The position numbers were made by a program, and so were the translations under genes. The notes under the pieces are model-generated. The model was given only the letters and a program-made list of their open reading frames with translations, did no database searches and was not told the DNA's origin. A stretch of DNA of 56,291 nucleotides from Candidatus Daviesbacteria bacterium (GTDB lineage Bacteria > Patescibacteriota > Microgenomatia > Daviesbacterales > UBA10151). The first letter of the stretch is position 1. Each line of letters starts with the position of its first letter. The stretch spans positions 1 to 56,291 of the forward strand of contig JACPKP010000008.1 in assembly GCA_016186955.1 (NCBI GenBank), given 5' to 3'. Shown in pieces: positions 1 through 56,291 of this stretch.

Positions 1-76
1 ATCATGAGAGAGAAAAAAGGCATAAAATAACTACAAAAATCTTGCGTTTTACATCTACAAAACGTAAAATTCCTTT

Positions 77-1840
77 GTGATATTCAAAACCCTAACAGAT
101 TATTTTGAAAAACTGGAGGCGACATCTTCCAGGCTATCTTTGATTGATATTTTGTGTGGACTTTTTTCAGAGGTTAAGACGGATGAGGTTGCCAGGGTAA
201 GCTATCTGATCCAGGGGCGGGTGGCGCCTTTTTATGAGCCTGTGGAGCTGGGGATGAGTGAGAAATTAGTTGCCCAGGCGATGGCCAGGGCGTATGGAGT
301 GGGCAGAGAGGAAGTTTTGAAGGAATATGGGAGGGTGGGGGATCTGGGGGTAGTCGCTTCGCGACTAAGTGTAAAGCGAAAAGCGAAAAGCGCAAAGTTA
401 AATGTAACTGAGGTGTTTGGGGAGCTTAAGAAAATTGCAGCGTTTAGCGGTGCAGGCACAGTGGAGCAGAAAGTTTCAACACTGGAGAATTTATTAAAAA
501 AGAGTGATGCTATAGAGGCTAAGCATCTGGTGAGGATCCCGCTAGGGGTTTCCAGGCTTGGGATTGGCGACCCCACAATTTTAGATGCTTTTGCCAAGCT
601 GAAGCTGGGAGATAGGTCTAAACGCACACTCTTGGAAGGAGCTTATAACAGGGTATCTGATCTTGGGTTAATAGGAGAAACTTTGTGGAAAGGCGGACTT
701 AAGGCTGTTGAGAAACTTGAGGTAACTGTTGGCAGGCCGATCCGGTCCGAACTGGCAGAAAGGCTGCCTACCACTGAAAAAGTGATAGAAAAACTGGGGA
801 GAGTCAATGCCCAGCGCAAGCTTGATGGCTTTAGGGTGCAGATACACCTAGAACGGAGGTTGGAGGTTGGAGGTCGGAGGTCGGATAAGGTTGAAGTCAG
901 ATTGTTTTCCAGAAATTTAGAAGAAACAACGCTGATGTTTCCTGAGGTGGTAGAAGGCGCTAAACATCAAATTGATGCAAAATCAGCCATTTTGGATGCT
1001 GAGGCTATCGGTTTTAACCCGATCTCAGATGAATTTTTACCATTCCAGGAGACAACCCAAAGAAGAAGAAAATACGGGATTGAGGAGATCGCCAAAAAGA
1101 TACCCCTGAAAGCTTTTGTGTTTGATATTTTGTACAAAAACGGGAAATCCTTAATTGATGAACCGTTGACAAAAAGGATGGAGATTTTAAAAGAGACCAT
1201 CAAAGAGGGTGAAGTATTGTTTCCGGAGATTGGTGAGGTGGTGGACCGGGTTGACAGGTTGCAGCAGCTTTTAGATGATGCCATATCAAAAGGTTTGGAG
1301 GGGTTAGTTGTAAAGCGTTTGGATTCAAAATATGAGGCTGGAGCCAGGAATTTTAACTGGGTCAAGTTAAAAAGGCATTCCTCAGGAGAATTAAAAGATA
1401 CGATTGACTGCGTGATTTTGGGCTATATCTACGGCAGGGGGAAGAGAGTTTCTTTTGGGGCCGGGGCGCTTCTGGTTGGGGTTTATGATGATAAAAAAGA
1501 TGAATTTGTCACTGTTTCAAAAATTGGTACAGGTTTGACGGATGATGAATTCAGGGAGATCCGCAAAAGGGCTGATAAGATTAAAGTCGACCACAAACCA
1601 GCCAGGGTAAATTCAATTTTAACTCCGAGCGTCTGGGTAAAGCCTGAAATAGTGATAGAGGTTTTAGCGGATGAAATTACCAGAAGCCCAGTACATACAG
1701 CAGGTAAAACTGATGTTGAGCCTGGGTTTGCTTTGAGATTTCCCCGTTTGATAAAATTCCGTGAGGCAGACAAAAAGGCAGAAGATGCAACAACAGTTAA
1801 AGAGCTGGTTGGAATGTACAAACAACAATTTAAAAAATGA
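77..1840 (+). CDS. lig: ATP-dependent DNA ligase (archaeal/eukaryal type)
   Basis: 587 aa with a GTG start. It seals nicks in DNA using ATP. An N-terminal helical DNA-binding domain spans about residues 1-215. The adenylation domain carries motif I KLDGFR with nucleophile K248, and 'EGLVVKR' fits motif IV. The C-terminal OB-fold ends with the conserved LRFPR segment. Length fits the archaeal ligase family (about 550-600 aa); most bacteria use an NAD-dependent ligase as the main enzyme. Two stretches look repeat-derived (Lys-rich near residue 100, Gly/Arg-rich near residue 262), both as in-frame low-complexity DNA. It is first in a + strand gene row that includes another archaeal-like repair gene at 2491. 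Family assignment is firm; whether it is the only ligase cannot be seen here. Confidence 0.95.
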   Translation: MIFKTLTDYFEKLEATSSRLSLIDILCGLFSEVKTDEVARVSYLIQGRVAPFYEPVELGMSEKLVAQAMARAYGVGREEVLKEYGRVGDLGVVASRLSVKRKAKSAKLNVTEVFGELKKIAAFSGAGTVEQKVSTLENLLKKSDAIEAKHLVRIPLGVSRLGIGDPTILDAFAKLKLGDRSKRTLLEGAYNRVSDLGLIGETLWKGGLKAVEKLEVTVGRPIRSELAERLPTTEKVIEKLGRVNAQRKLDGFRVQIHLERRLEVGGRRSDKVEVRLFSRNLEETTLMFPEVVEGAKHQIDAKSAILDAEAIGFNPISDEFLPFQETTQRRRKYGIEEIAKKIPLKAFVFDILYKNGKSLIDEPLTKRMEILKETIKEGEVLFPEIGEVVDRVDRLQQLLDDAISKGLEGLVVKRLDSKYEAGARNFNWVKLKRHSSGELKDTIDCVILGYIYGRGKRVSFGAGALLVGVYDDKKDEFVTVSKIGTGLTDDEFREIRKRADKIKVDHKPARVNSILTPSVWVKPEIVIEVLADEITRSPVHTAGKTDVEPGFALRFPRLIKFREADKKAEDATTVKELVGMYKQQFKK

Positions 1841-1961
1841 CCTTCAGTTAATAGAAAGCCACCTTTTTGAACTCAAATATTGCATTTTTTGCAACGATCG
1901 TTTAAATTCCAGCTAAGTAAATTATAAAAGTTATAAAATTTATAATGATTATAAAAATTAT

Positions 1962-2483
1962 ATGACACAGGGCTACAAAGATCTCCCATTCTACAAGCAA
2001 ACAGAAATCATCTATGATTTTACAGTGGAGTTTGTTAAAAGATATATAGATTATAAATCCCGCACAAAAGATCAGATGGAGCAAGCTGCACGTTCCGGCA
2101 AACAAAATATTGCTGAAGGATATTTGCAGAAAAGTTTAGAAGGAAGAATAAAGCTTCTAGGAGTTTCTAGAGGTAGTTTAGAAGAGCTTTTAAATGATTA
2201 TCAGGATTATTCAAGGCAACATGAATTAAAAATTTGGGAAAAGGATTCTGCTGAATCTAAAAAAGTTAGAGCTTTGGTTTATAACAATTATAATAATTAT
2301 AAAAATTATAAATATTATATTGAGAACCCGGAAAACGCTTCTAATATAATGATCTGTCTGATTAACCAAACAAATAGGTTGTTGGATCAGAAACTCAGGT
2401 GGTTGGAAGAGAAATTTGTGAATGAAGGCGGGTTTAGAGAAAATTTGTTTAGGAAAAGAATAGAGCGAAGACAGGTGTTATAA
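1962..2483 (+). CDS. four-helix bundle suffix protein (23S rRNA IVP-like)
   Basis: 173 aa. The motif QAARSGKQNIAEGY followed by a Leu-rich helical segment is characteristic of the four-helix-bundle proteins related to the ORF of 23S rRNA intervening sequences, here in the longer 'suffix' version. Function is unknown; RNA or nucleic-acid binding is only suggested. The upstream DNA is extremely AT-rich with TATAAT at 1941-1946. The Tyr/Asn-rich stretch near residues 105-115 is encoded by an AT repeat. It ends 7 bp before the EndoQ-like gene. A shorter relative lies at 4549. Family call good, function unknown. Confidence 0.8.
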   Translation: MTQGYKDLPFYKQTEIIYDFTVEFVKRYIDYKSRTKDQMEQAARSGKQNIAEGYLQKSLEGRIKLLGVSRGSLEELLNDYQDYSRQHELKIWEKDSAESKKVRALVYNNYNNYKNYKYYIENPENASNIMICLINQTNRLLDQKLRWLEEKFVNEGGFRENLFRKRIERRQVL

Positions 2484-2490
2484 TTTGTCC

Positions 2491-3786
2491 ATGCCTTACG
2501 TAGCTGACCTTCATATCCACTCCAGGTTTGCCAGGGCTTGTTCCAGGGATTTAAACATTCCCAATCTGTCCAAATGGGCAAAATATAAAGGGATTGACCT
2601 GGTAGGGACCGGGGATTGCCTGCACCCCATATGGCAAATCGAGCTTAAAAAGGATTTAAAAGAGAAAGGTGACGGCACATATGAATTTGACGGTACCAAA
2701 TTTATCTTTACTACTGAAGTAGCCTGTATCTATTCAGAAAATGGCAGAGTTTACCGCATCCATATCATAATTTTGCTGCCCAGCCTGGATTCTGTCCAAA
2801 AATTATCAGAAGCTTTAACCAAGAAGGGGATAAATTTGGCTTCAGATGGACGCCCGATAATGGGTATGTCCTCAAAAAATCTCTGCGGGTTGGTGTTTGG
2901 TGTAGAGCCCAAAGCTTTAATTATCCCTGCCCATATCTGGACACCCTGGTTTTCCCTCTATGGGGCAAATTCAGGTTATAACAAAATTGCCGACTGTTTT
3001 GGTGAATTTACAGGGCAGATTTATGCTGTTGAAACAGGATTATCCAGTGAGCCTGCCATGAACTGGCGCATAGGTGATCTGGATAATAAATCAATCGTCT
3101 CCTTCTCTGACCTTCATTCACTCCCAAGAATGGGCAGGGAAGTAACCATTTTTGGCGGTGGAATAACTTTTAAGGGTCTTTGTGAGGCTTTAAAAGGGCA
3201 AAATATTATCGGCACAATTGAGTTTTTTCCGGAGGAGGGTAAGTACCATTATTCAGGCCACAGAAACTGTAATATAGTGTATGGTCCGGAGGAGCTCAAA
3301 GAGAAAGGTAACCCTTCGACAAGCTCAGGGCAATGGATCTGTCCGGTTTGTAAAAGGCCTTTAACAATAGGTGTAATGCAAAGGGTAGAAGAACTCGCGA
3401 CAAGAGAGATTAAAGATTTAAGATTAACGGTTGAAGGTGGGATAACCAAATCAGATGCATTCCCGGACCGCCCCGGTTTTAGGATGTTAGTCCAACTGGA
3501 GGAGATTATTGCTGAAGCGTTTAGCACTGGTGTGGCAAGCCAAAAGGTTAAAAACGAGTACATTAAGTTAGTTACTACCGTGGACCCGGAACTTAAGCTT
3601 TTGACCAAAACTTCGCTTGATTTAATAGCTATGGCATCTGGTGATAGGGTGGCTGAGGGGATTGGGCGGGTCCGTGATGGTAAACTTAAGATTGAACCGG
3701 GATATGATAATACATACGGGGTGGTAAAGATTTGGGATGGGGAGGAGGAAAAAAAAGCTGGGGAAGAACAAATTAGCCTGTTTTAA
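2491..3786 (+). CDS. Endonuclease Q-like PHP-domain protein
   Basis: 431 aa from ATG 2491; a TTG six bases upstream is the only alternative. The N-terminus has the PHP metal-site signature DLHIHSRF, followed by the conserved KGIDLVGTGDCLHP segment. A zinc-ribbon-like CPVC follows around residue 290, and a C-terminal segment 'IEPGYDNTYG' is typical of this family. EndoQ in Thermococcales and some bacteria cleaves 5' of deaminated bases (dU, dI) and abasic sites, so this is probably a DNA repair nuclease. An in-frame palindromic repeat encoding PSTSSGQ sits just before the CPVC knuckle. Catalytic activity is inferred from family membership. Confidence 0.8.
   Translation: MPYVADLHIHSRFARACSRDLNIPNLSKWAKYKGIDLVGTGDCLHPIWQIELKKDLKEKGDGTYEFDGTKFIFTTEVACIYSENGRVYRIHIIILLPSLDSVQKLSEALTKKGINLASDGRPIMGMSSKNLCGLVFGVEPKALIIPAHIWTPWFSLYGANSGYNKIADCFGEFTGQIYAVETGLSSEPAMNWRIGDLDNKSIVSFSDLHSLPRMGREVTIFGGGITFKGLCEALKGQNIIGTIEFFPEEGKYHYSGHRNCNIVYGPEELKEKGNPSTSSGQWICPVCKRPLTIGVMQRVEELATREIKDLRLTVEGGITKSDAFPDRPGFRMLVQLEEIIAEAFSTGVASQKVKNEYIKLVTTVDPELKLLTKTSLDLIAMASGDRVAEGIGRVRDGKLKIEPGYDNTYGVVKIWDGEEEKKAGEEQISLF
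3312..3330. repeat. in-frame palindromic repeat inside the EndoQ-like gene
   Basis: An imperfect palindrome cccttcgacaagctcaggg inserted in the coding frame, adding about seven residues (PSTSSGQ). A related CCCTTCGA...TCGAAGG family occurs at 29690-29745. Confidence 0.6.
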
Positions 3787-3895
3787 TTTTTAATTTGAAA
3801 TTAGAAATTTGAAATGAAATCTTAATTTAAAATTTAAAAATTTAATAACTAAAAATTCAATAAAAATTTAAAATTGTAAATTGAAAATTTGATAC
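3787..3895. repeat. AT-rich simple/degenerate repeat spacer
   Basis: About 110 bp of 'aatttaaaattt/aatttgaaatt' units. The same sequence style occurs at 48372-48450, and inside coding regions at 4161-4190 (phosphoribosyltransferase) and 14395-14425 (TrmH), where it is translated as Lys/Phe/Ile/Asn-rich peptides. Confidence 0.6.
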
Positions 3896-4534
3896 ATGAT
3901 TATCTTCAAAGACCGCCGGTCAGCCGGAATACTTTTAGCAGAGAGGATGCATCAATACAAAGGGCGCAAGGATACCATTGTTTTTGGTATCCCCAGGGGA
4001 GGAGTGGTGGTGGCTTATGAGGTTGCAAAAGCTTTAAAGCTGCCATTGGATGTGGTGATCACCCGCAAAATCAGCGACCCGCACCAGCCTGAACTGGCTT
4101 TGGGAGCTGTTGATCCTGATGGTCAAGTGGTTTGGGATAGTGGGTTGTTGGAGCAGCCCGAATTAAAAATTAAAAATTTTAAATTTAAAATTGAAGAGGA
4201 AATGAATGAAATCAAAAGAAGAGAAAAGATATATAGGAAGAATAAAGAACCTTTAGATGTGAAAGATAAAGTGGTGATAGTGGTGGATGACGGGATTGCC
4301 ACAGGGGAAACTATGCTTTCGGCAGTGAAATATTTAAAAAGGAAAGGGGCTAAAAAGGTGGTGGTTTCGGTTCCTGTGGGTGTATCAGATGCAATTGCCA
4401 GAATTGTGCTGGAAGGCGTTGAAAGTGTTGTTTTATTCCCCATACCGGCAGAAGATTTTCAGCCTGTTTCCAGTTACTTCCAGAATTTTGGGGAGGTTGA
4501 AGATCAAACAGTCAAAAAGTTATTAGTTAGTTAG
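3896..4534 (+). CDS. phosphoribosyltransferase family protein
   Basis: 212 aa. The PRPP-binding signature VVIVVDDGIATGETM is present, with an N-terminal FGIPRGGVVVAYEVA segment typical of the type I PRTase proteins often annotated as 'putative phosphoribosyl transferase'. It may act in base or nucleotide salvage; the substrate cannot be read from sequence. An AT-repeat-derived insertion (KIKNFKFKI) lies near residue 95. It is 14 bp before the next gene, so probably cotranscribed. Confidence 0.85.
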   Translation: MIIFKDRRSAGILLAERMHQYKGRKDTIVFGIPRGGVVVAYEVAKALKLPLDVVITRKISDPHQPELALGAVDPDGQVVWDSGLLEQPELKIKNFKFKIEEEMNEIKRREKIYRKNKEPLDVKDKVVIVVDDGIATGETMLSAVKYLKRKGAKKVVVSVPVGVSDAIARIVLEGVESVVLFPIPAEDFQPVSSYFQNFGEVEDQTVKKLLVS

Positions 4535-4548
4535 AGCTTGGAGCTTAG

Positions 4549-4929
4549 ATGATAATTAAAAGCATTGAGGATTTAAAAGTGTGGCAGGAGTCAAGACTTC
4601 TTAATAAAGAAGTTTACAAAGTTACCCAGAATTTTCCCATACAAGAAAAAAATAATTTGATTAGTCAATTAAGAAGAGCATCATCCTCAGTTTGTGCTAA
4701 TATAGCTGAGGGCTTTGGTAGGTATCATCCGCAAGAAAGCATACAATTTTACCAGATGGCTAGAGGATCGATATTAGAAATAAAAAGTCATCTCTATTTA
4801 TCCCTTGATCAACAGTATATTAATCAAACCACCATAGACAATCTATTTGCTTTAATGGATAAAACAGGTAAAATGTTGAGTGGTTTGATAAATCAAACTA
4901 GAAGTTTTAGAAATAATACTAAGCTCTAA
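4549..4929 (+). CDS. four-helix bundle protein (23S rRNA IVP family)
   Basis: 126 aa, the normal length for the family. The conserved core is SQLRRASSSVCANIAEGFGR. Homologs are encoded inside 23S rRNA intervening sequences in Leptospira and Coxiella, but also stand alone in many genomes. Here it lies between phosphoribosyltransferase and pth. The 23S gene of this genome does carry intervening sequences (52889-54808), none with an ORF. Molecular role unknown. Confidence 0.85.
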   Translation: MIIKSIEDLKVWQESRLLNKEVYKVTQNFPIQEKNNLISQLRRASSSVCANIAEGFGRYHPQESIQFYQMARGSILEIKSHLYLSLDQQYINQTTIDNLFALMDKTGKMLSGLINQTRSFRNNTKL

Positions 4930-4941
4930 TTACTAATAACT

Positions 4942-5517
4942 ATGAAACTCATTGTAGGCTTGGGAAATCCTGAGGAGAAATATATTGGTACCAGGCACAA
5001 CCTGGGGTTTGAGGTCTTAGATGAGCTCTCCAAAAAGCTTAACCTGGTTGACTGGAGATTGGAAAATAAATTCAAGTCTGAGATTATTCAAGCGCCTGAA
5101 CTGATTCTGGCAAAACCCCAGACCTACATGAATAATTCAGGTTTGGCAGCCCAACTGCTTACTGCCTACTACAAACTACCAACTACTAACTTGATAGTGA
5201 TCCATGACGAGCTGGATCTGCCGTTGGGCCATATCAAAATCAGGCTTGGGGGAGCCGGGGCAGGTCATCATGGGGTAGAGTCAATTATTGATAAGCTAGG
5301 CACAGACCAGTTTGTCAGGGTTAGGCTCGGGATTGGCAACCTGCAGTCTCAATCAGGTGAACACAGAAAGCGTTCATTCAGCGCAGAACATTATGTCCTG
5401 GAGCCCTTTTTACCCAGTGAACACCATGTTGTCAAAAAAATGGTTAAACAATCGCTGCAGGCTTTGGAATTAATCATTGAAGAAGGGGTAGAAAAGGCCC
5501 AAACACAATTTAACTGA
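4942..5517 (+). CDS. pth: peptidyl-tRNA hydrolase
   Basis: 191 aa, full length. It releases tRNA from peptidyl-tRNA dropped by ribosomes. The N-terminal MKLIVGLGNPEEKY and TRHNLGF (catalytic His), PQTYMNNSG, and 'HDELDLPLG' with the catalytic Asp are all present. It starts 12 bp after the four-helix-bundle gene and ends 7 bp before the stop of the convergent PA14 gene. Confidence 0.95.
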   Translation: MKLIVGLGNPEEKYIGTRHNLGFEVLDELSKKLNLVDWRLENKFKSEIIQAPELILAKPQTYMNNSGLAAQLLTAYYKLPTTNLIVIHDELDLPLGHIKIRLGGAGAGHHGVESIIDKLGTDQFVRVRLGIGNLQSQSGEHRKRSFSAEHYVLEPFLPSEHHVVKKMVKQSLQALELIIEEGVEKAQTQFN

Positions 5518-5524
5518 GCAGGTT

Positions 5525-8500
5525 TTATGGCCCGCCGACTGTGTCAATGTTGGTGTTGGAATGGACATCGCCTCCTGTAGTTTGGATCCAATCTGCAACG
5601 CATGAGTTAGCATAACGGAACAATCTGGGAGCAGTCCAATCCAGTACCTTGTTGTTGTAATTTTCTGCCTGGAGCTCAAGTTTATACTTATAGCCGACCC
5701 CTCCAAAAGGCGGGTTATTTAAATCCCCTGTGCCGTTGAAAGTTTTTTCCCACAGGTTGGGGTAGGTTATGGGATCAGGTTGGCTGGCGGGGTATTCTGC
5801 GTTACTGCTGGTGGTAGAACAATCCGGGCTAGTGCATTGGCTCAGCCTGAAAGTTACAGATTTCACAAGAGACGCACTATCAGTTGCAGTGGCCTGGATA
5901 GGTTGGGGTGGGGTGGCAGGCCAAGTTAGAGGAGTAAAGCATTGGTCTGCTGAAAAAATAAAATTAAAGTCTGCAACAGGAGGGGTGTTATCACACCAGG
6001 GGGTTTTGTTAGTGCCATCGTTAGCATCTAAAGGTTGGTTAGTCACTACTGAATACCATTTTGACTGCGGGAGCTCACCATCTGTTGGGTTGTAAGGCGC
6101 CACGGTATACCCGTAAACAGTATTCCTGGCAACTGTTGTATCAGTCCAGGTTCTGGAAGCAAACTCTGCAGCATCAGTGGTATGCAAAACAGTTGTTGGT
6201 GCATCAGAGCGGTAGATCCGGTACTCAGTCGCAGCAGCGTTTTGGGTCCATGATAAATCTACCTTTGGTGTATCTCCCATGCAATTGGCTGTGGCTGTCA
6301 CAACCGGGTATGAACAGCTGGCAGCGGTGTTAAATACCCATCTTGAGAAGATATTGCCTGAGGGGCCGACTGAGCTGACCTGGTACCAGTATACCTGTCC
6401 CGGCACAGCGCCGGGGTCGGTATAAAGTATGGGGGATGAATTAACTGCACCATGGTAAAAAGCTGTAGCAGGGATAACCTCTGTAGTCCCGGCAGCCATC
6501 GTAGGCCTTTTCCACCGCAGCTGGATATGTGGAATATCTGTTGTCTGGTTAAAATAATATTCCACCCGGAAATCATAAGTTTTGCCTGCTATAAAATTGT
6601 CAGTAGGTGAAATCGTTACTGCGCAGTATGTCCCTGTACAATCTGTCATCCGTATTGCTTTGTATTTTTTACCGCCCAGTCCCATAAATATTGCTGCGCC
6701 GTCATTGGCCCAGACAGTAAATTGGTAAATCCCAGTTTCAGGGATTTTAATTTTACCGACCCAGCGCATACTGAAAGTATCGGTATTGATGAAAGGGTCA
6801 GCAGGGGTAATGGGTACGTAAGGTTCCGGTGAAGGGCGGATGGCGGTCCAGGGGGGTTGGGTATGGTCAATAGTGGCGTCAATCCTGCTCAAAGTCTGGG
6901 CGCTTAAGTTTTGGTTGTCAAAATACTTGCCCAGTGTGCCGGAAGGTATGGTCATGGGCAGGTTACTGGTATGGTAGAGAAATTGGGAGGCAGGGATAAT
7001 TTGAGCGGGTGTGCCTGCTAAAATCATGGAAGGCGTTTGCCAAGAAAATACCATGGAGGCATCCCCGGTGGTAAACGAGGTGGAAAGCTCCATCCTGTAA
7101 AGCTGGCCGGCTTCCAGGTCAATTGAATTTGTTGATGGTGTTGTTTCGGCGGTAGCAGTATTAGATTTATTAATGACTTGAGTGTCAGTATCTGTTGTGA
7201 TTATTAATTTAGCAGCAGCTTGGGTAGTGACATAAAATTTATATGTGCCTGTTTCATTAGGGGTTTTTAACATCCCGGTCCATTTAACAGAGAAATTATC
7301 AGCAGTGACCAGAGAATCAGACGGCGGGCTTGTCCCCCAGGTAAAGTTTAGGGGTTGTAACTCAAACCTGGAATTTACCGGTGCGCCGGCATCACCTTTT
7401 AGTTGGACCAAATCAGCATTGTCATAATACTGGGCATAAAACCCCTGGTTAAAGTTAATGTCTATTGTCCTGTAGAGGTTAGCTCTGGGGATTGCCTGTT
7501 TGGAAAGACTGGGGGAGCATGAGGCACAGGACCATGACATTTTAAAAGCGCCATCCCCTGCCGCGCCTCCGTTGAAATAATGTTTAATTTTGATGTCATA
7601 CATCTTGTCTTTAATTAAGTCATAATTACCCTGATCTTCTGTGAGCGCCCGGTTGCTCCCCCAATTCTCGATAATGCGGAATTCTTTGCGTGTATCTTCA
7701 GCAATACTTACGATCAACCCGTCTGAAGTAGTAAAATAAAAGGTAAAAGTACCGGTGGCCGGGGCTTTGACTTTCCCTGACCAGACTACGCTGTAATTGG
7801 TTGAGGAATTAATGGTGGGGTCAGGAGCCTGATTTGCCCAGTCTGAGAAATCAAAATCTGTTTTGGGTTGAGGAGGGTCGATCCTGAAAGTTGCCATTGG
7901 GGGTTGCAGGGTCAGATTGTCATAGTATGCCCCGAACAACCCGTCCCCATTGCCTGACCCATCGGTAAAGATTATTGGTTTGTTGGTTTCTGTAATAGGA
8001 TCGTTATTGGCAAGCTGCATATTGACCCCATTGCTAAAACCCGGGAAAAGGGCGGTTTTAGGAACAGGTGTCTTAACAGGGATACCCGGACCAGTCCAGC
8101 TGAGTGACATTGAGGCTGCCCCCTGGTAGCTCTGGTATTCCAGCCTGATGTTATAAAACTTACCCTGGGTCATGGAAATTGTGCCGGAGAATTCACCGGG
8201 TTGGTTCCATTTATCAATAACTATTTCATCATCGATATACAGGACTGCCCCTTTATCGCTTTGGGCATTGGTGTAAAAAGTAAAAGCGCCGGTTGAAGGA
8301 GCTTTAATCTTACCGATCCATTTTACGGAAAACGATTCAGGGGAGATTTTGGGGTCCGGTGTATCCAAGCCCCAATTAAAAGTAAAATCTGCACCGGGCG
8401 GGTCAATCCTGGTCATCATGGGATGGGTCAGGTCTTTTGAGTCAAAATACTGACCCAGCAGGCCTGTCCCATTTAAAGGCGTGCCGTTTAGGTCTGTCCG

Positions 8501-8920
8501 GAAGACATTGTAATAACTTAAATTGGCTGCAGGCTGCCATGATAGGGAGGCCGGGTCTCCTCCGATACAAGCTAGGAAACTGTTAGGGTCCGGCGGGGAA
8601 GCCGGTACCTTGCCGTTAGTTTCACCCTGGTCATTTACTGCAGTATCTGTAAGGGCATCGGCTGTGCCGGCATCTACAGCCACACCTGAAGACATATCTG
8701 GAGCTGCATCGAAGGAAAATCCGCCAAAAGACTCCATTATACTATCAACGAAGGAACCAATATCAGAGCCTCCACCAAAAGGATCAGTGCAACACCCCCC
8801 AAAACCTGTGCCCAAATCAGATGGTACCTCCTGTGTAAAGGCGGTTGGTGTAAAGTTAAAAAGCAAGGCTGCAGAGCAGGCAGTTATCAAAAATATTAAC
8901 AGGGTTTTCCTAAACATCAT
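5525..8920 (-). CDS. secreted four-PA14 / fibronectin-III surface protein
   Basis: 1131 aa. A hydrophobic signal peptide (residues 1-30) is followed by an Asp/Gly-rich linker. Four PA14-like modules follow (about 150-290, 325-480, 495-650, 665-830), each with a 'YFD/YYDN...RIDP...F.W' opening and 'GTFTFY...D' core; PA14 domains commonly bind carbohydrate. FN3-like segments follow (DLSWTQNAAATEYRIYRS) and then an Ig-like end. The C-terminus GDVHSNTNIDTVGGP matches the end of the protein at 10410-10895. ATG ATG starts at 8920; a GAAGG supplied by the repeat element at 8912-9026 lies just upstream. It is the last gene of module C after 9030-9482. Probably an extracellular adhesin or glycan-binding protein; anchoring mode not evident. 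Confidence 0.8.
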   Translation of the reverse strand: MMFRKTLLIFLITACSAALLFNFTPTAFTQEVPSDLGTGFGGCCTDPFGGGSDIGSFVDSIMESFGGFSFDAAPDMSSGVAVDAGTADALTDTAVNDQGETNGKVPASPPDPNSFLACIGGDPASLSWQPAANLSYYNVFRTDLNGTPLNGTGLLGQYFDSKDLTHPMMTRIDPPGADFTFNWGLDTPDPKISPESFSVKWIGKIKAPSTGAFTFYTNAQSDKGAVLYIDDEIVIDKWNQPGEFSGTISMTQGKFYNIRLEYQSYQGAASMSLSWTGPGIPVKTPVPKTALFPGFSNGVNMQLANNDPITETNKPIIFTDGSGNGDGLFGAYYDNLTLQPPMATFRIDPPQPKTDFDFSDWANQAPDPTINSSTNYSVVWSGKVKAPATGTFTFYFTTSDGLIVSIAEDTRKEFRIIENWGSNRALTEDQGNYDLIKDKMYDIKIKHYFNGGAAGDGAFKMSWSCASCSPSLSKQAIPRANLYRTIDINFNQGFYAQYYDNADLVQLKGDAGAPVNSRFELQPLNFTWGTSPPSDSLVTADNFSVKWTGMLKTPNETGTYKFYVTTQAAAKLIITTDTDTQVINKSNTATAETTPSTNSIDLEAGQLYRMELSTSFTTGDASMVFSWQTPSMILAGTPAQIIPASQFLYHTSNLPMTIPSGTLGKYFDNQNLSAQTLSRIDATIDHTQPPWTAIRPSPEPYVPITPADPFINTDTFSMRWVGKIKIPETGIYQFTVWANDGAAIFMGLGGKKYKAIRMTDCTGTYCAVTISPTDNFIAGKTYDFRVEYYFNQTTDIPHIQLRWKRPTMAAGTTEVIPATAFYHGAVNSSPILYTDPGAVPGQVYWYQVSSVGPSGNIFSRWVFNTAASCSYPVVTATANCMGDTPKVDLSWTQNAAATEYRIYRSDAPTTVLHTTDAAEFASRTWTDTTVARNTVYGYTVAPYNPTDGELPQSKWYSVVTNQPLDANDGTNKTPWCDNTPPVADFNFIFSADQCFTPLTWPATPPQPIQATATDSASLVKSVTFRLSQCTSPDCSTTSSNAEYPASQPDPITYPNLWEKTFNGTGDLNNPPFGGVGYKYKLELQAENYNNKVLDWTAPRLFRYANSCVADWIQTTGGDVHSNTNIDTVGGP

Positions 8921-9026
8921 TTCAAAACCTTCTCCGTCATCCCCGACCTGATCGGGGATCCATTAATAGAATAGATTCCCGCTTTCGCGGGAATGACAGT
9001 TTTGGAATAGGTTCGAAACATCATTT
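8912..9026. repeat. MITE-like palindromic element A with 11-bp direct repeats
   Basis: A roughly 93-bp element built of two palindromes (ccccgacctgatcgggg and cccgctttcgcggg) bounded by GTCAT/ATGAC. AAACATCATTT occurs directly at both ends (8912-8922 and 9016-9026), like a target-site duplication. It lies between the two genes of module C. Relatives: 16995-17140 and 41468-41545. Confidence 0.65.
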
Positions 9027-9029
9027 ATT

Positions 9030-9482
9030 TTATAGCTTTGGTGTGGAAGTGGCTGTTTTTTGGCCCGGGAATGGGGGGATATAGGTAATGGTTAAAACAA
9101 AATATTTATTGGAGGCTGCAACATACTCCAGGTTTATTGTGACGTCTTTGTTCAATTCAATATCTTTGGGGCTGTTGCTAACAGACGGTTTTCCCAGGCT
9201 GTCGTATTTTGTAATATATACCCTTTGGGCAAGCGGAAAAGTTGCTTGGACCTGTTTTGGGGTCATGACTGTTAGGGTAGAGCCGTCTGTTTTGATAACC
9301 CGGCCTTTTAAAACAGCAGACTGCATTGAAAAAACATCAGCAGGGTAGGCACTTACTGGTTTGTTGGCATCCCTGTTGGCGGTTGGTTTAAGGTTGGTTC
9401 TGCCAACAGTAAGGCCCAGTAAAAAAGCCAGGATAACCAACACAAAACTGACCCAAAAAACTTTAGTATACAAAATGGACAT
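9030..9482 (-). CDS. small single-pass membrane protein, surface-module family (copy C)
   Basis: 150 aa. An N-terminal transmembrane helix (residues 8-28) is followed by an extracytoplasmic beta-rich domain with 'SAVLKGRVIKTDGSTLTVMT' and a C-terminal 'NLEYVAASNKYFVLTITY'. It aligns with the proteins at 12365-12781 and 13564-14040: extracellular '..F.G.I.K..G..I.V..' core, then 'INLEL..G.Y.V.SIT'. It precedes the PA14 protein and has its own promoter (9490-9518), with ATG 7 nt after the -10. I do not recognise a named family; a tether or assembly role for the downstream secreted protein is conjecture. Confidence 0.75.
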   Translation of the reverse strand: MSILYTKVFWVSFVLVILAFLLGLTVGRTNLKPTANRDANKPVSAYPADVFSMQSAVLKGRVIKTDGSTLTVMTPKQVQATFPLAQRVYITKYDSLGKPSVSNSPKDIELNKDVTINLEYVAASNKYFVLTITYIPPFPGQKTATSTPKL

Positions 9483-9489
9483 TAACCCT

Positions 9490-9518
9490 ATTGTTTACCA
9501 GTGTCAGGATAATGTCAA
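9490..9518 (-). promoter_or_regulatory. promoter of module C
   Basis: TTGACA (9518-9513), 17-bp spacer, AACAAT (9495-9490), then 7 nt to the ATG at 9482. No ribosome binding site is possible, so the mRNA is predicted leaderless. Confidence 0.65.
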
Positions 9519-9525
9519 GGGCAGT

Positions 9526-10413
9526 TTAGGTATGGGGCAGGGAGTAGGAGAAGGTGGTGTCTTCGGTTGTGATGGTAACTGTGCGGGAGAGAAAATTTTG
9601 CAAAATAACCGCATATTTAGGCTCATGGATGATTGTTTCTGCAGGATTTTGGGTGTCTGTGAGCGCCCGGCAGAACTGGATTGCCGTATCTTTATTGAGG
9701 GATACCAACCCACCTCGGACAGTTAACCGTTGTGAGTTTAACAAATCCCGCACTGAATTAGTAGTGCAGGTGTCCCCGGCTGTACGGATATACCCAAAAG
9801 AGACCAAATATGCGTCTACTTCTGTCACTGACAAGGCTATATTGATATCACCGCTGACTACAAAAACCAGACCGTTATTTGAAGTATTATTATTGATATT
9901 GTCATTGATATTTAGGTTTCCGTCAACAAACACAACTTCAACCCCGGTATAAGAGAAACCAGGATCGATAGTTAAATCACCGTTGGTTACTAAATAAATG
10001 CCTCCGCCGGATGCGCCATCGCCGGAAAGCGGGTTAGGCAGCGGAGTAGTGGTAATGTCAATAGGAGGATCTTGTCTACGGGGTGGTTTTGAGTTGGTAT
10101 AAAAAGTGGTTTTAAAGTCACTATAAGAATTGGTGTCTTTTGGCGGGGTGATATCTGCTTTGTTGCTTATAACGCATTTACCGTCGTTGCCAAACTTGGT
10201 CAAAGTGCATTTTTTTGTCGTGCTGATCAAACCTTCAGCCCTGGCTGTTGCGGAATCCTGGACCTCGCATGTATTTGGCAGACATGGATCAACTTGTGCA
10301 GCGACAGTTGATATGTAGTATGTAAAAACAGATAATGCCAACAGGGTATAAATTGAAAATTGAAAATTGAAAACCTGTCTGCCGACAGGTAAGATTGAAA
10401 ATTTCCTCATCAT
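9526..10413 (-). CDS. secreted protein with beta-solenoid-like repeats
   Basis: 295 aa. The N-terminal hydrophobic signal (about residues 15-38) is preceded by a repeat-derived ILPVGRQV insertion (palindrome 10373-10390). The middle has a repetitive 'GDLTIDPGFSYTGVEVVFVDGNLNINDNI' type pattern (segments of short strands ending in N/D), suggestive of a beta-helix. The start overlaps the previous stop (ATGA at 10410-10413), and AGGAGG lies within the last codons of 10410-10895, so the genes are translationally coupled. Likely the surface-exposed partner of that gene. No catalytic motif seen. Confidence 0.7.
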   Translation of the reverse strand: MMRKFSILPVGRQVFNFQFSIYTLLALSVFTYYISTVAAQVDPCLPNTCEVQDSATARAEGLISTTKKCTLTKFGNDGKCVISNKADITPPKDTNSYSDFKTTFYTNSKPPRRQDPPIDITTTPLPNPLSGDGASGGGIYLVTNGDLTIDPGFSYTGVEVVFVDGNLNINDNINNNTSNNGLVFVVSGDINIALSVTEVDAYLVSFGYIRTAGDTCTTNSVRDLLNSQRLTVRGGLVSLNKDTAIQFCRALTDTQNPAETIIHEPKYAVILQNFLSRTVTITTEDTTFSYSLPHT

Positions 10414-10895
10414 GGCCCTCCTCTAGTATCAATATTATCGTTTGAATGGACATCACCAACCTTTGTTTGGATCCATTGGTCCGAAGGGCACTCTATTTTA
10501 TAGGCAAAATTATAAGTATAGGAGGCGCTATTGCCGGCATTATCAAGCCCGGTAATTTCTAAAATATAGTCGCCTATTTCCATCTCAGCGGATGGAACAA
10601 GTTTTACCCAATTATTTGAACCTGGTGGTGTATTTTCAGTAGGCCATTCCTTAAAAAAACTGCCATTTTTTGTAAGTTTTATAGTAATGCTTTGCACCCC
10701 AGCAGGACTATCGCTAGCTTGGATTTTGAAATATTGGGCATCATCCCACTCATCTTTGGTATTACAGGCTTTAGGTGTGGGGAAAGAGATGGCCGGAGGT
10801 TCGCTGTCATAGGCCCAGGCTGCAAATATTTTTTGGGCGCTGAAAAAAATTGCCGCCAGAACCATTAGAGTAAGCAAAAGATAAAACTTGGGCAT
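10410..10895 (-). CDS. secreted protein with C-terminal GDVHSN...GGP motif
   Basis: 161 aa. A signal peptide (residues 1-22) is followed by an Ig-like domain ('YILEITGLDNAGNSASYTYNF'), ending in WIQTKVGDVHSNDNIDT and GGP. The same ending closes the 1131-aa PA14 protein. ATG at 10895 is 6 nt after a -10 box (promoter 10902-10930). Coupled to 9526-10413 by a 4-bp overlap. In related CPR proteins a similar W.Q..GDVHSN segment can lie internally before beta-solenoid repeats (recollection, not checked), so this pair may be one ancestral gene split in two. Confidence 0.7.
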   Translation of the reverse strand: MPKFYLLLTLMVLAAIFFSAQKIFAAWAYDSEPPAISFPTPKACNTKDEWDDAQYFKIQASDSPAGVQSITIKLTKNGSFFKEWPTENTPPGSNNWVKLVPSAEMEIGDYILEITGLDNAGNSASYTYNFAYKIECPSDQWIQTKVGDVHSNDNIDTRGGP

Positions 10896-10901
10896 ACCCT
10901 A

Positions 10902-10930
10902 TTATTAGAAGAGTCCGCCTGATTAGTCAA
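10902..10930 (-). promoter_or_regulatory. promoter of the 10895 gene pair
   Basis: TTGACT (10930-10925), N17, TAATAA (10907-10902), 6 nt to the ATG at 10895. Predicted leaderless. Confidence 0.6.
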
Positions 10931-10947
10931 GTTAACAATGTTTGTAA

Positions 10948-12354
10948 TCAAGGCAGAGGTGGAAGGTCAGGGCCAAGGGTGCTGCCCAGGCTGTTTTTTA
11001 CATAAGCTGCGGTAAACATATTTTTACTTGCAAATTTTTTATAGAACAAATTTTTCCATATAGGATCGGTTAGCGAAACAGGAGCGGCTGTATAAAGCAG
11101 GTCTTTGCATGTGGGTTCAGTGCAAATGTTGTAACCGGTTGCAGTCTTATCATTCAAGCTAATCCAGGCTTTTGGAACAGGATCAAAGACATAAGAGGTG
11201 TCAGATGACTGGCAGACATTGGGGAATGCACAGCTTGCAGCAGAGTTATCTTTCCCGAAAGCCAGCAGGAACCCTTTTTTGGGATCATTTATCAGGGTAT
11301 TTTGGACATCCCCCAGAAAAGTGGCATTATCCGAGTATGGGGAAAGTTGGTTATAAAAGGCAACATAAGACTCAGTGATTGGTTCATCCCCGGTTTTGGC
11401 AACCAGTTTAATACGTATTGGGTTTAACCAGTTGAGTCCGTTTTCATCAGGTTGGTTGCCTGAGATATGGGCTGTTCCGGAAAAAGTTGGGGGAGGATTG
11501 GGTGGAGCTTGTTCAACCCGTAAACAGACGATCTGGGGTCCACTGCAGTCCCTGGGGTCACTCCGGGCAATGCCTGAAGCAGCAACAGGCAGCCTGCTTT
11601 TATTGTGAGCGACAACCCGGTAGTAATAAGATACACCATTTGCCGTTCCTGTTGAATCCCAAAAGGTTAAAGTATAGCTTCTGCCGATTGATTCAAAAGA
11701 TGAAGGGTCATTAGAGGTTGAACGGAAAATTTCATAATAATCAGTCATAGGATTTCCTTCAGGGTCGACATTGGCAGATTGGGTCCAACTTAAGCGGACC
11801 TCAGGTTGATTTAACGTCCGGCAGACTGTTATGGGAGGGTCAGGGATTATTATAAATTGCCCCGGTGGGTTAAATGATTTGAGAAAAAAATTGACCTGGA
11901 CGAAGTCTGTGCTACTTAAACTTGTAATCCTGACCCAGGTTTCTGAGGTCGGGGGATCGAAAGAGACATTTCCGCCTTTTTTGGTACTGACAACAGGATA
12001 TACCCCGGTTATTGTTGTATAACCTGTGGGGACAGTAATCCTGATATAAAACGGCAGGGGTTTAGTCAATAGTTTCGCTCCGTTGTCACTATAAAAACTT
12101 TCCGCAACAGTGCAATAAGCACCGGATGAATCCGTACCCCCGCTTATGACGGATAATTCCGTAGTCCAGGATGGTGCAGTCAAAGAATCAGTAGCTTCAA
12201 CAATGGCCGGAATCCCCACATCCGTATAAGGGGCAGCTCCGTCGATATCTGCAGTAACGCAACCTAGCCCGTCCCAATCGGCAAAAGCAGGTTTTGCCAG
12301 GGGTATGACTACGAGGAATATGTATATACTGATAATTACCAGCAGCAGCTTCAT
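10948..12354 (-). CDS. secreted FN3-domain surface protein (module B)
   Basis: 468 aa. Signal peptide 1-25 (ends PAFA), then a beta-rich N-terminal domain. A fibronectin type III-like domain begins around residue 185 (VRLSWTQSANVDPEGNP ... DYYEIFRS). The C-terminal part is unassigned. It starts 10 bp after the small membrane gene of module B, with which it should be cotranscribed. It has a clear but damaged paralog at 12824-13563. No enzymatic motif; probably a structural or adhesive exported protein. Confidence 0.75.
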   Translation of the reverse strand: MKLLLVIISIYIFLVVIPLAKPAFADWDGLGCVTADIDGAAPYTDVGIPAIVEATDSLTAPSWTTELSVISGGTDSSGAYCTVAESFYSDNGAKLLTKPLPFYIRITVPTGYTTITGVYPVVSTKKGGNVSFDPPTSETWVRITSLSSTDFVQVNFFLKSFNPPGQFIIIPDPPITVCRTLNQPEVRLSWTQSANVDPEGNPMTDYYEIFRSTSNDPSSFESIGRSYTLTFWDSTGTANGVSYYYRVVAHNKSRLPVAASGIARSDPRDCSGPQIVCLRVEQAPPNPPPTFSGTAHISGNQPDENGLNWLNPIRIKLVAKTGDEPITESYVAFYNQLSPYSDNATFLGDVQNTLINDPKKGFLLAFGKDNSAASCAFPNVCQSSDTSYVFDPVPKAWISLNDKTATGYNICTEPTCKDLLYTAAPVSLTDPIWKNLFYKKFASKNMFTAAYVKNSLGSTLGPDLPPLP

Positions 12355-12364
12355 TGGTTTTAGG

Positions 12365-12781
12365 TTACTGGGTTATTGATACTACCTCATAATTTCCATT
12401 GATCAGCTCTAAATTAATAATACTTCTGGTATTGAACCTGATGGATTTTAAATCAGACGACGGGGTGGCAGTTTTATTCTGTTTGGCAAACCTGTAAATA
12501 ACCAGGTTTTTGCTCAGGGATAGGTTTTGGACAATGCCCTGGTTATTTTTGACAATAATCTCCCGGCCCTCGATTTTTAAAATAACACCTTCAACCAAGG
12601 CTGTTTTAGCAGTAAAAATAGGCTCCTTTTTGATATCAGGTGAGGATGTTTTAGGTTGGTTTGGACTTTGTACAGAGAGCAAAGGTATGGCAGTCCTATA
12701 AGCATAAAGATAGCCCCCCAAAAGCCCCAAAATTATTAAGGCAATTGGTATTAATAAATATTTCCAGTTTATATTATTCAT
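12365..12781 (-). CDS. small single-pass membrane protein, surface-module family (copy B)
   Basis: 138 aa from ATG 12781. The longer frame would begin at 12817, but that TTG is itself the start of the -35 box TTGACA, so the shorter start is preferred. One transmembrane helix (about residues 6-26), then an extracytoplasmic domain with 'ALVEGVILKIEGREIIVKNN' and ending 'INLELINGNYEVVSITQ'. Paralogs at 13564-14040 and 9030-9482. First gene of module B, followed by the FN3 protein. Function unknown. Confidence 0.75.
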   Translation of the reverse strand: MNNINWKYLLIPIALIILGLLGGYLYAYRTAIPLLSVQSPNQPKTSSPDIKKEPIFTAKTALVEGVILKIEGREIIVKNNQGIVQNLSLSKNLVIYRFAKQNKTATPSSDLKSIRFNTRSIINLELINGNYEVVSITQ

Positions 12782-12788
12782 TAAATTC

Positions 12789-12817
12789 ATTATTCCGTTA
12801 TATTTACTACCTGTCAA
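12789..12817 (-). promoter_or_regulatory. promoter of module B
   Basis: TTGACA (12817-12812), N17, AATAAT (12794-12789), 7 nt to ATG 12781. Predicted leaderless. Confidence 0.65.
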
Positions 12818-12823
12818 GTTATC

Positions 12824-13563
12824 TCAAGAGCAAACCGGTGGAGGCGCCATGCAATCTTGCAGCGGAACGTCACGTGGGTTAGGATCTGCAAACCTAAAGC
12901 CATTAGGATTATATGCGATAACCTGATATGCGTAGTTTTTATTGCTGGGTATACCCTCATCCCTATAAGATAAAGTTGTCAAATGCTGCGCGGTAACCGG
13001 ATTAAAAGGTCCGCCATTTTCAGACCGGAGGACCTGGTAGTAATCATAAGTAGAGGGCCTGTTGACAGGGTCGACATTTTCAGATGCGGTCCAATTCAGG
13101 AGAACATATTGTTTGCCCGGAATGCCGGTACAACCTGCGGAGGCAGTTAGGTTAAAAGGTCCCGGAGGGGGGATTTTCCTGACCACAAAATCTACCTGGG
13201 CGTAATTTGTGGCATGCAGGCCGGTTATGATTATTTGGGATAAGTTGACAGGAGTCCAATTGATACTCCCGCCTGATTTCGTTTTTGCAGTAGCGGAGAT
13301 TCCTAAGTACCCGAGAGGTAGGTCTACTGATATATAAAAACTGGGTGGTTTATTTAAGACATCCGGCCCAAAATAAAAATCATTGGCAAACGGACACTTG
13401 GTATCAGACCCGCCGGTTGGGATACGGGAAAAGGCCGGGCCTGTCTGCGTGTCAGACGCCAGGATGCATAAACTTTGTTGGAGTCAGGCAAGACTGAGAA
13501 AAACAGATAAAATGCCAATACGGCAAAGAACAACAAAGCAAGGCAGCGGGTAAGTGTTAACAT
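12824..13563 (-). pseudogene. frameshifted/shortened FN3 surface protein (module A)
   Basis: The signal peptide (13563 down to about 13475, ending KVYAS) is in one frame and the rest is in another. From about 13440 the second frame reads GGSDTKCPFANDFYFG, VDLPLGYLG, then the FN3-like 'VLLNWTASENVDPVNRP' and stops at 12824. It matches the module B protein, except that about 30-40 residues expected between signal and 'GG(S/T)D' are missing. The damage thus looks like a short deletion plus frame change near 13465. ATG 13563 directly follows the stop of 13564-14040. Either a decaying gene or an assembly error. Confidence 0.65.
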
Positions 13564-14040
13564 TTATGGTTTGGACTGGTTCGGGTTACCGGTAGGCAGG
13601 CCTTGCCTGCCGGCAGGCAGGTAAGTGATAGATAATACCTGGTACTGGCCATCCCTTAACTCCAGGAAAATGGTTGCTTGGCGGTTATATGAGATAAACT
13701 TAAGGTCCGGTGAAGCTATAGCTTTGTTTGTGCCTTCTGCAGCCTTGTAAATAACCACATTTTTACCAAGCATTAATTTGCCCTGCTGGTTGTTGCTGTT
13801 TGTTACTTCAATTGATGTGGTGTTATTTAATTTGGTAATGACGCCTTCAAATGTAGCATTTTGGCTTGAGAATAAGGGGTCTTTTTTCAAAGTGGTATTG
13901 GCATCTATCTGCACTGCCAGCTGTTTGGCCAAAGGTTTGCCTGAGCTTAAAAAATAATTACCGGTTATATATCCTGCAAAAATTGCTAGGGTAACCGAAG
14001 CAAAGCTGATGAGGATATATTTGAAATTTAAATTGCCCAC
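13564..14040 (-). CDS. small single-pass membrane protein, surface-module family (copy A)
   Basis: 158 aa using GTG 14040, chosen because a promoter (14048-14076) ends 7 nt upstream, as in copies B and C. A longer frame to 14175 would run through that promoter and the divergent trmH start. Transmembrane helix at about residues 8-28, then 'ATFEGVITKLNNTTSIEVTN' and 'IFLELRDGQYQVLSITYL'. The C-terminal LPAGRQG tail is encoded by a palindromic repeat (13591-13622), so the end of the protein may be repeat-derived. Paralogs at 12365 and 9030. Confidence 0.7.
   Translation of the reverse strand: MGNLNFKYILISFASVTLAIFAGYITGNYFLSSGKPLAKQLAVQIDANTTLKKDPLFSSQNATFEGVITKLNNTTSIEVTNSNNQQGKLMLGKNVVIYKAAEGTNKAIASPDLKFISYNRQATIFLELRDGQYQVLSITYLPAGRQGLPTGNPNQSKP
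13591..13622. repeat. GC-rich palindromic repeat (CCTGCCTGCCGGCAGGCAGG type)
   Basis: A palindrome in the 3' end of the copy A membrane gene. Relatives at 10373-10390, 28650-28680, 31247-31268 and 38249-38303; three of the five lie in coding sequence and are read as GRQ/PAGRQG/PDGSQG peptides. Confidence 0.7.
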
Positions 14041-14047
14041 AGTTCTA

Positions 14048-14076
14048 TTATTGGCCTTATTTTTTGTGTATGTCAA
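14048..14076 (-). promoter_or_regulatory. promoter of module A
   Basis: TTGACA (14076-14071), N17, CAATAA (14053-14048), 7 nt to GTG 14040. Divergent from the trmH-like gene, whose TATAAT is at 14089-14094. Confidence 0.55.
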
Positions 14077-14101
14077 GCTATAAATTGGTATAATCTTTAG
14101 T

Positions 14102-14647
14102 ATGGAAACCAAGATGAATGCTGCAGCGCTCCGCAGCCACCAACCGTCAGCTGCCAGCCGCCAGTTTAAAAACAAGTTGGTCAGGAATGAGATTTATATA
14201 GTTTTGGACAATGTTTTAGACACTTACAATATCGGGTCAATCTTCCGGTTGGCAGATGCAGTCTCTGCAAAAAAAGTTTATCTCTGCGGGGGTAGCGCAA
14301 CACCGCCGAATGCCAGGATTAAAAAAGCCTCCATCAACACCACTGAGTGGGTGGAGTGGGAATACGCCGGATCAACTCTTGAGTTAATCCGGAATTTAAA
14401 ATTTAAAATTAAAAATTTAAAATTTATTGCAATCGAACAGAGCTCCAGATCAATCCAATATAATAAGTTTGGGTACAAAATGCCTGTATGTTTAATAGTT
14501 GGTAATGAGACTTCTGGGGTATCAAAAGAGGCGCTGGAGATGGCGGATGCGGTAGTTGAGATCCCTATGTATGGGGTAAACATCAGTTTAAATGTGATGG
14601 TCAGTTTGGGGATAGTGCTGTACCAGGTTATGAGTTCATCAAGGTAA
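14102..14647 (+). CDS. TrmH/SpoU family RNA 2'-O-methyltransferase
   Basis: 181 aa. A SPOUT-fold methyltransferase that methylates a ribose in tRNA or rRNA using SAM. The three SpoU motifs are visible: 'VLDNVLDTYNIGSIFRLADA' (motif 1, Asn and Arg), 'LIVGNETSGVS' (motif 2), 'IPMYGVNISLNVMVSLGIVLY' (motif 3). ATG 14102 lies 7 nt after TATAAT (14089-14094). An in-frame AT-repeat insertion (LKFKIKNLKF) sits mid-protein near residue 100. The target nucleotide cannot be assigned. Confidence 0.9.
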   Translation: METKMNAAALRSHQPSAASRQFKNKLVRNEIYIVLDNVLDTYNIGSIFRLADAVSAKKVYLCGGSATPPNARIKKASINTTEWVEWEYAGSTLELIRNLKFKIKNLKFIAIEQSSRSIQYNKFGYKMPVCLIVGNETSGVSKEALEMADAVVEIPMYGVNISLNVMVSLGIVLYQVMSSSR

Positions 14648-14803
14648 CTAATTAGCCTTTCCCAATGCAACCGTCATCGCGAGGGATGTACCAAAATAGT
14701 ACGCCCCGTGGCGATCTAATAAGATTGCTTCTCACGTTCATGAAACTGAACGTGATCGCAATGACGTATCTACTGGGAAATACGAAGAGTTACTCATCAA
14801 GGG
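14648..14803. repeat. MITE-like element X (GTAACTATT...GACG family)
   Basis: About 150 bp with diverged terminal inverted repeats (ggtaactaattagccttt at the left, the complement of tttcccagtagatacgtcat at the right) and internal palindromes (acgttcatgaaactgaacgt). Related to the element at 19905-20045 and the half element at 52095-52110. Confidence 0.55.
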
Positions 14804-14804
14804 C

Positions 14805-14833
14805 TTGACATTTGTGAGTCTATAGGGTATAGT
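14805..14833 (+). promoter_or_regulatory. promoter of the Tat-exported protein gene 14843
   Basis: TTGACA (14805-14810), N17, TATAGT (14828-14833), 9 nt to ATG 14843. Leaderless start predicted. Confidence 0.7.
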
Positions 14834-14842
14834 ACTCATTAC

Positions 14843-15826
14843 ATGAGTAATGAATCCGGTCCAAATTTATCCCGCAGGTCTTTTTTAACATTTTCAGCAC
14901 GTGGTTTAGGTACAGTATTGGCTGCGCCTGCAGCTATACAACTGGGCAGGGTAACGGATTTTATATCAGATCCTGAGCAGGCACAAAGAGATGCAGAAGA
15001 CATATTCCATGAAGAATTAGAAAAAAAATTCCCGGTTAGGTTTATTCCATATAACCGTGACCAGCTAGTAGTAAAAGATAAAAAGACCGGACAGGAGTTT
15101 GCTGAAGAAAGATGGACTCTAATAAGATTACAAAAAGCTGAGAAAATTTTATCCAGCTTTGCCCCGGAATTTATTGCCCCGGATACCGGTATCCCGGCAG
15201 AAATATTAGCCCAAAATCCTCAAATAGGTAAGCTGGGGATAGGTTTAGGCAGGTTTAATTTTGTAGATTCCCGTGATTCAATAAGCAGGAATGGAGTTCA
15301 CCTATCCTATCTATTTTTAGATAACTCCGGTGAACAATTCAGTAGAGCTGTTTGGGCGCATATTATTGCTACAAGAAATAATGAGAGGGGGATAATTTTA
15401 GATCCTAACAAAGTTGATATTGAGCCAGAAGCAACAAAAGCTATTAGATTATCCGCAGAGAGCTACAAAGGGATCCAAAGACTCTTTGGTGGCGCCATTG
15501 AGCGGCCTGATGATAAAATTTATCAATGGGCGCTAGGACAAAAAGCCCAATTAGAGAAGACAGGAAGATGGGAAGATAGTCTTGATGATGGATATAATCT
15601 TTCTGCACGTTTGGCGCGTGCGTTGATTGACCTTTATCCTAAACGGATGCCCGGGTTATTAGCAGAACAGGTTATCTTACAGGGGTCACAGTTTGAATCT
15701 GTGCTAAGAAGGACTCTTGCTGTAGAAATTTTTTCTGATGATCAAATTACCCAAACTGCCGATTTTGCTTACAATAACCTGCTTTTTACCCAAAACCCAT
15801 ATCCCTCAGTGTTGTCTGAGAAATGA
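14843..15826 (+). CDS. Tat-exported protein of unknown function
   Basis: 327 aa. The N-terminus carries a twin-arginine signal, LSRRSFLTF, followed by a hydrophobic stretch with small residues (GLGTVLAAPAA), so it should cross the membrane folded. The mature part is alpha-helical looking with no motif I recognise (no HExxH, no Ser-hydrolase signature). Preceded by element X and a strong promoter. A monocistronic unit; the next gene is convergent. Other Tat-signal proteins in the window: 20093 and 32954. Confidence 0.75.
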   Translation: MSNESGPNLSRRSFLTFSARGLGTVLAAPAAIQLGRVTDFISDPEQAQRDAEDIFHEELEKKFPVRFIPYNRDQLVVKDKKTGQEFAEERWTLIRLQKAEKILSSFAPEFIAPDTGIPAEILAQNPQIGKLGIGLGRFNFVDSRDSISRNGVHLSYLFLDNSGEQFSRAVWAHIIATRNNERGIILDPNKVDIEPEATKAIRLSAESYKGIQRLFGGAIERPDDKIYQWALGQKAQLEKTGRWEDSLDDGYNLSARLARALIDLYPKRMPGLLAEQVILQGSQFESVLRRTLAVEIFSDDQITQTADFAYNNLLFTQNPYPSVLSEK

Positions 15827-15844
15827 ACCATTATCGGTAAGTTC

Positions 15845-16933
15845 TCAACATGGGTCATATAGGGGCGAAATTGGTTTCTCCTGATAAGATGCCTTCATGA
15901 ACAGGTCATCAACTGATTTGCCGTATTCAATACAATTGATAACATCTGCAAGCATGGGGGCGATAGATATCTGTTGCACTATGGGTAACTCCAGGGCAGC
16001 CTTGGGTTGGGGGACTGTATCGGTGACGTATAAAAACTTGAGAGGGGATTTTGCTACGTTTTCTACTGCCTTGCCTGTCCAAAGTGCATGTGTGACAATT
16101 CCACCCACGCTTTTGGCGCCCATTTTCATAAGATCTACAGCAGGGCTCACCATTGTCCCACCCGAGCTGAGCATATCGTCTACCAGGATGAAATTTCTGT
16201 CTTTATAGTCAGCTTGCGGCATAGATGAATAGCTTTTATCTTTTACACCTAACTCCCGGTATTTGTCTGCAGCCTGTACATCCGGGGATACATTGACTTT
16301 CCCGCTGTCCCTTAAAGCATTTCTGAACCATCTGGCCATTTTCAACCCGCCCGCATCAGTAGCACAAATAGTGACCTCATCATAAGCTAAACTCTCTATT
16401 ACAGGAATAAATAATCTGCTGACAAACAGGTTTATCCATCGGGCTTTGTTAACAGTAGCTTCAGTCGCCCGGTTATGTAAGTCCATAGTGACTATTCTGG
16501 TGGCTCCAGCCAATTCCAGTATTTCAGCTATCATCCTTGCCCCTATTGGCACCCTAGACTCGTTTTTTTTATCTGATCTGGCATAAGCAAAATGGGGGAT
16601 GATGGCGGTAATTTCATTAGCGTCTGCTTCCTGGGCAGTCCTAATCATTAAGGCAAGCTCTAAAATAGAGGAATTTATATTTGGCCCGCAAGTTGATTGG
16701 ATTATATAGACATTTTTCCTGCGTACACTAATAGGTATCTTGGGGTCAATTTCACCGTCACTATGAGGTTCTCTTATACCTGAGAAGACTGCTTGTTTTA
16801 AGTTTTTACCTACGTTAATAGCCAGTTGGGGGTTTGAAGTACCGGTTAAAAGTACGAAATTATTTTTTTCTGTTGGGTTGCATTGTTGGCAATGGGGGCA
16901 TAAAGGTGTATTTGCAGCTGCTTCAGCAGACAT
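15845..16933 (-). CDS. prs: ribose-phosphate pyrophosphokinase (PRPP synthetase)
   Basis: 362 aa from ATG 16933. A TTG at 16957 would give 8 more residues but lies beside the putative -10 TACAAT, so ATG is preferred. It makes PRPP from ribose 5-phosphate and ATP. Seen: 'SDGEIDPKIPISVRRKNVYIIQS' (flexible loop region), DLHNRA, and the PRPP loop 'NFILVDDMLSSGGTM'. An unusual N-terminal extension contains CPHCQQC, a possible metal knuckle not found in standard Prs (about 315 aa). It could supply PRPP for the phosphoribosyltransferase at 3896. Confidence 0.92.
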   Translation of the reverse strand: MSAEAAANTPLCPHCQQCNPTEKNNFVLLTGTSNPQLAINVGKNLKQAVFSGIREPHSDGEIDPKIPISVRRKNVYIIQSTCGPNINSSILELALMIRTAQEADANEITAIIPHFAYARSDKKNESRVPIGARMIAEILELAGATRIVTMDLHNRATEATVNKARWINLFVSRLFIPVIESLAYDEVTICATDAGGLKMARWFRNALRDSGKVNVSPDVQAADKYRELGVKDKSYSSMPQADYKDRNFILVDDMLSSGGTMVSPAVDLMKMGAKSVGGIVTHALWTGKAVENVAKSPLKFLYVTDTVPQPKAALELPIVQQISIAPMLADVINCIEYGKSVDDLFMKASYQEKPISPLYDPC

Positions 16934-16994
16934 AAAGTTACAAAAAGATTGTAGCAAAAGATTGCAGTTTATAACAAGGGGGGAATTTGGTATT

Positions 16995-17140
16995 ATTTAG
17001 AAGCCATTTCAAAACTGTCATTCCCGCCCGCTTCGCCGAAGCTTCAGCGAGGCGAGCGAAAGCGGGAATCCAATCAAAAAAATAAAAATGGATCCCCGAT
17101 TAGATCGGGGATGACAAAGGAAGTTTTTGGAATAGGCTCT
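16995..17140. repeat. MITE-like element B (TCATTCCCGC...GATGACA)
   Basis: A composite of two palindromes, gcccgcttcgccgaagc...gcgggaat and ggatccccgat...atcggggat, with inverted ends related to CATTTCAAAACTGTCAT / ATGACA...TTTTTGGAATAGG. It has the same building blocks as elements at 8912 and 41468 but in the reverse order. It lies between prs and the divergent c-di-AMP synthase gene. Confidence 0.65.
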
Positions 17141-17144
17141 AATT

Positions 17145-17903
17145 ATGTTTACATATCCAAGTTTTGATTTGAGCCAGCCGCTTTCTATAATAGATATCAT
17201 CACAGTTATAGCTTTGGGGATAGGGTTTTTAATTTACATCCGCAAATTCCCAATTTTCAGGGTGCTTTTGGGCATGGTATTCCTGGTTTTCTGCGCGCTG
17301 GTTTTCTATCTGGGTCGTCTTTACATCACCGCCTCAATCTTTGGCCTTGGCAGCTTGTTTGTATTTATCAGCCTGCCACTGATTTTTGCCCCTGAGATCC
17401 GCCATTACCTGGAGAAGCTGGGCAGGTTTCCCTTCCTGCATGTGCCTAAAGTCACAACCAAACAGAAAAGGGCTGAGTTTATAAGAAGCTTGGTGGATGC
17501 AATTTTTGAATTGACCGAAAGAAGAATTGGGGCAACAATTGTTTTGGAACGCAAAACAGGCTTGGGTGAAACAATTGAGACAGGGGTAATTATTGACGCT
17601 AAATTTGGGGCAAAACTTTTGCATTCAATTTTCTATCCCAAAAACCCGCTCCATGACGGGGCGGTTATCATAAAAGATGACAGGATTATAGCTGCAGGGT
17701 GTTTACTGCCCATTTCGAGCGAGGTGAAGCTGCCAACCCTGGGGACCCGTCATAAATCTGCAGTTGCTATCACCCAGGATACTGATGCAGTAGTGTTGAT
17801 CATCTCAGAGGAGAGGGGAGAGGTTTCCCTGGCTGAAAACGGCAAACTGGAGTTGAATGTAGACAGGATGGAGCTTACCCAAAAGCTGCAGCAGCTATTT
17901 TGA
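17145..17903 (+). CDS. cdaA: diadenylate cyclase (CdaA-type, DAC domain)
   Basis: 252 aa. It makes c-di-AMP from two ATP. N-terminal membrane helices occur at about residues 15-85. The DAC domain follows, with the catalytic 'LHDGAVIIKDDRIIAAGCLLP' DGA motif and 'LGTRHKSAVAITQDTDAVVLIISEE' (RHR-type motif, here RHK). Length and topology match CdaA rather than DisA. It implies c-di-AMP signalling (osmotic or cell-wall homeostasis); no phosphodiesterase or target is in the window. Confidence 0.92.
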   Translation: MFTYPSFDLSQPLSIIDIITVIALGIGFLIYIRKFPIFRVLLGMVFLVFCALVFYLGRLYITASIFGLGSLFVFISLPLIFAPEIRHYLEKLGRFPFLHVPKVTTKQKRAEFIRSLVDAIFELTERRIGATIVLERKTGLGETIETGVIIDAKFGAKLLHSIFYPKNPLHDGAVIIKDDRIIAAGCLLPISSEVKLPTLGTRHKSAVAITQDTDAVVLIISEERGEVSLAENGKLELNVDRMELTQKLQQLF

Positions 17904-17906
17904 AAA

Positions 17907-17928
17907 GCCCCCCGGATGCCCGGGGGGC
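17907..17928 (+). terminator. strong hairpin downstream of cdaA
   Basis: A gcccccc/ggggggc stem just after the cdaA stop and before the convergent 17954 gene. The T-tract is weak, so it may act on both strands. Confidence 0.6.
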
Positions 17929-17953
17929 CATCTGACCTTGATTACGACGAGGG

Positions 17954-18259
17954 CTAGAACAGCCCGAGGAAAAAGTGACCAACACCCCCAGCCAATAACA
18001 ACACCAGGCTCACTGAGCCCAGCAAAAACCCCAGCTGGGAGAACCAGCCGGAGCCGTTGTAGGCGTCTTTGTAGCACAAATAACAACCCATGCTGATCAT
18101 TGCTAACCCCAGCAGCCAAACCGTCTGCCACTGGTAGCTCCAGATTAGCATAGCCACAACCAAAATGGCGAAGGTTCCAACCAGCACCACAATGATTATG
18201 GCGGCGCCCACCACAAGAGCCATTCCCACGGCCTCGATAAACCGTTCCAGAAAGTCCAT
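17954..18259 (-). CDS. small membrane protein, unknown
   Basis: 101 aa with about three predicted transmembrane helices (residues 12-42, 46-64, 75-98). A good ribosome binding site (GAAGGAAAG) lies 5-6 nt before ATG 18259. No family recognised. Convergent with cdaA; nothing else links them. Confidence 0.65.
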   Translation of the reverse strand: MDFLERFIEAVGMALVVGAAIIIVVLVGTFAILVVAMLIWSYQWQTVWLLGLAMISMGCYLCYKDAYNGSGWFSQLGFLLGSVSLVLLLAGGVGHFFLGLF

Positions 18260-18563
18260 GCTTTCCTTCTTTCTCCAGCCTTTAGAAAAGGCCGGGTAGG
18301 CTATGGGCTGCGATCAGCCCAAGTAGGATCCCCTACTTCCTCCTCTTCTCGGTAATCAATTTGTCAAGGAACACACCTAAAGCCTGCTTCTGTTTGAGGA
18401 AAAATCCTCTTAAGACTAAGGATTCAGATCTTAAAATTATACCAAAGTAGCATCCCATAGTCAAATTGTTTCTGATTCCATGCTTCGGATTTTCCTTGGT
18501 TGAACGTGGTAAAATCTGTAGAAGTCCTATAGCGGAATAATTATGAGTCGGTTGCAAGACCAG
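18260..18563. other. intergenic region with hairpins
   Basis: About 300 bp. It holds a perfect 7-bp stem hairpin (aagtagg atcc cctactt, 18320-18337) and a ggctgcgatcagcc palindrome just above it. A 74-codon minus frame (18333-18557) has no supporting start signal or recognisable content, so it is not called. Confidence 0.4.
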
Positions 18564-19343
18564 CTAGTTAAACTCTAAAACCATAGGCAGGTGGTCTGAA
18601 ACTGCTACATGTGGAACCTGGAAACCCACAACTTTGATATCTTTGGATACAAAAGTATAATCTGCAAATTTTTGCTCACCCTTTTTTCCATAAAACGGGC
18701 TGAGACTGCTTCTGGTGGTGTTGATATTAAATTCCTTAATCAGGTCCCTGAGTTTTGCATCCAACAAACCCACACTTTTTGTTTGGGGCATTAAGTTAAA
18801 GTCACCACAAATGATTTTTGCCCCTGTCTGGTTATCCAAAAATTTCAGGATTTTCTCAGATTGTCTGATCCGGTCTTTGGTGTCAAGTTTATCCCCGGGG
18901 TACCAGAGGCCATGGAAATTGCAGATTAGATACTGCCTGCCGTCTTTGTTAAAAATGGCATACTGGAGGTTAACCGGAGTGTCATGGATGTCTTTGGCAA
19001 GGGGAGCGAACCTCTGCCTGTAAGTAAAATAATCCCCCTCAGAAGATATATTAATATCTCTTTTGATAAACATCCCCAGCCCTGAAGTAAGTTTAAAATC
19101 TACTTTTTTGTGCACATCAAAGTTTTTAAAAGCAGGGTAATAAAACTTATGGAAATCCAAAAATAAATTGGACAATTCTTCCCAAAGGTTTGCCCTGGCC
19201 CCATGGGTTACTGAAACATGTTCATTATTATCAAAAACCTCCTGGAAACAAAAAATATCAGCGCTTGCTATCTGTTTTTGCAGGTAATCCATCAGGGGTG
19301 CGAAATCAGTCCCACCCCAAACATTTAAAGAGAGAAGTTTCAT
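18564..19343 (-). CDS. endonuclease/exonuclease/phosphatase family protein
   Basis: 259 aa. An EEP-fold hydrolase. Seen: MKLLSLNVWGG (Asn of the active site), 'IFCFQEVFD' (metal-binding Glu), 'IICGDFNLMP' (Asp/Asn) and 'VSDHLPMVLEF' (catalytic Asp-His). Substrate could be DNA, phosphoesters or sphingomyelin-like lipids; no signal peptide suggests a cytoplasmic enzyme. It is 12 bp downstream of the secreted protein gene 19356, likely one transcript. Confidence 0.88.
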   Translation of the reverse strand: MKLLSLNVWGGTDFAPLMDYLQKQIASADIFCFQEVFDNNEHVSVTHGARANLWEELSNLFLDFHKFYYPAFKNFDVHKKVDFKLTSGLGMFIKRDINISSEGDYFTYRQRFAPLAKDIHDTPVNLQYAIFNKDGRQYLICNFHGLWYPGDKLDTKDRIRQSEKILKFLDNQTGAKIICGDFNLMPQTKSVGLLDAKLRDLIKEFNINTTRSSLSPFYGKKGEQKFADYTFVSKDIKVVGFQVPHVAVSDHLPMVLEFN

Positions 19344-19355
19344 TTTGCATGAAGT

Positions 19356-19856
19356 TTAATTTTTCCGTAAATCCAAGTCCACTACTATAAACTCCGCATC
19401 TCTGGTCCATAAGTCTACTGACATTTTTGGAACTTTTGCGGGAGGTTCTACCCACTGTTGCCAAAACTCCAGGCCTCCTTCGGGATTTTCCCTGATCTCG
19501 TAGTCATACCAACCCGCCAGGGCATCCACACCGTTGATTGCCTCCGACATCCTATACAGATAGCCAACTTCGGCAGCAAATGAAGTCTCTGCGCTGAAAG
19601 TTTTTGACTGGGATTTGTCACCCCCATTAGCACACTCCAACTTCTCCTGTCTGTCCGGTAAAACAATATATGCGAAACCATCTCCTCCGCCTGTTCCCTC
19701 ACAGTTTATGGTAGCGGTAAAGGAGCTGGGGTTCGCGGAGGCCGGAGAGGAGTCAACCAGCATTGTCCCTGCCAAAAGCGACACCAACAGCGGTCTGACC
19801 AGTTTCGGCCGTAAGATTTTTCCTGCTATGTATTCTTTTACCTGTTCTGCAAACAT
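19356..19856 (-). CDS. secreted protein, unknown
   Basis: 166 aa. A basic N-terminus and hydrophobic segment (residues 20-36) end in SPASA, a plausible signal-peptidase site. The mature part is beta-rich with two Cys (possible disulfide). A promoter TTGACA-N17-TACACT lies upstream (19904 down to about 19876) with a 19-nt leader. No family recognised. Cotranscribed with the EEP gene. Confidence 0.65.
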   Translation of the reverse strand: MFAEQVKEYIAGKILRPKLVRPLLVSLLAGTMLVDSSPASANPSSFTATINCEGTGGGDGFAYIVLPDRQEKLECANGGDKSQSKTFSAETSFAAEVGYLYRMSEAINGVDALAGWYDYEIRENPEGGLEFWQQWVEPPAKVPKMSVDLWTRDAEFIVVDLDLRKN

Positions 19857-19904
19857 AGGTTAAAGTTCTAAACGGAGTGTAAGCTAACCAGGGCAGATTG
19901 TCAA

Positions 19905-20045
19905 GGGTAACTATTCAGTATTTCCCAGTAAGTGCGTCATTGCGAGCATAGCGAAGCAATCTGGAAAGATCGCCACGATCCGATGTACATCGGATCTCGC
20001 GATGACGATTCCGCTGGGCAGAACTAATTAGTTACTGTCAAGGGT
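19905..20045. repeat. MITE-like element Y
   Basis: The left end ggtaactattcagtatttcc and right end agaactaattagttac form diverged inverted ends. Internal palindromes include gcgtcattgcgag...ctcgcgatgacg and atccgatgtacatcggat (19978-19995). Related to element X (14648-14803). It sits upstream of the Tat protein gene 20093. Confidence 0.6.
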
Positions 20046-20092
20046 ATTTACTTTTTGGCTGTTTTGTAGTATAAACACAAAAATTATTACAA

Positions 20093-22015
20093 ATGAACAC
20101 AGAACGGTTAAACAGGCGGGATATGTTAAGAAGGGTTGGGGCTATTGCCACCCTGCCGTTTCTGCCAAACTCACCGCTGCTGAATTTTGCCGCGGGAAAA
20201 GCGCCCAAGCCTACCACGGCGCCGGATAAGGAAAATAAACCTGAAACAGAAGACCCGGAATTCCCCTGGTCAGAAATTTTCCAATTGGCGGATGAATTAA
20301 AAGAGCTGGGTTTTAAATCCGATTACATCAATATCGAAACACTCAAAACCGACGTTGAAACCCTCAAACGGGGATATACACCGACAGTTGGTTGGCTCAA
20401 CGGCCTGATCAAGCTTCATAAAGAATATGAGCAAGACCCGGAAAAGTCTTCACTGGTTGGGTTGTATGCCAATATGCTTGGCAAAATTGACCCAAAGTTT
20501 ATTGCCCCGGAGGAAACAATATCTTATTACATGGAGAAGCATTTCTTAAAATATTCTTTCGACAACCTGAAATTTTTCCTGGGTATTTTAAGGGATTTTC
20601 AAAAGAAGGGAATCAAGATAGGCATCGCAGAAAGGGATATAGACGGTGTTTTAAAACAGCAGCTTTTATGGTTTTCGCCGGGTCCTGAAGGTAATGAATT
20701 GGGTAAGCCTACAGGCCATCCTGTAATCAGGATGGATTCAACCATTCCCAATCCTACTGCCGGGGGTGAAGATCTTTTTGAAAAACACCAGGAAAAAGTA
20801 GCCGGGTGGCTGAAAACTTTTGATTTTTTGCAGCAGCAAAACTTGGATATTGAGCTTTATAGCAGACACTATGGACAGTCAAGCGATCCTATGCCCCCCT
20901 ATCTTGCGGGATCATTCAGAATGGGGAGAAGCCAAACCGGGGAATGGGTAGGGAAATTAAAAGTCAATATGGAGGAATTGCCTGAAGATAGTAGTACTGA
21001 TTCCGTTGAGGAAACCGTGGCGCATGAGCTGCTCGGGCATGGATTTGACACAGATTTAAACAGAAGCGCCGCAGTCTTTCTCAGGCCATCCGATAATATC
21101 GAGCGGACCACTTTCCAGATGCAGATTTCCCAAGACCATAACTGGGGTTGGTTGGGGTTAACTATTAAGGACTTGTTCAGGAAAAACCCCGACCGCATGG
21201 ATATCGAAATCACTCCTGCCTTGGTGCACAAAGAACCGGTTGATGTTGATCAGTTTGTCAGGATAATTAAACGCTACCCTCTGAATGTGATTTTTCTCAA
21301 CTTATATAATGTCGGATTCAATAAGATTGGAGTAAGGATGGGGGAGGATGTTGTTTCAAAAATCAGCCATGCGGCAAGAACATACCATGACGCGGTGAGC
21401 GCAAAATTAGGGCTTAAAAGGGAGCCTTATATCGGGATGGAAAGCGAGGCGCGCCAAGGCCAGATCCGGGAGGCGTTTGAAAGATTAAACAGCATGAAAC
21501 CTTCTTCCCCTTTTGAGGCAGGGAAAACTTTTGAAGATTGGAATATATTTGTGGACGAATACCTGCCCGTTGCCCGGGCTGCGGCTGACGGAGGCAATAA
21601 GATGGCCAGGTTGGTTGTCTGGGGCTTGGAAAACTACAGAAAAGAATTTGGGAATTATGATCTTGTTTGGAATGTGGCCGACACAATGGAGGATAGCTAT
21701 GTGCCTTCCAAAGAAAGAAATGCCGCCAATGTTTATGTCAATTACTGCCAGTATGTGGTTGCCTATATGACTCTTCGGCATGCTGTTTTTGAGAATGTAA
21801 AAGAGATCCGTTCAATGTTTACCGACAAGGATTGGGAAGCATTTTGCGTACATTTCTTCACAGTTACTGTGCTTGCTAACCGTGAACTTTGGGCAGAAGG
21901 GGTGGGGATGTCCCATTACCTAGGGGAGAGGTTGGTCGGGGGAGATAAGTGCTCCTACAGGGACGGGTTAAAAGAGCTGGCTTCTCTTTTAGTCAAAGGC
22001 CCGGCAGATGATTGA
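20093..22015 (+). CDS. Tat-exported HExxH metallopeptidase-like protein
   Basis: 640 aa. The N-terminus NRRDMLRRVGAIATLPFLP is twin-arginine-like. The zinc-protease motif HELLGH at about residue 318 is followed 4 residues later by D, as in gluzincin or metzincin-type sites; the third ligand is not obvious. The rest is alpha-helical with no family I recognise. The promoter is probably TTTACT-N17-TATAAA with a short AT leader. Likely a periplasmic or extracellular peptidase; unusually large for this genome's enzymes. Exported folded if Tat-dependent. Confidence 0.7.
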   Translation: MNTERLNRRDMLRRVGAIATLPFLPNSPLLNFAAGKAPKPTTAPDKENKPETEDPEFPWSEIFQLADELKELGFKSDYINIETLKTDVETLKRGYTPTVGWLNGLIKLHKEYEQDPEKSSLVGLYANMLGKIDPKFIAPEETISYYMEKHFLKYSFDNLKFFLGILRDFQKKGIKIGIAERDIDGVLKQQLLWFSPGPEGNELGKPTGHPVIRMDSTIPNPTAGGEDLFEKHQEKVAGWLKTFDFLQQQNLDIELYSRHYGQSSDPMPPYLAGSFRMGRSQTGEWVGKLKVNMEELPEDSSTDSVEETVAHELLGHGFDTDLNRSAAVFLRPSDNIERTTFQMQISQDHNWGWLGLTIKDLFRKNPDRMDIEITPALVHKEPVDVDQFVRIIKRYPLNVIFLNLYNVGFNKIGVRMGEDVVSKISHAARTYHDAVSAKLGLKREPYIGMESEARQGQIREAFERLNSMKPSSPFEAGKTFEDWNIFVDEYLPVARAAADGGNKMARLVVWGLENYRKEFGNYDLVWNVADTMEDSYVPSKERNAANVYVNYCQYVVAYMTLRHAVFENVKEIRSMFTDKDWEAFCVHFFTVTVLANRELWAEGVGMSHYLGERLVGGDKCSYRDGLKELASLLVKGPADD

Positions 22016-22037
22016 TCCGGCAAAACAGTTGTGGTAT

Positions 22038-22074
22038 TTGACAAGTATGACAAATTGAGGTAAAATCGTCATAC
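22038..22074 (+). promoter_or_regulatory. promoter/operator of VapBC-1
   Basis: TTGACA (22038-22043), N17, TAAAAT (22061-22066), 9 nt to ATG 22076. An inverted repeat GTATGAC (22045-22051) / GTCATAC (22068-22074) brackets the -10 box and is the likely autorepression site. Confidence 0.75.
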
Positions 22075-22075
22075 T

Positions 22076-22351
22076 ATGCAGATGGCAACAGTCGGTACCA
22101 AATATCAGGTGGTTATTCCCAAAGAGGTCAGGAAAAAGATCAAAGGTTTAGAGCCTGGTTCAAAGCTGATGATCCAACTAAATGAAGAAACCATTACCTT
22201 AAAACCCATTAAACAAAACTGGTCAGATAAAAATTATGGCGCATTTAAGAGATACTGGAAAGGTGTTGATCCAATAGCTGAAGTGGAAAAAATGAAAGAG
22301 GAGTGGGAAGAAAGGCTGGAAAAACAAGCAAAGATTTGGAATGAAAAATAG
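22076..22351 (+). CDS. vapB: AbrB/MazE-type antitoxin (VapB)
   Basis: 91 aa. A swapped-hairpin AbrB domain, 'ATVGTKYQVVIPKEVRKKIKGLEPGSKLMI', occupies the N-terminal half. The Lys/Glu-rich C-terminal helix would wrap the toxin. Leaderless start predicted. It overlaps the toxin gene by 11 bp, and autoregulation through the GTATGAC/GTCATAC palindrome is expected. Confidence 0.9.
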   Translation: MQMATVGTKYQVVIPKEVRKKIKGLEPGSKLMIQLNEETITLKPIKQNWSDKNYGAFKRYWKGVDPIAEVEKMKEEWEERLEKQAKIWNEK

Positions 22352-22778
22352 ACTGGTTGGTTTAGATACTAATGTATTAATTTACTACTTCGAGCAAAAT
22401 CCACAATTTGGAAATGCCTCAAAGGGAATTTTTGACAAATTAAGCGATCAAAGCCTTTCTGCCGTCACCGGCTCAATAGCTGTTGTAGAGATTTTAGCTC
22501 ACCGGATTCTCTCTAAAAAAGATGCAAAAGAAATGGAAGATAAATTATTTGATGTGCCGAATCTAATAATCTTGGAGTTAAACAGAGAGATTGCAACTGA
22601 GGCAGCAAGGATTAGAAGGGAACATAAATTTAGTTTACCTGACTCAATCCAGCTTGCAACCGCGCTTGATGCAAAAGCCCAGCTTTTTATCACGAATGAT
22701 GAAAATTTAAAAAAATTTAAAGAGTTAAAGATAATAATGTTGAGCCAATTTAACAATAGGTTGACAGATCACCTTTAA
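22341..22778 (+). CDS. vapC: PIN-domain ribonuclease toxin (VapC)
   Basis: 145 aa. A PIN fold with acidic metal ligands in 'LVGLDTNVLIYYFE', 'VVEILAHR' and 'SLPDSIQLATALDAKAQLFITNDENLKKF'. It should cleave RNA when its antitoxin is degraded. Overlaps vapB. Confidence 0.9.
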   Translation: MKNRLVGLDTNVLIYYFEQNPQFGNASKGIFDKLSDQSLSAVTGSIAVVEILAHRILSKKDAKEMEDKLFDVPNLIILELNREIATEAARIRREHKFSLPDSIQLATALDAKAQLFITNDENLKKFKELKIIMLSQFNNRLTDHL

Positions 22779-23157
22779 TCTACTAGAATACTCTTTGTAC
22801 TGCACTCCGCCAGCTGGCGGATACAGGAAGACTGGAGCAAGTTCATCAATTTGAAGAATACTACTCACTAGCCGAATTATGCCCGCTTCGACTGCGAAAC
22901 GAGGCAAGCACTTTGACAACCGAAGATTAAAACCACTCTTCGGTTTTTTAATGCACAAATTTTCTTAATTTGTGTCCGGAAGAGTGGTGGGATAAGTCCA
23001 GATATCAGATGTCGGATTTCGGAAGTCGGATAGCAATATTCAACAGAAAAATCTAAATTTGGAATCTGGCAAAGACAAGTGAATTCTTGTCAATTCTTTG
23101 AGTAGAGCGAGAGTAGCTCTGCTTTTATTAGTGGAGCCAAATCAATTTACTTGAAAA
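22779..23157. other. intergenic region upstream of 16S
   Basis: Contains a ccgccagctggcgg palindrome (about 22807-22820), a cgcttcg...cgaaacgagg repeat piece, a terminator (22918-22949), and an AT-rich rRNA leader. A TTGTCA at about 23086 could be a -35, but no convincing -10 at 17 bp was found. Confidence 0.45.
22918..22949 (+). terminator. rho-independent terminator after VapBC-1
   Basis: aaccgaaga / tcttcggtt stem followed by TTTTTT. Confidence 0.7.
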
Positions 23158-23164
23158 TATTTTT

Positions 23165-23200
<36 letters not shown>

Positions 23201-23347
23201 TGTGCCTTAAGCATGCAAGTCGAACGGTCCGATGATCCGCAAGGGCTATCGGACAGTGGCGGACGGGTGAGTAACGCGTGGGAATCTACCTGGAAATGGA
23301 GCATAGCCTTTCGAAAGAGAGGGTAATTCTCCATAGCAATGGTAGAG

Positions 23348-23470
23348 ATTATAGCTTAGAAGTTCCGGAATAACTCAGAAAAACTCGGATAACCAGAAGG
23401 TCAGATAATCTGATATTCTGAAAATCTGATACCTGAGTCATTCTGAGTATTTCTGATCTGCAATCTCTAT
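23348..23470 (+). other. helix 10 / V2 expansion of 16S
   Basis: About 120 nt of AT-rich sequence whose ends pair (ggtagagatt / aatctctatc), with nested short repeats of 'ctgagt/gataatctgat' type. No ORF. Confidence 0.5.
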
Positions 23471-23996
23471 CATTTAAAGACGTAAGTCGTTTCCAGATGA
23501 GCCTGCGTCCTATCAGCTAGTTGGTGGGGTAACGGCCTACCAAGGCGACGACGGGTAGCTGGTCTGAGAGGATGGTCAGCCACAATGGAACTGCGACACG
23601 GTCCATACACCTACGGGTGGCAGCAACTGGGAATATTCGGCAATGGGCGAAAGCCTGACCGAGCGACACCGCGTGGAGGATTGAAGGCCCTCGGGTTGTA
23701 AACTCCTTTTACACAGGAAGATTATGACGGTACTGTGCGAATAAGCACCTGCTAACTACGTGCCAGAAGCCTCGGTAAGACGTAGGGTGCAAGCGTTATC
23801 CGGATTTATTGGGCGTAAAGAGTTGCGTAGGCGGTCTGATACATTTTGTTTGAAAGCCCCCGACTCAATCGGGGTTTTGGGCGAAATATGGTCAGACTTG
23901 ATGGCTTCAGAGGGTATTGGAACTGATTATGTAGCAGTGAAATGCGTTGATATGATCAGGAACACCAAAGGCGTAGGCAGATACCTGGGAAGCATA

Positions 23997-24028
<32 letters not shown>

Positions 24029-24629
24029 GCAGATTAGAGACCTGCGTAGTCCATGCCGTAAACGATGGATGCTAGTTGGTCCGATGTACTTCGGACCGAC
24101 GTAAGGTAACCCGTTAAGCATCCCGCCTGGGGAGTACGAACGCAAGTTTAAAACTCAAAGGAATTGACGGGGAGGCGCACAAGCAGTGGAGCGTGTGGTT
24201 TAATTCGAAACAAAGCGAAAAACCTCACCAGGGTTTGACATCCCGATGACGTCCTCGTGAAAGCGGGGTTTCCGCAAGGACATCGGGACAGATGCTGCAT
24301 GGCCGTCATCAGTTCGTGGCGTGAGCTGTACCATTAAGTTGGGAAACGAACGCAACCCGCACCGTATGTTAAATTTATCATGCGGAACAGGTCCGATTTT
24401 CATCGGACAGGAAGGCGCGGATTATGTCAGGTCAGCACGGCTCTTACACCCTGGGCTACACACACCCTACAATGGCTAAAACAACGAGTTGCCAGCCCGC
24501 AAGGGCAAGCTAACCTCTTAAAATTAGCCTCAGTTCAGATTGAGGGCTGCAATTCGCCCTCATGAAGTCGGAATTGCTAGTAATCGCGAATCAGCAGGTC
24601 GCGGTGAATACGTTCTCGCCTCTTGTACA

Positions 24630-25280
24630 TGTTTAAATGCGCCCGGCAGTTTTAAAAACTAAGTGGTGGAAATCCACTATCTGCGCAAGCAGATTAGTTG
24701 AGGACAGGTCCGATGAGTAATCTATCGGACTGAAGGGTCCAACATACGAATAACAGCCTTTGTAAAAAAACTCGTGACGATCTATCTGTGTACGATAGGG
24801 AAGTTACATAGAGCGGCACCTATAAGTGATGCTTTTAAAAGAGTTCAAGGAATGTTGGAAATAGTTTTTTAAATGACCCGGGGAGATCCTAAGGTGTCAG
24901 AACACTAAGACCTTAGGAAGTCAGCTGAGTTTATAGTAGGTAATTGACAGATCTTTAAAAACTGGTATATTCAGTTAAGATCCGAAATTTTACCGAAGGA
25001 ACGAACCTTGTTAAACCCAAATTACATTACTGGATTTGTTGATGGTGAAGGATGCTTTTGTGTATCTATCAGCCAGAAACGATTCCGGGTACCCGAAGTA
25101 AGGCTTAAGTATTTGAGCTTTTCTGTAAGGTAGCCAAAATGATGGAAGATGGGGAACATAAAACTTTAGAAGGGATTGAAAAAATTCGTTTCATGAGAAG
25201 GTTTTTGAAAATTAGCAAGGACTCGCTGGATGCGGTAGACCCGCACGTCCAGTGGGGAGCGGAAGGTTTCTTACCGCAAT
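24630..25280 (+). mobile_element. group II intron in 16S (near E. coli 1396/1397)
   Basis: Removing 24630-25280 joins CTTGTACA to CACCGCCC and restores the universal 1390-1406 region. Group II hallmarks: near the 5' end TGCGCCCGGCAG (canonical GUGCGCCC) after a 7-8 nt 5' extension; the block ggggagatcc...ggaagtcagc...atagta (24880-24942); domain V 25222-25256 with a 9-bp lower stem, CG bulge, 5-bp upper stem and CGC triad with a G.U pair; domain VI (25259-25277) with bulged A25273 exactly 7 nt before the 3' end, which is AT. It carries no reverse transcriptase, only a broken LAGLIDADG ORF. Exact 5' end inferred from exon continuity. Confidence 0.8.
25008..25214 (+). pseudogene. LAGLIDADG homing endonuclease remnant in the 16S intron
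   Basis: From TTG 25008, with GAAGGA at 24995, it reads 'YITGFVDGEGCFCVSIS' and stops at 25133. In another frame from 25130 the family's C-terminal segment resumes (AKMMEDGEHKTLEGIEKIRF). The middle of roughly 100 residues is missing. The closest relative visible is the intact 23S-intron protein at 55332. Confidence 0.75.
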
Positions 25281-25531
25281 CACCGCCCATCAAGTGAACA
25301 AAGTTGGGGGCGCCCGAAGTCCGATGTACGTCGGACGAAGGCGACACCAGCGATGAGCATTAAGTTGTAACAAGGTATCCGCACCCGAAGGCGCGGATGG
25401 ATCACCTCCTTTCTGGAGATTTTGGTCAGACTGACAGATTTCTTAATCAGGTTTTGCCTGAAGATAGCTGCGGTTTCGATCCACAGCCGTTTCTCACGAA
25501 GCGGTAAATGGCTGTTGAATGGCAGCCGAAA

Positions 25532-25552
25532 AGGACAGATAGAGTCCTGTTT
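25532..25552 (+). terminator. possible 16S transcript terminator
   Basis: aggac / gtcct stem with a T-rich tail, about 120 nt after the 16S 3' end. Short stem, so tentative. Confidence 0.35.
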
Positions 25553-25572
25553 CTTTCAGTCAATTAGAAACG

Positions 25573-25605
25573 AAATTCTCTCCCCACCACTTTTTTTGGC
25601 ACAAA
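25573..25605 (+). repeat. 33-bp direct repeat, copy 1
   Basis: Identical to 26043-26075 (aaattctctccccaccact... ggcacaaa). Each copy lies just upstream of a TATAAT box and a small gene (25632, 26095), so it looks like a duplicated promoter-upstream module. Confidence 0.8.
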
Positions 25606-25631
25606 TTTGACAGTGTGTATTATAATATCGA

Positions 25632-25931
25632 TTGGAGGAAACTTCTTTGGAAAGAAGAGCAATAAAAGAATGCAGCAAAGCTGCACAAGCAGCTGAAATG
25701 AAGTATTTAGAAATAGCACACCCGACGGGTGCAACGAATCGTCTATTAGGTGAATTATTAGATAGCTCTATAATAGACCGAAAATATAAGCATGCCATTT
25801 TGCAAACCTTGCGGGGATGGAAATATGATGGGATCTCGATAGGTATTAATTATGCAAATGATAAAGATTGCTACTACACAGTAATTGAAGAATTGTTGAT
25901 CCCGCACAAAGATTCTATAAACATAAAATAA
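25632..25931 (+). CDS. small protein, unknown
   Basis: 99 aa from TTG 25632 (6 nt after TATAAT 25621-25626, leaderless), or 94 aa from TTG 25647 (GGAGG 8 nt upstream). The start is ambiguous. Helical, with no recognised domain; it contains a cacccgacgggtg palindrome in frame (about 25720). In the accessory stretch between 16S and the PaaX/Cas2-like gene. Confidence 0.5.
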   Translation: MEETSLERRAIKECSKAAQAAEMKYLEIAHPTGATNRLLGELLDSSIIDRKYKHAILQTLRGWKYDGISIGINYANDKDCYYTVIEELLIPHKDSINIK

Positions 25932-25956
25932 TTTTCCAGCATCTTAGTTGTGTAAC

Positions 25957-26009
25957 ATATAGTTTGATATTCAAATCACATTTAATAGTCCGATCGGACC
26001 AAACAATGT
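25957..26009 (+). promoter_or_regulatory. 53-bp operator/promoter repeat, copy 1
   Basis: Identical over 53 bp to 26812-26864. It includes the perfect palindrome gtccgatcggac (25988-25999) and is followed by TATATT (26011-26016). Probably an operator for the PaaX/Cas2-like regulator at 26881. No gene starts directly behind this copy. Confidence 0.7.
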
Positions 26010-26042
26010 TATATTGTTTTGAACTTTTTTAAGAGAACTAAA

Positions 26043-26075
26043 AAATTCTCTCCCCACCACTTTTTTTGGCACAAA
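26043..26075 (+). repeat. 33-bp direct repeat, copy 2
   Basis: Exact copy of 25573-25605, followed by TATAAT (26083-26088) and ATG 26095. Confidence 0.8.
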
Positions 26076-26094
26076 ATTATGTTATAATTGTTTA

Positions 26095-26760
26095 ATGGCA
26101 GAATCTTCAGATACTGGTGTTGAAGATGGTATTATCAAAGCCCCCAAACAATTATCGGACAGGGAAAATCGGTACACAGGTATTAAAAGCTTTTTTGATC
26201 TAATAGGAGATACCCCGGATATTAAGATAATTATTGATAAAGCTTTTGATGAATACAAAAATATCAATTGGCAAGAAATTTTAAATAGAATTGGAGCAGA
26301 ACAGATTGAATCCGATGCTCAACCAAGCTTTAATGATTTCATAAAAGTTTGTAAAGTAGCTATTTTTATCCATCGGTTAATAAAAGATAAAAATGAATTA
26401 TATCCCGAAGATCCAACAAATCCTTCTATGGATTACTTGATGTTGGATCGTACCAAAAAAGCGATTGACCATATTGCTAAATTAATGCTCGATGAGTTGG
26501 ACAACATTCCTGAAGATAAAATAATCTATAATTTTGGGTTAGCCTCTTTGAATAGTAAATCTCTTAGACAACTAACGGATTATTTGCAAAGCCTTTATAC
26601 GACACAAATTATTCGAAAAAGTACACATATAAAAGGAGAGGATGATATTAGATATCATGAAGATACCTTAAAACTGTTTAAATCGAGCTTAGGATCTCCT
26701 GATCAACTGCAAAAATTGGTAGATGAAGTAGTAGTTCGCCTCAAACCCTGGGGTCCTTAA
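26095..26760 (+). CDS. hypothetical protein
   Basis: 221 aa, acidic and alpha-helical, no transmembrane segment, no family recognised. TATAAT (26083-26088) ends 6 nt before the ATG, so leaderless translation is likely. It is bracketed by the 53-bp operator repeat (25957 and 26812), suggesting common control with the downstream regulator. Confidence 0.65.
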   Translation: MAESSDTGVEDGIIKAPKQLSDRENRYTGIKSFFDLIGDTPDIKIIIDKAFDEYKNINWQEILNRIGAEQIESDAQPSFNDFIKVCKVAIFIHRLIKDKNELYPEDPTNPSMDYLMLDRTKKAIDHIAKLMLDELDNIPEDKIIYNFGLASLNSKSLRQLTDYLQSLYTTQIIRKSTHIKGEDDIRYHEDTLKLFKSSLGSPDQLQKLVDEVVVRLKPWGP

Positions 26761-26811
26761 TGGTTGTGAATTCAACTTTTTAGCTAATCAATGAACTAAC
26801 AAATTTTCTAG

Positions 26812-26872
26812 ATATAGTTTGATATTCAAATCACATTTAATAGTCCGATCGGACCAAACAATGTGATATACT
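26812..26872 (+). promoter_or_regulatory. 53-bp operator repeat copy 2 and promoter of the regulator gene
   Basis: The palindrome gtccgatcggac (26843-26854) occupies the -35 region; TATACT (26867-26872) is the -10, 8 nt before ATG 26881. The arrangement suits autorepression. Confidence 0.7.
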
Positions 26873-26880
26873 CTGGCACA

Positions 26881-27429
26881 ATGAGTTCCAGGAAGGTAAT
26901 TATTAGAAAAAATAGCCTCAGTTATTTTGTGCTGCTTGCACTGGAAAAAGCTGTTGATGGTTATATCAGGCTGGAGGATTTTACATCTAAGACGAATATG
27001 TATGCTTTTGGTGGCAGGTGGGAACAAAATTTGCCCAAATCTACTCTGGCGCAAACCATTAAGAGGCTCAGAGAAAAAGGATTTTTGGAAGCTGATATTG
27101 ATAGCGATAAAGTAATATTTAAACTTACTAGCTTAGGTAAAGATGCCCTTGGAAACACAACTTTTAAGGAAGCGGAGTGGGATGGAAAATGGAGGATAGT
27201 GATTTTTGATATTCCGGAAAATAAAAGAAAAATCAGAGTGTTATTTAGAAGAAGATTGGTTCAATGGGGTTTCAAAAAATGGCAGTTGAGCGTTTGGGTT
27301 ACCAAGGAAAACATAACAGAGAAACTGAGAAATTTAATCACAAATTTGGAGATAGAGGACTGGGTGGCTGTGATTGAGTCTGATAATGTTATGATTGATC
27401 ACACAATATGGTCCGAGCGAACCAAATAA
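26881..27429 (+). CDS. PaaX-like / Cas2-fold transcriptional regulator
   Basis: 182 aa from ATG 26881; an upstream GTG at 26863 lies inside the promoter. An N-terminal winged-helix domain (residues 1-85; TLAQTIKRLREKGFLEAD) is followed by a Cas2-like ferredoxin domain 'WRIVIFDIPENKRKIRVLFRRRLVQWGFKKWQLSVWV'. This architecture is the PaaX family, often auto-annotated as Cas2 in CPR genomes. No CRISPR array, cas1 or effector is nearby, so a regulator is the better reading. The last codons overlap a third, degenerate operator copy (27410-27442). Confidence 0.8.
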   Translation: MSSRKVIIRKNSLSYFVLLALEKAVDGYIRLEDFTSKTNMYAFGGRWEQNLPKSTLAQTIKRLREKGFLEADIDSDKVIFKLTSLGKDALGNTTFKEAEWDGKWRIVIFDIPENKRKIRVLFRRRLVQWGFKKWQLSVWVTKENITEKLRNLITNLEIEDWVAVIESDNVMIDHTIWSERTK

Positions 27430-27442
27430 TGTTATATTGTTT
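27410..27442 (+). promoter_or_regulatory. degenerate third operator copy
   Basis: ggtccgagcgaaccaaat followed by aatgttatattgttt resembles the two 53-bp repeats (palindrome core changed). It straddles the 3' end of the regulator gene and may control 27567 downstream. Confidence 0.5.
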
Positions 27443-27460
27443 GGACACAAATAGTTTTTG

Positions 27461-27531
27461 AGGCCTGGACCGGATTTGCACCGGTGTACGCGGTTTTGCA
27501 GACCGCTGGATAGCTACTCTCCCACCAGGCC
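27461..27531 (-). tRNA. tRNA-Cys (GCA)
   Basis: 71 nt. Acceptor GGCCTGG/CCAGGCC, anticodon arm GCGGT-CTGCAAA-ACCGC (GCA), U73 discriminator typical of tRNA-Cys. CCA not encoded. Confidence 0.95.
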
Positions 27532-27566
27532 ACTAACCCTACTAATCTTACCAAAAAATCAGGCAG

Positions 27567-28439
27567 ATGGGAAATATTTTAAAAATATGGTATGATGAGT
27601 CTCATAGTATGCTAGTAGAACTTTTACCGGGACAAATTCAGATTAGGGATGTATCTATTAAACGACCCGAAGAAATAATCTTGAGTAAGTTATTTGTCCA
27701 ACATGATATTTTAGTAGGAAAAACTCACCCTAAATTTAGTCCCGATATCTTGTTGCCGTACAGCATCAGTACGTTTGTTGCCGGCGCCTTGGCAGGCTGC
27801 TTCACGAGGGAACAGGCTTTTGAATATGCTTTTAAAAGGGCGGATATTGTCCGGAAGACAGAGTCACTGAAACAACCGGAGGACAAAACTGCGATGGCGA
27901 TAATTGTCGGTAATGGTGATTTGGCCGGTAAATTAGCAGACCAATTTGGATTGCGTTGGACAAACGACAATTTAAGCGTACATGTATTGGCAGGCAAAAT
28001 TAGAGATTTGGAGGCTATGGCTGTTGAGGTTGGGGTACGGTTAATGGGTTTTTTGACCGCAGAGGCTGAGTATCACAGTCTGGAGCGGGATCAGGATAGC
28101 GCCAAATTTGCGGATTATCTATCTAATAAACAATTTTGTGATCCGAAGATTAATATTATCAGTTCTACAAACCCAAGGCTTTTGTCTAGCGGGGAGATGG
28201 TTAAGGAGGAACTTTGGCAGCTGATGACAACCAGGGTTGTTTTAAAAGATATACTCAAAGAGGCTGCAAGATTTACTTTGGGGGAGCAGGATGCTGGTTT
28301 GGAGGATTTTCGGAATAATATTTTTATAGATATCAGTCCTGAAAGCACGATGAAGAAATTAATCTCAAGGATGGGGTTTGATGTATTAGATTTGGCTGAT
28401 AAAAGGCTAGAAGCACTTAAATTGTCTAAACTGGCATAG
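27567..28439 (+). CDS. divergent acyltransferase-fold (FabD/AT-like) protein
   Basis: 290 aa. The middle resembles malonyl-CoA:ACP transacylase topology. 'PYSISTFVAGALAGCFTREQAF' is in the place of GHSLGEYAAL.., and EYHS followed by a Leu/Asp helix is in the place of the catalytic AFHSPLM. 'LLSSGEMVKEELWQLMTTRV' is in the place of the late AT segment. The Ser and His are kept, the flanking Gly residues are not. No other fatty-acid or polyketide genes are nearby. It could be an inactive or repurposed acyltransferase. The assignment rests on pattern similarity only. Confidence 0.45.
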   Translation: MGNILKIWYDESHSMLVELLPGQIQIRDVSIKRPEEIILSKLFVQHDILVGKTHPKFSPDILLPYSISTFVAGALAGCFTREQAFEYAFKRADIVRKTESLKQPEDKTAMAIIVGNGDLAGKLADQFGLRWTNDNLSVHVLAGKIRDLEAMAVEVGVRLMGFLTAEAEYHSLERDQDSAKFADYLSNKQFCDPKINIISSTNPRLLSSGEMVKEELWQLMTTRVVLKDILKEAARFTLGEQDAGLEDFRNNIFIDISPESTMKKLISRMGFDVLDLADKRLEALKLSKLA

Positions 28440-28525
28440 CAAAGCGCCCCATGATAAAATATCAACAAGAACGCTTCTCTGATCAGCGAGCTGTAAGCGT
28501 AGCTTGCAAGCGTGGGCGAGATTTT

Positions 28526-28597
28526 GGGCGATTAGCTCAGTGGTAGAGCGCGTCTCTGATAAAGACGAGGTCGTTGGTTCGATCCCAACATCGCCCA
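28526..28597 (+). tRNA. tRNA-Ile (GAT)
   Basis: 72 nt. Acceptor GGGCGAT/ATCGCCC, anticodon arm CGTCT-CTGATAA-AGACG (GAT), TTCGATC T-loop. CCA not encoded. Confidence 0.95.
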
Positions 28598-28649
28598 CAC
28601 TGTTCTGGCGAGCTGACAAGCTCCGCTTATAAAGAAGACCTGCCTGCCC

Positions 28650-28711
28650 TGACTGCCGTCAGGCAGGCCGGCAGGCAGGGGCAGATGGTTCGACTCCATT
28701 ACTGCCCACAT
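28650..28711 (+). pseudogene. tRNA 3' fragment fused to a palindromic repeat
   Basis: 28683-28709 reads like a T-arm (gatgg-ttcgact-ccatt) plus 3' acceptor strand actgccc and discriminator A. The matching 5' half (gggcagt...) is absent; instead a cctgcctgccc...ggcaggcagg palindrome (28650-28680) precedes it. Probably a tRNA broken by the repeat. Confidence 0.45.
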
Positions 28712-28713
28712 TT

Positions 28714-29661
28714 ATGTCCAAACAGGAACTTTTATTATATGGCGATACCAGTGTTATTGATGCTATAAAAGCCGGAGAAGAGGGGACTGGTTTGTTTGCA
28801 GGGCCTGGTGGTCAGGCTGGGATATTTAGCTCATCTGTTTTAAAAGGTATGGATCAGGCTGGAGTTTTATTAAATATAAAAAGTGCAGTTGGTATCTCTT
28901 GTGGCGCAGGCCATCTATGGTTTGCCCTGGGGGGCTACATAAATGCAGGAATTGAGCTTCATAAATATATAATTCCTGAAGCTAAAATCTTTAAAGCATC
29001 ATTCAACAAGCCACATATCTTAATGGATTATTCAGTAATAGAAGAAGCCATAAGGCTCACTTACCCAGTAAACCCAGCTGTAATTAAAAAAACAGGCATA
29101 GACTTTCGAACTGTAGTCACCAATCAACAAACAGGAGAGCCTAGATATTTAACGCTGGAAGATGTTTCAGATGATCCAAATTTATTACCTTTATCCTCAA
29201 TCTATGTACCTGGATTTGGCACTAGAGGAAATTTTGGTGATGACTATGGCTTTCAGCTGGCTGATGGCAGCTTCAATTGTGATGGAGGTATGTCTGATCA
29301 GTTTCCAGTCGAGTTTATGAAAGATCAAATGGGTGTTAAAAAATTGCTGATCCTTTTCAATAGACCTTTAATCCCAATGTCTTTAGGAGAGAAAGCTGTT
29401 TATTATTTAGCGCTAGCCTGTTTTAAAAAAAATTATCCAACTCTGGGTACAAATTATTTTCAGGCTTTTAAAAAGCATATTACAGATCATGACACTCATT
29501 TGCCCATACTTAGGGGAGAACAAACTATTTCAGGTATTCAAATAGCAACCCTTGCCCCAACTCAAAAAATCCGCTTTAATGAAATTAATCAAAACCTACT
29601 CTCTAAAGTAAGTGTGCAAACAATAAAAGAAACATTAAAGATTATGGTTCAAAGTAATTGA
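28714..29661 (+). CDS. patatin-like phospholipase
   Basis: 315 aa. Oxyanion-hole glycines in 'GPGGQAGIFSSSVLKGM', nucleophile elbow GISCG (Ser about 67), and the dyad Asp in DGGMSDQFP. A cytoplasmic acyl hydrolase of the patatin/RssA type, probably acting on phospholipids or other acyl esters. No signal peptide. Stands alone, directly after the tRNA fragment. Confidence 0.85.
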   Translation: MSKQELLLYGDTSVIDAIKAGEEGTGLFAGPGGQAGIFSSSVLKGMDQAGVLLNIKSAVGISCGAGHLWFALGGYINAGIELHKYIIPEAKIFKASFNKPHILMDYSVIEEAIRLTYPVNPAVIKKTGIDFRTVVTNQQTGEPRYLTLEDVSDDPNLLPLSSIYVPGFGTRGNFGDDYGFQLADGSFNCDGGMSDQFPVEFMKDQMGVKKLLILFNRPLIPMSLGEKAVYYLALACFKKNYPTLGTNYFQAFKKHITDHDTHLPILRGEQTISGIQIATLAPTQKIRFNEINQNLLSKVSVQTIKETLKIMVQSN

Positions 29662-29778
29662 GTCTGATCCTAAAGGCTCATTCCTCACCCTTCGATTTAC
29701 ACTCAGGGTGACCTGAGCGAAGTCGAAGGTCAGAGTCGAAGACCTCCAGGTGTCTTGGCTACAACAAGTACTCAGCCT
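29662..29778. repeat. CCTTCGA-type palindromic repeat
   Basis: cccttcgatttacactcaggg / cctgagcgaagtcgaaggtc segment. Shares blocks with 31265-31330 and the in-gene repeat at 3312. Confidence 0.5.
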
Positions 29779-30192
29779 TCACAATTTGATTTCTTGAGGT
29801 TTTTTCACTACAATTTCTTTTATTTTAGATAACTCTTCATCAAAACTTATCAAAGTAGTATTACTGGGTAACTGGGAAGCAATTAAGCAATCTGGAAATT
29901 TGAGATTATATTGCTTGTAATATTCTAAAGATAGCTTAAGATTTGTCTTCTCTATAATTGTGAGTCCCCGGACACTTTGAATCCGCACAAAAAGGTCAAA
30001 AACCTCATCCCGTTTTAATTTATAAACCTTTTCCAGAATAAAATTTACTTCCATGAAGATGAGTGAAGAAGTATAACTTTTAAACCTGCCTGATTCTATT
30101 TGGGATAAAAGTTCTACAACTGATTCATATTGTTTTTGGATATCTTGTAAAAAAAATCTCAACCAAATATTAGAATCTAAGAAGATTTTCAT
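29779..30192 (-). CDS. vapC: PIN-domain toxin (VapC)
   Basis: 137 aa. PIN acidic residues: 'MKIFLDSNIWLRFF' (D), 'FMEVNFILEKVY' (E), 'LKFPDCLIASQLPSNTTLISFDEEL' (two D). Predicted RNase. Overlaps the antitoxin stop by 4 bp (ATGA-type), so translationally coupled. Confidence 0.88.
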   Translation of the reverse strand: MKIFLDSNIWLRFFLQDIQKQYESVVELLSQIESGRFKSYTSSLIFMEVNFILEKVYKLKRDEVFDLFVRIQSVRGLTIIEKTNLKLSLEYYKQYNLKFPDCLIASQLPSNTTLISFDEELSKIKEIVVKKPQEIKL

Positions 30193-30428
30193 AAGTTTGA
30201 GTAATCAATAATAGCCCTAACATTATCAATATCAATTGGATGTTTTTTATAAAGATGCTGGTATTTTCCTGCCACCTCTAAAATTTTACTTTTAGTGGGA
30301 GTTAGAATTAGAGTGTTATTTTCTACTCTGGCTTCTACTTTGCCAGGCTTGGTCAACTTTAAAGCAATTCTGGCAGCTTTTGGGATATGAAGCTGCCATT
30401 TATTTGTAATTGATATTGTTGCTTGCAT
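30189..30428 (-). CDS. vapB: AbrB-like antitoxin (VapB)
   Basis: 79 aa. N-terminal AbrB/SpoVT hairpin 'ATISITNKWQLHIPKAARIALKL'; the C-terminal part contacts the toxin. Start fixed by the promoter 30438-30466. Confidence 0.85.
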   Translation of the reverse strand: MQATISITNKWQLHIPKAARIALKLTKPGKVEARVENNTLILTPTKSKILEVAGKYQHLYKKHPIDIDNVRAIIDYSNL

Positions 30429-30437
30429 AACAATACC

Positions 30438-30466
30438 ATTTTAAAACAATACGGATAAAATGTCAA
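30438..30466 (-). promoter_or_regulatory. promoter of VapBC-2
   Basis: TTGACA (30466-30461), N17, TAAAAT (30443-30438), 9 nt to ATG 30428. Leaderless. Confidence 0.75.
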
Positions 30467-30610
30467 ACATGTTGTGACAAAAATATACCAAGCAACTATC
30501 TGTAAAACTCCGCGGACTGATAGTCCGCTATGCCACTAAGAATAGGTGTAAACTTAAAACACCCGACGGGTGTAAAGCCGGGTGTAAAGCGGTGTACATC
30601 TATCCAATAT

Positions 30611-30646
30611 TTGACAAGCTGCTGGTGTACATGTAATATATGTACA
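30611..30646 (+). promoter_or_regulatory. promoter/operator of BrnTA
   Basis: TTGACA (30611-30616), N17, TAATAT (30634-30639), 7 nt to GTG 30647. The inverted repeat TGTACAT...ATGTACA (about 30626-30646) covers the -10 and transcription start, a probable BrnA operator; another GTGTACAT lies at about 30592. Confidence 0.7.
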
Positions 30647-30952
30647 GTGGTTGACCTAACTAATATTAAAGGTTTTGAGTGGGATAAGTGGAATATTGAT
30701 AAAAGCTACCAAAAACATGGGATTACACCAAATGAAGCTGAAGAAGTTTTTGTTGATAAGAATGTTGGGATAGAAAGAGACATCAAACATCAGGAAACAG
30801 AAAAAAGATATATTGCAATAGGAGCGACTTTAAATGAAAAACTTTTATTTGTAGTATTCACTATGAGGGATAGCATGGTTAGAGTAATCTCTTCAAGGAA
30901 AGCTAACACAAAAGAAAGGAGGTTATATGAAGAAGCTAAAAAAAATTCCTAA
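30647..30952 (+). CDS. brnT: BrnT family toxin
   Basis: 101 aa from GTG 30647. An upstream ATG at 30530 would run through the promoter and repeat DNA, giving a Cys-rich nonsense N-terminus. BrnT signature: 'FEWDKWNIDKSYQKHGITPNEAEEVF', then 'ERDIKHQETEKRYIAIG' and 'VRVISSRKANTKERRLYE'. A RelE-like RNase. Overlaps its antitoxin by 26 bp. Confidence 0.85.
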   Translation: MVDLTNIKGFEWDKWNIDKSYQKHGITPNEAEEVFVDKNVGIERDIKHQETEKRYIAIGATLNEKLLFVVFTMRDSMVRVISSRKANTKERRLYEEAKKNS

Positions 30953-31187
30953 GTTTAAATCAGAAAAGCAGGAGCGAGAATTTTGGCAAAGTGTTGATTC
31001 TACGAAGTATGTAGATTATAAAACTTTTCAACACGTTCAATTTCCTAACTTAAAACTTACTACTAAGCCAATTACTCTCAGGCTACCAGCTGGCATGATT
31101 GATAGCCTGAAGATAGAAGCCCATAAGATGGATATTCCTTATCAGGCGTTAATTAAGAAGATGATCTTTGACGGTTTAGCAAAATGA
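30927..31187 (+). CDS. brnA: BrnA/CopG-like antitoxin
   Basis: 86 aa. A ribbon-helix-helix-like C-terminus ('KPITLRLPAGMIDSLKIEAHKMDIPYQALIKKMIFDGL') follows an acidic N-terminal arm. Shine-Dalgarno AAGGAGG lies inside brnT (about 30914-30920). Neutralises BrnT and likely represses 30611-30646. Confidence 0.85.
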   Translation: MKKLKKIPKFKSEKQEREFWQSVDSTKYVDYKTFQHVQFPNLKLTTKPITLRLPAGMIDSLKIEAHKMDIPYQALIKKMIFDGLAK

Positions 31188-31339
31188 AAGACCTCCAGAC
31201 TAAAAGTATGGGGTTTTCTGGCTGATGCAATAAGAGCAGGTGTAAAGCCCTGCCGGCCGGCAGGCAGGTAACCCACCCCTTCGAGTCTGAGCGATGAGGC
31301 TATTTGCCTCAGAGTCGATGACCGGAGGGTGTACTCAGA
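31188..31339. repeat. repeat-rich spacer
   Basis: Contains the palindrome ctgccggccggcaggcaggt (31249-31268) and a cccttcgagtctgagcga piece. No gene seen. Confidence 0.5.
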
Positions 31340-31822
31340 TCATTTTAAAGGAGGGAGTTGGGGTTTTTCCACAAAATCTAAAATATAATTTGTTTCTTCT
31401 ACTAAAATTTGTACATATTGGTTATATTGATCTCCGTTAACAGCCGGATGCCTATATAAAACTAAGTCATTGCTGCGGCAGATGATTGAAACCGGAGTCC
31501 TGGTGTAAACAAAGCCATATGTATCATATTCCATGATTTTTGGAGACCAGTATCGCTGGTGCAGTTGGTACATCGCCAACTCAACAAGTTTTGATGTAAG
31601 CTTGCAGTCTGTTTCCGTCCCGCTTATAACCAACAGGTTTTGGGCGATATCATCATCAAGGCCGTACCCGGCTGCTAGCTTTGTCAGCTCTGGTTGAAGC
31701 CGGGGATCAATTTCCCGCCATTGGTATTGGTAAAGGTTTTCCGGAAGATTAAATTCAGGCATCTCCTCAAAAGCTTTTTTAAAAGGTTCCTGCCAGTCTG
31801 GACCGGGTTCTTGCTCAGCCAT
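31340..31822 (-). CDS. hypothetical protein
   Basis: 160 aa, soluble, acidic N-terminus, no motif recognised. Divergent from pyrB with about 85 bp between. Coding supported by composition and an intact frame only. Confidence 0.55.
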   Translation of the reverse strand: MAEQEPGPDWQEPFKKAFEEMPEFNLPENLYQYQWREIDPRLQPELTKLAAGYGLDDDIAQNLLVISGTETDCKLTSKLVELAMYQLHQRYWSPKIMEYDTYGFVYTRTPVSIICRSNDLVLYRHPAVNGDQYNQYVQILVEETNYILDFVEKPQLPPLK

Positions 31823-31867
31823 ACTAAGTGTATCTTACCAAACCAAATTTAAAAATCAACTGCCATC

Positions 31868-31896
31868 TTGACCCGCATGTGTGACTGCTGTATAAA
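31868..31896 (+). promoter_or_regulatory. promoter of pyrB
   Basis: TTGACC (31868-31873), N17, TATAAA (31891-31896), 10 nt to GTG 31907. Leaderless predicted. Confidence 0.65.
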
Positions 31897-31906
31897 TTCT
31901 TTTTAA

Positions 31907-32938
31907 GTGGCAAAAGAAAAACTTCACCATATCCTGGAAGCGCAGCAGTTCAGCAGGCAGTGGTTGGAAGAAGAATTTTTCCCTGAATTGGATTATATAA
32001 GCAAGCTGTTTGAACCTGATCCTGTGTTTAAATCAATGCCTGTGCTAGGATCCCCAGCCTATTCCACTTTTTTGAAAAATAAAAGTGTGTGTGTATTATT
32101 TTATGAACCTTCTTCAAGAACCAGGATATCTTTCGGCCAGGCTGCAGGGCTCATGGGCGCCCATGTTGAGTCTACTTCTGAGGCCAAAAAATTCTCAAGC
32201 GCAGCAAAAGGGGAGAGCCTAAAAGATTTTATCAGGACAGTGAGCGACTATCATTTTGATGCGGTTGTCTTAAGAAGCGACTATGTTGGGGGGGCGCATG
32301 AAGCGGCAAAAGTTAGCGGTACAGTTCCCATCATCAATGCAGGTGACGGACCAGGCCAGCATCCGACCCAAGCTTTGCTTGATGTAGCTACGATAAGAAA
32401 ATTTATTGGTACTTTGGATGGGTTGAATGTGACATTAGTTGGAGATTTAAAAAACGGTCGGACTGTCAGGTCGCTGGCTTACCTTTTGAGCAAATTTCAC
32501 GGCAACCATCTGTCTTTGGTTGCACCCCAAAGCTTCCAGATGAAACCTGATATTTTGGAAAAATTAAGCGGTAGAGTCTCCTTCAGCCAGCATTCGAATT
32601 TGCTGGAAATAGCACAAAACTCGGATGTAATTTATATGACCAGGCTGCAAACGGAGAGAATCCCTTATATGAAAAAATTGCCTTTGGGTTGGCAATTTGT
32701 TTTAGCAAAAAGATTCCTTCACGCAAAGGATGTCAGTATTAGTGAGGCTGTTATGGAAAAAGTTAGGGATGATGCCATAATCATGCACCCCTTGCCCAGA
32801 AGTGAGGGGTTTGATGAATTGCCTGAGCGGTTTACTGATGACCCCAGGGTTAGGGCGTTCAGAAAGACAGGCCAACCAGGGCAAACAGGCATGGGCCTTT
32901 ATACCAGGATGGCTCTTTTAAAAATATTGCTTTGGTAG
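31907..32938 (+). CDS. pyrB: aspartate carbamoyltransferase catalytic subunit
   Basis: 343 aa, GTG start. It condenses carbamoyl phosphate and aspartate (pyrimidine pathway, step 2). Seen: the carbamoyl-phosphate loop 'FYEPSSRTRISF', 'DGPGQHPTQALLD', 'LVGDLKNGRTVRSL', 'MHPLPR'. Somewhat longer than usual (about 310 aa), with an N-terminal extension. No pyrI, pyrC or carA neighbour: the next genes are a Tat protein and pgk, so regulation by PyrI is not supported here. Confidence 0.95.
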   Translation: MAKEKLHHILEAQQFSRQWLEEEFFPELDYISKLFEPDPVFKSMPVLGSPAYSTFLKNKSVCVLFYEPSSRTRISFGQAAGLMGAHVESTSEAKKFSSAAKGESLKDFIRTVSDYHFDAVVLRSDYVGGAHEAAKVSGTVPIINAGDGPGQHPTQALLDVATIRKFIGTLDGLNVTLVGDLKNGRTVRSLAYLLSKFHGNHLSLVAPQSFQMKPDILEKLSGRVSFSQHSNLLEIAQNSDVIYMTRLQTERIPYMKKLPLGWQFVLAKRFLHAKDVSISEAVMEKVRDDAIIMHPLPRSEGFDELPERFTDDPRVRAFRKTGQPGQTGMGLYTRMALLKILLW

Positions 32939-32953
32939 TATGATTAGCTCAAG

Positions 32954-33745
32954 ATGGAGCATCTCTCGGGAAGAGGGACTGCCCGTAAATTATCCAGAAG
33001 GGACTTTTTAAAACTGGCAACAGGCGGGGTGGCTGTTGGGGCGCTGGCTGCCGGAGTTACCAACCTCCAAAACATTGGGCCGTATTTGGAAGGCATTGAA
33101 GACTCAAAAACTCTGACTTTGTATGAAGAGGCCAGACGGGGATGGGCTCAAAGGGATGCGCTTGTTACAGTCCGGGCAGGAGACCGCCAATACCAATATT
33201 TTGGTTCAAACATCAAAAGACAAGGCAACCAGATCAAGTTTGAATATGACAAAAGAGGCTACCAGCACATATTTAAGATTACTGAGGATGGGGTAAAAGG
33301 CCCTTATTTTTCCATTAATTTTGCCCACGGAAATAACGAAGTATGCTCGATAGAAGTGGATCATAAAAAGAGGCACAAATTTAACATAGATCCAAAATTA
33401 CTCTTCCCGCCGCCGTACCTGTCGCAGTATGAGTTTTATTCAAGCGCCACACCTGATTTTTATGACGGATTAATCACTGTTTTTAGCCAGGCGCAAAATA
33501 GGCCTGTAGTTTCAGTTTATACCAGGGAACCTACTATGCCTGAGGGGACATTTTTCTACCCAAACCAGCGGGAGTTTTTTAATACCTGGGAAGTTATTGA
33601 CACTGGTAAGGCGTTAAAATTAGGGAAGCGGACCTCTTTGAAAGACATAGATGCTCCAGTCCCATTGAAAATTATCTTTGGCAAAAACCATGGGGTTGAA
33701 ACCCTGGCTTCTCTTTATGAATCCTTTTTCTTGAAGATAAATTGA
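32954..33745 (+). CDS. Tat-exported protein of unknown function
   Basis: 263 aa. Twin-arginine signal KLSRRDFLKLATGGVAVGALAAG. The mature domain is mixed alpha/beta with no recognised motif. It starts 15 bp after pyrB and ends 15 bp before pgk, so it is probably in their operon. Whether pyrB-pgk linkage has functional meaning is unknown. Confidence 0.75.
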   Translation: MEHLSGRGTARKLSRRDFLKLATGGVAVGALAAGVTNLQNIGPYLEGIEDSKTLTLYEEARRGWAQRDALVTVRAGDRQYQYFGSNIKRQGNQIKFEYDKRGYQHIFKITEDGVKGPYFSINFAHGNNEVCSIEVDHKKRHKFNIDPKLLFPPPYLSQYEFYSSATPDFYDGLITVFSQAQNRPVVSVYTREPTMPEGTFFYPNQREFFNTWEVIDTGKALKLGKRTSLKDIDAPVPLKIIFGKNHGVETLASLYESFFLKIN

Positions 33746-33760
33746 TGTTATGATTGGTTT

Positions 33761-34738
33761 ATGCAGACTGTTACCCCTTCCCTGATCCAGGACAAGAGGG
33801 TGCTGCTCAGGCTTGATATGGATGTGGTACTGCAAGAAACCGGTGGGGAGTGGGAGGTTGGAGAGCAATTTAGGTTGGAAGCAGGGGCGCCTACCCTGGA
33901 AATGTGCCTTACCCATGCCAAATCAGTTGTGGTGATGGGTCATCTTGGCAGGCCCAAAGGACAAAAAATTGCAAGATTATCCGTCAAGCCTGTTGCAGAG
34001 TGGTTGAAGAAAAAATTTACCCAGAAATTTCAGGCTAAACTGGATATTTTAGAAAACCTCAGGTTTGATCCGCGCGAGGAACCTTGTGACGAAGGGTTTG
34101 CAAAAGAGCTGGCGGATATGGGGGATTTTTTTGTCAATGAATCATTTGCAGCTTACCGCCCTGCAGCTTCAACCACGGTTTTGCCTAAACTTCTGCCCCA
34201 TGCTGCCGGTTTAAGGTTTGCAAAAGAGGTTGGAATGCTAACAAAAGTGAGGGAAAACCCAAGCAAACCGTTGGTGGTTATCATGGGAGGCGCAAAAGTA
34301 GAAGACAAGTTGCCTGTAATTGAGGCAATGGCAAAAATTGCCGATGCGGTTTTAGTAGGAGGGAAGCTGCCGCTTGAGCTTAACACCACCCCTCGCGTTT
34401 TGCCTCCCAATGTATTGGTGGGTAAACTCAATGAAGCCGGGATGGATATCGCGCAAGAGACGGTAGATTCATGGAAAAGCTTAATAGGGCAAGCCAAAAT
34501 GATAGTATGGAACGGGCCGGTAGGTTTTGTTGAGCAGCCTGAAAATGACAAATCGCGCAAAATTGCTGAGTTGGTTATCCAAAGCAGGGCAGAAAGTATT
34601 ATCGGGGGCGGGGACACTGTTGCTTACCTTGCAAAACTTAAGTTTCTTGATCAATTTAAGTTTGTTTCAACAGGCGGGGGTGCGATGCTGGAATTTTTGG
34701 CAAAAGGCACACTGCCGACAATCCAAGCTCTCGAATAA
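33761..34738 (+). CDS. pgk: phosphoglycerate kinase (short form)
   Basis: 325 aa against about 390-400 in most bacteria. It transfers phosphate from 1,3-bisphosphoglycerate to ADP. Seen: 'VLLRLDMDV' (equivalent of RVDFNVP), 'VVVMGHLGRPKG', 'ENLRFDPREE', 'FFVNESFAAYRP', 'VVIMGGAKVEDKLPVIEAM', 'WNGPVGFVE' and 'GGGDTVAYL...VSTGGGAMLEFL' (nucleotide loop). The substitution N to M in DFNVP is unusual. Deletions are in loops, as in other CPR PGKs. Pairs functionally with GAPDH at 38027. Confidence 0.92.
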   Translation: MQTVTPSLIQDKRVLLRLDMDVVLQETGGEWEVGEQFRLEAGAPTLEMCLTHAKSVVVMGHLGRPKGQKIARLSVKPVAEWLKKKFTQKFQAKLDILENLRFDPREEPCDEGFAKELADMGDFFVNESFAAYRPAASTTVLPKLLPHAAGLRFAKEVGMLTKVRENPSKPLVVIMGGAKVEDKLPVIEAMAKIADAVLVGGKLPLELNTTPRVLPPNVLVGKLNEAGMDIAQETVDSWKSLIGQAKMIVWNGPVGFVEQPENDKSRKIAELVIQSRAESIIGGGDTVAYLAKLKFLDQFKFVSTGGGAMLEFLAKGTLPTIQALE

Positions 34739-34745
34739 TGTTATA

Positions 34746-34775
34746 TTGACAAAGTATACAGGGTATGACTTAATT
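34746..34775 (+). promoter_or_regulatory. possible promoter of 34781
   Basis: TTGACA (34746-34751), N18, TTAATT (34770-34775), 5 nt to ATG 34781. Spacing and -10 are weaker than in the other cases. Confidence 0.4.
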
Positions 34776-34780
34776 AATTT

Positions 34781-35992
34781 ATGGGGAAACCTCAGTCTGG
34801 TTTTGCGCCGGTGATTGTTATCGTAATCCTTCTGTTGGGACTGGGCGCAGGGGGGTATCTGGTCCAGCAGAAAACCAACTTCTTGCCTAAGGCTGGTGGA
34901 GAGACTATACAGATTGTAGACAGCGCAGGCAACCCAATTACTACCACACCTACCCCGGAGGTTAATGTTAAATTGACAGCGCCATGGGCTCCTGTTGCTG
35001 CTACTGTTGTTGGGAGAACTGTGGGCAGGTTACAGCCGCAAACTGCATCAGGCTCAGCCAGGCCAACCCCTTCCTGCCGTCCCCGTCCGCGCTGCCTGGA
35101 TAATCCGCCCTTTTGTCTGATGGCAGAACCGCCAGGTGGTTGGTGTCCTTCACCGCAACCGACACCTAAACCTACCCCTCCTCCATTTGGGGTCAGGATC
35201 ACTATGGCTGAGGACCCGAATTTCACCCTGAATGTAAAAACAGTCCCTTATTATAAAGCCCCGCTTTTTACCAAATATGTCTTTTCCGGGAATCACGGCA
35301 AAAAAACCCTGTATGCCAAGTTTGAGAGACAAACCTCGCCATCAGGCCCGGTGGCATCCGTCAATGCCCAGCCTTTCCCTGCGGTAGTGGAACTTTTAAA
35401 TGACCAAAGCCCAAGCCCAACGCCTTTCTGCAAAGAGGGTGTTAACAGTTTTGCTGTAGGAAAACCTTGTGAAGGGGGAAATTTTCAAGGCGTCACTTAT
35501 GAGTGTTACGACGGTTTTTCAGGCAGCTTGGGGGATGAGACAAGCTGTAAAACTTCTGAGGACTGGTCAAAATATGCCTTGGAAGCTTGTGCAGGGCGGA
35601 CTTCCTGCCCAAAGCCATCCGTGACACCTCCTGCTTCCTGCCGTCCCAGGCCGGCTTGCCTGGATGCCAACCCGCCATGTAGAATGCCGGAACCTGTAGG
35701 CAGATGGTGTCCCGGGAATACCTGCCAGTCAGACAGTGATTGCAAAATCGGGGGAAAGTGTGTCAAGGCCTGCGCGTTGGTAGATTCTTCTTGTCCTGCT
35801 GGCAGGGCTGATTGCCCAAGCAGCCCCCCATGCACCAGTATATGCAGATACCCTACCCCCTCAAAAAGCCCGGAATTAGGAAGAGTCTGTGCCCAGGATG
35901 CCAGGCTGTGTCCGGACGGCTCGTATGTAAAAAGAACCGGCCCGAAATGTGAATTTGCAGTTTGTCCGGGTAGTCCAACAACTACTAATTAA
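34781..35992 (+). CDS. secreted Cys/Pro-rich surface protein with YLVQQ-LPKA anchor
   Basis: 403 aa. An N-terminal membrane helix followed by GYLVQQKTNFLPKA is shared with the proteins at 48666 and 49890. The outside portion is Pro/Thr/Cys-rich with two copies of a 'SCRPRP.CLD..P.C.M.EP.G.WCP' block (about residues 105-130 and 285-310) and a Kazal-like Cys spacing late. Probably disulfide-stabilised and exposed. Function unknown. Confidence 0.7.
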   Translation: MGKPQSGFAPVIVIVILLLGLGAGGYLVQQKTNFLPKAGGETIQIVDSAGNPITTTPTPEVNVKLTAPWAPVAATVVGRTVGRLQPQTASGSARPTPSCRPRPRCLDNPPFCLMAEPPGGWCPSPQPTPKPTPPPFGVRITMAEDPNFTLNVKTVPYYKAPLFTKYVFSGNHGKKTLYAKFERQTSPSGPVASVNAQPFPAVVELLNDQSPSPTPFCKEGVNSFAVGKPCEGGNFQGVTYECYDGFSGSLGDETSCKTSEDWSKYALEACAGRTSCPKPSVTPPASCRPRPACLDANPPCRMPEPVGRWCPGNTCQSDSDCKIGGKCVKACALVDSSCPAGRADCPSSPPCTSICRYPTPSKSPELGRVCAQDARLCPDGSYVKRTGPKCEFAVCPGSPTTTN

Positions 35993-35998
35993 CCACAT

Positions 35999-37279
35999 GT
36001 GGAGTTGATCCTTATATCCATCCTGTTTCTTGTGCCCCTGCTTCCACCTGTTTCAGGGCTGGGTTATGAAGCTGCTAAAGTAGTATTTTTTATTACCGCT
36101 TTATCTTTTACGGTTTTATTTTGGGTTTTAAGATTTAGCTTTGGTTTTGGCAAATGTGATAAGGTTTCATTTGGCGCTCCGCTGAAGGTTTCAGGGTTAT
36201 TCCTGCTGGCGCTGTTGATAAGTTCAATTTTTGGCATCAATCCTCAAAATAGTTTAACAGGCAAAAACCCGTATCTCCAGGGTTGGATTTTATATGCCTG
36301 TCTTTGGGTTTTTGGCATGTTTACTGCAAATTTTGTAAAAAATACCAAAATCTGGCGGCGCTTGATTTTTATCCAGGCTGTGCTTATTTCGTTTTGGGCG
36401 CTCAAAGATTGGGTTTTAATACATATATTAAATAGTTATGCGCCCACATACGCAGGCCGGGTGGTCTCAAGCTTTGGCCAGCCTAATTTTTATTCAGGCT
36501 ATCTGCTGTTGTGTCTTCCCCTGGTATATCCTTTGGTAAAAAGAGAGGGTAGGTTCAAATTGTTTATTTGGGGAGGAGTTGCGCTGACAGTTTTGGCAAT
36601 TGTCATAAGCGGATCAAGGGCGGCAATACTGGTTGCTTTAGGGTTGGGTTTTGCCCTGCTAATCTACAAATTGAGGCGTTTTAAAAAAACTGCTGTTTTG
36701 TTGTCAGCAGCTTTGCTGTTTTTGACTGCATTCTTACTGGCTGCGCTTTTGCAACAAGAGCTGGTGTTACCCGCTGACCATGGATGGTTGCGGTCTAACT
36801 CACCGGAAAAAAGGGGGTATATTTGGCAGGTTATGGGGGAGGCAATAGCGCAAAGGCCATTTTTGGGCTACGGTTTGGAAAATACAGATTCAGCCTATGC
36901 GCAGTTTTTTACACGCCAGGATTTTAATGCTGTGAAAAACCCCGCTTTTTATTCCCTGAAAAATCTGGTGGTTGACCGCGCCCACAGCTACCCCTTGGAT
37001 ATATTAATGTTTTCAGGCGCAGTAGGCCTCATAGCCTGGCTGTTTTTTATTTATACATGCTTTAAAAAAGCCAAAGATTGGCAGCGCGTGTTCTTGATTG
37101 TTTATCTGGCCTGGACTTTGGTGCAGATCCAGTCTATAGCCCACCTGATGCTTTTCTTTTTTGTGTTAGGGCTTATTGGTGAAAGACGTAGAAGTTCAGG
37201 AGTTGTCAAAACTTTGTCATCTCTCGCGAATGCGAGTATTTCTGAAACAAGTTCAGAGATTCCTCGTTACTCGGAATGA
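35999..37279 (+). CDS. O-antigen ligase family (Wzy/WaaL-like) membrane protein
   Basis: 426 aa with about ten transmembrane helices. Motifs of the family: 'YAGRVVSSFGQPNFYSGYLLL', 'VISGSRAAILVAL' (GSR), and a periplasmic loop 'FLGYGLENTDSAYAQFF ... VDRAHSYPLDILM' with the His. It would polymerise or ligate surface glycans from undecaprenyl carriers. GTG start at 35999. The last 35 residues after LGLIGERRR are encoded by a repeat (37200-37280) and look non-native. Confidence 0.85.
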   Translation: MELILISILFLVPLLPPVSGLGYEAAKVVFFITALSFTVLFWVLRFSFGFGKCDKVSFGAPLKVSGLFLLALLISSIFGINPQNSLTGKNPYLQGWILYACLWVFGMFTANFVKNTKIWRRLIFIQAVLISFWALKDWVLIHILNSYAPTYAGRVVSSFGQPNFYSGYLLLCLPLVYPLVKREGRFKLFIWGGVALTVLAIVISGSRAAILVALGLGFALLIYKLRRFKKTAVLLSAALLFLTAFLLAALLQQELVLPADHGWLRSNSPEKRGYIWQVMGEAIAQRPFLGYGLENTDSAYAQFFTRQDFNAVKNPAFYSLKNLVVDRAHSYPLDILMFSGAVGLIAWLFFIYTCFKKAKDWQRVFLIVYLAWTLVQIQSIAHLMLFFFVLGLIGERRRSSGVVKTLSSLANASISETSSEIPRYSE

Positions 37280-37280
37280 C
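37200..37280. repeat. palindromic repeat forming the 3' end of the ligase-like gene
   Basis: tgtcatctctcgcgaatgcgag ... ctcggaatgacag: boundaries GTCAT/ATGAC as in the other elements. It is translated as the Ser-rich C-terminus and supplies the stop TGA. Confidence 0.55.
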
Positions 37281-37320
37281 AGTTTCTTTGTTAAATCCTG
37301 AACGGTTACTGAAAGACATC

Positions 37321-37349
37321 TTGACAGCAAGATGTCTTTATGCTAAATT
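37321..37349 (+). promoter_or_regulatory. promoter of VapBC-3
   Basis: TTGACA (37321-37326), N17, TAAATT (37344-37349), 7 nt to ATG 37357. Leaderless; an upstream start at 37276 would include the promoter. Confidence 0.65.
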
Positions 37350-37356
37350 TACAATC

Positions 37357-37581
37357 ATGATGATCCGTACGACAGTCAGGTTTGAAGAAAACTTATTTAA
37401 AGAAGCCCGGAAAAAAGCCATTGACGAGGGAATGCCTTTTGCAGATATTGTCAACCAGGCGCTAAAAGATTTTCTGAAAACTAAAAAAACACCAAAAAAA
37501 CAAAAATTTGAGTTTAAAGTCTATAATGTTGGTCCAATAAAAGGCAGTTTAAGCCGAGAAAAATTGTATGAGAATATCTGA
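37357..37581 (+). CDS. ribbon-helix-helix-type antitoxin
   Basis: 74 aa from ATG 37357 (or the adjacent ATG 37360). 'MIRTTVRFEENLFKEARKKAIDEGMPFADIVNQALKDFL' is a classic RHH DNA-binding fold; the C-terminal tail would bind the toxin. Overlaps the PIN gene by 14 bp. Confidence 0.82.
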   Translation: MMIRTTVRFEENLFKEARKKAIDEGMPFADIVNQALKDFLKTKKTPKKQKFEFKVYNVGPIKGSLSREKLYENI

Positions 37582-38017
37582 GCCTGTTCTTTTCGATACA
37601 AATATTTTAATCTATGCGCAGGATCCAAAATCAAAATTTTATTCCCAGGCGGAGAGCCTCATTAAGCAGGTAGTAGATGGTCAGTTGGTTGGTGTACTCT
37701 CTCAACAAAATCTTTTAGAATTTTACTCTGTAATGACTGATTCAAAAAGAGTCACAAATCCAATATTACCTGACAACTGCCTTAAATTAATTCAAGATTT
37801 AATAAATTCATTATTTTTAGTTATTTCACCAGGTACAGACGCCTTAAATGTTTTATCGGATATTTGTCAAAAGCTTAACTTAAAAGACGGCAAGATTTTT
37901 GATGCTTATCTTGTGGCTACTATGCTCTCGAATAAGATCTTTTCCATTCTTACTGCCAATACTAAAGATTTTCAAAACTTCCCTGATATTAAAATTTTTG
38001 ATATTATGGATGTATGA
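37568..38017 (+). CDS. vapC: PIN-domain toxin (VapC)
   Basis: 149 aa. 'VLFDTNILIYAQD', 'QQNLLEFYSVM', 'DGKIFDAYLVATMLSNKIFSILTANTKDF' give the metal-binding acids. Predicted RNase of a toxin-antitoxin pair. Confidence 0.88.
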   Translation: MRISEPVLFDTNILIYAQDPKSKFYSQAESLIKQVVDGQLVGVLSQQNLLEFYSVMTDSKRVTNPILPDNCLKLIQDLINSLFLVISPGTDALNVLSDICQKLNLKDGKIFDAYLVATMLSNKIFSILTANTKDFQNFPDIKIFDIMDV

Positions 38018-38026
38018 TAAAAATAT

Positions 38027-39124
38027 ATGTTACGCGTCGCAATTAACGGTTTTGGCAGGATTGGCAGGAATGCATTTAAAGTAGCGCTGGAGGAACATCC
38101 CCAGGATCTTGAAATTGTTGCCATAAATGACCTTACTTCTCCTCAAGTTTTGGCCCATCTTTTAAAATACGACACAGCTTATGGCCAGTGGGGGAAAGAA
38201 GTCACCTTTGATGACCAAAATATCATTATAGAGAACCTGCCTCCCGTCCTGCCTGACGGCAGTCAGGGCCTGCCTGACGGCAGTCAGGGCAGGCAGGCAA
38301 AAATCCCTGTTTATGCCGAGAAGGAACCTGCCAAACTACCCTGGAGAAATTTGAACATTGACGTGGTGATAGAGTCTACAGGCAGGTTTACGGACGAGGA
38401 AGGGATGAAGCAGCATTTACTGGCGGGTGCAAAAAAAGTGATTTTGTCTGCGCCTGCCAAGGGAGGTACGATCGGCACTTTCCTGGTCGGGGTTAACAGT
38501 GAGGACTACAAGGGCGAAAACCTGATAAATAATGCCTCCTGCACCACTAATTGCATAGCCCCCGTGGCAGCCATTATACAGGCCAAATTCGGCATTAAAA
38601 AGGCGCTTATGACCACTATTCACTCTGTCACAGCAGAACAAAACCTGATAGACGGCCCTCCTCCCGGTGGTAAGTCAGATGACCTCCGTCGGGCTCGGGC
38701 TGCATATTCAAATATAATTCCTACCACCACTGGCGCGGCAATCTCAACAACTGAAGCAATCCCTGCCCTGAAGGGTTTGTTTGACGGCCGGGCAATCCGT
38801 GTCCCAACCATAGTTGGGTCAATTTCTGATTTTACATTCTTATTGGATCAAAAAGTAACAGTTGAGGTTGTAAACCAAGCGATTAAAGAAGCATGTGAAG
38901 AACCATTGTGGAAAGGTATAGTAGCCTGGACGGAGGAACCGTTTGTATCATCTGATATAGTTGGACGCAGTGAGTCGGCAATAGTGGACTTGAGTTTGAC
39001 TCAGGTTGTAGATGGTGATTTGCTGAAAATTTTTGCCTGGTATGACAATGAGTGGGGATATGCCAACAGGTTGGTAGAGCTGGTGATTAATATAGGCAAA
39101 ACACTACAACAAACTACCCCGTAG
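38027..39124 (+). CDS. gap: glyceraldehyde-3-phosphate dehydrogenase
   Basis: 365 aa. NAD-binding 'INGFGRIGRNAFK', active-site SCTTNC, and 'SVTAEQNLIDGP' and 'AWYDNEWGYANRLVEL' at the end. An insertion of about 20 residues (LPDGSQGLPDGSQGRQ) in the N-terminal domain is encoded by tandem palindromes (38249-38303), at a surface loop after 'IENLPP'. Otherwise complete. With PGK it gives the lower glycolytic steps. Confidence 0.95.
   Translation: MLRVAINGFGRIGRNAFKVALEEHPQDLEIVAINDLTSPQVLAHLLKYDTAYGQWGKEVTFDDQNIIIENLPPVLPDGSQGLPDGSQGRQAKIPVYAEKEPAKLPWRNLNIDVVIESTGRFTDEEGMKQHLLAGAKKVILSAPAKGGTIGTFLVGVNSEDYKGENLINNASCTTNCIAPVAAIIQAKFGIKKALMTTIHSVTAEQNLIDGPPPGGKSDDLRRARAAYSNIIPTTTGAAISTTEAIPALKGLFDGRAIRVPTIVGSISDFTFLLDQKVTVEVVNQAIKEACEEPLWKGIVAWTEEPFVSSDIVGRSESAIVDLSLTQVVDGDLLKIFAWYDNEWGYANRLVELVINIGKTLQQTTP
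38249..38303. repeat. tandem palindromic repeats inside gap
   Basis: Two copies of cctgcctgacggcagtcagg plus a half copy, in frame, total length a multiple of three. Same family as 13591 and 28650. Confidence 0.75.
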
Positions 39125-39896
39125 TTTATAAAAAGGGATATTAAGTAAAAAATTATAGAGAGTAAGTAAGGTAACCTATAATAGATTTTAATCATTTTTG
39201 AGTCTAAATTGGATGATTTTAATCTCCATAGGATATATTGTCCCCATATTTAAACACTATCCGCACCCCGGCTATATACCTACTGTACCGTACAATACAG
39301 GGTAAAGCCGCGGTATCCAGAGGTTACGCTTTTATACCGCCTCAGGTACTATTCTATAGGGTTTCCAATAAAATACATGTTTATTATCAGTATATGTAAA
39401 TATACCAGGAAAAGAGATAAACTAGAAGCTTATAAAAAATGAATTAAGTAGATTTTGATAACCTGTTATACTCTAAATCAATTAATTTACCTTCCATATC
39501 AGTATAATTGATAAAAATTTATAATAAATTGTAATTATTTTTGAGCACCTGATTTTAAAATTGGGAACTAGGTTAATATTATTTATAGGCTTAAATTTTA
39601 AGAAAAGTATATTTAAATTTTTTTATTCAAAAATAAAAAAGCTCAAAGACATTTATCTACTATAAGTTCTAAAATTAATTATAAAGCCGTCTGTTCCTTC
39701 AAATTTGAGGCTAAACAACATTAAACTCCCGAATTTTAGCATGTAAACATATATAATAATGAAATGTAAAATTTACTTAGAACATATATATCCTATAAAT
39801 ATATGATTAAATTGGTATAGAAGTCAAAAGAGTGCTTTTTAAAGCTATCTTATAGACTCTTGACAAAGTAGTTATCATTAATGTTAACATTTAAAT
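39125..39896. other. 772-bp AT-rich intergenic region
   Basis: No gene seen on either strand. It is very AT-rich except for a short GC-richer part (39255-39345) with the pseudo-palindrome 'accgcggtat'. At the right end TTGACA (39859-39864) with a -10 near 39883-39888 (ttaaca) precedes ATG 39897 by about 8 nt. The region marks the boundary between the gap gene and the exosortase locus. Confidence 0.6.
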
Positions 39897-42314
39897 ATGT
39901 ATAGGAAGTTGTCCAAGGAGCAAAAAAAGGCCCTTCTGGAAAGGATTAGGGCAGGGGAGAGATTATCAAAACTTGCAAGGGAAGCAAAAATTTCAAGAAC
40001 TATCATATATAAATGGTTAAGTAAAAAATCTTTATTCCCGCAATACCCTAAAGGTTCTGTACACCCAAGGAAAATACCTAAGTTTAAAGAAAAGGAGATT
40101 GTTAAGGCAGCTATAAAACATCCATCTCTATCAATTGCAGGGATCGCCCAAGCTACAAAATTAAGTACATATTTTGTCTGGCAGACCTTAAAAAGATACA
40201 GATTAAGCACAAAGGAGGATAAAAGAATTTATATAGAGAGAAATGGCAATAGCCTGGTGAAGGAGGTGCCGGTCAACGATAGGGTGATGATGTTAAGAAG
40301 ATTTGAAAATGGGGATAAAGTTACCCAAATCTGCAAGGATTTTAATGTTTCAAGGACCGTATTTTACAGATGGCTTAAAAGGTACCAGCAGTTGGAGGAA
40401 AAGAACACAGAATCTCTAGTGGGACTAAGGCCAAGAGGTGAAAGCCATTGGAGGTTTATCCCCGGCGCAGAAGATCTTGTTTTAAAGCTTGTTTTAAGCA
40501 ACCCAAAATATTCAGCGCACCAGATCAGCAGGAAGTTGGAGCAAACCAACGGGAAACCAATAATTTCAAGTTTTGGGGTGCATAAAATATTGAAAAAACA
40601 TAATTTGAATATATATGAAAAAAGATTAGTATATGCAAGAGGTAAACAACAGACAGCATTCCCATACCAGGAGGAGCCAGCGCCGGTAAAGCAGGTTTTT
40701 GGTTCTATCCCGGGTGTTTCTTCCAAGCCTCCTCCAAGGGCAGGCTATTTTTTTAATACCCGGTCGTTTTTGATTATCTTTGCAATCGCGTTTTTCTTCG
40801 CTGTTTTTACCATCCCATCCATTGCTTCAATAACTAAAGCTTCAAGCCTGGCGCCTAAATTAGGCATGATCCTTGCCTATGTTTCTTTAACTTTTGGTAT
40901 GGTGTTTTTTCTCTATTCGCTAAAGTATTACATATCAATAGCTTTGATTTTATTATTTTCACGAAAGACGCCTACGGAATTAGGGCTAAAACAGCCGATG
41001 GGTTTGACCGCTGATCTACATACAATTGATCTTGACAGGAAACCTTTCGTCTCAATCCACCTTGCTGTATATAATGAAAAGAGAGTTTTGGAAAAGTTAC
41101 TCACAGCAGCAACCGCCCAGGAGTATAAAAACTATGAAGTAATAGTTGTTGATGACTCAACAGATGGATCCAAGGATATAATAAAAAGTTTTTTAAAGAA
41201 AAGGAGGGGGGAGTTTGATGAAGCTAAAAATGATAATTATGAAATTTTCATCTCCGCACCTTTTTTTAAAAATGAACCAAAGATAACAGTCATTCACAGG
41301 TATAATAGGGCTGGTTTTAAAGGTGGGGCGCTGAATAAAGCCTTGAACGTAATGGATCCAAGGTCAGAGTATGTGGTAATTTTGGATGCAGACTTTATTC
41401 CCTATCCTGACACCATAATCCAGTTTTTAAAGTACTTTAAGCTGAGTGTAGGGAGCCTGGAATTAAACTGTCATCCCCGACCTGATCGGGGATCCATAAA
41501 TAATGTTCAAGTGATGGATTCCCGCTTTCGCGGGAATGACAGGGTATTGTCTTCTAACATCGCTGCCATCCCCGCCTACGCTGAAGCTTCGGCGGGCTAC
41601 TGCGGCTCCAATGTCGCTGCAGTGCAGGGTTACCAGTGGCATGTGCTCAACAAATCAGAAAATTGGATTACCAGGGGGGGTAAGGAGTGAGTATTCGGGG
41701 TCTTATGTTGTTGAAAGAGCTGCAGTCGAGTTGTATTCAGGATTAAAACAGATTGCAGGCTCAGTTTATATGATTAAAGCAGGTATCTTAAAAGAGATGG
41801 GTTGGGTACATCCATTACTGAAGATTTTGAGCTGACATTGAAGCTTTATGAGCAGGGTTATAAAGTTGCTTATACTCCATATATCCAGGCCCCTGCAGAG
41901 GCTGTCTCTACTATAAAGCGGTTGATACGCCAGAGGATGAGGTGGGCAGAAGGACACTCTTTCAATATAAAAAAGATGTTTACTAGGCTTATTTTCTCAC
42001 CAAATTTGACACCTGCTGAAAAATTTGAGCTGGCCTACCTTGCCCCGTACTATTTACAGTCTGGCCTGTTTATATTGGGTACATTCTCCTGGTTTTTATC
42101 CGAGGCAGTTTTTCAGTCAAACCTGCCTTTTTGGACAGCCGTTTGGGGTTGGTCACTGGTTTTGACTAACCTCTTTGCCCTGCCCCTGATGAACCTGGTG
42201 GGGCTTTTTTTGGAGGAAGCAGACGAGAGGGATTACCTTGGGCTTTTCTCATTTGTCGCCCTTTCATATATAATGGCGCCTTTCAGGGGTATGCTGCTGT
42301 TAAAGGGTTTTTAG
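39897..42314 (+). pseudogene. HTH-array / membrane GT2 glycosyltransferase, frame-disrupted, continuous with 42315-44476
   Basis: Frame 1 (39897-41690): transposase-like helix-turn-helix units at about residues 8-50, 65-100, 130-165 and 190-245, two membrane helices (about 280-305, 320-355), then a GT2 domain: 'VSIHLAVYNEKRVLEKLL', 'VIVVDDSTDGS', 'YVVILDADFIPYPD' (DxD). A repeat-coded insertion lies at about 525-565. Frame 2 (about 41690-41803): 'SEYSGSYVVERAAVELYSG'. Frame 3 to 42314: 'SITEDFELTLKLYEQGY', 'RQRMRWAEGH' (QxxRW) and further membrane helices. Each shift is one base in a G-run: G7 at 41673-41680 (G6 needed), GGG at 41803-41806 (one G short), GGGG at 42286-42289 (one G short). No DDE transposase domain. 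Confidence 0.75.
41468..41600. repeat. RPDRGS...RFRGNDR-type repeat inside the GT2 gene
   Basis: gtcatccccgacctgatcgg ... gcgggaatgac, as in 8912-9026, followed by a cgcctacgctgaagcttcgg part. It is translated in frame as about 45 residues, splitting the GT2 domain between DxD and QxxRW. Confidence 0.75.
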
Positions 42315-44476
42315 AAAAGCAGGAGGGGTCATGGTTCAGGACACCTAAAACAGGGAGAATCACAGACCAATTTAAGCCGAGTAGCCTATATAAATTAATA
42401 TTTGGTTGGTTTAAGCCTTCCCAAACATCAGAGACTGAGCCCGCTGTCGGTATCAACCAAACCTTAAGTTTAAGATCTTCTAATAATAGATTTAATCAAT
42501 TTGAAATTAGGCCTAAAAGATTAAGATGGATAGGAAATTTGGCACTAGTTATTTTATTAACTAGTACACTCCTTTTGACCAGTCTAGCTCCTTTGGTGCC
42601 CCACTCTAAACCAGTCTCTGCTTCAGAAAGAAAGTTTTTAGGAATAAATGCTGGAAATTTACATCAGGGTGATTTTTCTCCATCTAAAGCTGGTAGCGAG
42701 ATTAACAATCCAGTTACTGTGAGATTTGATTATGGGAGTAATAAAGTATTGGAATATATCTTTCATCCTGAGCAAAGGGTTAGGACTAAGTTTGATGGAA
42801 AAGAGATAGAAACCACTTTAGTCTCAGCAAACAACTTTGGCCAAGCAAATCCAAAGAGGGCCTTAAAGAAAAATGGTGAATATTTCTGGGATGATGTTTT
42901 TCCAAGAGTTGATCTTAACGTAACTGTTCAACGGGAAATTTTAAAAGAAGAGCTTATTTTTGAAAAATACCAATACTTTGAAAATATAACCTGGGAAGTA
43001 AGGGTTAATAATTTAGAAGTAGCTTTAAATGACAATCAGATCTACTTTGCTCCAGAAGAAGGAGGAGCGCCTTTATTTATTTGGAATAAACCTTATCTTT
43101 ATGAAAAAAATAATCCAGAAAAGAAAAATTATGGCGTGGAATATAAGATGGAAAAGAAAGCTTTTGGTTGGGAGGTTAAAAAAGTTTTAACAGAAGAAGG
43201 TAAAAAATGGTTTGCTGATCCTAAACGGGCTTTTCCTGTAGTTTTAGACCCTACGCAGACCACTTCAACAATTCAGACTGCTGTTTCCACAGCGGAATCA
43301 GATTATGGCCAACAACAAAGAAAAATTGTCTGGGCTAATGGAGCATTAAATGGTGATGCTTGGTATGCTGTCTATGAAGATGCAGGAGGAATATTTTACG
43401 AAAAATGTGTACCCTCTGTAGATGGATGTGAGACCGGGACAGATTGGACTGACAGAACTAATATTGGTGAATCAGGCGGTACAGCTGATACTGACAATAA
43501 TAATCCTTCAGTTTGGTGGGAAAGTGACCGGGCTAAAATGTGGGTAGTTTGGACTGATAATTCCCGCGATAATCTGCAATTTGTTGACATTGACGTTGAT
43601 GCTGCAGATCCAGGAACAGCAGGCACTTTATGCTCAGGAGCAGATCAGTCAAATCACAACCCTACTACTTGGCAAACAACTATCACGCTTGATTCATCGG
43701 ACACAATTTATGTGTCTTATGTTGATACCTCTACATCTACTGTCAATAATATGTACAGAATTGCCACAGGGGGGTGTACTTTTACTGCAATCCTTTCTGG
43801 TTCTGGAGTTGATGCATCTGACAATCCAATACTTCTTGCAACAGGCACCCAGACTTTGCATGCTATTTTTCAGGACGGAACAACAATCAGACATTCGGTT
43901 TATGTTAATGATGGTACACCAGCTTGGGATAGTGCAGATACTGACATTACAGGAGTTGCTGCTGATAATACCAGTACTAATTATTCAGCAGCTACTGATG
44001 GAACTGATGTGTGGCTGATTATAGACCAAGGTACTTCAGGCGTTGATTTATGGACTTGTGCGGCTTGTGCAGCAGGATCAACTTGGACAAATGCTGCTGA
44101 CCCCTGGAGTTCTCAAGGAACAGATATCACAGAGGTATCTTTAGCCTATGATAGTGGCACGGATGATATTATTGCACTTGCACTGCGGGGCAGTGGAGCA
44201 ACCGAGGAGGTAATAACCACTAGCACTGATACAACAACTATCTCCTGGACTACCGAGGTAAGCCTTGGCGTTTTTGGGGGAGGAGCATCGGGGCTTGAGG
44301 ATTTATCAGGTACGATGAGTGCAAACTCAGTTGAGGGAGTAGGTTTTGTTGTTGAGGATGCTACCAATTCAGAACTTGAATTTTCCACCTTGCCTGAAAA
44401 TTACTGGATTTTATTTTTGCTTACCCCTTTTTTACCAAAAGCTTTAAATAAATTAAGGAGAAAAGATGCCATTTAA
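42315..44476 (+). CDS. secreted region with LPEN C-terminal sorting signal (probable exosortase substrate)
   Basis: In the frame reached after the last G-run shift, 42290-42538 reads 'YAAVKGFLEKQEGSWFRTPK' (the usual end of such GT2 proteins) and runs without a stop into a membrane helix (GNLALVILLTSTLLLTSLAP; TTG 42539 is a possible separate start). About 600 residues follow of Asp/Thr/Ser-rich beta-type extracellular sequence with some Cys. The tail is LPEN, a 14-residue hydrophobic helix, then KALNKLRRKD: the tripartite layout of PEP-CTERM-like signals. The stop overlaps the exosortase start by 11 bp. Either a separate substrate or the C-terminal half of the GT2 fusion; I favour the fusion. 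Confidence 0.75.
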
Positions 44477-45056
44477 TCAAAAACAGACCTTTGTGTATAT
44501 CTTTTTAATATTAGTAATAGTGTTAATATTGGTACCCATTACTACTGTTTTTAACGATCTACTTACAAGAATAGTAATTAATTTAGATCTCTATAAATAT
44601 ATCCAGAATGTGATTATCCCTTGGGAAATTAGACTAATAGGAGTAATACTCTATCCCTTTGGTTTTAATCCTACTGTTGTGGGTGAGTATTTAGCTATAG
44701 GTAAAGGTAACCCTTTGCTTGTTGAGGTTGCCTGGAACTGTATTGGCTGGCAATCGTTACTCTTTTTTATTTTCACAGGATGGATTGGTTTACAGGGAGA
44801 TAAATATACCTTAGTTTCCAAGACCAAAGCCTGGATTATTGGGTTTTTAGGCACATTTTTAATCAATCTTTTCAGGATCACGCTGGTTGTTTTAATTGCA
44901 TCTTACTTTGGACAAAATGTAGGGAATATAATCCATGACCATGGTTCAATAATAGTTATTATAGCCTGGCTCTTTTTCTTCTGGTGGTTTGTATATTCAT
45001 TTGTTTTGGAAGAAAAAAAGAATCACTTAATTGACGCAAGTAATTATGGGTGTTAA
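44466..45056 (+). CDS. exosortase/archaeosortase family transpeptidase
   Basis: 196 aa with about 5-6 transmembrane helices. The family's catalytic triad is present: Cys92 in AWNCIGWQS, Arg137 in NLFRITLV, His157/159 in IIHDHGS. It should cleave the LPEN-type C-terminal signal of the preceding gene product and transfer it to a cell-surface acceptor. The length is short, as in archaeosortase-like or Gram-positive XrtG forms, where a GT2 neighbour is also known. The 11-bp overlap with the substrate gene argues for a dedicated pair. Confidence 0.88.
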   Translation: MPFNQKQTFVYIFLILVIVLILVPITTVFNDLLTRIVINLDLYKYIQNVIIPWEIRLIGVILYPFGFNPTVVGEYLAIGKGNPLLVEVAWNCIGWQSLLFFIFTGWIGLQGDKYTLVSKTKAWIIGFLGTFLINLFRITLVVLIASYFGQNVGNIIHDHGSIIVIIAWLFFFWWFVYSFVLEEKKNHLIDASNYGC

Positions 45057-45067
45057 TGTTAATTTAG

Positions 45068-46123
45068 ATGTTGAATAAATATAAAGATTTACGGGATAGG
45101 TACAAGATATTAACCTTGTTTCTGTTGGGGCTTGTTGTTATTAGCTCAATAAATCTAGTTTTAGCCTTAAGGAATGACCAAATCCAACGGGAATTGCTGC
45201 TTATCCAAACCCATAACCGCCAATTAGTTCAAGCCCGTTCGGGGGCACAAACAGTCAAACTTTTTCTAAAAGATTTAGAGATTCAACTTTTAACTTTAAG
45301 CCAGGTTCCAGATGTTGTTTTATTAGATGAACAAAAAACCAGAGAAAGGTTTGAAAATTTGATAGATCAAGCTGAAGACACACCGTTTATAGGTATAGGC
45401 AGTTTGGACAAGGATGGCAAAGCCAAAATTATTACTAATAGGGAAAGAATGTCTGTAGGGGAAGGGACTAATTTTTCAGAAAGAGAGTATTTTAAATGGG
45501 CTAAGGATCCTTTAAATAAAGGGAAGATATATATAACAAGCCCGTTTATATCTCAAGCCGGAATTAGTAAAGATAAAAATGTTTTAGCGCTTATAACGCC
45601 TGTTTATTATAATGATGAATTTAACGGTATTATTATATTTGCGGTTTTACTAAATGACTTTTCTGATAAATTTATTGAACCGCTGAGAATTTATCAAGCC
45701 GGACAGTCGGTTTTAATCCAACAGGATGGTTTAGTAATTGCCGGTGACGGTAAGTTATTAAATAAAAACATTTTTAATTATGTGCAAAACATCAATAAAA
45801 ATATTTTTTCTGAGGATGAAGGAGCAATCAATTGGGTTTTCCAATATCCGGAAGATGGCGCCAAAGAGCAAATTGTAACATTCAAAAGGATTAATATAGA
45901 TCACCAAAGCTGGACGTTATTTATTATAAACAATAAAGATATTATCAACTCTTATTTAGAACCATTGGTTGAAAAATATCCTGTATCTGCAAACAGTAAC
46001 TCAAGCTTGCTCGTTATCATTTTTGGCACGTTGTTTACCGGGTTTTTCTTTATCCTCATTGCACATAGATCGCATAGCCAAGGGTTCAAATCAGGTATGC
46101 AGAGAGAGAGAGAGAGTAAATAA
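45068..46123 (+). CDS. membrane dCache-type sensor without output domain
   Basis: 351 aa. Transmembrane helix 1 (about residues 17-37), an extracytoplasmic double-Cache region ('DTPFIGIGSLDKDGKAKII', 'NFSEREYFKWAKDP', 'VLALITPVYYNDEFNGIIIFAV'), and transmembrane helix 2 (about 305-330). The cytoplasmic tail is about 20 residues, with no kinase, GGDEF or MCP domain. It starts 11 bp after the exosortase gene, so likely cotranscribed. It may sense small ligands for the locus, signalling through a partner, or act as an extracellular binding module. Confidence 0.78.
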   Translation: MLNKYKDLRDRYKILTLFLLGLVVISSINLVLALRNDQIQRELLLIQTHNRQLVQARSGAQTVKLFLKDLEIQLLTLSQVPDVVLLDEQKTRERFENLIDQAEDTPFIGIGSLDKDGKAKIITNRERMSVGEGTNFSEREYFKWAKDPLNKGKIYITSPFISQAGISKDKNVLALITPVYYNDEFNGIIIFAVLLNDFSDKFIEPLRIYQAGQSVLIQQDGLVIAGDGKLLNKNIFNYVQNINKNIFSEDEGAINWVFQYPEDGAKEQIVTFKRINIDHQSWTLFIINNKDIINSYLEPLVEKYPVSANSNSSLLVIIFGTLFTGFFFILIAHRSHSQGFKSGMQRERESK

Positions 46124-46128
46124 AGCTT

Positions 46129-46362
46129 TTAAGCAATCAAGTTAATACTGCCGTCCTCGCCGATGTTTTTTCCGCTGCTTCTTCCAAAAGGGCCTCTCAT
46201 AAGTCTTTCAAAACTGAGGATTAGGAAGATTATACCTATCTGTACGGAGGGGATGCCAAAATAATAAGACCAAAACGGTAATTTAGCCAAAAGCAGAATA
46301 ATACCCCCTATAAATAGGGTCATAGCAACTAACATGATCATTAGAAACCTGAATCCTAGCAT
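46129..46362 (-). CDS. small membrane protein, unknown
   Basis: 77 aa, two transmembrane helices (about 6-26, 35-52) and a Gly/Ser-rich C-terminus. Convergent with the dCache gene, 5 bp between stops. No family recognised. Confidence 0.55.
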   Translation of the reverse strand: MLGFRFLMIMLVAMTLFIGGIILLLAKLPFWSYYFGIPSVQIGIIFLILSFERLMRGPFGRSSGKNIGEDGSINLIA

Positions 46363-46431
46363 AATTAGATAATATCAAAAAACTGCCAGTTAGTATATGC
46401 TATTTTGTACGGTTGTAGTTAAATATGTTAA

Positions 46432-46498
46432 TATTTGCAGGGAATATTCAGAGTTTTGCGGATTTTACACATTTCTTGAGTAGGGGATATCAGTCTGC
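46432..46498 (+). pseudogene. duplicated 5' fragment of alr
   Basis: About 67 bp matching 47235-47302 (the start of the alanine racemase gene) at roughly 80%. It encodes 'FRVLRILH' before going out of frame. It lies on the far side of the VapBC cassette, so the cassette is bracketed by two copies. Confidence 0.7.
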
Positions 46499-46537
46499 AG
46501 AAAATGCATTTTTTTAAACGGTCGTTGCATATTCCGT

Positions 46538-46939
46538 TTAAGATAGTTTTTTAAGTTTTTCATCCAGGGTCAAAAGCGGTAAGTTTTGTGACTTAGCAAG
46601 ATACAAATAAGAAGCATCATAGACTGTTAAATTATGTTTCTCCCCAAGTAGTAAGGCTTCTTTTAAATCGACTTCTTTGAGGTCTATTTCATAGTCCAAT
46701 AATTCTTCAACCCTTTCTTTAGCGTATTCCAATGTTAACCGCTTTCTCATTAAGGCTGTCCTTAACCCATTAACGGCCTCAAAATACATAAGTTGGGATG
46801 TAACAAAATTGATTAAACCACTCTGATATTGATTAAATAAATGATGTACCTCTTCCTGGTATTCATCGGGCATTAAAAAAGAGAGGACAAAAGAAGCATC
46901 TATAACAAGGTCCCTTTTAGTATTTGCGGCCATAATCAA
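46538..46939 (-). CDS. vapC: PIN-domain toxin (VapC)
   Basis: 133 aa. 'DLVIDASFVLSFLMPDEY', 'YFEAVNGLRTAL', 'NLTVYDASYLYLAKSQNLPLLTLDEKLKKL'. Overlaps the antitoxin gene by 23 bp. Predicted RNase. Confidence 0.88.
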   Translation of the reverse strand: MIMAANTKRDLVIDASFVLSFLMPDEYQEEVHHLFNQYQSGLINFVTSQLMYFEAVNGLRTALMRKRLTLEYAKERVEELLDYEIDLKEVDLKEALLLGEKHNLTVYDASYLYLAKSQNLPLLTLDEKLKKLS

Positions 46940-47159
46940 TGAGTTCTTTGTAATTAATTTTTCCTTTAAAAATAAGCCTTCTGTCTAAAGTTCTTTGGAT
47001 AGCTTTGGATCGTTTCTCAAACTTAGCTTCATCTAAATATTGTTTTTTAACAGCTTTTCTTACCAGCTCACCGATAGAAAGATTTTTTTCATTAGCTAAT
47101 TTTTCCAGTATATTCCAAAGCTCTTTATCAAATAATATCTGTGCCCTTTTGTTTAACAT
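46917..47159 (-). CDS. RHH-type antitoxin
   Basis: 80 aa from ATG 47159, 8 nt after TAATGT. An upstream ATG at 47186 would lie in the promoter and add a Met/Cys-rich run of no sense. 'AQILFDKELWNILEKLANEKNLSIGELVRKAVKKQYL' is a ribbon-helix-helix fold. Confidence 0.8.
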   Translation of the reverse strand: MLNKRAQILFDKELWNILEKLANEKNLSIGELVRKAVKKQYLDEAKFEKRSKAIQRTLDRRLIFKGKINYKELIDYGRKY

Positions 47160-47167
47160 ACACATAC

Positions 47168-47196
47168 ACATTAGCATACACATCATTTAATGTCAA
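47168..47196 (-). promoter_or_regulatory. promoter of VapBC-4
   Basis: TTGACA (47196-47191), N17, TAATGT (47173-47168), 8 nt to ATG 47159. The (GTAT/GTGTAT) tandem repeats around the -10 may be the operator. Confidence 0.65.
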
Positions 47197-47246
47197 CTAC
47201 AGCGGAGCGTGCACAATTTTTTTAACTGGTGTATTATTTGCAGGAG

Positions 47247-48371
47247 ATGTTCAGAGTTTTGCGGGTTTTACACAATTTCTTGAGTAGAGGGTACCAGCCT
47301 CTAAATAAGATAGAGTTGTCATCAGCTGCCCTGAAGGGTAACTATAGATATCTACGCAAACTAAATCCTAATATATCAATTGCGCCGGTACTAAAAAGTA
47401 ATGCTTATGGTCATGGTTTGAGTCAGATTGCTAGTGTTTTGGATGCCTTAAACCCGCCATTTTTTTGTGTTGACAGTATTTTTGAAGCTTACCAGCTTGA
47501 CAAGCTTAAACTGAAAACTCCGGTTCTGATCATGGGATATGTTGACCCGCAAAATTTAAAAACCAGAAAACTGCCGTTTGCTTATGCAGTCTGGGATCTG
47601 AATCAGGTTGAGGCTATCAACAGATACCAAACAGGCGCCGGGGTGCATATTTTTGTTGACACCGGGATGAACAGAGAGGGTGTAGATTTAGATGAGCTAG
47701 AAGGGTTTTTAAGGGAGGTTAAGGAAATTAAGGGGATTGTGGTGGAAGGGCTGATGAGCCATCTTGCTCAATCAGCCAAATTTGACCTCAAACCTAGGGA
47801 ACAGCTGCAAAATTACCAAAAAGCCCTAAAAATCTGCCAAAAATTGGGTATTAAGCCAAAATGGAGGCATCTGGCTGCTTCAGGCGGACTGATGAACGGA
47901 TTTACCAAAGGCACAAATATGGCCAGGGTGGGCAGGGCAATTTATGGAATTGAACTGAATGATACGCTGCACTTAAGAGGTGTGTTGAGCTTAAAAACTC
48001 AAATAGTCCAGATTAAAGAGCTTAAAAAAGGTTCTAAAATAGGTTACGAGGGAACTTACATAGCTTCAAAAGATATTACTATAGCGGTTCTCCCGATAGG
48101 TTACAACGATGGGGTGGACAGACGGTTGTCCAACAGCGGGGTTGTTTTGGCGGACAATGTGCAATGCCCAATCTTAGGCAGGATCAGTATGAATATCACT
48201 ACCATTGATATAACCCAAGTTTCTAACCCATTTTTGGGCCAGGAAGTAATCATTTACTGCGATGATAGGTCAAAGCCTAATTCTATTGAGGAGAGCGCAA
48301 AAATCTGCGCAACACTGCCTCATGACATTTTAGTCCACCTTGCCTCTTCTACGAGAAGAACAATAATATAA
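47247..48371 (+). CDS. alr: alanine racemase
   Basis: 374 aa from ATG 47247; GTG 47229 is an alternative. It interconverts L- and D-Ala for peptidoglycan. PLP lysine in 'APVLKSNAYGHG', 'FVDTGMNREGV', 'MARVGRAIYGI', 'GYEGTYIASKDITIAVLPIGYNDGVDRRLSN' (catalytic Tyr) and 'GRISMNITTIDIT'. The upstream region has been duplicated to 46432. Confidence 0.93.
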   Translation: MFRVLRVLHNFLSRGYQPLNKIELSSAALKGNYRYLRKLNPNISIAPVLKSNAYGHGLSQIASVLDALNPPFFCVDSIFEAYQLDKLKLKTPVLIMGYVDPQNLKTRKLPFAYAVWDLNQVEAINRYQTGAGVHIFVDTGMNREGVDLDELEGFLREVKEIKGIVVEGLMSHLAQSAKFDLKPREQLQNYQKALKICQKLGIKPKWRHLAASGGLMNGFTKGTNMARVGRAIYGIELNDTLHLRGVLSLKTQIVQIKELKKGSKIGYEGTYIASKDITIAVLPIGYNDGVDRRLSNSGVVLADNVQCPILGRISMNITTIDITQVSNPFLGQEVIIYCDDRSKPNSIEESAKICATLPHDILVHLASSTRRTII

Positions 48372-48456
48372 TTCTCAATTTACAATTTTTAATTTTTAAA
48401 CATTAATTCATTTAGATTTCAATTCAAATTTCGAATTTAAAATTTCAAATTATTCC
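48372..48456. repeat. AT-rich degenerate repeat spacer
   Basis: aatttttaatttttaaa / aatttaaaatttcaaatt type, as at 3787-3895. Confidence 0.5.
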
Positions 48457-48669
48457 TTATTTCCTCAACCCATCATCTTTCCACTGGTAAAAGTTTTTCT
48501 CACTGTCGCAGCCTCCATAATCCGTGCTGGTGCAATTTTGGTCAATCTTGGTACTGCCGGTTTTGCCGGCAGGGGACGCGGACCCTTGGGGGGTTTTCAA
48601 CCCTCTTAAAGTTAATATTGCTGTGAGCAGTAAAAGCGCCAGCAGGACAATACCTATAACCATCTTCAT
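48457..48669 (-). CDS. small exported protein
   Basis: 70 aa. N-terminal hydrophobic helix (residues 4-22), then a Ser/Gly/Cys-containing tail with two Cys. It overlaps the 3' end of 48666 by 4 bp (ATGA), so coupled as third gene of the operon. No family recognised. Confidence 0.6.
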   Translation of the reverse strand: MKMVIGIVLLALLLLTAILTLRGLKTPQGSASPAGKTGSTKIDQNCTSTDYGGCDSEKNFYQWKDDGLRK

Positions 48670-49889
48670 TGTGTACTCACCCCCAAAAGTTGTCTGGCCT
48701 GTGCAGCCTGGTTTTTACTGGGCCAATCAGCAGCAGACGGGTTCAAGGAGAAGTTTTCTTTAGTTAAAACCAGTGTTTGGCCGTCGCCTGATAAAACCCT
48801 CCAGGTTAGATCCAGGCTGCCCGGTTTATTGTTTGCTCCGCCGCACAGGAATAGGCGTCTTTCGTCGGTTCCGTCGCCGGTATTGGCATGGGCATAGATA
48901 TGCGGATCCAGTCCTAAATCCGCTTTGACACAGGTGTTTGGGGCGCCCCTTAAGATCCCCTCATAAAATGCTAAATTGGTGGCTACTTTAGTTTCATAGT
49001 AACTGGTTGTGGCAACAGAGGTATTACAGGTTAGGGATGTTCCCTCCTTTAAAACCATACATCTATTGCCTGCGTCAAAACCAAAGCACCAGCGCCCGTC
49101 GTCCTGGTTTGATATATTTGAATTGGCCGGGTTGGGCAGCGGGCATGCGGATTTATCAGCGCAGCTTTTGCTGCAATCCGCCACCCACTGGTTGCCTTCG
49201 GGCGGGGTAACCGGGTTGTCCCGGCAGGGATTGGCGCCGCCAGTTATCCCTGTGCCGCCAGGCTCTGTTGTTCCGGTCCCCGGAGTAGCGCCTTCTCCTG
49301 ATGAGCCCTGAGACAAAGCTTTGCATTCAGTTTGGTTTGCAGCAGGAGTTTCGACGACTGTACAGCAAAAATCTTCAGGGTCAGTGTATGGGCCTTTATC
49401 CGCGTATTGGTAGATTTTTCTGTAACAAACATTATCAGTATGGGTATAGCCGTTATTATCAACAGGAAAACCGCTGTCAGCCTGAGATTTGGAACAGTAA
49501 ACCCAATCAGGATTAACATCCTTGCAGCGGCCCGGTGTGGTATCTCCGCTGTTTGAGATTGGATTACAAGCACTGCAGGCAGGTTCAACTGCCGGGTTAT
49601 ACCCGCACTGGTTTTCCCCTGCTCCGTTGGGGTTTGTTCCGGTGCAGCTTTGCTGCCCAGCTGAAAGGTCATTACCTCCGTTGGGATCACAGAATTGGTC
49701 GTAGGTACAAGTGCCTTCATCAGCTTTGGGTAAAAGGTTTGTTTTTTGGCTTACTAAATATGTGCCTACTGCAATGCCTGCCAAAAGCAGGATCATGACT
49801 ACGATTTGTGTAATGCCCGCTTCGCCCGCGAAACGAGGCGAGCCTGATTGGTTTTTTAGTTTTGACATTTCAGATTTGCGCTTTGACAT
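48666..49889 (-). CDS. secreted Cys-rich protein with YLVSQ-LPKA anchor
   Basis: 407 aa. Helix 'ITQIVVMILLLAGIAVGTYL' then VSQKTNLLPKA, the anchor shared with 34781 and 49890. About 24 Cys in the exported part, with Pro/Gly/Thr linkers (GTTEPGGTGITGG). The residues just before the helix (GSPRFAGEAG) are encoded by a palindromic repeat (49818-49848). Probably a disulfide-rich surface protein. Confidence 0.7.
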   Translation of the reverse strand: MSKRKSEMSKLKNQSGSPRFAGEAGITQIVVMILLLAGIAVGTYLVSQKTNLLPKADEGTCTYDQFCDPNGGNDLSAGQQSCTGTNPNGAGENQCGYNPAVEPACSACNPISNSGDTTPGRCKDVNPDWVYCSKSQADSGFPVDNNGYTHTDNVCYRKIYQYADKGPYTDPEDFCCTVVETPAANQTECKALSQGSSGEGATPGTGTTEPGGTGITGGANPCRDNPVTPPEGNQWVADCSKSCADKSACPLPNPANSNISNQDDGRWCFGFDAGNRCMVLKEGTSLTCNTSVATTSYYETKVATNLAFYEGILRGAPNTCVKADLGLDPHIYAHANTGDGTDERRLFLCGGANNKPGSLDLTWRVLSGDGQTLVLTKENFSLNPSAADWPSKNQAAQARQLLGVSTQ

Positions 49890-51281
49890 TTACTTACATG
49901 CGTTCACGCTTGATGCGCTGGCGCTAGCCCTCCCTTGTGCAATAGCTATCAACCTATTTACTAATGGGTCATTAATCTTTTGGGCAAGCAGGTTCAAGCT
50001 GGCGCCAAGGTCATTTAATTCTGTCAGCCTTTTTGAAGCTTCAGCTTTAAGGTTGGCAATAGTTTTATCTGAGTCAGGACCCAGCAGTATCCCGAAAAAG
50101 GGGATGTCCCGTACATTAAAAGTGTTGCCTTCATCTGGCCCGGGGCAGGCCGTGGATTTACCCAAAATATTGTTATTGTATGAGGTCTTTGTACATATTG
50201 GGACATAGCCGCAGTTGACATTAAAACCTGCAGGCTTGGTTTTATCCAACTGCGCCCCCTGGAAGCACTGGTTAGGCGCCTGGGAATAGATACAGGCAGT
50301 TCTTTGCTGGCATTCTGCGGGGTCAGGGACTGATGGTTGGGTTGTGCCTCCGCTTGAGCCAGCGCCCCCGCCCGGGCTGCCAGGCCTTGTAGTCCCAGTT
50401 GTGGACGAGGTGCCTGGTACAGACTTACAATTAGTGTCTCCAGAACCACAAGTTAATCCTCTCGCTTTGCAGTTATCTTCTACATCAAAAGTATTGGCAT
50501 CAACAATTTGTTCATTCACACATATCCTTGGAGCAGGTGCTACACATATACCATTTAAACAATCTTTACCTAATTTTACACAATCTTTTATAATATCAAA
50601 TGTTCTTGGGTTAACTACTTTACCATCTATGCACTGATCACCGTACATAAAATCAGAAGTTTGTCCAGATTTATCTATGCAAAAGTATTTTCCAGGACCA
50701 TCTGCCTCGCAAAGCTTGCCTGATAAAGAACATGAACGTTGTTGTTCGGGAGGACACCCTACACAGGAAGTTGAGCCATTTTGCTCTTCGCAATATTTTA
50801 AGCTGGTGCAAGTCTCTATAATATCAAAAGTTTTAGTATCAACTCTTTTGTGATTTTGACAAAAACTAGCCGGAAGTTGTTGTTGTGCAGCAGGGCATAC
50901 TTCAGGATCCCAATAACAATACCATTGGTTTGGCACATCCCATGTAGAGCATTCCTCAAAATTATCTTTTTTATTGTCAGGATTATTTGCGTCATCACAA
51001 TGAGACAAAGCTATCCGCCTTCCGGCAGTACAAGATTCGTCTTGAAAACCTAAAGCTGATCTTTCACATTTGAAATATTGCCTGTTCTGTGCTTTAGGCA
51101 GTAAATTTGTCCTTTGCTGGACTAAATATGTGCCTATGGCTATTCCTGCCAGCAGCAAAACCAGTACTAAAACCTGGGCTATTCCCGATTGAGAGCCAAT
51201 AGTCTCAAGAGTCAAGAGTCCAGAGTCCAGATTTTTTTCTTTGCTGCCGGACTCTTGCAGCTTGTCACTGATAATGGGCAT
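49890..51281 (-). CDS. secreted Cys-rich protein with YLVQQ-LPKA anchor
   Basis: 463 aa from ATG 51281 (a TTG at 51293 lies in the -10). Helix 'IAQVLVLVLLLAGIAIGTYL' then VQQRTNLLPKA. The exported part has repeated 'C.....VDTKTFDIIETC' units (at least four: FDI followed by a Cys), i.e. tandem Cys modules, and a Gly/Thr linker. It directly precedes 48666 (stop and start adjacent). First gene of the operon. Confidence 0.72.
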   Translation of the reverse strand: MPIISDKLQESGSKEKNLDSGLLTLETIGSQSGIAQVLVLVLLLAGIAIGTYLVQQRTNLLPKAQNRQYFKCERSALGFQDESCTAGRRIALSHCDDANNPDNKKDNFEECSTWDVPNQWYCYWDPEVCPAAQQQLPASFCQNHKRVDTKTFDIIETCTSLKYCEEQNGSTSCVGCPPEQQRSCSLSGKLCEADGPGKYFCIDKSGQTSDFMYGDQCIDGKVVNPRTFDIIKDCVKLGKDCLNGICVAPAPRICVNEQIVDANTFDVEDNCKARGLTCGSGDTNCKSVPGTSSTTGTTRPGSPGGGAGSSGGTTQPSVPDPAECQQRTACIYSQAPNQCFQGAQLDKTKPAGFNVNCGYVPICTKTSYNNNILGKSTACPGPDEGNTFNVRDIPFFGILLGPDSDKTIANLKAEASKRLTELNDLGASLNLLAQKINDPLVNRLIAIAQGRASASASSVNACK

Positions 51282-51289
51282 GTAATTTA

Positions 51290-51318
51290 ACAATAGAGGT
51301 TGGGAAAGGGTATGTCAA
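51290..51318 (-). promoter_or_regulatory. promoter of the Cys-rich operon
   Basis: TTGACA (51318-51313), N17, TATTGT (51295-51290), 8 nt to ATG 51281. Leaderless. Confidence 0.65.
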
Positions 51319-51414
51319 GGTATTATAACATCACCTTCCAGGTGAGTGCTGAGAGAGTTTGATATATTCAAATTTTTTAACAAAATATTGCAAAAATAAA
51401 TATATCAGACTATA

Positions 51415-51831
51415 TTAATTAGCTTTGGTGGAGTGATCCTTCAGCCATTTGGAGATTGGCTCAACAGACCATTTATCATTATGTGCTTCCATGGTAAACC
51501 GGACAGCTTCTTCGCGTTCAAATTGTACATACCATCCATTGTAATCCAAAAATAACACTTCGCTAAACAGGGAAGTACGTTTATTCCCATCTAAAAACGG
51601 GTGATTATTTATTATTGAATGGAAAAGCGCTGCAGCTTTATCAAAAATTGATTTATACGCATCTTCAAAAAAGACTGATATTTGCGGCCTGCCTACAGCA
51701 ACCTTGAGTAAATGCAGGTCTCTCACGCCTGCAAGGCCTCCGTATTTGGATACCATCTCCTCATTAACGGCGATTATTTCAGCCTCGGAGAGATACTTAA
51801 CATGGCCTACAGTTTTGCCAGGTCTTGCCAT
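51415..51831 (-). CDS. doc: Fic/Doc family toxin (death on curing)
   Basis: 138 aa. Fic-type motif HPFLDGNKRTS around residue 72 and an N-terminal 'YLSEAEIIAVNEEMVSKYGG' typical of Doc. Doc phosphorylates EF-Tu using ATP. Overlaps the antitoxin by 25 bp. Confidence 0.88.
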   Translation of the reverse strand: MARPGKTVGHVKYLSEAEIIAVNEEMVSKYGGLAGVRDLHLLKVAVGRPQISVFFEDAYKSIFDKAAALFHSIINNHPFLDGNKRTSLFSEVLFLDYNGWYVQFEREEAVRFTMEAHNDKWSVEPISKWLKDHSTKAN

Positions 51832-52046
51832 ACTTGAGTATATTTTGTAGAGATTTTTTTAATTAATCTTGCTACCTCAGGATCAATTTCTGTGGAGGGT
51901 TTAAGAGTCTTTTCCGGCACAAGAGTGAGGCCTGAACTTGATTTTTTCCACTCTACCGGGGAGCCTGGCCTGATATTGAGCTGATGTGCGTAAACCTTAG
52001 GTATTGTAACTGCTATTGAGTTACCATTTTTAAATACTTTTCCCAT
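51807..52046 (-). CDS. AbrB/MazE-type antitoxin partner of Doc
   Basis: 79 aa. 'MGKVFKNGNSIAVTIPKVYAHQLNIRPGSPVEW' is an AbrB/MazE hairpin, not a Phd fold; AbrB-Doc pairing is a known variant. The C-terminal helix is the likely toxin-binding part. Confidence 0.82.
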   Translation of the reverse strand: MGKVFKNGNSIAVTIPKVYAHQLNIRPGSPVEWKKSSSGLTLVPEKTLKPSTEIDPEVARLIKKISTKYTQVWQDLAKL

Positions 52047-52431
52047 GTTTCATATTGTACTGACAATGTACTGACATGTCAAGTTCTATTGCGGTAACTA
52101 TTCAGTTTTTGCCAACACTTCACCTGGAAGGAGTCCATACGGCCACCTTCCAGGTGGGCTCTGACTCCTGGAAGTGGTATTACCACTTGACTCCGTAAAC
52201 AAGATTTGGTATATTACCATCCAGTAATGTTAACTTTGAGAAACAACGCCAATTATTAGCCTCCTGTGCTTGGGGTCTTGCCCAACCAGGCAGGGTACTC
52301 AAGCGTTGCATCCCTCACTTTTTAAATAGTTATTGGTTATTAGTTCATGTTTCATGGTAAATGGGCATAATTTGTTCGATCTATGGACGGTGAACCAAAG
52401 CTAACGTAAGTAAGCTGCCGTGAACTAATTT
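52047..52431. other. intergenic region with repeats and rRNA promoter
   Basis: A half MITE end (ggtaactattcag, about 52095), then inverted copies of cacctggaagg / ccttccaggtg (52128-52156; also 51331-51342), the promoter 52187-52215, and a roughly 210-nt leader to tRNA-Ala. No ORF. Confidence 0.55.
52187..52215 (+). promoter_or_regulatory. probable promoter of the tRNA-Ala/23S transcript
   Basis: TTGACT (52187-52192), N17, TATATT (52210-52215). Confidence 0.65.
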
Positions 52432-52504
52432 GGGCCGTTAGTTCAGCAGGTAGAACACCTCATTTGCAATGAGGAGGTAGGGAGTTCGAGCCTCCCACGG
52501 TCCA
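52432..52504 (+). tRNA. tRNA-Ala (TGC)
   Basis: 73 nt. Acceptor GGGCCGT/ACGGTCC with the G3:U70 identity pair, anticodon arm CCTCA-TTTGCAA-TGAGG (TGC). No encoded CCA. It sits about 245 bp before 23S, the place it would have in a 16S-tRNA-23S spacer. Confidence 0.96.
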
Positions 52505-52888
52505 CACTTCGACGCGCTTCGCTTGCTCAGTGCAAGCAGAAGTAAGGAGAAGCGCCTTGAGCGCAGTCCGAAGGGCTACCTTGTATTTAGGTAGGAATTT
52601 CTAAAAATTTGGAAGTTGCTACTTAGGTACAATCAAAGTCCTAGGGTTTGTACTTTGAAATGTGAATACGATTGTAACCGCCGTAGCTTTACGCGAAGGC
52701 GGTTAATGAAGGTCGCCGTTGTTTAGAACTATGGCGACCGAAGAAGGCCAAATTAAAAAATACTCAACATTAAGGCATACGGTGGATGCCTTGGTTGGAA
52801 GCACCGATGAAGGACGTACTAGGCTGCGATAAGCTGCGGTAAGCTGCCAAGAAGCTTTGACCCGCAGATTTCCGAATGGAGTAATCCA

Positions 52889-53038
52889 CTTGTGCATGGC
52901 ACAAGAATCTTAAATCGTAAATCTTAAAACGCAAAACTACATCTAAAATCTAAAAACTGTAAAAAGTTTAAAAAGATTTGAATTTTGACTTGTAGTTTTG
53001 ACATTTGAATTTTGACATTTGAGTTTCTTGCGCTGTGC
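52889..53038 (+). repeat. 23S intervening sequence IVS1
   Basis: About 150 nt between the H9-H10 flanks. The ends cttgtgc...gcac and cttgcgctgtgc pair or repeat; the interior is AT-rich. Near-identical to IVS3 (53612-53760). Confidence 0.75.
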
Positions 53039-53168
53039 ATGAGTAACTCACGTTGAATATATAGACGCGAGTAGGGTACGCGTTGAACTGAAACATCTAA
53101 GTAAGCGCAGGAAAAGAGAACAAAAGTTATTCCCCAAGTAGCGGCGAGCGAACAGGGAAAAGCCTAAA

Positions 53169-53330
53169 CTCGTGCTTCGCACGAGGAAATTCGAAATACG
53201 AATATCGAAGCTCGAAACAAATTTAAATGACAGAAATTCTGATGTTTTAGACATTTGAAAATTTGAATTTTGAACATTGTTTCGGATTTCGGATTTAGAT
53301 ATTCGGATTTTCTCACGCGGAGCGTGAGGG
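53169..53330 (+). repeat. 23S intervening sequence IVS2
   Basis: About 160 nt bounded by hairpins ctcgtgcttcgcacgag and ctcacgcggagcgtgag, with an interior of degenerate 'gaaatacgaatatcgaa / ttcggatttcgg' inverted repeats. No ORF. Confidence 0.65.
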
Positions 53331-53514
53331 TTGTGGGACCAGCATACGTGATCCGGTAAGGGTAGAAGAAGCCGCTGGAAAGCGGCGCCAAAGAGGGTGA
53401 AAGCCCTGTATTCGAAACTTAAACCGGCGCAGCTTGATTCCCGAGTAACTTGGGACACGTGTAATCCTGAGTGAATCCAGGTCGACCATTGACCTAAGGC
53501 TAAATATGCTTCCA

Positions 53515-53554
<40 letters not shown>

Positions 53555-53611
53555 AAGGGCGGAACGCCCAGTGAAATAGTCCCTGAAACCGTATGTTGAC
53601 AAGCCGTGAAA

Positions 53612-53760
53612 CTTGTGCATGGCACAGGAATCTTAAATCGTAGATCTTAAATCGCAAATCTGCAACGCAAATCTAAAAACTGAAAAAAGTTTAAAAGATT
53701 TAAATTTTGACTTGTAGTTTTGACATTTGAATTTTGACATTTGAGTTTCTTGCGCTGTGC
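53612..53760 (+). repeat. 23S intervening sequence IVS3 (helix 25 region)
   Basis: About 150 nt, about 90% identical to IVS1 over its whole length, in the place of the helix 25 tip (a known IVS site in other bacteria). Confidence 0.75.
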
Positions 53761-54680
53761 GCAAGGATTGCGTGCCTATTGAAGAATGAACCGGTGAGTT
53801 ATTCCAATCTGCAAGTCTAAGCGCCGTAAGGCGCAGAGGCGTAGTGAAAGCGAGCTCTAACTGAGCGTCCGCCAACCGGCGGAAGCAGATTGGTATAGAC
53901 CCGAAACCGAGTGAGCTAACCATGCCCAGGGTGAAGCTTCGCCGAAAGGCGAGTGGAGGCCCGAACCCGTATCTGTAGAAATAGGTTGGGATGAGGTGTG
54001 GTTAGGGGTGATATGCCAAACGAACTCGGAGATAGCTGGTTCTCCCCGAAATATATTTAGGTATAGCCCTGTGGATTGTTTGTGGGGGTAGAGCTCTGGA
54101 TGGTCCACCAAGCGCAAGTGAGGCGGACCAATCAAACTCCGAATACTTGTAAATGTAATGGGAGTCAGTCCGATCCGGCTAAGCGGAGCGGGCCTAAGGG
54201 AAACATCCCAGATCGACAGCTAAGGTCCCTAAATGAAACTTAAGTGTTAAAGGAAGTCATGATCCTTAGACAGCCAGGAAGTTGGCTTAGAAGCAGCCAT
54301 CTTTTAAAGAAAGCGTAACAGCTCGCTGGTCTATTTATGGGTTATGGCGCCGACAACGAATCGGGGCTCAAAGTTTCTACCGAAGCTTCGGATTTACGCG
54401 CAAGCGTAAGTGGTAGGGGAGCGTCCCGCCAGCAGTGAATGTAAACTGTAAAGTTTGCTGGAGCGGGCGGGAGTGAGAATGCCGGTATGAGTAACGTATC
54501 CCGATGAGAAATCGGGACACCGAATGCCCAAGGTTTCCGATCCAATGTTAATCAGGGTCGGGTTAGTCGGTCCTAAGGAGAGGCGTATAGCGTATCCGAT
54601 GGACAACAGGTTAAAAGTCCTGTACTTTTAGATATTCGTTTTAATTTAAGGGTGGACAGAATGGGAAAACTAGGCCAGGG

Positions 54681-54808
54681 TAGACGGTAGATGGTAGAGG
54701 ATAGAAGGTAGAGATTTGATAATAGAAAATAGAGGGTAGAATAGAATCTATCTTCGAATTTCTATCTTCAAAATACTATTTTCCATCTTCCATCATCTAT
54801 CGTCCAAT
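54681..54808 (+). repeat. 23S intervening sequence IVS4
   Basis: About 128 nt long inverted repeat of 'agacggtagatggtagagga' and its complement, in the helix 58-59 area (E. coli about 1500). Forms one long imperfect hairpin; no ORF. Confidence 0.65.
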
Positions 54809-55225
54809 CTTGGTTTAAATAACAAGCAAGTAATGATTGATAAATCCGTTGTTATGTTTATGCGAGTTATGAATACGTAAGTTAGCAATTTTCTGTTTTC
54901 AGGAAAAGACCCGTAAATAGAATATATAGAATCCGTACTACAAACCAACACAGGTGGGCGAGTTGAGTATACACAGGCGATCGAGAGAACTATCCTTAAG
55001 GAACTCGGCAACAAAAGCTGGACGTAAGTTAGCGAGATGTCCTTCCCGATAGCGCAAGCTTATCGGGGTACAACAAAAGACGCTGAGCGACTGTTTATCA
55101 AAAACACAGGTCCCTGCTAAATCGAAAGATGATGTATAGGGGCTGACACCTGCCCAGTGCCAGTAATTTAAAACTTCTTCTGACCTCCGATAGCGCAAGC
55201 TTATCGGAGTACGGCAGCAGTAACT

Positions 55226-55975
55226 ATGATACCTTTAGGTTGTTGTAGTTGATAAACTTGGCTATATGCTGGAATATCTGAGAATCTTGAGCTAGTTGAC
55301 ATTTGGGTTTAATTCGGTAATATTAGAATTAATGCCTAATTTAACTAAAAAAGCTTCAAGTGCAGACAATCAGCAGGAAAGTTTTCAAGAAGAGTGGTTA
55401 AACAAAATTCCACAAAAACTAGGTTTCTATCTAACTGGATTTGTTGATGGAGAAGGCAGTTTTAATGTCTCTCTAAGACAAAAACCAGATTATGTCATTA
55501 AATGGCAAGCAGTATTAAGTTTTAATGTTTCCCAAAGAGATATTACAAATTTAGTAACGTTAAAAGAAATTCTAGGTTGTGGGATTATCAAAAAACGTTT
55601 TGATGGAGTCTATTCATTAGACATTACAAAACCATCAAATATTGTTTTAAGGGTAATACCATTTTTTAGAAGATTCCCCTTTAGGTCAAAGAAAGCTATT
55701 AAAAACTTTGCAATTTTTTGCAAAATAGCCGATTTGATGCATAAAGGAAATCATAAACATATTGAAGGCTTAAAAGAAATTGTTTCTATCAGAGAAACCT
55801 TAAATATAGGTGCTGGTAGGACTAGAAAATATACAGAAGCTGATGTGCTTAAATCTCTTCTTGAGAAATCCTCAGAGACTATACGCCAAGATCCGATATA
55901 AATATCGGGTATGATATAGTCCGACCTGCATGGCGACATGCAGATTCCGTATCCAATCGGAACTTGTAACAAACG
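55226..55975 (+). mobile_element. group I intron 1 in 23S (after U1915), with LAGLIDADG ORF
   Basis: The 5' exon ends cagtaact; the internal guide ggttgttgt (55238-55246) pairs with it over 9 positions with U.G at the splice site. Core elements: P-like gctatatgctgg (55261-55272), R ctcagagactatacgc (55871-55886), S gatatagtcc (55913-55922). Ends in G 55975, as required. Confidence 0.85.
55332..55901 (+). CDS. LAGLIDADG homing endonuclease of intron 1
   Basis: 189 aa from ATG 55332 (a TTG at 55296 is less likely). Single LAGLIDADG motif 'GFYLTGFVDGEGSFNVSLRQ' near residue 40, so it would act as a homodimer. The C-terminal 'IFCKIADLMHKGNHKHIEGLKEIV' matches the family; the last codons overlap the R element of the intron. 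The frame is intact, so the intron may be mobile. Related to the dead ORF in the 16S intron. Confidence 0.9.
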   Translation: MPNLTKKASSADNQQESFQEEWLNKIPQKLGFYLTGFVDGEGSFNVSLRQKPDYVIKWQAVLSFNVSQRDITNLVTLKEILGCGIIKKRFDGVYSLDITKPSNIVLRVIPFFRRFPFRSKKAIKNFAIFCKIADLMHKGNHKHIEGLKEIVSIRETLNIGAGRTRKYTEADVLKSLLEKSSETIRQDPI

Positions 55976-55991
55976 TTAACTGTTCTATGGT

Positions 55992-56254
55992 AACTATCGT
56001 TGCCTTAGAAATGAAAAGTGTTTTAGAAATTCTGCTATATGCTGGAAAAACTCAGTATCCGACAGTAGTCCGACATAACGTCGGACTGACAATCTGATCG
56101 GTGGAGTAAATCAGCAGGGAAGAGTCCGATATTACATCGGACAACCCTCAGAGACTACACGCAGAACTCCGATAAATATCGGAGAAGATATAGTCCGATC
56201 TCTTTAGCGATAAAGAGGCTCTAGGTACTACTTACCTAGTAATAAAAAGATACG
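55992..56254 (+). mobile_element. group I intron 2 in 23S (site 1931), ORF-less
   Basis: 263 nt. The guide gccttagaa (56002-56010) pairs with exon ttctatggt at 8 of 9 positions with U.G at the site. P-like gctatatgctgg (56034-56045), R cctcagagactacacgc (56146-56162), S aagatatagtcc (56185-56196), terminal G 56254. Only 16 nt of exon separate it from intron 1. Confidence 0.85.
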
Positions 56255-56291
56255 AGCGAAGTTCCTTGTCTGGTGAGTTCAGACCCGCACG

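Follow-up and report, generated by a model that had tools for sequence, protein, structure and literature searches.

The window, by which we mean the whole stretch of 56,291 nucleotides analysed from a contig of a Candidatus Daviesbacteria genome, carries on its forward strand a large gene that is interrupted by three frame breaks and followed by an intact exosortase gene (Table 1). All of the frames that the initial annotation had described as abutting were present, and GT2 homology continued across each junction, with Pfam GT2 matches in the first and third pieces and alignment to an intact paralog from the same genome. The frame of codon usage changed near 41680, 41800, and 42290, which are the GT2 junctions, and the broken state of the gene was thereby confirmed by both homology and codon usage. 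The G-runs reported at the junctions (G7, GGG, and GGGG) were also all there, but only the G7 stood out, the locus containing 58 G-runs of 3 nt or longer. The initial annotation had overlooked an in-frame insert in the GT2 linker, the core of which gave 14 genomic matches, as well as the promoter element and the internal signal-peptide-like helix. In another part of the window, the GAPDH ORF (38027-39124) contains a perfect in-frame 21-nt tandem duplication at 38248-38289 that yields LPDGSQG twice, another repeat tolerated within a coding region.

Table 1. Features of the interrupted gene and the adjoining exosortase gene in the window
Feature	Position	Strand	Basis or remark
Conserved promoter/operator element, TTGACA-aagtag-TTATCA-ttaatgt-TAACAT	39860-39890	+	Ends 6 nt before ATG; family-wide element
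ORF 1: HTH array (residues ~1-250), two TM helices (~291-355), N-terminal GT2 (386-597)	39897-41690	+	
In-frame insert, variable GT2 linker	about 41468-41620	+	Core 41468-41548 is a dispersed repeat
Frame break 1, G7	41674-41680	+	Codon usage, paralog alignment, G-run count
GT2 middle piece in another frame (second half of ORF 41536-41835)	41683-41802	+	Codon usage, paralog alignment
Frame break 2, near GGG (~41804)	41800-41807	+	Codon usage, paralog alignment, G-run count
GT2 C-terminal piece: TED and QRMRW motifs, membrane helices	41802-42314	+	Pfam match, paralog alignment
Frame break 3, GGGG	42286-42289	+	Codon usage, open frame, paralog alignment, G-run count
Open frame: GT2 end with gating-loop-like WFRTPKTG (42332-42355), then surface region	42287-44476	+	
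Internal signal-peptide-like segment, RPKRLRW-hydrophobic-VSA|SE	42509-42622	+	Sequence; family-wide test
Exosortase sorting signal: LPEN, TM helix, basic tail	44390-44473	+	
Exosortase, intact; conserved Cys, Arg, His	44466-45056	+	

Intact homologs were found by a search of 57 genomes. In many Microgenomatia/CPR genomes, a single uninterrupted ORF encodes an HTH array, a BcsA-like GT2, a surface region, and a tail composed of xPE(N), a TM helix, and basic residues, in proteins of up to 3.6 kaa; open frames spanned 2873, 2177, 1466, 1160, and other numbers of codons, and on contig C6 the window's own genome encodes a 3654-aa paralog that has its own exosortase. These proteins bear out the architecture first read from the broken gene (transposase-type HTHs, a membrane GT2, a surface part, and a PE(N) tail, in most cases with an exosortase alongside), and they are fused rather than consistently divided into separate HTH-GT2 and LPEN genes, the finding that the initial annotation had said would speak against it. 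One Curtissbacteria copy is split, its HTH ORF and GT2 ORF overlapping by ATGA. Breaks or splits were seen in the relatives L041, L095, and L096.

The family was carried by 18 of the 280 genomes of the class, one of which (G017) encodes an HTH array with a surface region and without GT2. A scan of named genomes placed it in Daviesbacteria, Gottesmanbacteria, Woesebacteria, Curtissbacteria, Chisholmbacteria, and CPR3, and also found HTH-less GT2 proteins in Chloroflexi/Anaerolineae and Terraquivivens archaea. Several of these HTH-less proteins have a PEN tail and an exosortase as a neighbor. The HTH array is probably a CPR addition, because in Chloroflexi and Terraquivivens archaea the GT2-surface-PEN fusions lack it. 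In the Terraquivivens archaea L105, L106, and L109, such a fusion lies directly after an exosortase-like gene. A second architecture built on this HTH module, an HTH array followed by a TM segment and a large extracytoplasmic region with no GT2, was observed with the same promoter element at L042 (7048-14559) and L190 (1501-2970). A phage or plasmid origin was rejected, since the locus had no phage matches and its plasmid matches were to generic GT2s only.

Aside from its breaks, the window copy is as well conserved as working copies. Its pieces keep 187 of the 194 residues that are invariant among eight intact members, with one of the seven departures being the X placed at a junction, and they contain no in-frame stop; the intact members themselves depart from invariant columns 3 to 15 times in leave-one-out counts. 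Retention of these residues at the level of intact members thus points to a copy that was recently broken or misassembled, not one that is long dead, and recent inactivation and assembly error are both possible. That all three breaks are sequencing or assembly errors in a gene that is intact in the organism is plausible, although we lean against it. The lack of any other decay would be expected under such errors, as would the coincidence of one break with the G7, yet the breaks are crowded into ~620 bases while codon usage detected none elsewhere in the window (two flagged places were adjacent genes), a result for which we also rejected a generically high indel error. In addition, two of the breaks lie at a mere GGG or GGGG, and genes with a single break or split are found in further genomes. 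It is very improbable that the G-runs are phase-variable switches turning the synthase and surface protein on and off, a possibility raised by the initial annotation for which the G7 and the breaks in some relatives might speak, because runs as short as the GGG and GGGG of the other two junctions would not be expected to slip often, a gene with three independent switches would seldom have all of them on at once, and the L095 break is not located at a long G-run. Slippage at the G7 alone cannot account for three breaks. As sequenced, the window copy retains its promoter, HTH array, and exosortase but cannot yield a complete GT2.

The GT2 motifs (DD, DxD, TED, and QxxRW) and membrane helices of a processive GT2 were invariant in the intact members and present in the window pieces. 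An AF2 model in which the HTH and catalytic parts were confident and the membrane and surface parts weak (mean pLDDT, 58) adjoined BcsA and hyaluronan synthases as the nearest solved structures in Foldseek. The family resembles BcsA, PgaC, and hyaluronan synthase in its DDS, DAD, TED, and QxxRW motifs, its gating-loop-like WFRTPKTG, and its fold, but it adds the N-terminal HTH array as well as a signal-peptide-like helix and surface region, and it scored far below the cut-offs for cellulose synthase (CelA; 82 of 699 bits) and PgaC (91 of 422 bits). Scores were likewise far below the cut-offs for the XrtG-associated (TIGR03111; 29-31 of 364 bits) and XrtP-associated (NF053846; 39-56 of 520 bits) glycosyltransferases. 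These share with the family local similarity and the pairing of a GT2 synthase with an exosortase, whereas their models (440 positions) contain neither an HTH array nor a fused substrate.

In all 28 fused proteins, including those without HTHs, the first helix after WFRTPKTG is preceded by a positively charged region (mean, +4.4) and followed by an AxA-like site, and such sites exceeded those of shuffled sequences, with 1 of 2000 shuffles reaching the count. This last helix before the surface region resembles an internal signal peptide, and signal peptidase would thus probably release the surface part. With a signal-peptide-like helix at one end and a PE(N)-TM-basic tail at the other, the sequence suggests that the surface region is cut at both ends. 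The initial picture of one mature chain was accordingly not supported, as the signal-peptide-like segment predicts cleavage.

The window exosortase exceeded the cut-offs of both TIGR04178 (40.2 bits; cut-off, 23) and PF09721 (30.3 bits; cut-off, 25.7), and an alignment of seven exosortases placed the conserved Cys, Arg, and His in WNC.GWQ, N..R, and HD/HN. The LPEN tail is of the PEP-CTERM type, with P and E invariant in 14 tails. A TIGR04178 exosortase was present in 14 of the 18 carrier genomes versus 5 of the other 262, and none was found in the searched assemblies of the carrier G017 or of G027. The window's own genome has two exosortases and two PEN signals, both signals being on the two family genes; family genes, exosortases, and sorting signals thus match one to one. 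Strong sorting signals numbered one each in G035, G042, G054, and G287 and more in G038 and G079. Directly downstream of the window exosortase lies a gene for a 351-aa membrane protein (45068-46123) with weak PDC-sensor similarity.

The closest described system is PEP-CTERM/EpsH (Haft et al. 2006, PMC1569441), for which the median number of substrates in a genome is reported as eight; those substrates have N-terminal signal peptides and hardly any further TM segments, and the element is of the sigma-54 type. The two have in common the C-terminal PE motif, TM helix, and basic tail, the exosortase Cys, Arg, and His, a link to polysaccharide synthesis, and a conserved DNA element upstream of substrates. 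The present family differs in that an exosortase usually has a single substrate, which follows a membrane GT2 in the same protein, and in that the element is of the TTGACA type.

Profile searches resolved the HTH array into HTH_23/HTH_32 and the N-terminal part of the IS481/IS630 models. Its resemblance to these transposases consists of the order HTH_23 plus HTH_32 and a match to profile positions ~2-120; unlike them, the family has no catalytic domain, is fused to a membrane protein, and falls below the cut-off, the N-terminal HTH part alone matching with 82.7 of 224 bits.

Upstream regions of family genes are long and mostly A+T-rich. A repeat search of these regions revealed no array of binding sites; word enrichment and reading of the upstream regions then showed an element of ~30 bp, TTGACA-N-TACCCA (or TTATCA)-N-TAACAT. 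It scored above the 99% null level (14.3, from random stretches of the same loci) in 30 of 36 upstream regions, with weights trained on those same genes. Out-of-sample support comes from G017 and from four genes that were not used for training (L187, L190, L194, and L198), which scored 20.0-29.4. The 14 carrier genomes gave 25 pattern hits, 17 of them by our count directly upstream of family genes, compared with 12 in total for the reversed pattern, and 14 noncarrier genomes gave 5 hits versus 5 in the control. Away from the family genes and other HTH-array genes, the element is almost absent. The three hits in the window's own genome are the window gene, its paralog, and one other, and there is in general about one site per family gene within a genome. 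HTH-TM-surface genes without GT2 (G017 and G196) carry the element, whereas 6 of 7 HTH-less homologs scored below the 95% null level, the seventh (L101; 15.7) lying just above the 99% level.

With domain borders taken from HMMs, distances between elements (TTGACA omitted) correlated with HTH distances (r = 0.50; 0 of 3000 permutations) and not with GT2 distances (r = -0.19). Element variants therefore track HTH rather than GT2 divergence, although the element adjoins the HTH coding region and joint transfer could produce such a correlation. In the window and several relatives the element ends 6-7 nt before the start codon, a spacing that would be expected for leaderless transcripts. A palindromic operator was not adopted, as only some elements contain an inverted repeat and there is no general dyad.

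Given these observations, it is probable that the window carries, in damaged form, a conserved CPR cassette in which a self-regulating membrane polysaccharide synthase is fused to a surface protein and followed by a dedicated exosortase. The single-ORF architecture of relatives, the conserved motifs, the gene-specific element, the one-to-one counts, and the three breaks are established at the level of sequence; the case for autoregulation by the HTH array is circumstantial and draws on the conservation, specificity, and correlation of the element. In the proposed model, the N-terminal transposase-type array would bind the gene's own promoter element and control expression, perhaps by repression, since the -35/-10 region falls within the element; any feedback on the array by the membrane enzyme or the surface part is speculative. 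The GT2 domain, which resembles cellulose and hyaluronan synthases, would, judging from its fold and motifs, polymerize and export a glycan, and the helix behind it would serve as an internal signal peptide at which signal peptidase separates the surface region. By analogy with exosortase biology, the neighboring exosortase would then cut the C-terminal (V/L/I)PE(N) signal and link the surface protein either to the envelope or to the glycan. The fullest form of this model is tentative, and on it we come down just short of even: a single polyprotein of transposase-derived array, processive synthase, and surface protein that acts from the membrane to control its own promoter and matures via signal peptidase and a dedicated exosortase may couple envelope glycan synthesis directly to transcription.

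Alternatively, the HTH array may have ceased to bind DNA and become a protein-interaction or scaffold module, with the element serving some other regulator or a specialized sigma factor. Such a role could explain why array length varies and why divergence is greater in the arrays than in GT2 (mean distance, 0.70 versus 0.43), and it would fit an element without a general dyad. We nevertheless consider it unlikely, given that the recognition-helix residues (SR..F/Y..W) are nearly invariant among family HTHs and that the element accompanies the array even without GT2, is low at most HTH-less homologs, tracks HTH divergence, and occurs about as often as family genes do.

Returning to the autoregulatory model, trigger enzymes such as PutA are enzymes that carry DNA-binding domains. 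The family would be similar in joining a DNA-binding domain to an enzyme in one polypeptide, with autoregulation here suggested by sequence, but it differs in combining a membrane polymer synthase with an exosortase substrate. No published description of the HTH-GT2-surface-PE(N) architecture was found in the literature searched, which included few subscription papers and preprints. If the model is true, the regulator, polymer synthase, and substrate of an exosortase system reside in one gene, in bacteria whose poorly understood surfaces probably mediate host contact. The promoter element provides a simple prediction, namely that the HTH array binds it. Furthermore, the occurrence of GT2-surface-PEN fusions next to exosortases in both bacteria and archaea raises the hypothesis that the glycan of the fused synthase may be the acceptor for some exosortase products.

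Two other features of the window deserve mention. A 1131-aa protein encoded at 5525-8920 has four PA14 domain matches. At the far end, a group I intron match (55982-56217) lies 0.7 kb beyond a 23S rRNA match (52773-55325), an ORF occupies 55296-55901, and the 23S gene of the window is probably interrupted.
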